The position numbers and the translations under genes were made by a program. DNA of 64,000 bases, from positions 1,443,577-1,507,576 of the forward strand of contig OY811989.1 in the NCBI GenBank assembly GCA_963681505.1, in the 5' to 3' direction. Each line of letters opens with the position of its first letter. Positions within the stretch are counted from its first letter, which is position 1. The notes beneath the pieces are model-generated. The model made no database searches and had not been told where the DNA came from. It was given only the letters and a program-made list of their open reading frames with translations. Of the stretch, positions 1 to 64,000 are shown one piece after another. Source of the stretch: Eunapius fragilis (taxonomy: Eukaryota > Porifera > Demospongiae > Spongillida > Spongillidae).

Positions 1-1738
1 TTTTGAATTAAGTGATGCTATTTTGTAATTGCATTATGGTTTATTTCAAATTAATGATTATTGGATAGTGCAGATTAAAATTTAATTTTTGCTATTCAAA
101 TCATTGAAAGTTGGAACTTCGCAACATGACCACCTGGCATATGGCAGTCAGCAGGTTGTAATTAAGTCCCAAAAATTCATTTTCATTCTAATTAATCTCA
201 TTTAAGGGTCACCTCTCTGTAACAGCCAGTAGATTTGGTCCCACATTATATTGAAGTTCCATTCTACCAGCTTGCATTGGGACTTACATCATCAAATGTA
301 TTTATTCTCAACTATTAGATGTCCAGTAGTTATCTAAAGCCACTCTCAAGCGGAGGAGGGAGGAAGTGGGCTTCTCTGCTATTTTTGGGGTTTAACTCAA
401 ATGAGGGTCTATTGCATGTAGGGGGGTTTTCTGAATACTTTGTTTTGAGGGGGGGGGGGGGGGGGGGAGTTGACATAGCCACTTGCACTTGTGCTATCAG
501 AATCTATAGACTGCCAGGTAATGGTGAGTGATATGCATGTACATAAGCTGCACATACACAAACACACACACACATATACACACACACTCACACACACACA
601 GAGGGGTCTTTACAGCTGGCTGTGTAACTCCTGACTGGAGAGAAGTGGAAGGATGTGTACTTGTAGTCTATAGTAAACCTGTCCAGCTGGACTGTCCCAC
701 TGGGTCTAACCCTTCATGGCACTCATCTAGAGAACTCGGCAGTAACACACTCTGTGAATACTTATAGACCTTGCATATGCATTATGCAATATACTAGTTG
801 CATGACCACCCCACAAGGTCATATCAACAGATGCTGTGCTTATGCAAGATGTGACAGAAGTGCTCCTTCCAAGCTAGTTTTTTGAAGTGCTGGTGATTGA
901 GACTGCTCTTCAGTTCAGCTCATAAGGGGGCTATAATGAGAGAATTCAGTAGTGATTATGAAAGCTGTGCTTATAGAGGGACTCTGGGTGTGGCCTTCTG
1001 CCATGTCTGTAGCCTTCTGCCATGTCTGTAGCCGCTGTGAATCTGGGAAATGGTTGACCTCACTACCACAGAGACCTGTGGGTGTGTACAAAATTATGAT
1101 CTAACTGTCAAATTATTAAGCCTTACATTAAAAACAGACAATGGAACAAATGTGATATGGCTACAATACATGCAGAATGGATGCAAGTCACTAGCCACAG
1201 AGTGCACACCAGTGTGAATGACAATGTGATCAACTCGGGTGGATTAAAGGTGGGATAGAGTTTATCGTATAAAATTTTAGCCCATAGGTGTAAAAAATGC
1301 ATTTGGTGTAGAGCATTAGGTCAAGACCCCTTTTGTTTACAGACAAAGGAATTTGGAGGCACATCCCTATATATTTTTAAAGTTCAAAGCACCTAAAGGG
1401 TCTGTTACTAATTCACTAAAGCCATTGATATATGTTTAATTGCTTTTGTGTGCTTTAATTAAAACTACATTTTCTTCTTGTTTGATTTCTATTGGAATAG
1501 GTGCGTAAAAAATTTCTACGCACATAAATCAGGCTTGCTGGAATGGTGCGGCTCATTAATTTCATCATAAGATTACAATCTCAACTACTGTAAGATACAG
1601 CAGTCGCAGCGGAGCAACGGGGGGGGGGGTGGGGGGGGGGGGTGGGGGTGGGGGTGGTTGTGTCTCTTAGCCCACCTTGCGTTACTATCGGGTTTTTGAA
1701 TAGATTTAACTACAATTATTGCGAGCATGCATGCCGCT
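1..1738. other. Anonymous AT-rich sequence, no gene recognised
   Basis: No reading frame here resembles a protein I know. It holds a run of about 20 G at 449-468, a CA-rich microsatellite at about 557-600, a 19-bp tandem duplication (CTTCTGCCATGTCTGTAGC) near 993-1033, and a G-rich block at 1620-1657 of the pattern G9-T-G11-T-G5-T-G5. Short open frames that overlap these tracts are low-complexity artefacts. Confidence 0.5.
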
Positions 1739-2640
1739 GATGTCCAGCAATTTCGGACATCCATAGACGTCTGCACATTGAAAACACATGTAAATTATTT
1801 GATTGCTATCAAACATGAACGCAGTAGAATTACTAAAAATATATACAAATAATGAATTCTTTTATTTTTCGCTTTCATCTTGCGAGGAGAAGAATCAACA
1901 ACAAAACTAATTGCTTTTGTTATTGCCGAATAATTTTCTTAGAGGCCAATAATGTTTAATAACATGCCAATGGTGGGCGCGCCCTTATTGTGTGAGTGGG
2001 AGGAGCGTGAGTTTTCTAAATGCTCGTAATGATATGCCTTGATTATTTCTTTCATCTGCCTACTGAAGTCTGAATAGACGAACGTGCGCTCGGCGTGTAT
2101 CTACCTGTTTTCTACGACTGCGTAAGTTAACGGTCCGTTGCTACATCTTCATACCTCATCTCGATATGCGCATACAAGCACACACACCACGCGCGCGCAC
2201 CACACATGCCTACACACATACTCCCAGCTCTTTTTCCTGGGGTGTATATTAGGAAGAATCTCTTTAGCTGATGCTGATGTAACCGATTAGGTTAGTATCT
2301 ACCCTGGGCAAGATTGGGGTTAAATCTGAGTTGCCTGGGTGTGGCCTGTACCCCAGAAAGGGCCGCTGGTCATTGTAATGCCTGGGGTGTGGCCTGTACA
2401 CACTTACACACACACACACATACACACACACACATACACACACACACATACACACACACACATTCACGTGTACGCACACACACGCAACACACACACACAT
2501 CAGGTAGCATGTCGACATTCACACATACTCCCAGCTCTTTTACCTGGGGTAAATATTAGGAAGAATCTCTTTAGCTGATGCTGATGTAACCGGTTAGGTT
2601 AGTATCTACCCTGGGCAAGATTGGGTTAAATATCACTAGC
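1739..2640. repeat. Dispersed repeat family R, copy 1
   Basis: From 'gtccagcaatttcggacatc' near 1741 the sequence matches 53105 onward in the same orientation, with the same order of landmarks: a TGGGAGGAGCGTG block, a GAACGTGCGCTCGGCGTGT block, CA microsatellites and then a unit starting CTCCCAGCTCTTTTTCCTGG. That last unit occurs twice here (2221 and 2530), separated by a CA tract at 2398-2500, and contains a CCTGGGCAAG..GGGTTAAAT phrase. No coding potential or terminal repeat was seen, so the element type is unknown. Confidence 0.7.
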
Positions 2641-2674
2641 CGCTAGTCAGTTGAGTCATCCCAGTATGATCTGA

Positions 2675-3045
2675 ATGGATGTGGGGGTGGGGATGGAGAG
2701 GGTGTGCAATGGAGAGGGTGGGGATGGAGTGGGTGGGATGGAGAGGGTGTGGGATGGAGAGGGTGTGGGATGGAGAGGGTGGGGATGTCAGTGGGGATGG
2801 GAGGGTGGGGATGGAGAGGGTTGTGGGATGGAGAGGGTGTGGGATGGAGAGGGTGTGCAATGGAGAGGGTGTGGATGGAGGGGTGGGGATGGAGAGGGTG
2901 CGGGATGGAGAGGGTGTGGGATGGAGTGGGTGTGGATGGAGGTGTGGGATGGAGAGGGTGGGGGATGGAGAGGGTGTGGGATAGAGTGGGTGTGGATGGA
3001 GAGGGTGGGGATGAAGAGGGTGTGGGATGGAGAGTATAGTGATGG
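2675..3045. repeat. Minisatellite, unit about 16 bp (GGGATGGAGAGGGTGT)
   Basis: About 20 imperfect units of GGGATGGAGAGGGTGT in tandem, with variants GGGTGTGGATGGAG and GGGTGGGGATGG. The G-rich strand is the plus strand throughout. It gives long open frames in several frames on both strands, a direct result of the repeat and not evidence of a gene. Confidence 0.9.
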
Positions 3046-3253
3046 TTGTGTGAGATAATGATGTGGCTAAAAGGTGGCAAATATAAACACCACCATAAAG
3101 CATTTCAAAAATGGTTTCATGTATTTATGTGATATTCTTAATGAAAGGTGACAATAAGCTATGGTCAGTTGAAGGTCTTGGGACAACCAGCATTTGAGAA
3201 CATTGTAAATATTCCAAATGCTCAGTTCTCTGAAGAGGATGATCCTACCAGAG

Positions 3254-3254
<1 letters not shown>

Positions 3255-3289
<35 letters not shown>
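3255..3289. repeat. (TG)n microsatellite
   Basis: About 17 uninterrupted TG dinucleotides. Confidence 0.95.
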
Positions 3290-4542
3290 ATAGATTAATA
3301 ACGTTCCATAATGTTACTAATCTTTGATGTGTGGGTGGATGGGTTGGTCACTACAAGAACACATACAGTACTGTTTCCCTCTCACATATTAGTTTGTTCT
3401 GTCAGATATAATTAATCTTGAGGCAAATTTTTGCATCTATGATGTAGTGGTTGTTTTCCCACGGCTGTTCTTTGATGAGCATGTGGCCCATGCATGACTC
3501 TGATAAGCTATAGTATGGGAGTGTGTGGCACCAGTGCGGGAAGTAACGGCCGGCCCATGCCCATTTTCAGATCAATTTGCTAAAATGGCCGTACACTACT
3601 GTCCGTAATCAGCGCCTACGAGAGGGGGGGGGGAGGGGGGGAGTGGGGCAAAATTCTCCGGGCCCATGTCAAGAAGGGGCCCTAGACTGGTCACTAGGCA
3701 CGCCCCCGGATCGGTAATGAATGGCTTGTCCACAAGAGGCACTGCAGGTCGTTCCGAATAGCCCAATTTGTTTTGGGCCCGCGCCCCGGGAGCCCAGCCC
3801 GTTATAACCAATCACAGCATTTTGGGTGACTGCTTTACACTTTCTATTTAACGAGCGAGATCGAGAATGAGCTACCATCACTAATCAGGCACCCAGAAGA
3901 GAATAGAAAAGGCAAAGCATGCTGAAGGAATCAAAGGACAGAATACGCTTCAACAACATGGCTTTGATGTTAACAGAAGACAGTGAGGAACCGACTGTGA
4001 GAAGAATCAATGCAGCAGTGTGCAGCCTAACTAGTGTGGAAGCAATAATAGCTCCATCACATTCTATTGAAGTATTGAGTAGAGAAGACCTTGCGGAGAT
4101 TCATGAAGAGGTCAGATGCTGCTGTTAACCGAAGGCCTGGAGATCCATGATGAGGCTATAGTGGCAGCAGAAACCAAGAGTATTGTCGAGGTAGTCGGTG
4201 TTGAATGGAAGAAGTAGAAGAAGCTGTTAGAAGAGGTTCTGAAATGCTTCCGCTACAATTTCCTAACGATTCTTCTAACAGAGCGTTCCAAGTTTCTCTT
4301 CTATGTTATAAACTGCCAAATGGAGAAGACATGAATTCATAGTGATTGGCTAGTCTAGAGCAAAAGCAAACAAGCATTATTTTGCTTGCTTTCCTTGTCG
4401 GCTCTTTACCCAGTCTTCTACTGTGAATCGCTCTTTACTAGCTTTATCAACGGGCTATTCTAAGGATAACAAGTGGAAAAATTGCTAACCTAGAGATGGG
4501 CTAAACATTTAGTTCCTTGCATGCATATATAAACATATTAGG
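3290..4542. other. Intergenic region left of the hAT element; one unassigned short ORF
   Basis: Contains a G-rich run at 3624-3641 preceded by GCGCCTACGAGAG, the style of a hAT-type terminal repeat seen elsewhere in this window. A 69-residue plus-strand frame at 3919-4128 (starts MLKESKDRIRF) has varied, non-repetitive composition and could be an exon remnant, but I recognise no family. Nothing else is supportable. Confidence 0.4.
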
Positions 4543-5010
4543 ATAGGGGCCAGGGTTGCCGCGTATATCGCGATTAAATCTTTATATCGCGAAACGCGAT
4601 ATATCGCGATTAATTTTTACTCATATCGTGAAATAAACGTGTACGGATGTTATACGGATTTTGGAAACCTTAATTTAGATACGAGCAGAGAATAAGCATA
4701 CATATAGGTATGTCATGATATTAATTTACGAAATTATGGTTAAAGACTTAAAGTTAAAACAGTTTCGAATTTAGCCTGAGAAAAGTACATTTGCCCAGCC
4801 TATCAGGTAAGATGCGCCACCTTTTCTTCTTAAGGATATTCTTCGCAGTGGAAAACACCCTTTCGGCAGGTGCTGTTGAAGCAGGAATGCATAAGTACTT
4901 CCTTGCTAGTTTAGCTATGGTAGGGAAGTACATCTCATGATTTCTCCACCACAGCAATGGATCATCTTTTCTGGAATTGATTTCAGCTTCCTTAATCATA
5001 GATTGATCAA

Positions 5011-6265
5011 GATTTGATAACTCCAGTTATCAGACTTCAGCACTACTTTTTGAGCCTTCAGAACTAGATTTAATAATTACAATTGCACTAAAAGGAGTAT
5101 CCATGATCTTATGAAATATAAATAGTCATTAGTTGTAATTACCTTATGAGAATAATGATTGATGCATGCCCATTCACAACGAGCTTATTGCGGTTACCTC
5201 TTAGGTACAGCTATTTAGCCTCATTGTGCACAATATTCATGTTACTATACTTGTATTATACCTATATAATGTCATTCTTATGAGTATTTTCATCAGGGTG
5301 ATCAATGATACAGCAGAAAGCAATATTGAATGGAACCGTTTATTGGTCAGGGTACATGTACTTGTCAATTCCCTTGGCACAAGCATTACATACTCGCTCC
5401 ATGCATGGGTGATAATTGATGCACCTTGACTTGCGAGCAGATGCGATGCTGCACACAGCAATCACCATTCGTTGGTGTTGTGTGGTATACACATTGTTCA
5501 TGTCTTGCAATACATCGCAGCCATATTCCTGCATACATATACATGACATCTAAATAAGGCCTTCTTGCTATCACTGGTGTCTTCTTACTTCTAACATACT
5601 TGGGGTGTTCAGCAAGCAGAGCAATATCATGAGCCAATGATTCATCTACATCTATTATCGACTGTGGTCCATTTGATGCCTTTGACAACTAACGGGTTGA
5701 TTGATGATGGTTCCCCGCCTTTTTCCATTTCTGGTTCCACCTCCGCTAGCTCTTCTGCCGGCAGCACTTCGTCTGAATCATGTTCAGCCATGACTACATC
5801 ATCTTCGATCTCCTCAACAGACCCAGCATTCTCCAGTACCTTAGAACTGTGAACGGATTCGCCGATTTTGACATCGTCCCAGTGTACCCTCCATTTGCAC
5901 CCACGTCCACTACCCTCTGAAGCTATAATTTCACCTGAAAGCTTTATGGCCTTTGAATTAGCCCCTTAGCGTTGTGTAGCTAGCTTTTTGCCCATCGCCG
6001 CTGCTGCAGTCGGCTGTACTCTGTCCCCAACCTTTGGCGCTTACATTGTACCGAAGCGTAAATTTTCAGTACAACTGCTGCCCTATTTTTATTCACACCC
6101 CAACTCCAGGTAATGAAATTGGCAAAACACTTCCTGAATGCGATCATTAGTACGCTAGAGATCAATGCCAATAGGTTTTTAACGCAAATCACTCTAGCTC
6201 TACGAAAGACAAATCGAAAACAAAAATTGATAACCCCGGTTATCGTACGATAACTGGGGTTATCA
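5011..6265 (-). mobile_element. Nested element flanked by TTGATCAA, family unknown
   Basis: A perfect 8-bp direct repeat TTGATCAA lies at 5003-5010 and 6266-6273. The inner ends share an inverted motif, TGATAACTCCAGTTATC on the left and TGATAACCCCAGTTATC when the right end is reverse-complemented, offset by a few bases. It splits the hAT transposase between a LERYL..LIN segment and the IKEAEIN..DPLLWW segment. On the minus strand about 5690-5960 is open, with an acidic composition (VEEIEDDVV.., EELAEVEPE). A Cys-rich stretch (HPCMERVCNACAKG) lies near 5345-5430. I cannot assign its family; the 8-bp repeat would suit a hAT-type element. Confidence 0.65.
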
Positions 6266-7301
6266 TTGATCAATGTATGGTTAAGGTATCGTTCCAATTA
6301 ATCTTGAATATGCTGGAGATGATCATCACTTCGTACCTGTCCCTCTGCCTCTGAATCTTCTTTCTGACCAAACAGTAGATTGAAATCATCCTCTTCTGAT
6401 GCTAGTGCTGGTTTCTTTGCTGGTGGCTCTGAATCATTATCTTTTTCTTCAACTGCTCCAAGATTCAAACCAGAAATATTAATCATTTCAGTATGCAACT
6501 GACAAATAACTATTTTCGTATAAGTAGGGTTCAACCAAGACAGGCTTTTATGTCCTGGATGTGTTAACTGATGCCCCCATACACAAAAGGAGATCACAAG
6601 GATCGCAACGCGCTAGCATATCCTTTAAGATAAAAGTTCTAACTTCTTGGACAATGGTAGGGAGATCACTCCATCGAGCGTGTAACTGCCAGTGTACAGG
6701 AGGCATAGCACCTTGAAGTCCTTCCAGAAGTGTAGTAATAAAGCGAGAAACACCACCTAAAGTGGGGTATTTTTCACCCTGCAAAAGGTTGAAATGGCTT
6801 TAGCAGTGCAGACAGCTTCTCAGCAGCCAGCCATTGTTCAGCAGAAGGAACTAGATTAACATACTTGCTCTCAGCCAATACGTGGTTGATCGGATCCTTC
6901 AGCAGGATGCAGCGCTGTAACATGAACAGCGTGGAATTCCATCGTGTGCATATGTCTTTGATTAGTTTAAGGCTTCTCCCATGTGAGGCAATTGGAGCCT
7001 CAGCTACATGTATGGTATCAACATCATCCTCATCCTCCTCATTGTAAACTTCATCTTCATCCTGTTGATCAAGCAAACATGGCAAATCATTACCATGCTG
7101 TCTTTTCCTTAGTGCATCCAGTAGCATTGGACTGTTGTTAATGTTACAAGATATGGTCAGTTCTGAAGAGAGCAATCAGAGAGGCAGCAGGACAATTCTT
7201 TAACCAAACAGTATATGCATTTTCATGAATGGATGTAACATAATAGATGACATGTGCACGCATATACCTCCAATGCATTCTTGATAGAAAGCTGTAGTTA
7301 A

Positions 7302-8144
7302 CAAGTAAATAAAAACATTCTCTACGAGAAAGTTGGTGGGATATAGGATTTGATTATGACATTGGTGGTGTAAAAAGCAAGGAAACAAGGTCTTATCAGA
7401 AGGGAAAATGTCATAGTCCTATATTTAGCACATTTCTAGGACATGTGTTGTTTGTGTGCTAAATATAGGACCATGACATTTTCCCTTCTGATAAGACCTT
7501 GTTTCCTTGCTTTTTACACCACCAATGTCATAATCAAATCCTATATCCCACCAACTTTCTCGTAGAGAATGTTTTTATTTACTTGTTTTCTTTATTTTTT
7601 TTTCATACCCATTTAATTATACAAGACATTAGTCTCGTACCCAGACCGTCTATGACGTAAGCGATTATCGCTGTAAACAGTATAATCACTACGTCCATAC
7701 GTATGGACGTAGTGTTTACAGCGATAATCGCTTACGTCATAGACGGTCTGGGTACGAGACTAACAAGACATAGGAGGCTGATAGTCGATTGTTTATATTA
7801 TATAAAAGCGAGTCCTCCAGCCGATTCTGAAGCTATTGGTGAAATTTTCATCGCTTAGAAATGTTCCTGTCCTGAGTTATGCGTGGGCAAGAAGGAGAAG
7901 ACGACCCGCCCCTTGTTCCGAGACTGGGTACGAGGACGGGCAGTACACTCTTGTTCTCAACAACCACGCGGTTCAGCGACATGAAACAAAAACGAAACTA
8001 CTCATTTTTGACTTCTAGATCGATTGCTAAAACAAGCTACACGACCCGATCGTCGGGAGTGTTGTTACAGACGGGTCGCGTTTTTTTAATGACATTCATA
8101 GTCGGGGTCAAATCCTATATGGAAGTTTCTAACGAAACTTCCGA
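7302..8144 (-). mobile_element. Helitron-like family X, copy X1 (non-autonomous)
   Basis: On the minus strand it starts TC at 8144, then a perfect hairpin with stem GGAAGTTTC, then CATATAGGATTTGAC. It ends ACTTG at 7302 after a near-perfect palindrome at 7302-7586 of about 285 bp. Host bases on the two sides are A and T, with no target duplication. It interrupts the hAT transposase directly after a C-x-C-H motif. A relic of the short 5' ORF of the family (MNVIKKTRP..) is present with two stops. A 133-bp MITE is nested at 7630-7762. The closest relative in the window is X4. Confidence 0.8.
7630..7762. mobile_element. 133-bp fold-back MITE nested in X1, 9-bp target duplication
   Basis: It is bounded by TAGTCTCGTACCCAGACCG and its exact reverse complement, with arms of about 50 bp and an inner palindrome (CTACGTCCATACGTATGGAC). 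The 9-bp direct repeat ACAAGACAT lies at 7621-7629 and 7763-7771. The paralogous copy X4 at about 42603 has one ACAAGACAT with no insertion, an empty site. Long TIRs with a 9-bp duplication suggest a Mutator-like origin (inference). Confidence 0.9.
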
Positions 8145-9407
8145 TGACAAGAGCATCTAACTTGCTCTTCACCAACACCCTCTTCAATAAGTAGCCTAAC
8201 TGCCGCAACAAAATTTGTCCCCTGATCACTAGCAATTGCATCCAAACGATTCTCCAGCATAAACTCGGTATTAGCCATCTCCTTCACAACAGATGCAGTT
8301 TCTTCAGCTGTGTGTGATACTATATTGCAAATGATATAAGCAGTTTTAGTTTTTAGTCTGATGCACAATCCATGCATGCACACAGTATGATGTGACTCAT
8401 GTGAGTACTCTTCCCATAACATTGCTAACAGATACACCTAGAACACAAGACATCATGTTCCATTGTGGATCGAGTTACAGCAACATATGAATCCCCAGTG
8501 TGCATGAAAGCAGCATCAGTAGTGACTGATACTGATGGGGCATTGGCCATCAGCATCTTGATCTGATGAAGAAAATCAGACTATAATAGCGTTTGTCACT
8601 TCACAGTCAATCACAAACCTTTATCAACACCTTTGCATACTGAAGGTCAATCAGCTCAGTAACCTTTGTCCTATGAGAAGGGACATATGTACCACCAGAA
8701 ATAAATGCCAAGAAATCACGAAACTCTGGGCTGTCCAGTAGGGCTGACGGCAGCAAATTACCAGTTAGAGCCTTAACCAGCAACTCATTAGCTCTGGAAA
8801 ATTTCTCCCCTTTCATAACAGTGACGGGCTGCACTTGGGATACAAATTTATCAATACACCCGGCACCTTTGGCTTTATCAGTGCTTGTGCTTGCACTGCT
8901 GATACTGGCAGTGTTAGTACCGCAGCTGCTGCTCACTCCTTCCTTCTTGCAGCTGCGCGTGCACACACACATGTAAAAAAACATTTCACAATAGCTAATA
9001 GGTCCGAGTACACTCACGTTTGCTGGCTTTCCTTTATTCCATGCACGTACGTTATGTGGTACCTCATGTTTGAGGTGTTATTCCCGTGTCTGGAAACCCA
9101 TCCATAGCACATGCTACAAACTACCTAGCAAGAACCAATTGCTTTTTTATGTCATCCAAAGTACTCACAAACGGTACATTTAAACACTTTGCGATCAACC
9201 CTCATGAAGTCGTCCTTGGTAAGCAAGTAGCGTAGGTTTTTGGGATACAAAGTACGTTATCCTTCGTGGTAGCCATAACTATTCACCCCAACTATGAAAA
9301 TCGAGCGATAATTGATCATGAAAATGTAATATATCGCGATTAAATCCTCATATCGCGATATAGACGATTAAAAATGAAGGTTATTTCGCGGCAACACTGC
9401 TAGGGGC

Positions 9408-9974
9408 CCAAGAAACATTTTTGCCCGGGCCCTGGGCTGGCTCTCGGCGGCCCTGTCCGTGATCAGTCATTTGACCGATTATTAATTGCGCTATCGTACT
9501 GCGACGCGATTGAATATTTATTCCCACCACCGATATGGATACCGAACTTTTATCGCACACTGGTGTACTACGCATGCTACCGTTTAGGTCCGATTAGCGC
9601 GTTCTTTAATTGGAGCAGCATCTTAATAGTGCGCGTGACGTCTGTATTTGAAAAATGAGAAGTCATACCTGCATGGTTGGTATATTCATACCATGATTAA
9701 CATGCAGTTCAAACCAGAGTAAAAATGTACAACTGAACACTATACAAACGTGGCCGACCTAATCCTGAAAAGGGCCACTCAATATCATAATTGAGTGGCC
9801 ATTTGGCCATACAAATGTCATGAATTAACTCTCGCACTGGTGTGCATGTGTGTGCATTTGGACAATGTTAATGCATATGTGTGTATTGTGCATAATGGAG
9901 AACCTTGTTATGAATTGAATGAATGTAGAAGATTGACTCATTCCTTTCTCTCCATGTCTCTCCCTCCCTCATTA
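9408..9974. other. Intergenic region, no gene recognised
   Basis: The sequence from 9408 to about 9457 is GC-rich and ends in CGGCGGCCCTG, which resembles the right end of an older hAT-type repeat; a matching left end could not be fixed. A hairpin with arms GGCCACTCAAT and ATTGAGTGGCC lies at about 9773-9801. Nothing else is supportable. Confidence 0.4.
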
Positions 9975-10245
<271 letters not shown>

Positions 10246-10454
10246 TCTCTCGTTTCAAAGGTTTCTGTCCTATATATCATTGCCTTCTCTATCCAGAGGT
10301 ATCCTGGTGTGCACGGAACTTGTACCACTGTCTGTTCTATCCCAAAACTCCATGGTGTAAATAGACGCCTGCAATGTATTCGCTCGGTACCACTGGTGGC
10401 AACGTGCGATCTGTGTGTGTATATTTACGTTTGTGTATTTTACTTTCTCAAGTT

Positions 10455-10602
10455 GACCAGGGCCCATTACTAGTATGGAATGGGGGTTGACCATGGCCCA
10501 TTACTAGTACGGAATGGGGGTTAACCATGATCTATTACTAGTACGGAATGGGGTTCGCGATACACTGTAACTAATTAGTTACAGTGTATCGCGAACCCCC
10601 AT
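10455..10602. repeat. Tandem repeat (about 36 bp x 3) ending in a perfect palindrome
   Basis: Three copies of a unit with CCATTACTAGTACGGAATGG followed by GGGTTGACCATGG run from about 10455 to 10550. The last runs into a palindrome with arms GGTTCGCGATACACTGTAAC and its reverse complement, centred on AATT near 10575. The duplicated CCATTACTAG and the palindrome suggest a small fold-back element next to its own tandem copies. Confidence 0.75.
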
Positions 10603-11304
10603 TAAACAACTATATTGTATCAGGCCTGTAACTGAACGATCTGCACTGTTACTGAGCTGTAAGAGCGAATAATGGTAGGACTCAAATACGAGATGGCACT
10701 ACCTAAATACGAGATGGCGCAACCTAGTCTGGGGACCAACCGACTGGCATTCAACATCAGTCTGGGCCATGAGTAGATACCAAACTTGTTCTGGTTGTTT
10801 ATGTTGTTGTTTAGGTTGATATGAAATTGATTGTGTTATAAAACCTCTTTATAGTCCAGTGCTATTCACGTGTCCTAAATTGATGTAGCCCCTACAGATT
10901 TTTCGGTGATCGTGGATTTTAATTATGACATCATCACAGTTACTAGGCTTTGGTCTCTTATTTATTCTTATGAAGGATCGCATTCTACTTTCATAGCGAG
11001 ACGTGAATTGATTAGCTAGAACATCAATGAATTTATTAGTAATTAAGTTGCTGTAATTAGCCCCCCCCCCCCCCTCCCCCCCTCGGGGGCCCCACAGTTT
11101 TGAAAAGTTGAACCCTGCCATGGGTGAGAACCTTAATAAGCAAAGCTGCCCTAGCGCTAGATTATAATTCTTTGAAGGAGACAAATTAAGGTGTTTTTGG
11201 CTATTGTATCAATGTCCAGACCCCGCAATGCAAGCGTAATGGTGGGTTTGGGCACGAGGCTAATATTCCGTTACAATTAACCGATTATTTTTTTGCGAAA
11301 AAAA
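10603..11304. other. Intergenic region with a C-rich run
   Basis: A C-rich run at 11061-11083 is followed by CTCGGGGGCCC. A short tandem AAATACGAGATGGC.. occurs twice near 10684-10722. No gene recognised. Confidence 0.4.
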
Positions 11305-11310
11305 TTTATT
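11305..11310 (-). terminator. Polyadenylation signal AATAAA for tectonin 1
   Basis: Plus-strand TTTATT reads AATAAA on the minus strand, about 85 bp beyond the tectonin stop codon. The paralogous gene has the same arrangement at 23984-23989. Confidence 0.55.
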
Positions 11311-11393
11311 GTGACTTTGGAACTCCGCAATCAAATAATCTTTATAGAACTCATGTCAAAGCGCTATACACATCTATGTGCACATGCACGATC

Positions 11394-12122
11394 CTAAAGT
11401 CCAAGAGCACTACGAAATATATTGTCGCTACTGTTGACACCATACAGGTTGTTGATAGTAGCGTCACACTGCTTCAAACCGCCATCGATTTTTTCCCACT
11501 CTCCAATGCAAGGTTTCTTGCACCTCCAGATGGTGTCGTCAGGAGCAACTCCAAATATCGAATGTGTTCCAGATGCAGAAACATGTTTCATTTTACCAGG
11601 AATCTGCCTCCAGCTTCCGCTCCCGTCCACGGGCATGGTAAAGATGTCATTATTGCTGTTCACACCGTAGACATAGTCATATCCTCCATCGATCTGCTTT
11701 AGCTTTCCCGGAACATTCACCCATCCCGATCCGTCGCACGGCTTCTTGCACTTGAAGATATCATCGTTGGAGTTGACTCCCCAAATGTAGCCGTTCCCAG
11801 AAGCGCTCACGTGCTTCAGCTTTCCCGCCAGCCACTTCCACGAAGAACTGCCATCAACCTTTCGCTTAAATATGTCATCGTTGCTATTTACTCCCCACAC
11901 TTCGAGATCTCCCGCGTCGATCTGCTTTAATGCTCCATCGATCTGGACCCACTGCCCTGTGCAGGGGTTTGGACACCTAAAGATGTTGTTCGCGGAGTTC
12001 ACGCCCCATACGTAGTTGACGGATGCCGAAATGTGTTTAAGCCCTCCGGGCACTTGAACCCAATTCTGACCATAAGCCGCCGCGAAACAAGCTATTAGCC
12101 ACAATGACGTTTGTAGCTGCAT
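11394..12122 (-). CDS. Secreted six-blade tectonin (fish-egg-lectin/tachylectin-1-like), copy 1
   Basis: A 242-residue single-exon protein. Residues 1-18 form a hydrophobic signal peptide (ends near AAAYG). Six tectonin repeats of about 36 residues follow, each with a Trp or Ile strand, a K(H/Q)(I/V)SAS or KQIDAG segment and (W/Y)GVNS.DDIF. Blades 1, 3 and 5 end in paired cysteines (CPNPC, CKKPC, CKKPC), so disulphides are likely. Proteins of this family are secreted beta-propeller lectins that bind microbial carbohydrates; that role here is inferred from the family. A conserved TATA box and AATAAA frame the gene. The start fits the signal peptide. The paralogue at 24065-24796 differs at 29 positions by hand count. 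Confidence 0.9.
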   Translation of the reverse strand: MQLQTSLWLIACFAAAYGQNWVQVPGGLKHISASVNYVWGVNSANNIFRCPNPCTGQWVQIDGALKQIDAGDLEVWGVNSNDDIFKRKVDGSSSWKWLAGKLKHVSASGNGYIWGVNSNDDIFKCKKPCDGSGWVNVPGKLKQIDGGYDYVYGVNSNNDIFTMPVDGSGSWRQIPGKMKHVSASGTHSIFGVAPDDTIWRCKKPCIGEWEKIDGGLKQCDATINNLYGVNSSDNIFRSALGL

Positions 12123-12163
12123 TATTGCCCGGGGTATTATGCATGTCGGGTGGTTCTCGCTTA

Positions 12164-12176
12164 TTATTTATATATG
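12164..12176 (-). promoter_or_regulatory. TATA box of tectonin 1
   Basis: On the minus strand this reads CATATATAAATAA, about 45 bp upstream of the ATG. The tectonin 2 promoter keeps TATATAAATAATAAGCGA at the same distance, and homology continues to a GGCACGGTTCAAAG block about 100 bp upstream. Confidence 0.6.
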
Positions 12177-12236
12177 AGGCGAATCCATACATATACACCA
12201 TGCATGCAATTCCATTTGGCACGGTTCAAAGTATAA

Positions 12237-13472
12237 CTTATAATTGCTTCAAAATTTGTTATAACCTTTGAGTCTTGTTGTTATTAGGCTAATTTCTAGC
12301 TGTTTGTCTCGGTTTGTTCATTAAAATTTATTTACTCTGCCCGTTACAAAGATACACCGTACAAAGTGAGTACACATTTTACCATTCGATCTGTGCCGAA
12401 GATCGATCGAGGCAAACCGCGTTCAATTCAACATACTATATGGGAGGTGTAGCCAATCAAGTGAGGAATTGTGCTCGCTCTAATTGTTTTTTAAAAAGTA
12501 TAAGACAAAAACTCATAAATAGCCTGCAAACCAATCTTAATAAAAGCGATTTAAACAACAGTGATGAGTGCAGACAGAGCATAGATATATAAGTATTGAA
12601 CCCCAAAGGGTACTAAGGCCAACTGAATTTTCCGTAGGGAGAAATTTGATTTGATTTGATTGATATGACATATGATGCAAAAAGACCAGTAATGGCATAA
12701 ATTCTCTGAGATACTAGCTGCCTAACAGGCGGGGTAAGGTTTACAGAAAGAGGATGCAAGTGGCGGTATAATTACGTGATGTAAGGGACAAAAATGAATA
12801 GAACCATGCCGGTATGCACATATACTACCAAATTCAATTTGAAGTGTATATGGCGAGACTTGCGAGTTGAGATTGGACACATAAACTAGCTAGCTGGGCA
12901 AAATGAAACTAGTGTACAAGAAATCTATGAAATGAAATCTAGCAGACCCAATTATGAAGTGAATGCTATCAATACACAATATTATAAGTTTGTTTCCTAG
13001 TTCGTTATTATAAGCTTAGGAAGCCATTTTGTATATGGTTTAAAATTCCGTATCTGGGCTAGCTGCATTGATTTCATTATTGGAGCAACCGGACTACATA
13101 TGTAGGCATGCAATATGTGAAGGTTTCTAAAAACATTATTCCTTCACCCAAGGTCTCTTACCAGATTGAAATAACTTATGGTCCAAGTGCATAATATGAG
13201 GTAGCTAAGAATTAAGACTCATGCATGCAATTAATGCTGATGTCTATAGCTCATCTGAACCTCTAATTGTGAATTAAATCGCATGCCCATTGAATACGTT
13301 CATATTGGTACTCCTTAAATGATGGAGGAAATGACAACTAGATCCTGCATGGGAGAGGGAATGCTGATGGAGTTGAGTATCAATAGACTAATCGTGGAGA
13401 AAAATTATCCTTTTCATTTCGATTTTTAGATAGTGAATGTTGTTATACCTATTCAATCTCTTTAATTTCTAT
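12237..13472. other. No gene recognised; possible non-LTR retrotransposon tail
   Basis: At 12596-12662 the sequence ends in AAATTTGATTTGATTTGATTG after ACTGAATTTTCCGTAGGG. Such short tandem tails are typical of CR1/L2-like LINE 3' ends, but no reverse transcriptase is visible. The open frame at 12314-12592 has no recognised match. The rest is AT-rich and featureless. Confidence 0.3.
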
Positions 13473-14818
13473 TTCATACATCTGAACTGGACTCCGCAAG
13501 CCGTGCCCCTATTGAATTTGTCTAGGAAAATTAATAGACAGTTGAAACCATCAGAATTGCTTTCTGAGGGAGGTCAAGGAGCTAATTAAATTTTGTACGC
13601 GGAGGATACCAGAAGCCGAGACAAGTTCACAAGACCAGCTGACCTTCATCCAATTGAACCATTGTTTGTACGCCCGCACACAGCTGACTCTTACTGTTGA
13701 GGGTTGCTAGATTTTACTGCTGGCGGGCCAGCTGCACCACGTGCACGAGCTGCACAATCTCTTGCGGAGCCGTGCTCATACCTGTGCCAAATACTACACT
13801 GTACACAGTTAGGAATGTCTGTGAAGGCATGCATGGCTGTATATCAGTAGACAACGTGCATACAAATGTGAGGCAATACACTGGTGTGCTTACACTATCT
13901 CTGTGTATTACTAGTTTTGCCCGAGATGGACAGCCATCTTGGCTCCAACGGGTGGATTTATGCAGTGCCCATTTGTATAGTGAAGGCACGGCTGTATTGT
14001 TAGATAACTTGCATACAGTAGTACATGGATGCATGCAGGCACACATGTAAAGTGAGGGCATGTATATTGGTAGAAAACGTGCTACTTCCGTATGTTAGAA
14101 CCGTTTGTATACTGTTATAAGGTAAACAGCATTATGAATCAATTAAAACCTAACATAATGTTCTGAAAATAGGCGAAATATAGGACTTACATTTCCCTTT
14201 CTTATTAGAACCTTGTTTGAAATTCCTTCCTTTTTACACCACCAATTCTATATGCCGCCAACTTTCTCATTGAGAGTGTTTTTATTACTTGTTTCATTTT
14301 TTTCTAATTTCTTAATACCTCACGAGAAGAGATATTAACTAGAAAATTTTGAAATAAGACCATTTAATTTTGTGGTGTTATTCATCATTCTCACACCTCT
14401 CGTTCCTGAAATTTAACCAGCCACACAATTTGACAAATTTGAAACTATGAAATTTGTACTATTTATGTACTAGCTTATGAACACCCATATTCATAGTCTG
14501 TGGGTGATAATGACATGGTGTCCAACAATATTTAGTTGCATCAGACCCCTCTTCATATGAAGATGGTGTATTAGGATCCCCAAATGGTGTCTACTTGAAG
14601 TGGGAGTTGCATCTACTGGTGGAGCAGAGGGAGGTATACTATCAGTATGTGGAGGGGGGGTTTGACATGTATTATATGATTGCTGAGTTCCAAAGTCCGG
14701 CACAATAACCAAATCTAAATGATTTTCTTCGCTTCTGCGTATGTGTAAAAGAAATGTTTTAATGACTGCAATCATTTTCTATATGGCTAATCCCTGTATG
14801 AACCCATGAGTATAACGG
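13473..14818. repeat. Duplicated unit U, copy 1 (left part)
   Basis: From 'tctatttcatacatctgaac' it matches unit U copy 2 (18058-19525) and copy 3 (25500-26055). It includes a block beginning GCTGGCGGGCCAGCTGCACC. Both strands are open for about 115 codons in the middle in every copy (for example MGALHKSTRWSQDGCPSR on the minus strand), but neither has a recognisable domain. At 14174-14291 it carries one arm of the family X palindrome. The unit is interrupted at 14818/16949 by the gypsy fragment and resumes at 16953. Confidence 0.8.
14174..14291. repeat. Solo arm of the family X palindrome (relic)
   Basis: Reads AAATATAGGACTTACATTTC .. CTTTTTACACCACC .. CCGCCAACTTTCTCATTGAG .. TTTTTATTACTTG. 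This is one half of the palindrome present in all X copies. The same relic sits in unit U copy 2, so the insertion predates the duplication. Confidence 0.75.
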
Positions 14819-14983
14819 TGTAAGTGGCCAAATCACAGCAGCAAGATAATAGCGATTAGCACAAGTACAGACTGACTTGCATACAAAAATAAGTCCTTAT
14901 ATACAAACAATTGCATAATCGTAATGTTCTAGAAGAGTCTGCGAATGAGACTGCGCAGGCGTGAACATGGCGGATCCGTTACA
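14819..14983 (-). repeat. 3' LTR of the gypsy fragment (165 bp)
   Basis: On the minus strand it starts TGTAACGGATCCGCCATG and ends GGCCACTTACA, the TG..CA ends of an LTR. It adjoins the pol open frame. ACGG at 14815-14818 and at 16949-16952 is the 4-bp target duplication, and unit U copy 2 gives the empty site. It contains TATATAAGGACTT, a plausible TATA box. Confidence 0.8.
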
Positions 14984-14999
14984 TTGCTCCCCTTCTTTT

Positions 15000-16927
15000 T
15001 TAATGTTGGATGTAGGGGCCATAGCGATCGGGGGCACGCCTCTGACGGATCGGATAGCGACGTTCTGCTTCAGGTGCTTCTTGTGCAGCAGGCGGTGGGT
15101 GCTGCTCCCCATGAGCTCCTTCTACTGCAGGACCAGCAGGGATGTCCACTGGAAGGTCTTCATGCTCACCTTCTTCAACATCATCATCTGATAACAGAAG
15201 GTCCTCATCATTTTCGCGAGAATTAGCATCAACCCTTGTCTGTTGAGGCACTACAGCACGTTTTGATCGTTCTACTGGGGTGGGATGTACATCAGCCTCA
15301 GTGCTCTGTTTCATGCAGGGCTTTAGTCTATCAAAGTGAACAATTTGATATCTCCCTCCTCTCTGGTTCTTGATCTTGTATGTGCAGCTGCCCATTTTCT
15401 TGACCACTGTGTATGGCCCTGTCCATGGGTGGAATAGCTTTCTGCACTGACCTCGTGGCACTGCTGGTAAGAATAACCACACCAAGTCACCTTCCTTCAA
15501 CTGTTCCCCATGAGCCTTCCTGTCATAAATAGCCTTCTGCCGGAGATGCTCAGACTGACAGTGCACTCTCACGCTTGCATATGCATCCTGCAACCTTTTC
15601 TTTAGCTCCTGCACAAAATCTGGAAGTTCCTTATCCTCCTCCTCCCGCCTTAGAGGGTACATGAGGTCCACAGGAATAGCTGCTTGGCGCCCAAACATCA
15701 GGAAGAATGGGCTATAACCTGTGGAAGAGTGCACACTTGTGTTATATGCAAAACACAATTTGTGAATATAGTTCTCCCAATCAGCTGGGTTGTCTCCCAC
15801 TGCGGTAGCCAGCATGTCCAGCAAAGTCCGGTTAAAACGCTCTACCATCCCGTTCCCTTGTGGCCTGTAAGGTGTAGTGTGAGATTTCTTAATCTGCAAC
15901 AGTTTACATATTTCCTTGATGAGCTCCGATTCAAACTGACGGCCTTGGTCGGAATGAATCTGCTCCGGGGGAGAAAAACGACAAAACATCTCGTCAACAA
16001 GTTTCACTGCAACTGTAAGGGCCTCTTGATTAGGAATGCCATACACCTCCACCCATTTCGTGAAACAATCTGCTGCCACTAAAACATACTTACTACCTCT
16101 GTTGGTTTCTGGTAGGGGACCCATGATGTCCACACAGACTGTCTGCATAGGATACCCGGCCCGAAGTGTCTGCAGGCCAGCCCTTCGTTTTGGGGCGGTA
16201 GACTTCCTCCTTGCACATATATCACACCTTTTGCACCATTCCTCTACATCCTCACCACACCCAGGCCAATACAAACGTTCCTTTAGTCTCCCTAACATTT
16301 TCCCTTTACCGAGATGTCCCCCAGCAGCTCCCTCATGAAGGTCTTTAAGTACTTCATCATGCAGGACATAGGGCAAAATAAACTGGGATTTGTTTGCATC
16401 TTCCAAATCTTTTCTCCACAACAATCCTTTATCCAAAACTAGAGAATCCCATTGCTGTAATAGCCACTTACTTTCCCTCCCCCAGGTATTCAATTCTTCG
16501 GAAGATGGCAGCTCCCCTAGGCTAACAGCATTGTAAACTGGTCCAATGATGGGATCCACAGATTGAAACTGGCGCATTTGCTCAGCTGTGTATGTCTGAA
16601 AAGGCAAACTGTTAACAACACCCACCAATGCCGATCCTTCAGGTACACCCTTAGAATGACTACTGCGTCCACACTGTCTACAGGGGATTCGTGACAGGGC
16701 ATCTGCATTGTTATGTAGTGACCCTTGCCTATGAACCACTGTAAAGTCGTATTCTTCAAGACGTTCTAGCCAACGAGCTAATTGTCCTTCAGGCTCTTTA
16801 AAGTTTTTCAGCCAGACTAGAGAGCCATGATCTGTTCTTAATGTGAACCGTCTACCCAGTAGGTACTCTCGGAAGTGTTTCACAAATTCCACCACCGCCA
16901 AAAGTTCTCTCCTTGTAACACAATATC
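15000..16927 (-). pseudogene. Ty3/gypsy pol fragment: RNase H plus integrase
   Basis: An open frame of about 640 residues with no internal stop. From the Met at 16901, residues 1-72 are the RNase H C-terminal half (LRTDHGSLVWL, HNNADALSR). The H2C2 zinc finger uses H189, H196, C226 and C229. The integrase core has D258, D318 and E354, a proper D,D35E spacing, with the HSDQGRQFE and NGMVERFNRT motifs. The C-terminal part has the chromo-like/GPY-type segment (WTGPYTVVKKMG). It would catalyse cDNA insertion, but the upstream part of pol and gag is lost, so the copy cannot transpose alone. The long intact frame suggests a fairly recent insertion. Confidence 0.92.
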
Positions 16928-16952
16928 TTACATGGCGGATCCGTTACAACGG

Positions 16953-17165
16953 TGATCAGCACACTGTACTGTAAGAGTGTGTTATGGGCTTTCACCAGTG
17001 GAACTTGTCAACTGAGTTCCCTTCACGTTGGGACATCCACACCACTACAAGGCTCCTCCTCCTCCTCATCAGGGTACCCCCATTTCCTTAGATGCTGCAC
17101 TTCCACATCGGGACACCTCCTCTCTTGGAACCAGTGCTACTTAGAATTAGTGATTCTGGTGGGTA
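16953..17165. repeat. Duplicated unit U, copy 1 (right part)
   Basis: Continues unit U after the gypsy insertion: GTGATCAGCACACTGTACTG and GGGCTTTCACCAGTGGAACT match 19346-19420. Homology fades after the CTTAGATGCTGCACTTCCAC block. Confidence 0.8.
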
Positions 17166-17568
17166 AGGCTGTCAGTTTGTTATGACCAGATACAAAGTCA
17201 CCCATGGAAGTCACCTATGGAAGTCACCCATGGAATGTTGATCAAGTTTACATGAGATGGTGCATGGCAGGCAGATAGGCTAATGCCTTTGTGTTTAGGA
17301 CTCTGAAATTAATGAGACATACGGTCATATACACCCACCTTAGGATCAGAGCACTTGGTGTCATTTTATGTATGTTTATGGATCTGGGCATTGATGCTTC
17401 CGAACACGTTATGGGTGACTTCCATAGGCTTTGCATTTGGTCATATGTGTAGCAAACTTGACAGTCATCCTCCCCATAACCACTAATTCTAAGTAGCATT
17501 GGAATTTCCGTGTATGTGTGTGTGTGTGTGTGTGTGTGCGTGTGTGCGTGTGTGAGTGTGTGTGAGCA

Positions 17569-17623
<55 letters not shown>

Positions 17624-17689
17624 CATTGGAACCTTTCTTTCATGGAGGATGTACAATTACTTTTGTGATGTGTTGACAAGCTACTTCTA
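17166..17689. other. Non-coding stretch with (TG)n
   Basis: Holds a TG microsatellite at 17513-17622 and short repeats of AAGTCACCCATGGAA near 17195-17235. No gene recognised. Confidence 0.5.
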
Positions 17690-17910
17690 GATCAACCATA
17701 GACACCTTCACAACACCGGAAGGACTTTACCATTTCAAGGTAATGCCGTTTGGTTTACTGATGTAATGCTCCGGCGACCTTTCAGCGACTAATGGATAGA
17801 GTATTGAGTTGGTTAAAATGGTCTGTTTAGTGTTAGTGTATTTTGATGACATAATCGTTGTCGGTACTACATTTCAGGAACATTTGCATCACCTCAGGAG
17901 CATTTGTATC
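17690..17910 (+). pseudogene. Ty3/gypsy reverse transcriptase relic
   Basis: Translates with shifts to TFTTPEGLYHFKVMPFGL, then VYFDDIIVV and EHLHHL, the classical gypsy RT palm with its YxDD catalytic motif. It has stops and frame changes. A closely similar relic lies at 25330-25500, and both lie directly left of a unit U copy, so relic and unit were duplicated together. Confidence 0.8.
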
Positions 17911-17919
17911 ACCTCAGTA

Positions 17920-18061
17920 TAGAGGGTTCTCAGAAATGGTACGTGATCATGGTAACCCGCGCATTGCCGTAGTTCTCTTTCAAGATGGCTACCGTTTTAT
18001 ATATATTTTATATTGTATGCTCTGTCAAGATGGCGACTGTGACGTTACGGTGAGAACCTTC
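17920..18061. mobile_element. 142-bp MITE with GARGGTTCTCA inverted ends
   Basis: Ends GAGGGTTCTCA (17922-17932) and TGAGAACCTTC (18051-18061) are inverted repeats, flanked by TA. Unit U copies 1 and 3 lack it at the same place (for example ACCTCACTATTTCATAC at 25503-25520), which supports insertion. A TA target suggests a Tc1/mariner-type source (inference). Confidence 0.7.
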
Positions 18062-19525
18062 TATTTCATACATCTGAACTGGACTCCGCAAGCCGTGCCC
18101 CTATGGAATTTGTCTAGGCAATTTAATAGATAGATGAAACCATCTTCTGGGGAGAGGTCAAGGAGCTAATTAAATTTGTACGCCCTAAGCTGAGACAAGT
18201 TCACAAGACCGCTGACCTTCATCCAATAATGAGCCATTGTTTGTACGCCCTCGCGCAGCTGACTGAGGGTCGCTAGGTTTTACTGCTGGCGGGCCAGCTG
18301 CACCACTTGCACGAGCTGCACAATCTCTTGCGTAGCCGTGCTCATTCCAGTGCCAAATACTACACTGTACACAGCTAGGAATGTCTGTGAAGGCATGCAT
18401 GGCTGTATATTGGTAGACAACGTGCATACAAATGTGAGGCAATACACTGGTGTGCTTACACTATCTCTGTGTATCACTAGTTTTGCCCGAGATGGACAGC
18501 CATCTTGGCTCCAACGGGTGGATTTATGCAGTGCGCCCATTTTTATAGTGAAGGCACGGCTGTATTGTTAGATAACAGACATGTAAAGTGAAGGCATGTA
18601 TTGGTAGAAAAGGTGCTACTTCGATTGCGTATGTTAGAACCATTTGTATACTGTTATAAGGTAAACAGCATAATGAATTAATTAAAACCTAACATAATGT
18701 TCTACAAATGGGTGAATATAGGATTTACATTTCCCCTTTTTATGAGACCCTTGTTTCCTTTCTTTTTTACACCACTATTGCCTTCCAATTCTATACGCCA
18801 CTAACTAGAGTTTTTTTTATTACTTGTTTCATTTGTTCCTACTGAATTTCTTAATAATTCATGAGAATTAAGAGATATTAACTAGACAATTTTGAAATAA
18901 GACCATTTAATTTGGTGGTGTTGTTCATCATTCTCACACCCCTCGTTCCTGCAATTTAACCAGCACACAATTGACAAATCTTAAACTAAGAAACTGATTT
19001 GTACTATTTATGTACTAGCTTATGAATACTCGTATTCACAGTCTGTGGGTGATAATGACATGGTGTCCAACAATATTTAGTTGCATCAGACCCCTCTTCC
19101 CAGATACGAAGACGGTGTATTAGGATCCCCAGATGATGTCTACTTGTGGAGGAGGAAGTGGGGGTTGTATCTACTGACCATTGGAGCAGGAGGGGTTGAC
19201 ATGTATTATATGATAGCAGAGTTCCAAAGTCCGGCACAATAACCGAATCTAAATGATTTTCTTCGCTTCTGCGTACGTGTAAAAGAAATGTTTTAATGAC
19301 TGCAATCATTTTCTATAAAGCTAATCCCTGTATGAACCCATGAGTATAATGGTGATCAGCAAGCTGTACTGTAAGAGTGTGTTATGGGCTTTCACCAGTG
19401 GAACTTGTCAACTGAGTTCCCTTCACGTTGGGATGTCACACCACTACAAGGCTCCTTACTCCTTCATTTCCTTAGATGCTGCACTTCCACTTTGGGATAC
19501 TTCTCTTGGACCATTCTATCCAGCA
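18062..19525. repeat. Duplicated unit U, copy 2
   Basis: Matches 13473-14818 followed directly by 16953-17165, without the gypsy insertion. It carries the same solo X palindrome arm at 18712-18826. It ends at a C-run (19529-19542) next to the tectonin relic. Confidence 0.85.
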
Positions 19526-19556
19526 GATCCCCCCCCCCCCCCCACACACACACAGC

Positions 19557-19757
19557 ACTTGCACGATCATTTAAGTCCAAGAGCACTGTGATATATGTTG
19601 TTGATCGTGTTTCTAGCCGCCATCGATCCCCCCTTCCCCCCCCCCCCCCCCCCTCCCCAAGTACATCTATGCGAATATAATGTCACGCCGCTGTACATAA
19701 TTAAACCCGACTATAAGGCCACTCCAATAAAATGTCTAGTTTCTGGTTTAGGCAACC
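19557..19757 (-). pseudogene. Tectonin 3'-end relic
   Basis: GCACGATC..AAGTCCAAGAGCACTG at 19560-19587 and GTTGTTGATCGT..GCCGCCATCGAT at 19598-19627 match the 3' coding ends of the two tectonin genes. At 19716-19756 the block GGCCACTCCAATAAAATG..AGTTTCTGG is the reverse complement of the tectonin 2 downstream flank (about 23965-24000). A C-run sits between them. It appears to be a third, rearranged tectonin copy. Confidence 0.6.
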
Positions 19758-19786
19758 ATTATTTCTCTGCATAATCATCAGTATAA

Positions 19787-20563
19787 CAAGTAGAGAAAAA
19801 CATTAATTCTTTAACGAGGGATATAGGAATTGGAGGCAAAGGTGGTGTAAAAAGGAGGGGAACAAGGTTTTGAGAAAAGAAAAATGAGACAAAAATCCTG
19901 CACATGTAAATGTAACAGAACCAAAAGAAGTGCTAAATATAGGATTTTTGTCTCATTATACCCTTTCCTCAAAACTTTGTTCTCCACCTTTTTACACCAC
20001 CTTTGCCTCCAATTCCTATATCCCACCAACTTTCTCGTTAGAGAATGTTTTTCTCTACTTATTTTTAAAATTATCAATGGCAAGTGCCCCCCCCCCCCCC
20101 CCCCCCGCGCTTCAATTACCGGACGCCCGCTTTTGTCTGGGATCACTGTACGGAACGCAAGTTATACCAATCGCTTTAGAATCTCCTGGAAGGGACATCT
20201 CATGTATCATATATATGAGATGTCCTTCCAGGAGATTCTAAAGCGATTGGTATAACTTGCGCTCTTTAAAACCATTCCTATCCTGAGTTATACTCACCCG
20301 AGAAGAAGACGACGACGACGACGGAGAAGAATTGGCTTGGGGACGAGGTAAAACACGAACTTTTTTTTGTTCTCTTAAAGCAAGCAGTTTGAAGACTGGA
20401 ATAAAATATTTAAATGACCGTCATTGCCTTCTGGTTCGATAGCAACAAAGAGCTACACTATCCGTTTCTCGGTACGCGAGTTATACGGGGGTCGCGGGTT
20501 TTTAAAAAATGATTTCACGACCCGGGTCAATTCCTATATAGGAATTACTATCGTAGTTCCTGA
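19787..20563 (-). mobile_element. Helitron-like family X, copy X2
   Basis: On the minus strand it starts TC at 20563, then a hairpin stem AGGAACTAC/GTAATTCCT (one mismatch), then TATATAGGAATTGAC. It ends CTACTTG at 19787 after a diverged palindrome at 19787-20062. The host bases are A and T. It carries a C-run at 20088-20106 and an internal inverted duplication at 20155-20262. It is more diverged than X1, X4 and X6. Confidence 0.7.
20155..20262. repeat. Inverted duplication inside X2
   Basis: Arms with GCAAGTTATACCAATCGCTT and CTCCTGGAAGGGACATCTCA face their reverse complements across a short AT loop near 20205. One arm corresponds to sequence that is single-copy in the other X elements (CCGATTCTGAAGCTATTGG in X1). 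Confidence 0.8.
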
Positions 20564-20743
20564 TAAAATACAGACAAGTATACGAACGTGCGCGGGATTC
20601 TCCCAGCCACTGGTTAGTATTTTACGTGCACTTATCAATTACATCCGGTACCCCCCCCCCCCCCCCCCCCCCCTCCCGGGATTTGACGTTATAGCCACGC
20701 CTACAGTGGATATTATTGCACTTGCAAAAATGGCGCCACTCAG

Positions 20744-21235
20744 CAGTGGCGGTCTGACCAGGGTGCGGGGGGGGGGGGGGGGGGGGGGGGCAAATCTCCC
20801 CCGCCCCCCCACAGCGGACCCCCAAAAGGGGGCGCCAAAACGGCAACAGGACGCCAAAATACCTACCACCAGCGCAATTTCCAGACCTCTCCGACTGGGG
20901 GGGAGGGTCGGAGCTAGGCACCATCCCAGCAAAAAGTTCTTGGGCAAGGTTCTTGCCAAGAAGAGCAAGATCTTGGCAGGAGGCCAAGATCTTGCCAGGA
21001 GGCTGAGATCTTGCCATATCTTGGGTAAGATCTTGGCCAAGGTCTTGGCCAGAAATTGGCGGCATAATCTTGGCACCTTGGGCAAGATCTTGGGCAAGTC
21101 TTGGGCAAGTTGGGCAAGATCTTGGGCAAGTTGGTCAAGATCTTGGGCAAGCTGGTCAAGATCTTGGGCAGGAATCTTGTCCAAGAACTTTTTGCTGGGC
21201 ATGTCCCCAGATACTTAATGCCCAGACCGCCACTG
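20744..21235. mobile_element. hAT-type MITE with an AAGATCTTGG minisatellite core
   Basis: Outer inverted ends are CAGTGGCGGTCTG (20744) and CAGACCGCCACTG (ending 21235). Just outside, GGCGCCA appears on both sides. A G-run follows the left end (20767-20790). Inside, a second inverted pair, CCCAGCAAAAAGTTCTTGG and its complement, brackets 20924-21202. That segment is made of tandem units containing the palindrome CAAGATCTTG. The LAQDL-type frames here are products of the repeat. Confidence 0.75.
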
Positions 21236-21638
21236 GGCGCCAGAGAAAAAGATGTGGGACTGCCGACTGACAAAGTGATTAAGACAGCATTCTGCGACGT
21301 TCTCGGCGGCGAAGTTGAGCATGTACTGATACAGATAGAATAGCAGTGGGTGATCACAAGGTTTTTGTTGATCTCCAAGACAGAGATAAACCCGACAAGA
21401 GTATTTTGCAGGTAATACCAGTGCGCAAAGCGAGCCGGTTAAAGAAGTTACGTATCACCCATATGTTTTATGCTCATGCTCGCGCATAGTCTAAAACTGG
21501 ATCGAACAAAACAGAGCAATTAAAACTATACATAAAAACCTATATAGTCAAACCCCGACCCTTTGATAGGGAGGATTTGACAGCATACCGCGGAATAGTT
21601 TGATATGACGCAATGTCAAATCCCGACCCTTGCCCGTA

Positions 21639-21675
<37 letters not shown>

Positions 21676-21985
21676 ACCGGCTGTCATTGATAAGTGCATT
21701 ATGTTGGTAAATGTGAAACTGAACAGAAGGAACTGTTCGGGCCGGTGGCAGGAACATGTTGAAAACCTTGATATGATACGTACCACGTGTTAATTATTTA
21801 GGACAAAACTGAACCTTGCATGCCATCGCCATCTGGAACTCTATCAAAATTAAAATTAGTCAGCTGTTTGTTTGTATACGCATAGTTGCAAATGTTCAAA
21901 TATCCTTTGATTGGAGTGCTTTTTGTATGGATCGTTGCAGCGAAAAGGGACCTAACGTGATATTACAAAATTAGTTGTGGCTAGG
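21236..21985. other. Non-coding stretch with a 35-bp G-run
   Basis: A pure run of 35 G at 21640-21674 is preceded by a duplicated TCAAAYCCCGACCCTT phrase (21549 and 21615). No gene recognised. Confidence 0.5.
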
Positions 21986-22210
21986 GAGCCGGTACCGGCC
22001 CTCGAAAAGACAGATGCTAGACTACCGGTACCGGCTCTCTAGAAATAAATTCACTGCGAGCCGGTACCGGTGTCAGAGGCATAAATGACTCCCAGGCATA
22101 AATGACTCCCCCGGTCATTTACGCCTAAATGACTCCTCCTAGGCATATATGACTCCCCACGTGAATTCCATAAGTCACGTGTAGTTGTTGAAGTGAGAAA
22201 GCTCGCTCGC

Positions 22211-22700
22211 ATGGACAAGGACGAATTCAGTGTTGTCGAGGATTACCTGCGTAGGAATCAATATCCCGGCTGAGGGAATTTCGAAGGGAGATAAGGCCAA
22301 TCTAAGACGCAAATGCAAAAACTTCAAGTTCAACTGTGGAGTGCTCTATTTCAAAAGAGTAAAGAAAGGCGAAGGTGATGGGGAAGGGTGGAAGATTTGT
22401 GTTAGAACTGAAGACGAAAAAAAGACGCATTCTCGAGTCATGCCATGCTGGGATTGAAGGTAAAACTGAACGTATATATTATTCAGCCTGTACGATAATT
22501 TTATACCTGTATTTGTACACGCAACATTGTAGGAAGCCACTTAGGCAGAGATAAAACCATTCAAAAATATCCAGTCGCTTCTTCTGGAAAAACATCAATG
22601 AAGATATAATAGGATATTTGTACAAGTGTCAGAGAACTAACGCTAAGTTTTCAAAGTCTATAATGCAAAGCTGCATCCTATTGTTCTATGCAATGCCAAA
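22211..22700 (+). pseudogene. Ginger/gypsy-type integrase N-terminal fragment, two exons
   Basis: The frame from ATG 22211 gives MDKDEFSVVEDYLRR, then KANLRRKCKNFKFNCGVLYFKR, then a RTEDEKK..ILESCHAGIEG segment that needs a 1-nt shift in a run of 7 A near 22418. A GTAAAA donor at about 22459 and an ATTGTAG acceptor at about 22532 give an intron of about 75 bp. Exon 2 reads GSHLGRDKTI, then after a shift SRFFWKNINEDI and YKCQRTNAKF, then VWHQVGDF. Together these form the H-H-C-C zinc finger of Ginger-type integrases. The catalytic core was not found, and the shifts make it a pseudogene. Confidence 0.75.
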
Positions 22701-23175
22701 TGTTTGGCACCAGGTTGGTGACTTCGTGTGTATGTATGATATACATTTGATATGCACATGTAGGCTGCCAGAATCATCTGATTACAATGTAATACAGTGT
22801 GATCAACGCCAACAGTGGTAACAATTCCGTTGCATGAACATTTAGCAAAAAAGTGTTCCTGCATCATGGTTGTGCATGAATTGTCGATCTGTATAAGTAG
22901 CAAGCAGACTGTGATATTATTTGTCTTTGTCAGTGTTCAATATGCATTAGCTCCAACTTCAACCTTCCCAAGGCAGGAGTCGATTTTGTCTAGGCAGATA
23001 ACAGGAGAATAATATACATGCATGTACATGTACGCCTTGGTAAGATCGACGGGGAGTTAATCATGCCTAAGGTTGTAAAAACTCCCGGGAGTCACTTTTA
23101 TCAGGGGGGAGTCATATATGCCTAGGCGTGAATGACTGGGGAGTCATATATGCCTAGGCGTGAATGACTGGGGAG

Positions 23176-23379
23176 CAGGGCCGTAGAGAGGGGGGGGGGG
23201 GGGGGGGGGGGTATGCAGGGTAAGTTACCCCGGGCCTCAGGGTATATTGGGGGCCTCAGGGTCCTGAAAATACATATTGCATTTGTGCGGAATTCCGTAA
23301 ACTTAATTGGGATAGGGTGGGGGGGGGGCCTCATTAACATAAAATACCCCGGGCCTCCGTGCCGCTCTCAACGGGCCTG
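23176..23379. mobile_element. 204-bp hAT-type MITE
   Basis: The ends CAGGGCCGTAGAGAGG (left) and, reverse-complemented, CAGGCCCGTTGAGAGCGG (right) form imperfect TIRs. It is flanked by CTGGGGAG (23168-23175) and CTGGAGAG (23380-23387), 7/8 identical. A G-run follows the left TIR, and GGGCCTC is repeated inside. It is inserted in the GGAGTCATATATGCC tandem array. Confidence 0.8.
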
Positions 23380-23746
23380 CTGGAGAGTCAAATACGCCTA
23401 GGCATATATGACCGGGAGTCATATATGCCAGGCGCGAATGACTGGGGAGTCATTGGCGACTATGACACCGGCTCTTGTGGTGTTACGTACTAGGAAACCG
23501 GTACCGGCTGTTTAAGTGTTTTATTTATAGTACCGGTACACACTTCGTACAAAATACTCGTGCAATTAATTAAATGTACCCATAATTAAAAATTTCAAGC
23601 CCCGCTGACTATACTCCAGGCGATGGACAGTCTAATTACCAGTGCGTAAGAAAGAGGTTGTGACAACATAGATGTCGCTTAGAATATCAAATAATAATAA
23701 AAAAGTATTTCACTAACAACGATCCTATTATGGTTCCAACTTAATA

Positions 23747-23926
23747 CACAGCAAAAAAAACGCGTAGAATCAATTCTTGATTTTCAATTGATTTTTTACT
23801 TACATTCTGGTACAGAATGTTTACCTACCTGTTACAAACTGGTAACAATATGTGTACCAGAATAATGTAAGTGACAAATCAATTGAAAATCAAGAATTGA
23901 TTCTACGCGACGATTTTTTAGCTGTG
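23747..23926. mobile_element. 180-bp fold-back MITE
   Basis: Starts CACAGC and ends GCTGTG. Inside, GCGTAGAATCAATTCTTGAT and TTTTCAATTGATTT face their exact reverse complements, with a second inner pair CATTCTGGTACA. ATA lies on both sides. The element family is not assigned. Confidence 0.8.
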
Positions 23927-23983
23927 ATAATAAAAATAACCCGCATCATTTTCGAAGGAGGCATTTAACCAGAAACTAAACAT

Positions 23984-23989
23984 TTTATT
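23984..23989 (-). terminator. Polyadenylation signal AATAAA for tectonin 2
   Basis: Plus-strand TTTATT, 76 bp beyond the stop codon of the gene at 24065. Confidence 0.55.
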
Positions 23990-24064
23990 GGAGTGGCCTA
24001 AACTGCAGCTATATCAATACACGGGGCCTGACTAGTCCGCTAAAGCTATACAGGCATGCGCTAC

Positions 24065-24796
24065 TTAAAGTTCAAGAGCACTGCGAAATATATTGTCGTT
24101 GCTGTCGACACCGTACAGGTTGTTGATCGTAGCGTCACACTGCTTCAAAGCGCCATTGATTCTCTCCCACTCTCCAATGCAAGGTTTCCTGCACCTCCAG
24201 ATGGTGTCGTCCGGACCAACTCCAAATATCGAGTGTGTTCCGGATGCGGAGACGTATTTCAACTTACCAGGAATCTGCCTCCAGCCTCCGCTCCCGTCCA
24301 CAGGCATGGTAAAGATGTCATTATTGCTATTCACACCGTAGACGTAGTCATATCCTCCATCGATCTGCTTTAACATTCCGGGAACCTGCACCCATCCCGA
24401 TCCGTCGCACGGATTCTTGCATTTGAAGATATCATCGTTGGAGTTGACTCCCCAAATGTAGCCGTTCCCAGAAGCGCTCACGTGCTTCAGCTTTCCTGGC
24501 ACCAAGATCCACGATTCACTGCCATCAACTTTCCCCCTGAAGATGTCGTCGTTGCTATTTACTCCCCACACTTCATGGTCTCCCGCGTCGATCTGCTTTA
24601 GTGCTCCATCGATCTGGACCCATTGCCCTGTGCAGGGGTTTGGGCACCTGTAGATGTTGTCCGCGGAGTTCACGCCCCATACGTGGTTGACGGATGCCGA
24701 AATGTGTTTCAGCCCTCCGGGCACTTGAACCCAATTCTGACCATAGGCCGCCGCGAAACAAACGGCTGTAAGCCAGAATGGCGTTTGTAGCTGCAT
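24065..24796 (-). CDS. Secreted six-blade tectonin (fish-egg-lectin/tachylectin-1-like), copy 2
   Basis: A 243-residue single-exon protein with the same architecture as the copy at 11394: signal peptide to about residue 19, six tectonin blades, and cysteine pairs CPNPC, CKNPC and CRKPC. Twenty-nine differences from copy 1 by hand count. Several cluster in blade 3 (SSSWKWLAG against SESWILVPG) and in the signal peptide, while the W/YGVNS.DDIF strands are nearly invariant. The intact frame, conserved TATA box and polyA signal imply both copies are functional. Carbohydrate binding in innate defence or egg/larval protection is the family role, not shown here. Confidence 0.9.
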   Translation of the reverse strand: MQLQTPFWLTAVCFAAAYGQNWVQVPGGLKHISASVNHVWGVNSADNIYRCPNPCTGQWVQIDGALKQIDAGDHEVWGVNSNDDIFRGKVDGSESWILVPGKLKHVSASGNGYIWGVNSNDDIFKCKNPCDGSGWVQVPGMLKQIDGGYDYVYGVNSNNDIFTMPVDGSGGWRQIPGKLKYVSASGTHSIFGVGPDDTIWRCRKPCIGEWERINGALKQCDATINNLYGVDSNDNIFRSALEL

Positions 24797-24835
24797 TATT
24801 GCCCGGGGTGTTATGCATGGCGGGTGGTTATCGCT

Positions 24836-24848
24836 TATTATTTATATA
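24836..24848 (-). promoter_or_regulatory. TATA box of tectonin 2
   Basis: Minus strand reads CTATATAAATAATAAGCG, about 42 bp upstream of the ATG. It matches the tectonin 1 promoter. Upstream homology ends near 24888, after GGCACGGTTCAAAGGATAAC. Confidence 0.6.
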
Positions 24849-24939
24849 GTGGGGCGATTCTATATGGCACGGTTCAAAGGATAACTGTGAAGACCGGCTT
24901 CCCACTCAGACGTGTGAACTCGTCAATGCAGATTGCTGA

Positions 24940-25500
24940 TGTCTTTTCTTTCAGCAGCAAGCTAGGATTCAGACCGCACTAAAGAGCTGAAGCATCGCAT
25001 TAGCACCAGTGATGCTCAACCATGCAGTGCACCTATACCTCCTCGTCGTTTTCCTCAGGCATGCAGAGAGGAGCTCAGAGGCTTGTCGAGGGACATGCTG
25101 GAGAGCGATGCGATCCGCATTCTGACAACCCTTGGTCCTCACCTATAGTGTTGGTAAAGAAGCATGATGGGACGACACGATTCTGCGTGGACTATAGGAA
25201 GGTAAACGAAGTAACAAGAAAAGATGCTTACCCGCTACGACACTTTGGACACACTGGTTGGCTCTAAATTCTTCACCATGCACACTGGACCTTGCCTGTG
25301 GGTACTGGCTAGCTGAAGTTGCTTCCGAGGATAAACCGAAGACAGTCTTCACAACATCGGAAGGACTTTACCATTTCAAGGTAATGCCGTTTTGTTTATG
25401 TTTATTTTCAGCGATTAATGGACAGAGTATTGAGTGGGTTAAAATGGTCGAGTTGTTTAGTGTATTTTGATGACATAATCGTTGTCAGGAACATTTGCAT
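24940..25500 (+). pseudogene. Ty3/gypsy reverse transcriptase relic
   Basis: Recognisable pieces in shifting frames are SDNPWSSPIVLVKKHDGTTR, FCVDYRKVNEVTRKDAYPL, DTLD..GSKFF, CGYWLAEVASEDKPKTVF and EGLYHFKVMPF. These are RT fingers and palm up to just before the YxDD. A short piece after them (CILMT in another frame of YFDDIIVV) continues to 25500. It lies directly left of unit U copy 3. Confidence 0.85.
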
Positions 25501-26055
25501 CACCTCACTATTTCATACATCCGAGCTGGACTCCGCAAGCCATTAATTTGTCTAGGCAAATTAATAGACAGTTGAAACCATCAGAGTTTCTTTCTGAGGG
25601 AGAGGTCAAGGAGCTAATTAAATCAAGTTTTGTACGCGGAGGATACCCGAAGCCGAGACAAGTTCATAAGATCAGCTGATCTTTATCCAATTGAAACACT
25701 GTTTGTACGCCCTCGCACAGCTGACTCATACTGTTGAGGGTTAACTGCTGGCGGGCCAGCTGCACCACGTGCACGAGCTGCACAATCTCTTGCGGAGCCG
25801 TGCTCATACCTGTGCCAAATACTACACCGTACACAGCTAGGAATGTCTGTGAAGGCATGCATGGCTGTATATCAGTAGACAACATGCATACAAATGTGAG
25901 GCAATACACTGGTGTGCTTACACTATCTCTGTGTATCGCTAGTTTTGTCCTAGATGGACAGCCATCTTGGCTCCAACGGGTGGATTTATGCAGTGCACCC
26001 ATTTTTATAGTGAAGGCACGGCTGTATTGTACTATGCCAGCAATTGCGGACATGA
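25500..26055. repeat. Duplicated unit U, copy 3 (truncated)
   Basis: Matches the first 550 bp or so of the other unit U copies, from CTATTTCATACATCCGAGCT to GAAGGCACGGCTGTATTGT. It then departs into unrelated sequence. Both strands are again open over the middle, but stops elsewhere and the lack of any domain argue against coding. Confidence 0.8.
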
Positions 26056-26499
26056 ATTATTAATTTTGAATTCCGTAATACGCGTAATAAAATTATTGTA
26101 CATGGCATCTGTGGGTAATTTCTATCAATCGCGCACAGTTTAGTATCGAAGACTCGGAGTAGAGCACTTAAACCTGTAAAATAGGATACAAGAACAAAAA
26201 GCATATATATTTTTTATATATTCTGTTCTGTAAAAATGTGCACCCATCCTTTTCAAAACGGAGTTTTGTCTTAATTATTGCATACATTTAATGGAATAAA
26301 GACGTTGATCCTTCCCCCCCTCCCTAGCTACTTGACCGCGTTGACGATGTATGGAGGAGCTTAAAGCGGATTCTAAAGCCAGAGCTATTAGCGTATTTAC
26401 ACATGCAACTAGCGTATCTATGTCATGTGCACATCTATTTGTAGATTCAAGTATGTGAATTCTAGTATCCTTTCAAACCATCAATTATAAAAAATTATG
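26056..26499. other. No gene recognised
   Basis: AT-rich sequence. I see no repeat or coding signal that can be named. Confidence 0.4.
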
Positions 26500-27080
26500 A
26501 ATAGTACGTTATAACGTTGACCAAGAAAACCTTGTTACCAGTACACACGCCACCACTGCCGGACACCTGCCTCAACCGATGGCCCAACTGTTTAAGGAAC
26601 TCAGTTGTCCTTGGTCCAAACACTCCAGTTGTCTCTAATGCCACTAGAGTGAAAAAGTGGCATGAGTCAAGATGTTTACATTTTTGCATCTTCTTATCTT
26701 CAGCCTGTTGAGCAACTGCTGCAACTTGCTGTGCAGCAATTGCAGAGTACAATGGTGCAAAAAGTATCAGGACATGTTGCATCCCACACTAGAAGTTGGC
26801 CGGCCAATTTCCAAGAGACAATTGAGACACCATCAGGTCGCTATCCATCTGAGTGATACAGACCCGACGTGATGGAACATGTGCCACAGCCAAAGCTCTG
26901 TGTACGATGTCCTTGACAGCTGAATGGCGGTGGTACCGTCCTGCGCTCTTTCTGCAGCTTAAGCCAAGTGCGGCAAACCGAGACACCATGGATGATGCCA
27001 CTGTGAGAATCTCTATGGACCTCTATGTAGAAGTCATACCTACATGTGCCAGCACTGTGGGGCATGCGTAGTCCCAGGGA
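26500..27080 (-). pseudogene. R2-superfamily (RLE-type) non-LTR retrotransposon C-terminal relic
   Basis: Minus-strand frames in order give GLSCRKSAGRYHRHSAVKDI, then VHRALAVAHVPS, a gap with shifts, then AAVAQQAEDKKMQKCKHL, then FFTLVALETTGVFGPRTTEF and LKQLGHRLRQ. This order (RHN-type motif, then an AEDRK..ETxGVFGP block) is the C-terminal end of elements carrying a restriction-like endonuclease. The catalytic PD..D segment is missing or broken between the pieces. It is a 5'-truncated, decayed copy facing left. Confidence 0.75.
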
Positions 27081-28176
27081 TGATATTGGTTACAACTTAC
27101 GTGCCTCATTTCGATATACTAGGGGCCCCAATAGGAGATTTTTTGTTCTGTGCCAAGTATATTGCTCAAAAGCGTACAGATGCCTCCAAGTTGCTCCAGC
27201 AATTGGCCCAGGTAGGTTCTTCAGATCCTCATCTTGCGATGCTTCTACTTCGTCAATGTGGAGGGTTTTGTAGGCTGATACATCTGGCTAGAACTATCCC
27301 ACCTTCTTTAGCTGGTGATGCCTTCAGTCTATTTGATGATGAGGTGCGGCAGTGTTTTGCAGAGTGTACTGCGGTAGACACTTCTGACTCTGCATGGCAG
27401 CAGGCGCAACTTAGTTTAAGTCGAGACGGTCTAGGCTTGCGACATGTGTCCTACCATTCTCCTGCTGCGTATTTAGCCTCAGCTGTCAATTCAGGCTTAT
27501 CTTATGAGGTTTGTAGGTACTTGCATCACTCTGTAGACCTTTACAACAACCTTGTTGATCCTCCTGACTCACTTACTTCAGATTTTGTAGACAACAGCTG
27601 TTCCTCCACCACCAGAAGTTCCTGTCAAACAAAATAGAGGATTGTCAGTTCAGGAAATTGTTTAATAACTCCACTCCAATCGACAGGGCACGTCTGTTGT
27701 CAATTTCATCACCTCATGCCTCAGCTTGGCTATCAGTTACTCCATCCCCTAGCATAGGCCTTCACTTGGAGCCTTCTGAATTTCAGGTGGCAATAAAATG
27801 GTGGCTCGGTATACCAGTTGCTCAAGGCCAAAGTTGCACTCATTGCAACGCTGCCTTGGATGCTTATGGTCACCATGCACTGTGTTGCAAGTTGGGGGGT
27901 GATGTCGTCTCCCGTCATAACAAGTTGAGAGACATCTTTAACGATTTCTGTCACCGTGCCTGTCTTGCTCCACAGCTAGAGATGGGAAGGTGGTCTAGAG
28001 AACATACTCGTCCAGCTGATGTTCTGGTTCCAAACTGGGTCCTGGGTAAGTCAGCAGCATTTGACCTGTCTGTCACATCAACGCTAAATGCACATGTTTT
28101 TCAAGAAGCGAGTGTGACAGCAGGTTTGGCTGCTATGGCTGCCCAGATCCGCAAGCACAGGGTTAACGATGGATAA
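27044..28176 (+). pseudogene. R2-superfamily non-LTR retrotransposon 3' part with restriction-like endonuclease
   Basis: The first frame (27044-27637) starts in the region after the RT palm: FDILGAPIGDFLFCAKYIAQ, then LLLRQCGGFCRLIHLARTIP. A frameshift near 27590 leads to the second frame (27658-28176). That carries CTHC..HALCC, then RHNKLRDIF, then PADVL..FD with 14 residues between the two aspartates, matching the CCHC, RHN and PD-x(12-14)-D signature of R2-type endonucleases. The RT catalytic part is missing (5' truncation). It ends KHRVNDG at 28176 and is followed by a hairpin. Confidence 0.8.
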
Positions 28177-28184
28177 GTGTGTGT

Positions 28185-28256
28185 ATCTTGTAACACTGGA
28201 TTGGAAGTAGACTCCACACATATATGTGGGCTACTTCCAATCCAGCATTACAAGGT
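28185..28256 (+). other. Inverted repeat (hairpin) in the 3' UTR of the retrotransposon
   Basis: CTTGTAACACTGGATTGGAA and TTCCAATCCAGCATTACAAG pair across a loop holding CCACACATATATGTGGG, itself a palindrome. It lies 10 bp past the stop codon. R2-type RTs recognise structured 3' UTRs, so this could be the retained recognition element (inference). Confidence 0.6.
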
Positions 28257-29244
28257 ACACAAGCACACACATATATATATATATACAACATCACACACAA
28301 TACACAGTCATCAGTTTATTCAATCCTGTCTAGACTGCTCATGCACTTCTGTTGGGTGAGTTCAGAGTTGCAATTACATGTAGATATGAGATCTCGACAT
28401 GTAGATATGAGATCTCGACATGTAGATTAATAATTACTGTACACAAAAAATGGGAAATGTTGGATGCCTTTAAAAAGTTGTTCAAGATGTTCATATGGAC
28501 ATGGGTATCCACGAATCTCCGACTGTCAGTTCAATTGAGGGAGGGAGGGAGGTGTATATTGTTCTCTTTCTATGATGGTACCATTCTGATAATCATACTC
28601 AGTAACCATATATCGACAATTGTATAAGCATAGACCCTACTGTGCAATTATGCAAAATGTTTGTTGGTAGTACATAGTGGCATGCAGCCTCCAGTTGTTG
28701 AGAGCACAACAGGAGAGAATGATGCCTGCTCAATCTCACACATTTTATCTGTGCACAGTACCATTTAAGAGCACTCTGGAAGAATTTTTGTTGGTGGATC
28801 TGACTGAGAAAGAGGATATGTGTTAGGCAATGCAACTAACAAGAAAGGTGGGGGGAGGGGGGGGGGGGGGGCAGCACACGTCTGGTAAAGGTGGACCATC
28901 AGGCAATACGAAATAGGTCAATACAGTACCCCTTTTTTCTACTTACGTCACTGTCTGGCACCCATAGCATCAGATTATAACAACCTATCCATCCTGGATG
29001 AGCTGAAGCATTCCATGTGCCGGCTTGAGTTTAAGTCAGTCAGCCAAACTGAGAAATTGCCTTGCAAAGCATTGAGAGGTGTGTGCCCAACTGCTTATCA
29101 TAGTCGGATTATTTGACTATTTCTTCATACCATTGTTTCAAGCATGCTGACAGCACAATATGAACAGCATAGTTAAGAGGGTGTGGCCACAGTCCAAAGG
29201 TGAGCCATATCAAATACTCCAGAACACACATGCATAAACATAGT

Positions 29245-29283
<39 letters not shown>

Positions 29284-29948
29284 ACCACCCCCTTCATAAT
29301 AATGCAAATCTGTACTTACAGATACACACAACCACTTATTCCTTGTCATGCTTGTCTGTTTATGGCGGACAAACTGTGACACTGTGTGTAAATATGCATA
29401 GCAGTTATTAGTGTGTCCCTCCACCTACAAAGAAAATGCTGCCATTGATCATGGGCAATAGCTGGCCTTTTAACTCGAACAAAGTATCAGTAATGCATCT
29501 GCAATATCAGAGAACACACTGCGCACATGTAATTTGTCACGCCTTGACTCAATACAGTTTATGACCATGGTTCACAACCCTCAATTGACTAACATGGCCC
29601 CCTTCCCATTGGATTCATTGATATGGTGTGAGGACTCTGCATGTATATCCAAGTCCAGCACACCCCTCTCCAGCAGTCAGTTGGCTGCTAGACCATGCAT
29701 GCATGGCGTCCTGACAAGAGGGTTGCTACTGAATTGATCATCTTCCACATAGATGTTTAGCAATTATATCACTCTTATTTACTTATTGCAGTGCTTATTT
29801 GCTTACACGCTAATTGCATCGGCCGCCAATTTTCTAACATCTAGATCTACATAAATATATTACATATATACTTCTCAAGCCACCATGCATATAATAATTT
29901 CTCCAACGACACATACGTATACGTACAGATCAGACATACAAAGTACCT
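28257..29948. other. Non-coding stretch
   Basis: Holds a short TA tract (about 28268-28284), a 21-bp tandem ACATGTAGATATGAGATCTCG near 28377-28427, a G-run at 28856-28870 and a CA microsatellite at 29249-29281. No gene recognised. Confidence 0.5.
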
Positions 29949-30566
29949 TCAATTCGATAAACGAGATCCGTCGATGCTTTTAGAAAACCTGTCGCTAATA
30001 TACGGCTGATTGCTGTAATGGCTATGCAAATGAATTAAAAGGTTGGCCCCTACATAGTGACACTCTATATGCATACCATCCACCATTTCTGAAGAAATAA
30101 AAGTGGTGTACGGGTTGTTGAACCATAAAGGCTTTGAATGGTGTAAATTGTCAGCTGTTTCATTTTCATTATTCGGATCATATATTGCAGCATAGCAGCC
30201 ATCGACATCGACGTCTCCAAATGTGCAAGTGCACCCTGGTTTCAGCCAAACCTTTAAAGTACGGCAGTCTACAGTACACGCATAGAGAATAATCGGGATA
30301 CGTCTATGCTGTTCTTCGCCCACACTATATGTTATTATGCAATTCTTGCGTTGAATTAGAATACAAATCACATCCCATAATGATCGATCGATGATCAAAA
30401 GCTGTCGATTGTCAAAAGCTGTCGATCGATGTGTGATTGATCGATCGCCATCGCGATCAATCAGCCATCGATACTCGATGCATCGATAGTTGATGCATCG
30501 ATAGTCGATGCATCGATCATCGATCCACCTATCATCGATGGTCAAAAGCTGTCGATCGATGGTCAA
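29949..30566 (-). other. 205-codon open frame, origin uncertain
   Basis: The first 60 or so residues are translated from the TCGATCGATG minisatellite (MTIDRQLLTIDDRWIDDRC..) and are not informative. The remaining 145 (ICILIQRKNCIITYSVGEEQ .. SKSIDGSRLSN) are non-repetitive, with several cysteines (CTVDCRTL, PGCTCTF), and match no family I know. A terminal exon or a chance frame are both possible. No splice sites or promoter could be assigned. Confidence 0.3.
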
Positions 30567-30701
30567 AAGCTGTCGATGGTCAAAAGTTGTCGATGGTCGA
30601 AAGCTGTCGATCGATGATCAAAAGCTGTCGATTGATGTCGATCGATGATCAAAAGCTGTCGATAAATTTATCACGCATTTATGACTCATTTGGCGTTCCA
30701 T
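30360..30701. repeat. Minisatellite TCAAAAGCTGTCGATCGATG with a conserved border
   Basis: About 12 imperfect units of GGTCAAAAGCTGTCGATCGA and shorter TCGATGCATCGATAG variants. It ends in GATAAATTTATCAC.. followed by GACTCATTTGGCGTTCC. The same border and units occur inverted at 61206-61320, so this is a dispersed family with a fixed end. Confidence 0.8.
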
Positions 30702-30749
30702 ACGGCACGGCCAGTTACTATTTTTGAGTGCCATATATGTGCCAAGACA

Positions 30750-31040
30750 TTCCGGCAAGGCTATGCAGTTTCTATATTTGAGTTACTATATACTTAAGTG
30801 CCAGAATGGCTCGAGCCATTCTGGCACTGCCAGTTACTATAATTAAGTACCAGAATGGTTCGAGCACTTCCAAATACAATATTTAAGTGCCATAATGGCT
30901 TGAGCCATTCTGGCCCGGCCATTTGCATTACTTGTGTGCAAGAACGGCTAGAGCAATTTTGGCCGCACAGCTGCCAGTTACTACTTTTGAGTGCGATCAT
31001 AGCTTGAGCCATTAATTCTGGCATGGCCAGTTGCACACTG
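30750..31040. repeat. Palindromic satellite, segment 1
   Basis: Five units built on the core AATGGCTCGAGCCATT with spacers such as CTGCCAGTTACTATAATTAA. About 230 bp here (30790-31030) match 36070-36305 in the same order and orientation, which shows a higher-order organisation. Confidence 0.85.
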
Positions 31041-31849
31041 CAAATAAGTTGGTTGCAATGGTAAACCAAGAAAAATTAAACCAGTGGTTTAAATTTTAAC
31101 TGGTTTTATTATTAAACCAAAATGTCAAACCAATTTTGTGGTTTAATCCTTAAACGCAGCAATTTGGTTTAATTTTGACTTGGCTTACGCTTTAAACCAT
31201 TCGTTTAAAAATAGTATTTATCATTGAGAATACCAATTTTTTGAATTCATAGTCGCTGATTTCAAGTGTAAAATATATCATGTTCTTATGCATAAGTAGT
31301 TACGAACAATGTACACGGTGAGTGAGGGGTAGGGGGGGGGGGGGGGGGGGGGGGTTGGATGGGCGGGAAGGTCTCTCCGCAGTTTAAGTTCTAGCTGGGT
31401 GAGTCATTCCTGTTAGCTATACGTATGAGGCGTGTATAGCGCTATACGACCAGACACGCCTCATACGTATAGCTATCAGGAATTACTCACCCAGAACTTA
31501 AACTGCGGTGTGATATAGGAATTGGAGGAGGCTAGCAGATCTTAGGATTGCAAAAGATAGCTTCATATGAGTGCCCATTCATTTAAGAATATATCGTAGT
31601 GAATCACTATGAAATATATGGTAGTGAATCATTTATAAAAATCCATGTTTTAACATAAGGAGAGCTAGTGTCAAGATTCTGTGCTATATGGTGATTCGTC
31701 ATTTGAAAAATGAAAATAATGAAGGATACAAAATACTTCCTCTCCTCCCTCCTCCTCTTCCACTCCTTCCTACTGTAATCCCTCTCCTCCAGTACTCCTC
31801 AACCTATTCACTTTTTGTTCACATATACACACACATGCACACACCGTGC
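31041..31849. other. Spacer between satellite segments
   Basis: At 31060-31210 there are repeated AAACCA/TGGTTT motifs. A G-run lies at 31332-31354, a fold-back element at 31377-31508, and then AT-rich and TCC-rich sequence. No gene recognised. Confidence 0.5.
31377..31508. mobile_element. 132-bp fold-back MITE
   Basis: Arms CCGCAGTTTAAGTTCT, GGGTGAGT and TAGCTATACGTATGAGGCG face their reverse complements across ATAGCGCTATACGACCAG, with only small indels. No coding content. The target duplication is unclear. Confidence 0.75.
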
Positions 31850-33201
31850 ATTTCTTGAGTGCCAAAATGGCTCGAGCCATTCTATAGCAAGGCCAGTGGC
31901 ATTACTTGCGCGCAAGAATGGCTTGAGCCATTTTGGCAATCTAATATAGTAACTGGCTTTGGCAGAATAGCACGAGCCGTTCTTGCACGGCCAGTTAAGT
32001 GCCATGCAGAGTGGCTCGAGCCATTCGGGAACGGACAGTTGCATTACCATGAGTGCCAGAATGGCTTGAGCCATTCCAGTACGGCCAGTTGCGTGCTAGA
32101 ATGGCTCAAGGCATTCTGGCACTGCCAACAATATTTGAGTGCCATAATGGCTTGAGCCATTCTGGCGCGGCCATATATGCAATATTTGAGTGCCAGAATG
32201 GTTCGAGCCATTCTGGCACTCAAGCGTCTGCATGCCGTGTCAGAATGGCTCGAGCCATTCTGGCACTCAAATTATGCAACTGGCCGTGCCAGAATGGCTC
32301 GAACCATTCTTACACTCAAGTAATAACTGCATGCCCATGCCAGAATGGCGAGCCATTCTGACAATCAAGGAAATGCATCTGTTCGTTCCCGAATAGCTCA
32401 AGCCCTCTTCATGGCACTTAACTGGCCATGCAAGAACAGCTCGTGCTATTCTGCCAAAGCCAGTTACTATATTAGATTGCCAAAATGGCTCAAGCCATTC
32501 TTGCACGCAAGTTATGCCACTGGCCGTGCTAGAATGGCTCGAGCCATTACGGCACTCAAGAAATGCAACTGGCCATGCTAGAATGGCTCAAGCCATTCTG
32601 GCTTTGCCTGTTACTATAATTAAGTGCCAGAATGGTTCGTGCACTTCCAGGTACAAATTTTTTGAGTGCCATAATGGCTTGAGCCATTCTAGCACGGCTG
32701 GCATTACTTCGTGCAAGAATGGCTTGAGCCATTTTGGCACTCTAGTATAGTAACTGGCTTTGGCAGAATAGCACGAGCCGTTCTTGCACGACCAGTTAAG
32801 TGCCATGCAGAGTGGCTCGAGCAATTCGGGAACGGACAGTTGCATTAAATTTAGTATAGCTGCATTACTGCTTGCATATACATGGCCGTGCCAGAATGGC
32901 TCAAGCCATTTCGGTACTCTAGTAATGAACTGGCCGTGCATGGCTCAAGCCATTATTGCACTCAAATTTATAGTAACTGCATGACCGTGCATGCAAGAAT
33001 GGCTTGAGCCAACTGACACTCAAGTTAAGCAACTGACCGTGCCAGAATGGCTCGAGCCATTCTGGCACTTGAGAGCCATAATGCCTTGAGCCATTCTGGC
33101 ATGGCCTGTTGCATTACATCAGTGCTAGATTAGCTGGAGCCACTGTGGAACGGATTTGAGCGTCAAAATGGTTCGAGGCATTCAAGAACAGAAAGGTACT
33201 A
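31850..33201. repeat. Palindromic satellite, segment 2
   Basis: About 28 units spaced roughly 45-53 bp apart. The consensus is TGCCAGAATGGCTCGAGCCA then TTCTGGCA, followed by a spacer of the type CTCAAGTAATGCAACTGGCC or its reverse complement. Units 31859-32160 are an inverted copy of 36740-37020. Open frames of the LEPFWHS/GLSHS type come from the repeat. Family X copy X3 is inserted at its right edge. Confidence 0.92.
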
Positions 33202-33246
33202 TCGGAACCTACGCGAGTAGGTTCCATATAGGAATCCAACAGTATC

Positions 33247-33492
33247 ATGAATGTCATTAGAAAAACGTCACTCACGTCTAGCGGGACATTTAAGAATCGG
33301 GTCACTTCGCTCTTAGTGGCAATCGAGCGATATCAAAAAGGACAACAGTTCTGCGTTGTATCAGTGTCACAAGACGGTGTACTTTTAGAGAACAAAAATA
33401 CTCGTCCCCATTGTCCGTACCCAGTCCCACCTAAAATTTCTCCTCCGTCGGCTTCTTATTCTTCTTCTTCTTCTTCCTTCCGGAGAGTATAA
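33247..33492 (+). CDS. Short conserved ORF of family X (X3 copy)
   Basis: 81 codons from ATG. It shares with the X5 and X6 copies the pattern MNVI.K..., RV..L.VA....., QFCVVSV or QFRVCLM, then (V/L)(V/L)ENK. The start codon lies 45 bp after the element end, in the same place in each copy. The function is unknown. It might be a first exon of the lost element protein, or a conserved non-coding end that happens to be open. Confidence 0.3.
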   Translation: MNVIRKTSLTSSGTFKNRVTSLLVAIERYQKGQQFCVVSVSQDGVLLENKNTRPHCPYPVPPKISPPSASYSSSSSSFRRV

Positions 33493-35061
33493 CTCACGAC
33501 AGGAACGTTTCTAAAGCACGCCATGTGTACCAATCGCTTCAGGATGCGTCCGCAGGTTATCTTCGGGTGTCTGTTAGACGCCTAACTGTTCGGGCAATTA
33601 ACTAAAGCGAATAGTACCTCATTTGGTATTCGGTTAAAAATACCCAATTACATCAGCTAGCTATTTTTAATTTAATAATAGCCACGTGTCGTGGGCGTGA
33701 TTCAAATTCTTAATATTCCCGCACGCTGTGGAAGAGGTATACGCACTGAATCTAGAGCCCTTTAGGGTCCCTACAGCGCCATGTATAAATGTCCAACCAT
33801 AATGCCAAATGGTTGAGAAACGGAATGGAGCAGTGATATGCGATAACGTTATAGGAAGGCTCCTGAGGAATATTCAAGTTATCATTTTCTGCATGACGCC
33901 TGTGCGTTACTCTCAACTCTATCATTCGTTACGCAGCTTGAAATGAAAGCCAAAACTACCATACACGTAAGTACCCGACACTATCGCATATAATTGTTTT
34001 GACCGAATTGATTTCTATACTATAGCTTCTTATATAGCATAACTTTCGAATTCTGTCGGTGGAACTACATACGCGATCAGATACTACGGTATACAGTCTA
34101 CAGCAGATATATGTGAAGCAAGAGGCTCCAATTAGAATGTGTCTCCCCACACCACCCACCCTTACTCAAAAAAAAAAACCCGGCAACAACTAGTCCCTCG
34201 TACACCTACAGATATGCCAAACGAGTGCAATACAAGACACGACAATTAAGGTGTCAAGCGCGCTACTGAAAGGACCAACAAAGCGACCACCCGAAGGTGC
34301 GTTACACCATGAATGTTGGATCTGGACATAAATTGTAGCATGTATAGTGTATCGCTAAAATATTTTATGCAACAGTTACAGCAGAAGATATTGCGTCTCT
34401 CTCTGTGCTGTTGTCTGAAATGTGTGCACGCTGTTCGCTGACAACACTTTCGTAATTGTGGTGCATAGTTTATATCTGATAATAGTGTCAAAGTTGCGCG
34501 TGCATGATGTGTATTGTGGTGCATAATTTATATCTGATAATAGTGTCAAAGTTGCTGACGACAACGTATTGTGGCATGGTTTATCTGATAATAGCGTGAG
34601 CTCAGTGGGTACATGTAATCTTTGTCTGATGTATTATATGGCTTCGCTTGCCAGTTGAGATTTGTTTTAACTAATGGTTGTTTAAATCAGGTCCAGGTCC
34701 AGGAGTCACTCCACCTGCTCCACATCCAGGTCCAGGAGTGGTTCCATGTCCAGCTGCAGGATTAGCTCCACCTGCTCTACCTGCTGTATATCCTGGATAC
34801 AGAAGTATATCCTGATTCAGAATATACAGCAGTATATCCTGATCCAGGATATATAAGATGACACGCTCCTGGGTTTTATTATAGCTATACTTGTACTTAT
34901 TGTTTAAATAGTAATACTGTGTATTTTAATGGTACACCCACACCTCAACAAAATTGCATGGCCGCGAGATTCTAAAATAAAACTGTCATTTGACATTCTT
35001 GCTACATGGTTACGTTTCAAGAACTAAATACAATACTAAATCCACCAAAAAATGTAGGAAA

Positions 35062-35344
35062 CAAGTGATAAAAACATTCTCTATGCGAGAAGGTTGGTGG
35101 TATATAGGAATCAAAGGCGGTGGTGGTGTAAAAAGCAAGGGAACAAGGATTGTGATTGAAAAGGAAAAATGAAATAGACCTATATTAGCAAACACAGTTA
35201 AACATGACGACATGCTGCTGATATAGGTCTATTTCATTTTTCCTTTTCAATCACAATCCTTGTTCCCTTGCTTTTTACACCACCACCGCCTTTGATTCCT
35301 ATATACCACCAACCTTCTCGCATAGAGAATGTTTTTATCACTTG
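35062..35344. repeat. Terminal palindrome of X3
   Basis: The left arm starts CAAGTGATAAAAACATTCTC, and the right arm is its reverse complement ending TTTTTATCACTTG. The arms of about 135 bp differ at only a few positions, around a loop near 35190-35220. It contains GTTGGTGGTATATAGGAATC and GGTGGTGTAAAAAGCAAGG. Confidence 0.95.
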
Positions 35345-37500
35345 TATCTGATTAAGATGTCTTGAGCCATTCTGGCACGACCAGTTGCATTACTTATGTA
35401 ATAAGTGCCATAACGGCTTGAGCCATTCTGGCACGACCAGTTGCATGACTTATGTAATAAATGCCATAATGGCTTGAGCCATTCTGGCACGACCAGTTGC
35501 ATGACTCATGTTACGGTAATAAGTGCCATAATGGCTTGAGCCATTCTGGCATTCAAATACAATAACTGACCTTGCCAGTTACTTTTATTTGTCCTTCGTA
35601 TCTGTGTACAATGTGTGTCGCTTGTGCTTGCAATCATGCAATTAATGATGATGCTTCTTGAATTTTACAGTGCATGAACGTTTCTTTTTAATGGTCTTGA
35701 AATTACATCCTTTTTAAAGTGAGTGCCAAAATGGCTCAAGCTATTCTGGCACTCAAGTAATGCAACTGTCCGTTCCAGAATGGCTTGAGACATGCACTTG
35801 GCACTTTAATGTAGTAACTAGCTGGCAAGGTCAAGCCATTATGGCACTTATTACATATAAGTAATGCAACTGGTCGTGCCAGAATGGTTCAAGACATCTT
35901 AGCAGTCAGATATAGTAACTTTCTGTTCTTGAATGCCTCGAGCCATTTTGGCGCTCAAATCCGTTCCAGAGTGGCTCCAGCCAATCTAGCACTGACATAC
36001 TGGCCGTACTAGAATGGCTCGAGCCATTCTGGCACTCAAGGTAATGCAACTGTCCGTAATTATAGTATAACTGGCAGTGTCAGAATGGCTCGAGCCATTC
36101 TGGCACTGCCAGTTAAGTGCCAGAATGGTTCGAGCACTTCCAGGTACAATATTTTTGAGTGCCATAATGGCTTGAGCCATTCTGGCCCGGCCAGTTGCAT
36201 TACTTGTGTGCAAGATCGGCTAGAGCCATACTGGCTGCACAGCTGCCAGTTACTACATTTGAGTGCGATAATGGCTTGAGCCATTATCGCATGGCCAGTT
36301 GCATTTCTTGAGTGCCATAATGGCTCGAGCCATTCTAGCACGGCTGGATTACTTGCGCGCAAGAATGGCTTGAGCCATTTTGGCACTCTAATATAGTAAC
36401 TGGCTTTGGTACAATAGCACGAGCTATTCTTGCATGGCCAGTTAAGTGCCAGAGGGCACGAGCCATTTGGGAACGACAGTTGCATTACCTTGATGCCAGA
36501 ATGGCTCGCCATTCTGGCACGGGCATGCATGCAGTTACATTAATTGCGTGTAAGAGTGGTTATAATTCGAGCCATTCTGGCACGGCCAGTTACATGACTT
36601 GATTGCCAGAATGGCTCGAGCCATTCTAGCACTCAAATATTGTAACTCTCAGTGCCACAATGGCTCGAGCCATTCTGCATGGCACTCAAATGTTGCATAC
36701 AATGTATATGGCCATGCCAGGTTATTGGCTGGAGCCATTATGGCGCTCAAATATTGTTGGCAGTGCCAGAATGCCTTGAGCCATTCTAGCACGCAACTGG
36801 CCGTACTAGAATGGCTCAAGCCATTCTGGCACTCATGGTAATGCAACTGTCCGTTCCCGAATGGCTCGAGCCACTCTGCATGGCACTTAACTGGCCGTGC
36901 AAGAACGGCTCGTGCTATTCTGCCAAAGCCAGTTACTATATTAGATTGCCAAAATGCCTCAAGCCATTCTTGCACGAAGTAATCCAGCCGTGCTAGAATG
37001 CATGGCTCGAGCCATTTTGGCACTCAAGAAATGCAACTGGCCATGCGATAATGACTCAAGCCATTATCGCACTCAAATGTAGTAACTGGCAGCTGTGCAG
37101 CCAGAATGGCTCTAGTCGTTCTTGCACACAAGTAATGCAACTGGCCGGGCCGGAATCGCTCAAGCCATTACGGCACTCAAATATTGTTTACTTGCATACC
37201 TGGAAGTGCTGGAACCATTCTGGCACTTAATTATAGGAACTGGCAGTGCCAGAATGGCTCGAGCCATTCTGGCTCTTAAGTATATAGTAACTCAAACATA
37301 GTAACTGCATAGCCTTGCCAGAATGTCTTGGCACGTACATTATATGGCACTCAAAAATAGTAACTGGCCGTGCCAGAGTGGCTCGAGCCATTCTAAAACT
37401 CAAGTAATGCAACTGGTTTTCCCAGAATGGCTCGAGCCATTCTGACACTCAAGTATGAAATGATAATCTGTCCGTGTCATAATGGCTCGTGCGAAAATAT
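35345..37500. repeat. Palindromic satellite, segment 3
   Basis: About 45 units of the same palindrome. Some stretches are direct copies (36070-36305 against 30790-31030), and others are inverted copies (36740-37020 against 31859-32160; 35890-35990 against 33110-33200). One unit at 36264-36291 has matching changes in both arms (GCGATAATGG and CCATTATCGC). It ends near 37500 with no sharp border. Confidence 0.92.
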
Positions 37501-38208
37501 TCATAGTTAGTTTATCCATCCGTGTACAAAATTCATGATTTATGAATTAAATTGTCCGTACGGCTTACTAGAGGCGTGCCTCATTAGGCCATTCCAGCAC
37601 AAAAGCCACTCTGCATGGCACGCTACAGAGTGTTTCCTCAGGCAGACTGAACAAAGCGATTTCTTCCACATTTGGTATCTATCGGTGCAGAAAGAGTTTG
37701 TGTACATGTCTGGATACTTAATAGGGTTGTCTTGTATCTTGGTTGGGCATAAAACGGCTCGGCTCAGGTAATGAGCTTAATGACGCCATTTGGGCTATAT
37801 TCCGGTACATTGCTCTAATTATACCTTTTTGACCCAAATGTTATGCTATAGTTGTTAGTATGACATTTGTCTCTACGGTACTTGTTAGGAACAGCTGCCT
37901 CCTCCTTTGGCTATTAAATACTCTAAGGGCCGATGTGTAAGTTATTTTTGGTACATAGCGATGTCGTTCGACGGGCGTGGTTCAAATGTTACATACTATT
38001 TATATATTTAGTATAGCTGGGTGTGGCCGCATTTTCTTAGAGATGTATTCTGGACCCGATGGTGTGGCCGCGTAGTCTAGAGTGACTCATATAATTGAAA
38101 CTCAGCTTTAAGAGGTGGACCAGACGGTAAAGGCAGTGAGACACTGTGCCCTACCCATCCACCTGACTTAGGCTACCACCGGCATAGGCAATATCACAGG
38201 AAAAATTT
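37501..38208. other. No gene recognised
   Basis: Mixed-composition sequence with no repeat or reading frame that I can name. Confidence 0.4.
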
Positions 38209-38562
38209 CGTCCAGCTTGGATTTTTTTGGCTGGTTTTTAACAAAAACCCATCCTAATAGCGTAAAAACCATCCTGGGATTGAACATCCAGGGTGGGAAT
38301 AGTGTAAAATCCATGTCGTTCTACCCTGGTTTTGTCGAACAAAACCCATGTTGAAGTATGAAATAATTATTACCTCAACATGGTTTTTGTTCGACAGAAC
38401 CAGGGTAGAACCATATCTATTCCCACCCTCTGGACGCTCAATCCCAGGATGGTTTTTCCACTTCCCACCCTGGACGCTCAATCCCAGGATGGTTTTTACG
38501 CTATTTGCTCCATTCCAGGATGGGTTTTTGTTAAAAACCAGCCTAAAAATCCTTGCTGGACG
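38209..38562. mobile_element. 354-bp fold-back MITE
   Basis: Starts CGTCCAGCTTGGATTTTTTT and ends AAAAATCCTTGCTGGACG. Long imperfect arms include GTTTTTAACAAAAACCCATCC and TCTACCCTGGTTTTGTCGAAC with their complements; the centre is near 38370. One arm holds a local duplication of CTGGACGCTCAATCCCAGGA. Flanked by TTT. It lies just upstream of the TM2 gene exon. Confidence 0.8.
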
Positions 38563-38751
38563 TTTATAACTTTTCCCTGTGAATTAGGCTCTGAAGCGTC
38601 ATTTATATCAGTAATTCCCTATCCCCGTACAAAATATCAGCACCCAACCCTGGTTTTTATTGTCTTTGGTCCATTAAGCGGCTTAAATGTGACTCATTGC
38701 ATGATTGCGACCGTTTAACCAGGCTTTGTACATAAAACTATACGTATACAG

Positions 38752-39473
38752 GTCAGAAAGTATTCCGATTGGCTCATGTTCCACGAGCAATGATTGCTAT
38801 CCTGATGATCTAGACAGATCAAGTGTACCGACCAAGTACATCAACTGCTCTGATCAGAAGTGTGTGTGCAGTGACTGCTTCTATGCCACAAACTCATACA
38901 AATCGTGTGCCTACCAGAGATGTTGGAAGTATGACAACATAACCCAGACCTGTAATGACCTGAGGAAGGACCAAAGGACAGCCTTCCTTCTCTCCTTGTT
39001 CCTGTCTGCTCTGGGAGCCGCTAATTTCTACATTGAACGATATGACCTAGGTATATGGGTCCAATGGAAAATGTTGTTTAACTTCTTTGAAACCATTATT
39101 GGGGTTGGTACAATTGACAAGCTTTTAAATCTATACTCCCATGCAGGTGGTATTCAACTTGCAATTCTTGTGCTCCTTCCATTCATATTGCTGGGCATAA
39201 TTTGTATTGGGTTGTTTCCTATCATACATTTGCTGGAGAATTATAATATGAACTGCTTAGGTAAGCACATTGCTGCCACGCGTTTGTCAACACCAAAACC
39301 ATTTTGATTGTTCTCACTTAGAACATTGTACAAATGATGAAGGTATGATGGTTGGGCCATGTCTGATGGCATTCTGCCTGTGGGTCCTCCTGATGGCAAT
39401 GTGGTGGGTGGCAGATGTGGTCACCTTTGCTGAGAACCTCAGACTGTCAGGGGATGGCTGTCCTCTGAGATGA
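38752..39473 (+). CDS. TM2-domain-like membrane protein, 5' exon(s) not identified
   Basis: Exon 38752-39260 follows a CGTATACAG acceptor and exon 39322-39473 follows CACTTAG. The 61-bp intron starts GTAAGC and removal keeps the frame (NCL-E-HCTND). The N-terminal part is an extracellular Cys-rich segment (about 12 Cys, N-glycosylation sites NCS and NIT). It is followed by RKDQRTAFLLSLFLSALGAA and NFYIERYDLGIW, the TM2-type pair with its short turn. Two more hydrophobic spans follow, and a C-terminal end NLRLSGDGCPLR with the GCPL ending typical of these proteins. The signal peptide must lie in an upstream exon I could not place. TM2 proteins are linked to membrane signalling and phagocytosis; the role here is unknown. 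Confidence 0.8.
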
Positions 39474-41000
<1,527 letters not shown>

Positions 41001-41054
41001 ACGCACTTTAAATTGCTTGAGCCCAATTCTATTCTTCATTTTCCTACCACACAG

Positions 41055-41710
41055 GTAACAGTAATAACACTGTGGCTTCAGAAAGACCAGCTGGTGCTGA
41101 AAGGTGACCTGCATCGGCAACGGGAAGATGTCTCTAGAGGTGGACTGCACACTAGACCCCAGCTCATGTTGTCTGCATCAATGGTACCTGAGGTACTGTC
41201 AGCATTCCATGCACAGCACTCCAGTTGGAGACCACCTTTGAGTTTAGAAATGGTTCAAGTGTGTTTCAATTTGCTAGTCCAGTATGTGGGAGAGATGGTG
41301 CACTAGTTGTGCTAACTGTAGAGAGATGGTGCACTAGTTGTGCTAACTGTAGAGAGATGGTGCACTAATTGTGCTAACTGTAGAGAGATGGTGCACTAGT
41401 TGTGCTAACTGTAGTTCCAGTTACTTCCATTCAGCAGGGCACCACTGCAGTTAGAGGAATCTGTTAAGCCTTTGGAATGAATAATCAGTGGTGGGGAACT
41501 ATTTCACCAGGTGGAAGGAGGCAATTCCAATGAAGGACATGGAAGCACTCATCCTGGTTATGAGCTCATCTGTCGTATGACAATTTCTGACATTATCCAC
41601 ACAGATAAAGGGAGAACCTTTGAGAGTAATCTCATCAAGGAGCTGTGCCAGACGTTGGGTAAAGAACCACCCCAATATCACCCTCAGTCTGATGGGACAT
41701 ATTTGAACCA
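41055..41710 (+). pseudogene. Ty3/gypsy integrase relic
   Basis: One frame gives QLMLSASMVPEVLSAFHAQH, the integrase zinc-finger region. After a gap come FTRWKEAIPMKDMEAL in one frame and HTDKGRTFESNLIKELCQTL, then YHPQSDGT, in another, which are core motifs around the second Asp. A 31-bp tandem array (41286-41413) interrupts it. The catalytic Glu was not found. Confidence 0.75.
41286..41413. repeat. 31-bp tandem repeat, four copies
   Basis: The unit GAGAGATGGTGCACTAGTTG followed by TGCTAACTGTA is repeated four times with one substitution (CACTAATT). It lies inside the gypsy integrase relic. Confidence 0.95.
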
Positions 41711-41721
41711 TCCCAATATTC

Positions 41722-41888
41722 AGGGGTGGATACAAGATTTTAGAAAAGGGGAGTTAGGTCAGACCTTCTATGAAAAGTGGAGGGTTGGGGGGGGGGGGTG
41801 TTGGGGTGCTGTCTGCTTCTGGCGCTCAATAAGATAAATGGGGGAGGAGGTATGGGGGAAAGCAACCCCCCCCATATCCGCCCATGAT
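41722..41888. mobile_element. Possible hAT-type MITE
   Basis: The left end CAGGGGTGGATACAAGATTT is followed by AAAAGGGG and a G-run at 41789-41799. The right end CCCCCCCATATCCGCCCATG is a partial inverted match (GGGGTGGATA against TATCCGCCC). The target duplication is not resolved, and the left end could instead belong to the hAT element beginning here. Confidence 0.4.
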
Positions 41889-42204
41889 ACTGCATGTGGT
41901 ACGCAGTACTAAAAGTATACATGATACGAGCTTGTATTGATGTAATTTAATTAACTGAGCAGCTACTGCTCTAGTGAATTGCATGCTGTTGCACGTGCAT
42001 AATGGCGACTCTAGATAGCTTTCCTGCACAACCGCACCAACCAAGATTGTATATCCCTTTCCGAAAAGAAGCTTCGGTAATAAGGTACTCGCTCAACGTT
42101 GTTTTCAACTATCATGGTTCGACAAGTGGCCTTGGCTGCGAAAGTACTGATGCTGTTTTGTGTTTTTCATGTGTGCAGCAGAACAAACTAAACTGGTTAC
42201 TTAA

Positions 42205-43006
42205 CAAGTAAATAAAAATATTCTCTACGAGAAAGTTGGTGGGATATAGGATTTGATTATGACATTGGTGGTGTAAAAAGCAAGGAAACAAGGTCTTATC
42301 AGAAGGGAAAATGTCATAGTCCTATATTTAGCACATTTCTAGGGCATGTGTTGTTTGTGTGCTAAATATAGGACTATGACATTTTCCCTTCTGATAAGAC
42401 CTTGTTTCCTTGCTTTTTACACCACCAATGTCATAATCAAATCCTATATCCCACCAACTTTCTCGTAGAGAATGTTTTTATTTACTTGTTTTCTTAATTT
42501 TTTTTCATACCCAAGTAACCCAATGACTGTTGTATGGCTGCTTCTCCCTTTTCATTTCTTTATACACATGCCGTTTATCTTTAGATACCGTAATTAAAAA
42601 ATACAAGACATAGGAGGCTGATAGTCGATTGTTTATCAAAGTATTATATTATATAAAAGCGAGTCCTCCAGCCGATTCTGAAGCTATTGGTGAAATTTTC
42701 ATCGCTTAGAAATGTTCCTGTCCTGAGTTATGCGTTGCCAAGAAGAAGGAGAAGAAGAAGAAGACGACCCGCCCCTTGTTCCGAGACTGGGTACGAGGAC
42801 GGGCAGTACACTCTTGTTCTCAACAACCACGCGGTTCAGCGACATGAAACAAAAACGAAACTACTCATTTTTGACTTCTAGATCGATTGCTAAAACAAGC
42901 TACACGATCCGATCGTCGGGAGTGTTGTTACAGACGGGTCGCGTTTTTTAATGACATTCATAGTCGTGGTCAAATCCTATATGGAAGTTTCTAACGAAAT
43001 TTCCGA
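42205..43006 (-). mobile_element. Helitron-like family X, copy X4
   Basis: On the minus strand it starts TC at 43006, with hairpin stem GGAAATTTC/GAAACTTCC (one mismatch), then CATATAGGATTTGAC. It ends ACTTG at 42205 after a near-perfect palindrome (42205-42489). The host reads CTTAA then T-ATG-GAT, which restores the hAT frame exactly. It is the closest relative of X1, with an extra block of about 100 bp (42514-42600) and no nested MITE. Confidence 0.9.
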
Positions 43007-44819
43007 TATGGATTTAGCGTTTCTCTCAACTGGCTTTTCGAATTGGAAAGATGTAACAAGGAACACGAATCTTAGCAAGTGCCACATGGAATCTGTGTTA
43101 AAAATGCTGGCATTGCCCATCGTCTACACCAAATATAGCGGAAGCCTTGTCAGTCCAAAAACTAAAAGAAAGATTGGATTGTCGTAAGTGTTTTTTGAAA
43201 ATATATCCGATTTTTAGCACGTCATTGCCGGCTACCTTTTGCATGGAGACCAAGAATGTGACTCTAACTTTATGCAGCTTTTAGAGTTAAGGGTGAGGAT
43301 GACCCGAATATTGATTCTTGGATTAAAACAAAACTGACAAGTACACTTCTCCAGAAATGCAGAATGAAGTATTATAATGGCTCACCATACTCTTCGTCAA
43401 GTTGTTGAATCACTGAAGACAGCTTCGTTTCTGACTATCATGCATCGCTGATGAAACCACAGATGTTCAAACAAGGAACAAGTGGTGGTTTGCTTTCGCT
43501 GGGTAGATAATTTATAGGGCTCTCAGGTTGTTTAACTGAAACTATTCAGTCCTCAATGTTAGAACACATCATTCACGACATTCTGCAGAGGTTTGATATA
43601 CCCATATCCAAACTCAGAGGGCAATGCTATGATGGAGGCTCATCCATGTCAGGGCCCAAGGGTGGTGTAGCTGTGAGCTCTAGAAGGAAGAGCCTAGAGC
43701 TCTATATACCCATTGCTATGGGCATGCACTTAATCTAGCCTGTTCCTATGCTGTCAAAAAGTGCAAAATCATGAGAGATGCTTTGGATTCATCTTATGAA
43801 CTTATTGTAAAGCCTGTCAAAAAGTCACCTCGTCGGGATGCAATGTTACAAAAGCTAAAACAACAGATGCCAGATGATAGCCCTGGTATATGCGTGCTTC
43901 GTCCTACTAGGTGGACAATCAGAGCTGCATGAGGCACTGCGTAGCATTCTAGCCAATTATGAAGTGCTGCAATCACTATGGGAGGAGTCAATGGATTGTG
44001 TAAGAGACACAGAGATGAGAAGCAGAATCAAAAGAATATCAGCATGCATGACAAGATTTGATTTCTTCTTTGGAGTCTCACTTGGAGAACTTTTGCTCAA
44101 TCATAGTGACAATCTAAGCAGGACTCTCCAGGCATCCAGCATGTCAGCTGCAGAGAGGCAGAAGATAGCTAATATGACTGTCAAGACATTGCAGGCAATA
44201 CGAACTGACAATGAATTCAAACTGTTTTTTGGCTATCTATTAACCAGAAAGCAAGACAACTTGATATTAATGAGCCTGCCCTTCCTAGGAGACGAAAGCA
44301 ACGAAGAAGGTATGACGATAGTGTAGATGATGGCTATGCTCCACAGTGTGCAGAAGATTTCTATAGACTGATGTACATATTTTGAAGCATTTGATTTGCT
44401 AACACAAGGAATCCTACAACGTTTTGATTAACCTGGATACAGAAATAATGTACACAAATCTTAAAGCTCTCTTAGTGAAAGCTGCAAATAAAGACAAATT
44501 TGACGAAGAATTCATTAACAAGGAGCAACTGAAAATGCATCTATCGATTCTCTCAAGCAACATTTCATGTGAGCCTACTCACGAGCTACATACTGTCATC
44601 AAGTACTTACAAGGACTGTCTGCACCACAGAGGCTACTATTCTCTGAAGAATGTGTTTTAGCTTCCTTGATGTTAGTTATGCCTGCTACGAATGCAGTCA
44701 GTGAGCGTTCGATTAGCTTTGCGTCGAATAAAGTCCTATCTGAGAGCAACCATGTCCCAAGAAAGGCTGAATCATATTATGGTTCTACACGTTCATAAAC
44801 ACCTAACAGACGAGATCTA

Positions 44820-46170
44820 TCGGAACCTACGCGAGTAGGCTCCATATAGGAATCCAGCAGTATCATGAAGTCATTTAAAAAAAAAAAAACGTCACTCGCG
44901 TCTAGCGGGACGGCCAAAAGTCGGGTCACTTCGCTCTTAGTGGCAGTAGAGCGATATCAAATAGGAGAGCAGTTCTGCGTTGTTTCCATGTCATCAGACT
45001 GTGTACTTTTAGAGAACAAAACTACTCGTCCCCATCGTCCGTACCCAGTCCCATCGAAAATTTCCTTCGGGATAGCATAACTCACGACAGGAACGTTTGC
45101 AAAGAAAGCCAAGTGTACCAATCGCTTCAGGATGTGTCTGCAGGTTATCTTCAGGTGTCTGTTAGACGCCTAACCGATCGGGCAATTAGCTGAAGCGAGT
45201 AGTACCTTAGTTGGTGTTGATCCGGCTACAAATAGCACATTACATCAGCTATCACAATGTTCATGACGCACTTATAAAATAACCGATCAAAATCAAATTT
45301 GATGGTTTTAATTTACCATGCAATCTCAAGGACAATTCTGATTCCACTCGAGCATCTAAAAAGATCCAGATGCTGCCAGATCTGCCAAACGAGTGCATGT
45401 CAAGCGCGGTACCGAAAGGACCAACAAAACGACCACCCAAAGGTACGTTACAGCATCGATAAATGTTGGATTGATAAATTATGAACGTGCATGGTATATC
45501 GCTAAAATGGAAGGAATAGTTTATGTAATAGTTACAGTAGTAAATACTATAGTAATATGCGCTGTTTGAAATGTGTGTATAACGCTTACGCCAATTTGCA
45601 TTGGTCATGTGTTGCGGTGCATGGTTTATCTGATAATAGCGTGAGATCAGTTTAGTACATTTATCCTATGTATTATATGGTTTCGGTTTTTGCCAATGAT
45701 TTTAACCTTTCTCACCCCTTGATCCTCAATGGAGGTAGTCTGGGGACTAGTATAATATTTTATGGTACACCTCAACAAAATTGCAGATTCTAAAATGATC
45801 GCGCAAGTTGATGTTTTTGCTACCTGATTCTGTACGTTTCAAGAACTAAATACAATACTAAATCCACCAGAAAAATTTAGGAAACAAGTAATAAAAACAT
45901 TCTCTATACGAGAAGGTTGGTGGTGTATAGGAATCAAAGGGATGGTGGTGTAAAAAGCAAGGGAACAAGGCTTCTGATTGAAAAGGAAAAATGAAATAGA
46001 CCTATATTAGCATGCACATTTAAATAAGACAACATGTTGCTAATATAGGTCTATTTCATTTTTCCTTTTCAATCAGAAGCCTTGTTCCCTTGCTTTTTAA
46101 ACCACCATCATTCACCTTTGATTCCTATATACCACCAACCTTCTCGTATAGAGAATGTTTTTATTACTTG
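44820..46170 (+). mobile_element. Helitron-like family X, copy X5
   Basis: Starts TC at 44820, with stem GGAACCTAC/GTAGGCTCC (one mismatch), then ATATAGGAATCCAGC. It ends ATTACTTG at 46170 after a palindrome at about 45886-46170. The host ..GAGATCTA and TTATATTGAAATCGG join in frame near the transposase C-terminus. It is collinear with X3, including blocks GCCAAACGAGTGCA, GGTTTATCTGATAATAGCGT and CAAGAACTAAATACAATACT. Confidence 0.9.
44865..45080 (+). CDS. Short conserved ORF of family X (X5 copy)
   Basis: 71 codons, aligned to the X3 copy: SRVTSLLVAVERYQ, then QFCVVSMSSDCVLLENK, then RPHRPYPVPSK. A run of A after the ATG has altered the start (MKSFKKKK). Function unknown. Confidence 0.3.
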   Translation: MKSFKKKKTSLASSGTAKSRVTSLLVAVERYQIGEQFCVVSMSSDCVLLENKTTRPHRPYPVPSKISFGIA

Positions 46171-46431
46171 TTATATTGAAATCGGTAATGAATTTTCTAA
46201 AGGTTGTAGCCATCGTGAAGCCTACTTTTGAAACTTCTTACCACTGAACGGACCTGTAGCGTGTTAATTACTGGTGCATTGCTCTGCTCCGTGCATGCTT
46301 GCTTGTATTGCTCGTTGGACACGAATACTGCAATCTCCCCCCACCTTTTTGGAATAATGTTTTCACTTAAACTAGTTGTTATTTGGTGCTTTTCTACGCA
46401 AAAAGCATTGGCTTCTGGGGCAGAGCCCCAG

Positions 46432-46583
46432 ACCCCGATGGGGGAGCTTGCAGCGCTCCCCCATGGTGGGAGGGGGGGGGGGGGGGGGGGGGGGGAGGTA
46501 CCCTTCCCGCACCCTCCCCGGGAGACGCCACTACTTCATTTTATTTCGGCAACTGCCCTTTTTATTCCCTTCCTACGCCACTG
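46432..46583. repeat. Right end of a hAT-type element with G-run
   Basis: GCAGAGCCCCAGACCCCGAT, GGGGGAGC..GCTCCCCC and a run of about 24 G (46472-46495) lead to CCCTTCCTACGCCACTG, which ends at 46583. The reverse complement CAGTGGCGTAGGAAGGG is a typical hAT terminus. It may be the right end of the ZMYM-like element. A palindrome at 46571-46635 joins it to a second, inverted CAGTGGCGTAGGA. Confidence 0.55.
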
Positions 46584-46635
46584 AACTGTGATAGTATAAA
46601 TTGTATTTATACTGTCACAGTTCAGTGGCGTAGGA

Positions 46636-48360
46636 TCCACATTTCTCTCTCAAACCTAATAAATGAACTCTCCATACTGAAACTAATCATACAGAAAACT
46701 GAATGTGTTGGTATTATAGATCACTCATAAAGGTATATTATCTAAAAAGGCACAATGCGGTTCAAATATATCATTATACTCAGTCACGCAATCAACTACA
46801 CATGCAGTGTCACATATGCCTTAGTTTATTATATATCATACATACTTTAAATTAATGAACACTCACTTCGTTGAATAATATTAAGGCAGTGCTGTACTTT
46901 TTCCTGCCTAATCAAATCCTTCTCCGCTGGTGTTGCTTTGGTTTTGCACACTAATTGAGTTTTCTCACTATGGAGTAGTACATAATGCCACGCTCGAATT
47001 TGCAATTTGATGCCCTTCTTCTGAAAGCACGCTTTTGGTCCTTTGTATAGTCGGAGGGATAGCAAGCAGAACGCAAACTGTCATTTCTTTACACAAGAAT
47101 CTAGGATATGCAGGTTAAAACAACCCGCTGAGAACAAACAGCGCGGTTGCGCCAGACAAAGACACCACAGACTGAGACTAGCATGCAGGCTACGATCGCT
47201 ATATCAACAGCATACATAGCATATTAATCTTGTGTCCTATTTAATGGAAAACTCGCTATCAGAGGGGGCCGGGGGGGTTCTTTTTCCTAGAGGGGGATAC
47301 TTACCCTAGGAAATAATTTACGGGGGGACACATTTTCTTAGGATACAATGTCCAGGGGGACACTTATTCCTCCGACACCGGCAAGGAACATGATAAGGGC
47401 CATGCAAAAATCCGTGAGCGGTGCTTTTTATAGATCGATCCGGCGTTCCGCGTGTTGTAGTAGTCATGTGCTTCGTTTCGATTTTTTCTTTCCCGGCGTG
47501 AAATAGATTTTATCTTGAAACCTATGGGTAGTGGGCGTGATATATATTAATGAAGTAGTTGTGAAAATTTACTTACTAGGCCACAAATTAGTGATACGTG
47601 TGTCCAATAGAAGTACAAAACTTAAGGTGCTTTTCATAAAATCTGCGTTATCGATCAATGTGTGCTATTCTTCCATAGCATAAATGACAGACATGGTTTT
47701 CATATTTGACAAAAGGTGTATTCTTCTTTCACTTCTCCAATTACAATACTTTTTCTATCTCAGACAATGGTCCTATTATATTCTGTTAAGATATCTTTCT
47801 ACTTGAATCTTTCCTCTATCCCACACTACTAGAAACATATCGTGTTTTCTGCATAAGAATGGAAACATTAAGATTTTTAGCCTGCCTGGACAGTTGTTAA
47901 TATCATCCTATGATCACGAGTCCTCAGAATTATTGTTCAAATGTGTTTTGGGGTTAAAAATTTTCAATGTTGCAGAGTGACAAACTGAGCAATTCTTAAA
48001 ACACTATCGATTTTCCTCAAACACCATCAACAGTTGAAGTTGTATTGAAAGCAGTAACCAGTCCATATACCACATAACAGCACACTAATATGCATTTCAG
48101 AAAAAAGAGAAATGATTACAAGAAGTGGAGAATTGTTCAACAACAAATAACAGACAAGGATTAGAGACAAAAAAAAAGATCAATGTCTAGTACGACAGTT
48201 CACAATCTAGGTATTAAGACATGTGAAACAGAACAAAGAATTACCAGATTATTCCATTCCATATTGGTGTTCAACCAAAAAAGGCAGGACTATCAATGCA
48301 GCTGTAGTAATTGAAAAGTGAGTACAAGAGTGTAGTATGAGATATTTCATGTGATACAGC
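46636..48360. other. No gene recognised
   Basis: AT-rich. A GGGGGG-rich patch at 47265-47365 repeats GGGGGACACWTWTTC three times. No coding call can be supported. Confidence 0.45.
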
Positions 48361-48476
<116 letters not shown>

Positions 48477-51400
48477 CCGTATCTGAAGCAGCTGGGTTGT
48501 TTAATTGTCAAATCGAGTATAATGCATTTCAGCTGTTGGTTAGCTCAGTCCTTACAGCTGTTAGTGAACTCCTGGCAACCACAGCAAATATTTAATACAA
48601 AGAGCTAGACAGTAGAAGAGAATCAGGCAAATAAAGATTTAACTTCCCATGACATAGGTATTGTCAAACTCATATAGGAATGACGAAATAGAGGATAATT
48701 TATTGCATAAGGAACACATATTTAATAATTTGCAATGAATCATTACTTGCCTGACAGCCCTATATAGCTTTAGGTGGTTTAGTACCCGGGACTGTAGAGC
48801 TGACACTTTCACCTTCACTGACCAGTTGGTACATGATCTATTTACAGCTCCTTTGGTGTAGCTCAACACATGAAGTTCACAAATTCACATAGCCATATTC
48901 TCAATACTTTGTGCACCAAAACCCTCACTACTTGCACCAGTATCCACAAGTACAATAATACACATAGAACTGATAGGCAAGGACAGATAATGTTATCAAG
49001 CTTTTAAACCAGCTTTTATACAACTTTGAACCATGCTGCATTGCACTGTGAAGGCCAGTCCTTAGACTGGTCCAGTGACTCTCAACCAAGTTTAAATTAC
49101 AACAAAGTGCTGTCTCAGCAAATTATCGATAGTACCCTGCATGCCAGGTCATGCAACTGTCTCAACTCATGGGTACACAATGGCTGACAGTTCTGAATAT
49201 TTCAAGAAAAATGGCAAACACAACAACAAAAGAGAATAGATTTTTCCCCTTGATTAGATGGTATCTGCATATACACACAAAAGAGTTTCTGTGTTGTGCT
49301 TACTATAATATTGTCTGATTTTGAACATCAATAGATTAATTGGATCTCAATACCTGGTTTACCAAAATGCACTATAACCTTTTCTCATTATAAAGGAAAT
49401 CGCCTATTGTTGTTATCATACACTTTGACTGTAGTTGACGGTAGCATACCAATACACTGGCCAGCAAAAAGCTTTATGCTTTAAAAAATATATATAACTC
49501 AGTACCTTAGAACATTAGTAATGAAATTATTGGTTACATGCAGGTACTGAAGTTAGGTCACTATACGTGTCCCACTGCCACTGGAATCAAACACCAGCCT
49601 ACAAGTAATTTGTACACCTGTTGCACATTCGCACGCTGGCAATTATCGGTTTTTTTCTGCGGTAAAAAAAAACTTCACTCAGAATTTCCATTTCTTCGGT
49701 TCAATCAAATGACGCAGTAAATTTAAATGGTTGCCATGCATGTAGATAACTTATTGATACGATAATTTTGTTGGATGCTATGTATGCGTTGCTATTGCAC
49801 CGAAACCTTCGAATCTACATGATTTAGAATTTCTCCTGTCAGGACCTTTTAAATCATGTAGATTCCTCGGTTTCAGTGTCTAACCCATTAGGATTTATAC
49901 TTCTGAGACAGAAGAGGTGTTCAATTCATAATATGGAACACTATGAATGACCTTGATTATCGATAATTGCATGATTCAAAGTGATTTCCTTTTAAACTGA
50001 CATGTGAACCAATTATGAAGTGATTGGGGATGCGGAAAGCCAGGCTGAGCATATGACTGTGTGGTTGGATAGTGTGTCAGTAATTAGCATGTGGCACGGT
50101 AGTAATGGCGAGCAAAATGCACATACCGACATTCAATCATTGACTGGTAGACACTCTGAAGCTTGTGGTAGTTAATTAATATTGTTTCTGCTTTTCATGC
50201 AGTGATCAAATGATTTCTGTGTACTGTGTAGTTGAAATACTAGTGGGGAGAAGTTATCCGTGGTCAACTAGCTATTATTACATTCCTCACAAGCATGTTT
50301 CTTTTCTTGTTTAGCACTGCAGTAAACGGGACATTATGCAACGTAGGAAATAAAGGATTGAAAACCCTAACATCCACATTTGCTTGTGATGTCCTCAAAA
50401 ATTCTCTGCTAGAATGTTTAAAACATGTATCATGTGATGTTTGCTGTTCACCAGATAGAGGATGCGTTTAAAAACAGGAACATTGGATAGTGATGTTGCG
50501 TAACTCATTGTGATGACTGATGAAATGAAAATTCTCCACAATAACAGCTTAGAACATGCTCCACAATAAATGAACATATATAGTGCAGAGCAAAATGCCG
50601 ATAAAGGGCCTAATGGAAGTCCTCCTTGCTTGTAAAATGCATGAGTATCTCTGGAGTAATAATTCCATCCTCAGAATCAACCACTTTTGACGTTGTTATA
50701 CAACAAGACCTACTATTATCAGTAATTATGTTCTTATAACGGAAAGTCCCAATGATTGGTTCATGACATAAAACAGTGACCAAAGGTTGCACCAATGTTC
50801 ACAGAACACAACTTTGGCTTGTTCTTGGTCACTAGCTATGACCCTATTGTGGTATCAAATGTATGGGTTTGCACAGTTGTAGTAATAGTAATTCGGTATC
50901 TTTTGTGCATGTGCACAATATGTTAGTGTGTGTGTATAATAATATGGAACAATGTCCAGAAAATCATCCTTATAATTCTGGGTAGTTTTTCAAGTTTTCA
51001 AATTTTTTGATTTTCCGTGAACCCAAAGAGATCAAATGGTCGTTGCGCATCCTAAATTGGACTAAAGTTATTAGGCACTGATTTTATAATTAGCCATACA
51101 TTTCAATGCGAGCGTTACTTTTCTTTTGCTTGTCCTGGAAAATTTGATTTTGCTGGATACTGTTTCATATGTATATATGTGCGCATACGGTACAACTTCC
51201 CTCCGCCCCCAACGAAAATAAGTTTAAATGTGTCCATGTTCGGAATCGTGCGTGTCTTTGGTGTGCATGTGCATGGGTGTAAGTGAATGGAGTACATGTA
51301 CATGTGATATACTTACATTCCACTCCCCTCTGCCCACAACGAAAATAAAGACATGTGTTTAATTTTCTTAATCACGAACGCTGGTTCATAACGATGTTGT

Positions 51401-51889
51401 GTATAACAGACGCCCCGCCATTTCCGGCACCCGCTTAGTATACTAATACGTTTTCACCAAAAGCACATCAGCGCACGGAAGAATATAGATATATCTATCT
51501 TGGGACACATGTGCAGAACTTAACACACGCACATAATTAGCAATCAATGAGTCCAGCTGTATGTATATTTATCAGTGTAACTTAAAACATCTACAGCCGT
51601 TTAGAATATTTAATTGGAGGATATAGATAATCTTGCGCTATCTTGTTATTAAACAAATGGTATAAGACATACTGATTAGTCTGCTGATAAATATGAAATG
51701 AATTAATTCGCATCGTAATATATATGTTAGTATAAATATCTGCATACCTTTACGTACGCAATAAATAAATTAGTGTAAACTGCATTATGTATAATCTGAG
51801 CTGCATGCTGGTATCAGTATTGTTTATAGTTTATGAACAACGTTATAATTAAACGTCACATATATACAGTAAGTTTCGGGCACTGTATC
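48477..51889. other. Long intergenic stretch upstream of the 7TM gene
   Basis: No reading frame with a recognisable domain. Apart from a hairpin at 49799-49878 and a twice-used CCCTCCGCCCCCAACGAAAAT-like phrase (51200 and 51325), it appears to be unique AT-rich sequence. Some of it may be regulatory for the receptor gene. Confidence 0.45.
49799..49878. repeat. 80-bp imperfect hairpin
   Basis: CACCGAAACC..GAATCTACATGATTTA pairs with TAAATCATGTAGATTC..GGTTTCAGTG, with about 29-nt arms, a few mismatches and a loop of about 22 nt. It could be a minimal MITE or a hairpin RNA precursor. Confidence 0.6.
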
Positions 51890-51898
51890 TATAAATAG
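51890..51898 (+). promoter_or_regulatory. TATA box of the 7TM receptor gene
   Basis: TATAAATAG, 34 bp before the ATG at 51932, so the 5' UTR would be very short. Confidence 0.5.
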
Positions 51899-51931
51899 AC
51901 TGGTAGATCTGTGTGCATGCAGGCATAAAGT

Positions 51932-52879
51932 ATGTTCGGCATGGCCATGGAACCCGTGGCTATAGCGTTCGACCGCAAGTTCAATGCCCCGTCGAACATT
52001 TCGCAATTCAAAACACCACCATTATTCGCCGAGGATATTGCCCGCTTCGTCATCGTCATCATTCCATCTCTGCTGCTATCCTCACTTCTCCTCTACCACC
52101 TGTGCGGCCTGACGAAGAGGTCAGGCGTCAAACCTCTCTCTTTCCTCTATGTCTGCGTGTGTATCTTATGCATTGTGGGACCGACAGGCTACGGAGTGGT
52201 GTCCTTAGTGTACGACCTCCGGTTCCCTTTCGCTGTTCAGTGTTCGGCCATTGACGGAGTAAGTGTCTTCGTATATGTCGTGGGACACACAATGCTATGC
52301 TTCAGCATCGGAATGGTTGCCGCTTCGCAATTCATGACAGTGAACGGCCTCAGCGCGAGGAGAGTTCTAAGCGTAAGAAATGTTGCCGTCACTTATTTGG
52401 CGCTTTGGGTGTTTGTATTGTGCATCAACGTAATCTTTTTCTGCGCCATTTGTGTCCAAGCAAGGAGGAAAGAGGCAACCTTGTCCGCAATTCACATTTC
52501 AACAACAAGAGCTGCCTGGGGAATACTGATGTTTGCGTTGGCGCTCATAGGAACGATTGCATTTTCAATCCTTACATACCTGAAAGCGAAAAAAGGTATT
52601 TTGGAAGTAAATAAAAGGATATTAAAGTCTATCGCTTTGGTTAGCACATTCAATGTGCTACAATATGCGATATTAAGGCTAATTGGCATAGTGCTGTACG
52701 TATTGTCCTACCTTATCGACGGCGAGAATGGTGTTACTGGATGGATATTGTTTATTTCAGCGTCACTAATAGCAGATCTTTCGTATCCATTTGCAGCCTT
52801 TTCCATCTTTATTGTTCACAGCAAACTTCGAAAAATGGTGTGCTGTTGTAGTAACAACCTCACGCCTGATCTAGAGTGA
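51932..52879 (+). CDS. Single-exon seven-transmembrane receptor, rhodopsin-like, orphan
   Basis: 315 residues. An N-terminal segment of about 35 residues has an N-glycosylation site (NIS). Seven hydrophobic spans lie at roughly 36-59, 67-95, 105-136, 149-174, 193-219, 228-261 and 269-298. A Cys after the second span (QCSAI) could form the usual TM3 disulphide. The third loop is short and basic (KAKKGILEVNKR). The tail has KLRKMVCCC, a likely palmitoylation cluster. TM7 has DLSYPFAAF in place of the NPxxY motif, and no clear DRY follows TM3 (TVNGLSARR). It is most likely a lineage-specific class A-like GPCR; the ligand is unknown. A second Met at position 4 is possible. Confidence 0.8.
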   Translation: MFGMAMEPVAIAFDRKFNAPSNISQFKTPPLFAEDIARFVIVIIPSLLLSSLLLYHLCGLTKRSGVKPLSFLYVCVCILCIVGPTGYGVVSLVYDLRFPFAVQCSAIDGVSVFVYVVGHTMLCFSIGMVAASQFMTVNGLSARRVLSVRNVAVTYLALWVFVLCINVIFFCAICVQARRKEATLSAIHISTTRAAWGILMFALALIGTIAFSILTYLKAKKGILEVNKRILKSIALVSTFNVLQYAILRLIGIVLYVLSYLIDGENGVTGWILFISASLIADLSYPFAAFSIFIVHSKLRKMVCCCSNNLTPDLE

Positions 52880-52986
52880 TATTTCTTTAGCACTGAATAT
52901 ATGTACATGTGTATGCTGTGCATGGATAAGTGAAGCGGAATGTATAAGCAATGAGATTAGTATTAGTGTTATCTTAAAGCGTTTAT

Positions 52987-53011
52987 ATATATATATATAT
53001 ATATTATATAT
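52987..53011. repeat. (TA)n microsatellite
   Basis: About 12 TA dinucleotides with one break, 108 bp after the receptor stop codon. Confidence 0.9.
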
Positions 53012-53104
53012 ATCATGCATTGAAAGATTACCCGTGAATCTTCATTCAGTAACGCGCATGCTGTGATCTGAGTAACAGTGTAAAAGGTATCGTTATACAG
53101 TACT

Positions 53105-54104
53105 GTACTTGTCCAGCAATTTCAGACATCCATACACGTCTATGCATTGAAAACGCATGGAAAGTATTTGATTGTTTTCAAACATTAACGCAGTAGGATT
53201 ATTTTTTGAATGCATTCTTTTATTTTCGCTTTCATTTTGCGAGCAGCAGAATCAACAACAAAATTAATTACTTTCGCTATTATGTAATAATTTATGGTTA
53301 ATAACATCAAATGGTGGGCGCCCTTATTGTGCAAATTATAAGTGCTGGTGTGTGTGTGAGTGGGAGGAGCGTGTCGTTTCCAAATGCTCGTAATGTGCCG
53401 TTGGTTCAATACATTTGAATATTTCTTTCATCGGCGTGGATAGACGAACGTGCGCTCGGCGTGTATCTACCTGTTTGCTACGCTGCGTAAGTTAACGGTC
53501 CGTTCCTACATCTTGATACCTCATCCCGATATGCGCAATGACATACCACGCGCACGCGCACACACATTCCCACATACTCCCAGCTCTTTTTCCTGGGGTG
53601 CACATTAGGAAGAATCACTTTAGCTGATGCCGATTAAATGGTTGGGTTGGTCTGTACCCAGGGCAAGTGGGTTAAATATCTCTAGCCGCTAGACAGTTGT
53701 ATCGTCTGGGTGTGGTCTGCACCTTGGGCAAGATTGGGTTAAATCTATCTAGTTGAGTTTCCTGGGTGTGGCCAGTACCCTGGGCAAGGATGGGTTTAAT
53801 ATCTCTAGCTTTGTCTGGGTGTGGTCTGTATCCTGGGCAATCTATCTAGTTGAGTTGCCTGGGTATGGCCAATGCCCTGGGCAAGGATGGGTTAAATACC
53901 TCTAATTGCTAGTCAGTTGTGTTGTCTGGGTGTGGTCTGTACCCTGGGCAAGATTGGATTAAATCTATCTAGTTGACTAGGTGTGGCCAGTACCCTGAGC
54001 AAGAATGGGTTAAATATCTAGTCAGTTGTGTCGTCTGTGTGTGGCCTGTGTGTGTGTGTGTGTGCGCGCGCGTGCATGCGCGCGCGCACACACACACACA
54101 CACA

Positions 54105-54181
<77 letters not shown>

Positions 54182-54660
54182 TCCCAGCTCTTTTTCCTAG
54201 GGTGTATATATGCTGATGTAAACTGTTGAGTTGATCTGTACCCTGGGCAAGAATGGGTTAAATATCTCTAGCTGCTAGTCAGTTGTTTCATGTGGGTGTG
54301 GTCTATACCCTGGGAAAGATTGGGTTAAATCTATCTAGTTGAGTTGCCCGGGTGTGGCCTGTACCCTGGGCAAGAATGGGTTAATGTTTAAATCTCTCAA
54401 GCTGCATGCTGGTCAGTTGGTCTGGGCAAGTATTCAGATTCTCTCTAGCCACTAGTCGTTTTAATGTTTGGGTGTGGCCTGTACCCCAGTAAGGGCCGCT
54501 GGTCATTGTAATGCCTGGATGTGGTCTGTACACACACGCGCGCACGCACACGCACACACACACACATACACACACCCACCCACACACACCCACACACACA
54601 TACACACACACACACACACGCACACACATACTCCCAGCTTGCTAATATTATATTCATATC
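53105..54660. repeat. Dispersed repeat family R, copy 2
   Basis: Parallels 1739-2640 from GTCCAGCAATTTCAGACATC through the GAACGTGCGCTCGGCGTGTA block and a CTCCCAGCTCTTTTTCCTGG unit. It is expanded by a tandem array (53640-54520) of about 80-100-bp units with CTGGGTGTGGTCTGTACCCT and GGGCAAGATTGGGTTAAAT. CA/CG-rich microsatellites lie at 54047-54178 and 54530-54630. Confidence 0.8.
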
Positions 54661-56497
54661 CAGAGCCTATGTACATATGTGGTTGTCTGCCTACATACCT
54701 TTATCTGATTGTGAGATACTTGTATTTGTTTTGAGGTCTCTATTTTTTATTACAGGGATAAATAAAGTGCATGCTTGCTAGGTGATGAAGAGAAGCTTAC
54801 TGTGGCCATCCAAATATTGTACTGACACCTGTGCTCTCTTCAGGATGGTGGATGGCCTGTAACAAGATTGCTCAGGTTGTGAGTTCCATCTCTAAACACT
54901 GTGTATGTGTATGTCCCAATTCCCTCCTCCCCTCTGAAGGGCTTAGTGCAGGAGAGGATGTGTGGGGCACTCTGCCTTTCGTAGGGGGAGGAGGGGCATG
55001 GGACTAAGCCCTTCAGAGAGGAGGATGGGGTTGGGACGTATAAATATACAGAAGGGGTTGGAAGTGTAGAGGCAGTAAGCCTACAAAGGGTATTACTACA
55101 TCCATTCTCCCTCCCCTACATGTATGATCAGATGATAAGGGTAATGTGATTGTAATGAGGTCACGTTAGCAGCTGCAGTTTATAGCCTGGTAGTTCACTT
55201 TTGACAGCTAGTCTGAGAAAACACTTTCATTAATATAGTAATGGAGTTTAGAAGTACCTTTGAAGTACCTTTCGCAATATACTTAAATGCTTTTTATTTG
55301 CATCTTGCATTTGTTTTATCATGAGGGCTATTGAATGTGTTCCACCTCTACACATTGTGTGTGTGCTTGTGTGTGTGTGTGTGCGTGCTTGAGTATGTGC
55401 GTGTTGCTTGCTTGCCTGTACCGTATGTACTGGCCCACCCAAGCAATCCTACTGACACCTGCTGCACATGCATGACCAGTGACAGCAGCCAAACTGGGTT
55501 GAGCAAAACAGCACCCAGGTCTCCTGGTTGTTCAGATTGGGAAACCTCTCCATGCCTATAGATACAACCATTGACAATATACGTGTTATATTACCCTCTT
55601 CCCACTCAATAGATTATCGTCCACTATGGCAATGAGGAAATAAGAAATCCTGTGCAGCTGTCATTGGAAGCTATAGGAGCAAACTGTAGTTCCATTCTTA
55701 TTGCCTTCTTGTGAACATTTTTATAAAGTTTTATGGTTATTGACTAAGTTGTTATTGATATCTTAAAAGCACACTTACAATGTCATGGAGACATGCGGCA
55801 TTTTTGGGCTAGGTTAGCTTCTCAAGGACAGGCAGATCATTTCGGTCACCCTCAGTGACTCCATTGTTTTGGTATAGACTAAAGCTCTTCAAAGGGGAGG
55901 AGCCATTTTTGCTACAAATGAAATGATCAACAAGCTGCATGATGCTCCACCTTTATTTCAGAAAAACATAGACATGAACATGATGTCACTGAAATAGCTA
56001 TCATTCTATTGCATAAACTGAGGTTACACTCTGGAACCTTGGGACTGTTGGACATCATGATTTTGGTTCATCACATTTGACACTATGATCATCTGTGTGT
56101 GTGTAGCTGTGTGCTTTGTGTGTGTACGTGTTGTGTGTGAGTATACATGCATGTGCATGTGTGATATGTGATGTGTGTATAGTGATATACATGTGTTGCA
56201 TGTGTTTACATGCAAGAGCGTATTTTAACGTCATTATCATATTCATGTATGGCGCCAAATCGGGGGAGGGGCATTAACGTATTTTTGCACGAATACAAAT
56301 ATGAGCGGTAATAGCTATTTAACTATAGAAACACAGCTAGCTATTTCAGTATCGTTGTCATAGTCTGGGGCGCCTATACCAGAAGTAGGGTTCCGTGTTA
56401 GCTTCACTAGTGTTAATCGGGGCCGCTTCCATTATACATACCCGGTATTGGTCGGTCGGCAGAAGGCAAAGGTAAAAATACCTCATTGAGAAGTGGT
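54661..56497. other. Intergenic region, no gene recognised
   Basis: An inverted repeat at about 54935-55020 has arms CCTCTGAAGGGCTTAGT and ACTAAGCCCTTCAGAGAGG. Several TG-rich tracts (55357-55385, 56094-56140). A short plus-strand stretch near 55614-55690 reads IVHYGNEEIRNPVQLSLEA, which might be an exon remnant, but it is not assigned. Confidence 0.4.
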
Positions 56498-56513
56498 GGC
56501 TTTGAAAAAAGCC
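56498..56513 (-). terminator. Histone 3' stem-loop of H2A
   Basis: Minus strand reads GGCTTTTTTCAAAGCC, which fits the metazoan histone mRNA stem-loop (6-bp stem, 4-nt loop), 30 bp after the stop codon. It marks a replication-dependent, non-polyadenylated mRNA. Confidence 0.9.
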
Positions 56514-56542
56514 AGTTAAAAAAGGTCGTGAGGGTAAAGTAT

Positions 56543-56947
56543 TTAAGCGTCTTCGCCCGACTTCTTGGTGGGGGCGGAACCAGCTGCCGCCTTCTTGGGG
56601 AGGAGGATGGCCTGGATGTTAGGCAACACACCACCCTGAGCGATGGTCACGCCGGCCAGAAGCTTGTTCAGCTCTTCGTCGTTTCTGATGGCCAGCTGAA
56701 GGTGACGGGGGTTAATCCTCTGCTTTTTGTTGTCGCGGGCTGCGTTTCCCGCCAGTTCCAAGATCTCGGCGGCAAGGTACTCCATCACCGCGGCTAGGTA
56801 CACCGGAGCTCCCGCCCCGATACGCTCGGCGTAGTTCCCCTGACGGAGAAGACGGTGAACACGTCCAACGGGGAACTGTAGTCCAGCGCGGGCAGAGCGA
56901 CTTTTGGCCTTGGCGCGAGCCTTGCCTCCTTTTCCACGTCCAGTCAT
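56543..56947 (-). CDS. H2A: Histone H2A
   Basis: A 134-residue canonical H2A. The N-terminal tail is [20 protein letters not shown]. The histone fold carries [20 protein letters not shown], the acidic-patch residues are in [16 protein letters not shown], and [20 protein letters not shown] is the docking region. The C-terminus is [12 protein letters not shown] and lacks the SQ(E/D) motif of H2A.X. It packages DNA as an H2A-H2B dimer in nucleosomes. Intronless, divergently paired with H2B, and followed by a histone stem-loop, so S-phase expression is expected. Confidence 0.98.
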
Positions 56948-57184
56948 TGCGATACAAAATCAATACAGTTATGTTGTCCCCCGCCCTTTTTGTAGAAGTG
57001 AGAAGGATCACTTTGGGATAAACCATTCCGACCAATAAAATTACGCGGATCACCTAAGCAACGCGGCAATTTGATTGGCTAGCCTTGAAGTGATCCGGCG
57101 CCAAGCGGAAGTATGGGCGATTATAAATAGAAACGCCTTTCGACAGTTCCGATCATCAGTTCAGTTCACTCGAAGCGAACACAA
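56948..57184. promoter_or_regulatory. Bidirectional H2A/H2B promoter
   Basis: 237 bp between the two start codons. A TATA box TATAAATA at 57122-57129 serves H2B (56 bp before its ATG). CCAAT boxes lie at 57032-57036 and, on the minus strand, 57074-57078. The H2A side has only a weak TACAAAAAG near 56986-56994 next to a GGGCGGGGG block. Shared control of the two genes is inferred from this layout. Confidence 0.8.
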
Positions 57185-57553
57185 ATGCCCGGAAAGGTCG
57201 CAAGCAAGAAGGGAGAGAAGGCAGCCGCCAAGCCAAAGGTGCCCGGAGAGAAGAGCAAGAAGAAGAAGCTCCGCAAGGAGAGCTACTCCATCTACATCTA
57301 CAAGGTGATGAAGCAGGTCCACCCAGACACCGGCATCTCCAGCAAGGCCATGAGCATCATGAACTCGTTCGTGAACGACATCTTCGAGAGGATAGCCACC
57401 GAGGCGTCCCGCCTGGCCCACTACAACAAGAAGCACACCATCACCAGCCGGGAGGTCCAGACTGCCGTGAGACTCCACCTCCCTGGTGAGCTGTCTAAGC
57501 ACGCAGTGAGCGAGGGTACCAAGGCTGTGACCAAGTACACCAGCAGCAAGTAA
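57185..57553 (+). CDS. H2B: Histone H2B
   Basis: 122 residues. A Lys-rich tail ([18 protein letters not shown]) precedes [20 protein letters not shown], the start of the fold, then [20 protein letters not shown] and [20 protein letters not shown], ending [11 protein letters not shown]. The conserved ubiquitination-site region TKYTSSK is intact. Intronless. A TATA box lies upstream and a histone stem-loop downstream. Together with the neighbouring H2A it forms one divergent gene pair. Confidence 0.98.
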
Positions 57554-57606
57554 ACTGCTTCTCTCCCCTCTACATAATACAGTTGTCACTGACACTGCCT
57601 TTTAAC

Positions 57607-57622
57607 GGCTTTTCTAAAAGCC
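57607..57622 (+). terminator. Histone 3' stem-loop of H2B
   Basis: GGCTTTTCTAAAAGCC, matching the histone stem-loop consensus, followed by ACCA and 54 bp after the stop codon. Confidence 0.92.
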
Positions 57623-58040
57623 ACCATTTATACGAAATCTTTCACCTCAAATCTGCAATTTGTTGACGTCGTTCTATAATGCTCAATGGTTCATTCAGAC
57701 TAACATTACAAGTACTGACCACACCCTTCTTACTTCTCAGTTAAAAAAAAAAAGTTTTACTTCGTCTGCAGACCTTTATTACCAGGCCGGAAATGATATG
57801 ATCAATATGCATGCAATAACTGATATATTAGGCAATCAAAAATTTCCAAATTGAATAACAATATGCGAAAGTCAACTGTATAGATGGTAGTCTGAATTTG
57901 CAAAGGTACACTTGAGTTAAATGATACAGTTTTTTAGGACATGTATACCTAAGTTACGTCACCGCGTATGTGGTCATTCGATATATACGCCGCCTACTTT
58001 CCTCCGTCGCATGTTATTACCTTATACAGCGGCGGATCCG

Positions 58041-58073
<33 letters not shown>

Positions 58074-58336
58074 TAGGGGCACGTGCTTCCCTCCCCTAAA
58101 ACCTGGGATCCACCACTGTTAAACCCCACCTCAGGCTCTCATGAAAACCTTTCTTCATGTTCATGGCAAATAATTAGGCAATCCGCGTTGATAATTGTGA
58201 ATGAATCATTTCAACCCCCTCCTCCTCTAGCTGCCACGCCCCACGTACGTCCGCCCCTTGCTGTGAACTGTATAGTAGGCTCAAACTGCTTTTGGTGAGG
58301 ACAAATTGCGACAGCAATCCTCTCCAGATCCCATCA
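57623..58336. other. Intergenic region with hAT-type MITE and an SRCR-linked paralogous fragment
   Basis: The segment 58255-58330 resembles 61445-61520 (TAGGCTCAAACTGC..GACAGCAATCCT), which lies downstream of the SRCR exon. So a piece of that gene or its repeat flank occurs twice. No open gene is seen. Confidence 0.45.
58027..58118. mobile_element. 92-bp hAT-type MITE with a 29-bp G-run
   Basis: Left end CAGCGGCGGATCC and right end GGATCCACCACTG are inverted (2 differences). A run of about 29 G (58042-58070) follows the left end. No clear target duplication. Confidence 0.5.
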
Positions 58337-58381
58337 TCGAGAGTTACGTTAGTAACTCTCATATAGGATTTGACCCCGATT

Positions 58382-58612
58382 ATGAATGTCATTAAAATAA
58401 CGCGACCCGCTTCTAACAAGACTCCCGACGAGCGGATGGCTTACCTTGTTATCGTCGTCGTACAAGAAGGCAACAACAAGCAGTTTCGTGTTTGTTTGAT
58501 GGCACAAAACCGCGTGGTTGTAGAGAACAAAACAATTTTCGAAACTCGTACCCAGTCCCACGTATTTCTCGTTCTTCTTCGTCTTCTTCTTCTTGTTCTT
58601 GACCACGCATAA
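58382..58612 (+). CDS. Short conserved ORF of family X (X6 copy)
   Basis: 76 codons from the ATG at the same place as in X3 and X5. MNVIKITRPASNKTPDERMA, then QFRVCLMAQNRVVVENK. The X1 copy can be aligned with it residue by residue but has two stops. Function unknown; it may be a first exon or an open non-coding end. Confidence 0.35.
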   Translation: MNVIKITRPASNKTPDERMAYLVIVVVQEGNNKQFRVCLMAQNRVVVENKTIFETRTQSHVFLVLLRLLLLVLDHA

Positions 58613-58986
58613 CTCGGGATAGGAACACTTTTAAGAAATGAAAATCACACCAATGGCTTCAGAATTCGTTGGCATTCTCGCTTCTGTGGTCAAAACGTCT
58701 CGAGGCTACATGACATATATCGGTGGTTGTGTTAGCAAATCACGTATAACTTACTGCACTGACACGACTCGGAAAGGTCCTACGTCGCTCTTTATACGAA
58801 GTACTAGCAGTATACATCATGTAATCAAATGTGTACGGTCTGGGCACTACACGTAGTGGAAATAAACTTTGGCGGTTATGTATTTTTAATAACGTGCACG
58901 TGCGTACTATAATCATTCTTGTTATTTGATCGTTGTAGGTTTGACGCTCTTTGTAATTTAGTGAAGTTGTTTTTTTTTTTTTCAAA

Positions 58987-59482
58987 ATGCCTTCACGTCA
59001 GGAAAAGAAGAAAGCCAAACGACGAGCATAGTACCTCAAAACTAGAGACGACGTAAAAGATTCAGCCCGAGCGGAACTACAAAGCAGAGCCTGAAAAGAA
59101 GCGGGCCTCTCAACGTGAAAACTATCGAGCAGAGCCTGAAAAGAAACGGATCTCTCGACGCGCAAGGTATCGAGATGCGATTAGTAGGAGAGGAGAGGAT
59201 GCTGTCTGCTTCTGGCCCGATACAAAATGCGTTCGTGGGTTCGATCGCGCCGGGGCGACAATTAATAACCTCTCTTCTATTTCGGCCGCCCCTTAAAGCC
59301 CCCTCAGATCCTGAAAAGGAACGGACCTCTCGACGTGCAAGGTATCGAGCAGATTCTGAAAAAAAAGACAGCGATATTGCCATAGTCCTGAACGTGCATC
59401 TCGCTCGGCGAAAAGAGTTAAGGTCACTCAAAGGTATGTCGTACCTTTACAACCTCCCTCTCATATCAAGATGGATAATTTA
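58987..59482 (+). pseudogene. Lysine/arginine-rich repeat protein, decayed (possible Helitron Rep/helicase N-terminus)
   Basis: ATG 58987 gives MPSRQEKKKAKRRA and then a stop. In a shifted frame follow AEPEKKRASQRENYR, AEPEKKRISRRARYR and, after an insertion of about 100 bp (59205-59300), DPEKERTSRRARYR and ADSEKK. Tandem repeats of this YxxDPEKKRxSxR type stand at the N-terminus of many sponge and cnidarian mobile-element proteins, including Helitron helicases (from memory). The helicase itself is absent. Confidence 0.5.
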
Positions 59483-59931
59483 ACATGCTATACGGCTCAT
59501 AATCGGGTATGAATAAAAATCAATGAAACGAGTGGGTAAAAAACATTCTCTATGAGAAAGTTGGTGGCATATAGGATTTGAAGGCAATGGTGGTGTAAAA
59601 AGGAAGGAAACAAGGGTCTAGTAATAAGGGAAATGGAATAGTCCTATATTTAGCACATTTCTATATGTAGGATATAGTATGTTGTTCGTGTGCTAAATAT
59701 AGGACTATTCCATTTCCCTTATTACTAGACCCTTGTTTCCTTCCTTTTTACACCACCATTGCCTTCAAATCCTATATGCCACCAACTTTCTCATATAGAA
59801 TGTTTTTTATTTACTTGTAAATTTTAACTGCGTGAATTGTGTAATTCATAACCCTCTTATGACATATATGTCTCTACAAGCTCTTTAATGACTGTATTTC
59901 AATAGTAATAACCGTCTACTAGGTCTTTAAA

Positions 59932-60331
59932 ATGTCTCAAACTACTTTTTTTGATGTTGGAGTAGTCGACTCAGATTCCAGCTCCTATGTACAACGGGAT
60001 GTAAATGCGGTGCTTTCTTCTATCGAGCACATTAAGAAACAGAAATACTCACAAGCAGCTGAATGTGTACATGCTTCGTTTACACCTTTTGTTGTGACTG
60101 CAGATGGGGCATTGGGTGCATGTTGAAGGAAAGGCATTCATGCACCTTCTTTCAGAAAAAATTGCTGCAACTTGGCATAAATCAAACAGTGAAGTGATGG
60201 GTTATGTGCGGGCAAGGCTGATGTTTGCTATCCTTCGTGCTACAAATTTGTGCATTCGTGGGAGTCGGGTGAAGTGGAGGAGAAGGATGGAGATAGAAGA
60301 CGGAGCAGGACTTCCATACATGCAGGAGTGA
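59932..60331 (+). pseudogene. C-terminal relic of a retroelement polyprotein
   Basis: KKQKYSQAAECVHASFTPFV, then VTADGALG, then after a frameshift near 60108 HVEGKAFMHLLSEKIA and YVRARLMFAILRATNLCIRG with SR. This pattern (VE.G.FTP.VF...G, then RA...FALLR....C.RGSR) closes many invertebrate retroelement proteins, but I cannot name the clade. An ATTT-rich tail follows (60340-60380). Confidence 0.55.
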
Positions 60332-60450
60332 CTTTATTCAATTAAATTTTATTTATTTTATTTATTTATTTTCTTTAATTTGTTCTTCTTCCCTTTGTGT
60401 GAATTACTCTTATTAATAATAAAAAAATAATACTGCATTTCAGTGGTAAT
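60332..60450. other. AT-rich tail, (ATTT)n
   Basis: ATTTTATTTATTTTATTTAT follows the retroelement relic, consistent with its 3' tail. Confidence 0.5.
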
Positions 60451-60975
60451 CAGTGTTGCCGCGGTCAGCCGCGATCGATCCGGTCACGATCACTGCGAAC
60501 CGTACCGGATCATCCCGGTCACGTTCGTGGACGATAGCTGACCGTTTACAATCCATCCGGTCAAAGTTGACGCTTACCGGGAAAATCTAGACGGTTACGG
60601 ACGAACCAGATGCTTGAGTGTTTGATAAATAACTTACCAAACTGGCATACATGTAATCCCAGAATGCTAGGCATGCATGTGCTTGTCAGTAGCAACACCT
60701 CACTGGTGGCAGGGGCAGGCTTTTGCCTGCTCTTGCTGAGTTGTTCACACCTCCATGCATGACAGGCTCCGATCACGAGTACTGCAAAATGTATACATCA
60801 TACATACTTGGTAACCGTGTAAATTTTTTACGGTTCCCGGTTATTTTTGGCGGTTAAGTGATTCGCGATCAGTATTACGTCATGCATTTTTTCTGGCGGT
60901 CACGGACACGGTCAGGCCAACCGTATCGGCTGATTGCCGGTTTTCACGGTTGACGGTCGAACCGCGGCAACACTG
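60451..60975. mobile_element. 525-bp non-autonomous hAT element
   Basis: The ends CAGTGTTGCCGCGG and CCGCGGCAACACTG are perfect TIRs. A perfect 8-bp duplication GTGGTAAT lies at 60443-60450 and 60976-60983. Subterminal sequence is rich in CCGGTCA and CGGTTACGG. No transposase. The terminal 13 bp equal the right end of the hAT at 4551-9399. Confidence 0.95.
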
Positions 60976-61013
60976 GTGGTAATATCAAAAATATTACTAT
61001 CCTCGACGTAATT

Positions 61014-61086
61014 GGTCTGTTAGCTCAGTCGGTAGAGCGTCGTGCTAATAACGCGAATGTCATGAGTTCGATCCTCATACAGACCA
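61014..61086 (+). tRNA. tRNA-Ile (anticodon AAT)
   Basis: Full cloverleaf: acceptor GGTCTGT/ACAGACC with discriminator A, D-arm GCTC/GAGC, anticodon stem TCGTG/CGCGA around loop CTAATAA, and T-arm ATGAG/CTCAT around TTCGATC. The A box TAGCTCAGTCGG and B box GTTCGATCC are intact. The CCA end is not encoded, as is usual in eukaryotes. The anticodon AAT (IAU after editing) reads Ile codons. 73 nt including the discriminator. Confidence 0.97.
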
Positions 61087-61094
61087 TTTTTTTT
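61087..61094 (+). terminator. RNA polymerase III terminator
   Basis: Eight T directly after the discriminator base. Confidence 0.9.
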
Positions 61095-61205
61095 CTAAAG
61101 TTATTTCCACAAATAAACATCACCAACATGCAGCACACTCCGGATTCATAAGCGATGTGGCAACAGAAATTGGTGGTATGCACAATGTACAAGTAAGGTT
61201 GCTAC

Positions 61206-61320
61206 ATATGGAACGCCAAATGAGTCAAAAATGAGTGATAAATTTATCGACAGCTTTTGACTATCGACAGCTTTTGACCATCGACAGCTTTTGACCATCG
61301 ATGGATGAATGATCGATCGC
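61206..61320. repeat. Short copy of the TCAAAAGCTGTCGA family
   Basis: TATGGAACGCCAAATGAGTC, then GTGATAAATTTATC, then four CGACAGCTTTTGACYAT units. This is the reverse complement of the right end of the repeat at 30360-30701, with the same border. Confidence 0.85.
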
Positions 61321-61439
61321 AGCATAGCTGGTGTTGTGTACCTCTGGTCACGGAGTCCTATGGTGCTTGGGGAAAGGAAGCCACGGGCTCGTTTAAGATG
61401 CTTGCCTTCCGTCTTGCCATCTTATTGGGCAAACCAAAG

Positions 61440-61690
61440 TCAGTTGTGCTGTCTGAACTGTATAGCAGGCTCAACTTGCATCTGGTGAGGGCAAATGCGA
61501 CAGCAATCCTTTCCCTGTCCGCAGACCACGGCAGCATCATACGTATGGTCACATCCAACGGTGTTAGTGGAGTGTGAGCATTGGCTCAATGTAGCTTCAG
61601 TTCCAACACAAAGAACAGCTCTATAGTTAATGGCTAAACCATTGTTGACAAGGCACCCTGGGGGTAGTCTGTGCAAAATTAAAAATGAAG
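61440..61690 (-). pseudogene. SRCR-domain exon (partial gene or relic)
   Basis: Minus strand: NNGLAINYRAVLCVGTEATL, then SQCSHSTNTVGCDHTYDAAV, then VCGQ, the C-terminal half of a scavenger receptor cysteine-rich domain with four of its cysteines. The N-terminal half would be on an upstream exon (acceptor near 61675) that I cannot place. The frame continues DCCRICPHQMQVEPAIQ to a stop, which looks like read-through into an intron. SRCR proteins are secreted or surface receptors, numerous in sponges. Confidence 0.6.
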
Positions 61691-62274
61691 TCAGTTGTTT
61701 GTATCTAACATGCATGGTATACTCAATAGTTGTTGTTCCATTATTACATGCATGGAAGGTCTATTTTATGTACGCGGATGATATCCGTGACGGTTTAACA
61801 ACCGAGTAATTTTATAAACTTATAACAAACATGCTTTATTGCCTACTCGCTAGTACGTTATGATGGGCACACTAGCCGGTACGGAGTCAAAAACGAACTT
61901 ATGCGTGCATGCATTGTCACCCTGTGCGTAACATCAAGCATGCAGTCGGCAGAGCAAGTGGTAGCAAAGTGAAGACCGGCTGAGACAAGGCTCCATGCAT
62001 GGAGCCTTGTCTCTTCACTTTGCTACCACTTGCTCTGCCAATTCCTGGAGCCGCAAATACTTTAAGCCTTGCTTTCCCACATCATTTGATATATGCATGG
62101 TGTTCCATTTAAACAACATTATATAGGCGCAAATAAACTTTTTTTATGTACGGCACCACTATCCAAACGCCCAATAGTACAATGCCGCATGTCTAAAACG
62201 GTCACCTTAGAGTCAAATATATAAACCTTATAGAAATGTGGCTGCCCAACTATGCATGCATACAGAACCCTATA
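61691..62274. other. Intergenic region with a 92-bp fold-back
   Basis: At 61948-62039 GGCAGAGCAAGTGGTAGCAA and AGTGAAG face their complements, with an inner palindrome AGACAAGGCTCCATGCATGG. It is a compact fold-back element or hairpin. Nothing else is named. Confidence 0.6.
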
Positions 62275-62480
62275 CAGCTGTCCTCCTCCTCTTCCTTCCC
62301 TCCTCCTCTTCCTCTCCTCCCCTCTCCTCCCTCTCCCTCCTCCCCTCCTCTCCCCCTTCCTCCTCCCCCTCCTCGTTCCCATCCTCCTCGCCTTCTCTCC
62401 CACTCTTCCTCCCCCTTCCTCCCTCCTCTCCTTCTCCCCTCCTCCCTCCTCCCCCTTCTCGTTCCCCCACTCCCCCCACT
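62275..62480. repeat. CCT-rich polypyrimidine tract
   Basis: CTCCTCCTCTTCC-type sequence, nearly all pyrimidine on the plus strand. It creates artefactual Glu/Gly/Arg-rich frames on the minus strand that appear fused to the real ORF on the right. Confidence 0.95.
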
Positions 62481-62539
62481 CCTGGTGACTTTTGGAACTT
62501 TGCCAGTACTTTTCACTGAAATAATGTGTCCATGACACA

Positions 62540-64000
62540 GAATATTTTGTTTTTGCTCAGTAAACCATAAATGTTCAATGTAAAGGCCATTAAGTATAGA
62601 CATATTAGATATATCATTTTTAACAGTTTCTGTTTGTTCAATGCTAAGTTCTGGGAGAACTTCAGACAACTCAGCATTGTTAGTAAGTACTAAATTCAGC
62701 TTTTTTTCCAGCCTCCTTCTGTAACTTGAATCTTTTTTTTGCCTTTTTTCTATAACAAGTTGAGCTTGGATTTTGGCAATATTATCTTCACGTTTTTTAA
62801 GCTGTGCACGCATTGTTTTTGCTTCTGCTATGCTAAACTGTATTATTTTTTCCTGTTTCATCTGAAGGTTTAGCTACTAACCATGTCAACGTGTCATTCT
62901 TTCTACATTTAACTTTTCCATCTATATGGCCTATAGTACAATTTCTAGCCCTTCGTAAATAGTGATCAGCCAATCCTAAGGTCTGTTCTGAAAACATGTT
63001 GTGGACAGGAGCTGAAGATGTCTGCATAATTTTTGCTGGTGAAAGATTTGAAAGGGACCTTGAATATATTCATTGAGCTGTTTTTCTATTACCAATATTA
63101 TGCCTGCCAAAAGTTGTGATAAAAAAACATTTAGATCTTCCTTTTCTGATTCATTACATTCACAGTTTATTAAACTACACATCACATCATCTTGTAGCAC
63201 CAAACGCATCTTCTGATATTTCTAGCATAAGAAGAGGTGACCTGGTTAACATCTTCAGGTTATCCAAACAGGTTTTAATGTATGGAGTAACTTCAAGGTT
63301 CGTGATTTTGCTGTTATCATATAACTGTTGCATCCACGGTCCTATAATTACTTTGCCTATTAATCCTAAAGTTTGCAACTGCAGAAGAATGTGTTTATTC
63401 TTAAGGTCATTCAGAAGTGCTAAACGCAGGGTAGCTTCATTTCTACACATAGTTTCTAGATAAACTATCAATTTATCCCTAAGGTAGAATATCACACCAG
63501 CAAGATGAAACACAATGTGAAATCTGTTTCCAACAAAACGTGGAATTATGCTTAGTTTAATACCTTCCTGATGCAAGAAATGCTTAAACCCTGCAGGATC
63601 ACCTTTGCCTTGTTTATATCTCATTTTCGTGATTCTGTAAATTAAATTTACAACACAGCAGTCTCTACCAAATGTATCACTTTTTATGGCCATCTCAGCA
63701 TCATAGTTCTTAAGAATAATTGTACACTTCTTTGCTATCCCATCAAGAGGGTGAACATTACAATTCAATTCAAGCAACTCGACATCCATTTGTAACTGCA
63801 GATGTTGTACCACACAATGATTAACTGCAACTCTATCGGTTAAAGTATTTTTCAAATGCTTAAGTATTGCTGACCTTACATCTAAAAATGGAATATTTTT
63901 AAATTTTGCAAATACGGAAATCATATGAGTCAAGCTATCACTGATATGGGAAACATAGTCTTCTGTTCGACCAGAGGCTATAGCACCTAATTGCAGTACA
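62540..64000 (-). pseudogene. Uncharacterised transposon-derived protein, runs off the right edge
   Basis: The minus-strand frame is open from the window edge (64000) to 63187, about 270 codons, with GKGDPAGFKHFLHQEGIKLS, PRFVGNRFHIVFHLAGVIFY and LGLIGKVIIGPWMQQL. After a shift at about 63195 it continues LQDDVMCSLI..LLAGIILVIEKQLNEYIQG, then APVHNMFSEQTLGLADHYLR and GHIDGKVKCRKNDTLTWL. After another shift near 62870 come QFSIAEAKTMRAQLKKRE, a coiled-coil-like stretch, and GLYIEHLWFTE. I recall proteins with these phrases as multicopy in sponge and cnidarian genomes, but no domain name applies. Frameshifts suggest decay. Confidence 0.55.

Follow-up and report, generated by a model that had tools for sequence, protein, structure and literature searches.

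Helitron1 elements, represented by Helraiser (PMC4778049; PDB 7lcc), are described as starting with TC, inserting between A and T, carrying a 3' hairpin and encoding an HUH-Y2 Rep with a PIF1-like helicase. In the accessible sections of the Helraiser study the element ends in CTAG, with a 19-bp palindrome 11 nt from the end and no inverted repeats, and its 3' hairpin acts as a terminator that is helpful but not strictly needed, its loss raising read-through (PMC4778049). Helitron2 elements of Chlamydomonas and others have, in the available part of their description (PMC3627910), a 5' hairpin, a small 3' hairpin and asymmetric subterminal inverted repeats, the 5' copy starting 0–2 nt from the end and the 3' copy lying upstream of the small hairpin; compensatory changes occur in the termini, pairing of both repeats has been proposed to set the endpoint, and insertion takes place between TTTT and T/C. 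FoHeli1 and FoHeli2 of Fusarium oxysporum are counted as Helitron2-like but break this insertion rule, being inserted at TNAT with T or A; the accessible account (PMC5148889) gives them a 5' TC followed directly by a small hairpin of which the repeat is part, an inverted repeat 38–51 bp from the 3' end, a small 3' hairpin and a 3' ATTTT, with ends confirmed by empty sites.

Helentrons and the related DINE-1 and HINE elements carry an AP endonuclease at the C-terminus of the protein and insert within TT; in the portions available, the source (PMC4067079) also describes numerous non-autonomous copies, mite families whose subterminal repeats lie about 38–60 bp from the 3' end, a reported OTU protease, and a motif 2 of the form F/Y-(w/l/y/k)-R with S between G and P. 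The proto-Helentron of Phytophthora infestans, treated in the same source, is about 14 kb long and encodes a Rep-helicase without endonuclease and a SET protein; it inserts between A and T without duplication, has a 5' TT and a 3' CTAG, and no giant terminal palindrome is mentioned in the accessible description (PMC4067079).

The window analysed here is the whole stretch of 64,000 nucleotides of Eunapius fragilis DNA, in which the original prediction placed six Helitron-like elements: X1 (7302..8144, minus strand), X2 (19787..20563, minus), X3 (33202..35344, plus), X4 (42205..43006, minus), X5 (44820..46170, plus) and X6 (58337..59817, plus). All six sets of coordinates proved exact on re-inspection, and every element starts with TC, ends in ACTTG, is preceded by A and followed by T, as had been claimed; in element orientation each reads A/TC-hairpin-ATATAGGA ... 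ACTTG/T, the slashes marking the element limits. X1, which is non-autonomous, and X4 are 93–98% alike in their common parts and form a subfamily with the hairpin GGAAGTTTC-GTTA-GAAACTTCC; X3, also non-autonomous, and X5 make up another subfamily and are approximately 82–92% alike over longer common stretches; and X2 (hairpin AGGAACTAC-GATA-GTA(A/G)TTCCT) and X6 (GAGAGTTAC-GTTA-GTAACTCTC) represent two further subfamilies. The window also encodes, on the minus strand at 11394-12122 and 24065-24796, two related repeat proteins of 242–243 aa which we take to be tectonin-like.

The ends of these elements are abundant in the genome. The 5'-end pattern TCN8CGNNAGN8ATATAGGA occurs at 1339 + 1318 = 2657 places in the 219-Mb assembly, where the reversed pattern used as a control occurs at 0 + 0, and the pattern for the end of a palindrome arm, CAAGTNNNNAAAAACATTCTCT, occurs at 2579 + 2581 = 5160 places genome-wide (reversed control, 0 + 0). 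Of the first 100 listed of these 5160, 68 can be matched into 34 pairs that face each other and measure 265–295 bp from outer edge to outer edge, the four variable bases being identical in 31 of the 34 pairs; for the other 32 the strict pattern yields no partner.

At the 5' end of X3 (33202..33225, plus strand), TC is followed by a 9-bp stem closed by a GCGA loop, and a 9-bp 5' hairpin with a GNNA loop is present in all six window copies. Stems were perfect in 39 of 45 matches to the GNNA-loop pattern, in seven sequence versions; a single match to a relaxed pattern, with seven stem mismatches, was a false one. Because the search patterns fix both TC and GNNA, the constancy of these features outside the six window copies is in part built in. 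Directly behind the hairpin lies a repeat of 11–13 nt, in X3 ATATAGGAATC at 33226..33236, whose complement is found 34–41 nt from the 3' end in all 21 elements with two ends (35294..35304 in X3, plus strand, 40 nt from the 3' end). The 5' copy matches the 3' end of its own subfamily best or equal-best, and the 3' ends of other subfamilies over 3–10 nt, except for one pair that shares the same repeat. A 5' terminal hairpin and asymmetric terminal inverted repeats, both described for Helitron2, are found here. In one further element (L046, minus strand) the first 19 bases are duplicated directly ahead of the element start, as if transfer had begun twice or the element had landed in the hairpin of another.

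The base preceding the 5' end is A in 55 of 56 distinct 5' ends, the sole exception (L093) having G, and the base following the 3' end is T in all 24 listed 3' ends. These 24 derive from 44 distinct 3'-end-like matches, all followed by T, of which 23 were taken as true ends with inner arms mostly excluded, and to which one (L081) was added. CTTG, rather than the CTRR of Helitron1, closes 24/24, a figure that is partly by construction because most of these ends were found with a pattern ending in A.TTG; the six window 3' ends were read directly. Base-by-base inspection located uninterrupted versions of five target sites: that of X3 at approximately 35.9 kb of the window (minus strand) and at L002 and L003, that of X4 at L096 and L097, of X5 at L098 and L099, of X1 at L100 and L101, and of X2 at L103 and L104. 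All are continuous at the junction, with neither duplication nor loss. The place most closely related to the X6 site (L102, G000:C19:1517840-1518100), some 14 kb distant on this contig, has a gap of 35 bp spanning the insertion point, so X6 is without a clean empty site. The predicted absence of a target duplication therefore stands for X1–X5 and, as given below, for the autonomous copy, with insertion between A and T at the inspected copies, and has no clean empty site to rest on at X6. Removal of X3 does rebuild a repeat phrase present uninterrupted elsewhere, as had been proposed. Removal of X4 and X5 was said to restore the frame of a hAT transposase; the empty sites are continuous at both junctions, and the interrupted frame may be that of a hAT transposase, the PF05699 match being confined to one of three pieces and lying below the cut-off (E=0.11). 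The repeat interrupted by X4 and X5 is multi-copy: for each site, at least eight relatives align with the joined query along its full length.

A full copy with X3-type ends is present at C1:1402421-1412947. It is 10,527 bp long, shares its first 32 bases with X3, ends in ATCACTTG followed by T, and contains an ORF of 1977 aa. X3, which belongs to its subfamily, has 93% identity with it in the terminal 460 and 425 bp. Both X3 and X5 align with its ends and, in between, with isolated internal stretches, the pattern expected of derivatives with internal deletions. The empty site of the full copy is present elsewhere: its joined flanks match 600/600 to L028, L029 and L031 and 599/600 to L030, and they match X3 in the window at 95%. 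Each of the four loci L028–L031 contains, besides a Rep-helicase gene, an X-like element that lies at a constant distance behind the Rep match and starts with TT and not TC, a composite that seems to have multiplied.

Pfam analysis of the 1977-aa ORF identified Helitron_like_N (2.5e-26), PIF1 (7.3e-20) and DUF6570, and an OTU match of 21.0 bits, under the 23.3 cut-off; neither an endonuclease domain, such as the C-terminal AP endonuclease of Helentrons, nor a DDE domain was found by Pfam. A two-tyrosine HUH Rep fused to a PIF1-type helicase, the defining arrangement of the Helitron superfamily, is therefore encoded between the same ends. In an alignment of 10 proteins, H818/H820, Y959/Y963 and the Walker A residues G1273, G1276, G1278, K1279 and S1280 are invariant; presumably these are the catalytic residues of the HUH family. 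The Rep domain matches that of Helraiser (PDB 7lcc) at 1.5e-6. Helitron_like_N has at least 91 matches in the genome, and the best named Rep-helicase relatives among the matches listed (120 of 178) are from Ephydatia muelleri, with 90% identity over the query region, which makes a freshwater sponge the most likely host; further relatives lie at 55–70%. Relatives were also sought in viral contigs, where 21 stretches carried the pattern and none was a relative.

Rep-helicase classes in the genome go with 5' hairpin versions of their own: GGAACC accompanies L021, L027 and the C4 copy; TGAACC the copy at C2:13901780; GAGAGT the copy at C2:2489058 and 11 of 14 further Rep-helicase copies, with no hairpin found in the upstream stretch examined for the other three; and AGGACC the Rep-helicases L023, L026 and L037, with one mismatch in L024. 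No such hairpin was seen in the upstream stretches examined for class H (L078) and for two Helitron1 copies (L070 and L071).

The 3' end of the X elements is a palindrome of approximately 284 bp that runs up to the last base, both of its limits being terminal sequence. In X1 (7302..7585, minus strand) it forms an uninterrupted stem of 131 bp with a 22-nt loop (dG −152.3, z −38), and in X3 (35062..35344, plus) it has a dG of −157.8 kcal/mol as single-stranded DNA (z −34); it is likewise present in X4 (42205..42488, minus), X5 (45885..46170, plus) and X6 (59529..59817, plus), and decayed in X2 (19787..20060, minus; self-identity 0.745). Well-kept copies thus end in a near-perfect hairpin of approximately 130 bp, much larger than the small ones described for Helitrons. 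A Rep-helicase class that is 63% identical to the X3 type has a palindrome of about 301 bp, ends in ATCTTG followed by T, and shares this layout, ATGTAGGA replacing ATATAGGA and TCCTACAT standing at the other end. As this class keeps the layout, and classes carry their own hairpins, the palindrome and its matched repeats probably go back far in the lineage. All eight inspected copies, the 63%-identical class among them, have AAA immediately ahead of the inner arm (GAAA in seven; e.g. window 7585/7586), so that the complement of this arm also continues with T, like the true end; AAA at this boundary may go back to a single ancestral event.

The two arms change together. Across 15 palindromes, 95.5% of 1853 cells were paired and 52 of 131 pairs showed changes on both sides; none of 500 shuffles was equally high, in a test that related rows inflate, and controls with a slid structure gave 43–50%, the counted structure being that of X1, one of the alignment's own rows, which by itself favours it over slid versions. 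This alignment (A1) holds 15 of 24 tails, omitting X4, L040, L042, L043, L045, L046, L061, L062 and L003, the X6 row starting eight bases late and the X2 row one base late. Within the outer 125 bp, every base is complemented in the inner arm in 8 of 24 tails, and in 13 of the remaining 16 at least 94.4% of bases are, a count that disregards additional inner-arm bases; the tails below this value are those of X2 (decayed), L003 and L061 (truncated by the locus edge). Arm comparisons left out X2 and L061, and among the 22 other tails covered four named groups together with L050 and L081. Between subfamilies, nine chosen pairs differed at 10–40 paired positions each, summing to 186 two-arm and 3 one-arm changes, a scarcity of one-arm changes to be expected when well-kept palindromes are picked. 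The 25 comparisons made inside subfamilies, which are not independent of each other, gave 39 two-arm versus 35 one-arm changes, and we take the latter to be decay after insertion.

Given the Rep-helicase copy with the same ends and the insertion between A and T without duplication, the X elements belong to the Helitron superfamily. A foldback or MITE-like DNA transposon moved by a DDE enzyme would account for short non-coding copies with inverted repeats, and among the Ephydatia relatives of the Rep-helicase one gene model (P0008) contains PF12762, which we take to be a DDE-type domain, possibly through a merged prediction; the inspected sites show no duplication, the ends are asymmetric and the full-length copy encodes a Rep-helicase in which Pfam finds no DDE domain, so that flanks and coding content refute this identity at the tested sites and leave it exceedingly improbable. 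It is very unlikely that these are canonical Helitron1 elements in which the CTRR end has changed slightly and the palindrome arose by accident. The TC start, the A and T target (L093 excepted) and the lack of duplication do agree with Helitron1, as do the HUH-Y2 Rep, the PIF1-like helicase and the presence of a 3' hairpin; a palindrome of 16–20 nt about 11 bp from the 3' end and a lack of inverted repeats do not describe the X elements, nor does the CTAG end of Helraiser, and the X palindrome is maintained across subfamilies. In the accessible parts of the published accounts, moreover, Helitron1 has no 5' hairpin (PMC3627910) and no inverted repeats (PMC4778049). The same genome holds a separate Helitron1 family (L009–L014), of which L009, with repeated QETEDEIVQRRAEEAQRLREFRQ units ahead of its Rep domain, encodes a protein that matches Helraiser with 907 bits; X-type protein is just 24–27% identical to this genome's Helitron1 over 130–336 residues, shorter pieces aside. 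In a midpoint-rooted tree, whose Helitron1 clade consists of this genome's own copies and which has no Helentron or Helitron2 row, a very long branch divides X-type from Helitron1 proteins and places the Rep-helicase outside that clade (the long row P0177 being unsure). Protein distance and end structure together reject a Helitron1 identity. Descent from Helentrons with loss of the endonuclease is somewhat easier to entertain, though still improbable: motif 2 is FWKKEYQMRGAPHYH in X-type proteins versus IEFQKRGLPHAH in Helitron1 and lies nearer the published Helentron signature than the Helitron RGLPH, a match that is partial because X-type proteins have F-W-K, with A in the Helentron S position. 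Against it, Pfam finds no endonuclease in the ORF, insertion is between A and T rather than within TT as the available text has it for Helentrons (PMC4067079), and the tree holds no Helentron reference. Among the rows listed from two protein searches (120 of 178, and 66) none carried an endonuclease domain in Pfam, so the tree speaks to Helitron1 and not to Helentron or Helitron2 proteins.

By recipe, the closest described elements are the oomycete proto-Helentron and the fungal FoHeli1/2, likened here by their descriptions. As in the proto-Helentron, beside which the X-type protein can be set by description only, there is no endonuclease and insertion is between A and T without duplication; both autonomous forms are long (about 14 versus 10.5 kb), and they differ in their termini (TT and CTAG versus TC and CTTG), in the SET protein and in the giant palindrome, as far as the accessible description goes (PMC4067079). 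FoHeli1/2 share the TC followed directly by a small hairpin, a similarly placed inverted repeat (38–51 bp versus 34–41 nt from the 3' end) and confirmation by empty sites; their 3' ATTTT, small 3' hairpin and TNAT target are unlike X, as is the repeat forming part of the hairpin rather than lying behind it (PMC5148889, available part). With Helitron2 the X elements have in common both hairpins, the asymmetric subterminal repeats and compensatory terminal changes; they differ from it in target, in a 3' repeat inside the stem of about 131 bp rather than upstream of a small hairpin, and in a 5' repeat that starts 24 nt rather than 0–2 nt from the end (PMC3627910, accessible sections). Helentrons, DINE-1 and HINE resemble them in subterminal repeats, many non-autonomous copies and an OTU match, here below the cut-off, and differ in endonuclease and TT target, to the extent described in the available text (PMC4067079). 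The idea of an undescribed Helitron branch is supported in part, in that the Rep-helicase is far from Helitron1 and the terminal anatomy mixes groups, on a tree without Helentron or Helitron2 proteins; no published description of such elements was found in the literature searched, Repbase lying outside that search.

We consider it highly probable that the X elements are the non-autonomous part of a high-copy lineage of the Helitron superfamily, moved by the Rep-helicase of full-length copies with the same ends (an HUH endonuclease with two tyrosines, a PIF1-type helicase and an OTU-like tail) through a snap-back of the 3' end. The ends, the insertion rule, the empty sites, the autonomous copy, the structures and their covariation are observed, and from them the following course is inferred. 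The Rep domain would nick between A and TC beside the 5' hairpin and the helicase would then displace the strand; in each cycle the terminal palindrome would snap back into a hairpin of approximately 131 bp which, with the subterminal repeat common to both ends, would mark the junction between ACTTG and T for the second cut, after which the element would be joined between the A and T of a new site. The palindrome would be a strongly enlarged version of the terminator hairpin of the Helraiser type. If the arms pair as one hairpin in each cycle, mismatches could be corrected from arm to arm by repair or copying, giving concerted evolution of the arms.

It is possible, if rather less likely, that the palindrome is kept by ordinary selection on pairing, that is on terminator strength, compensatory changes accruing slowly and neither arm being copied from the other. 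The strong pairing covariation would follow, one-arm changes do occur within subfamilies, and the Helraiser hairpin works as a terminator in the accessible account (PMC4778049); harder to reconcile with it are X3 and L060, which differ by three two-arm and no one-arm changes, X3 and L035, which differ by eight and none, and the eight tails in which all 125 outer-arm bases are complemented (inner-arm extras uncounted). The covariation fits both homogenisation and selection for pairing and does not cleanly separate them. We think it unlikely that the palindrome is a self-priming, telomere-like end through which the lineage would replicate by fold-back priming, either in place of plain circle formation or in addition to it. 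As the palindrome extends to the last base, the 3' OH of the cut strand would be base-paired with the inner arm, where it could serve as primer for the second strand; parvovirus hairpins prime second-strand synthesis by fold-back. Were this the case, homogenisation of the arms would result from such priming.

Under the favoured snap-back model, arms changing together would be a sequence-level trace of the hairpin intermediate. Given their CTTG end, 5' hairpin and inverted repeats, such elements are expected to be missed by searches based on CTRR and a small hairpin. For the question of how a Helitron recognises its 3' end, the X lineage offers a 3' structure about 10 times larger, in many copies, in which 5' hairpin, subterminal repeat and Rep-helicase vary together by subfamily, a natural experiment on end recognition and its specificity.
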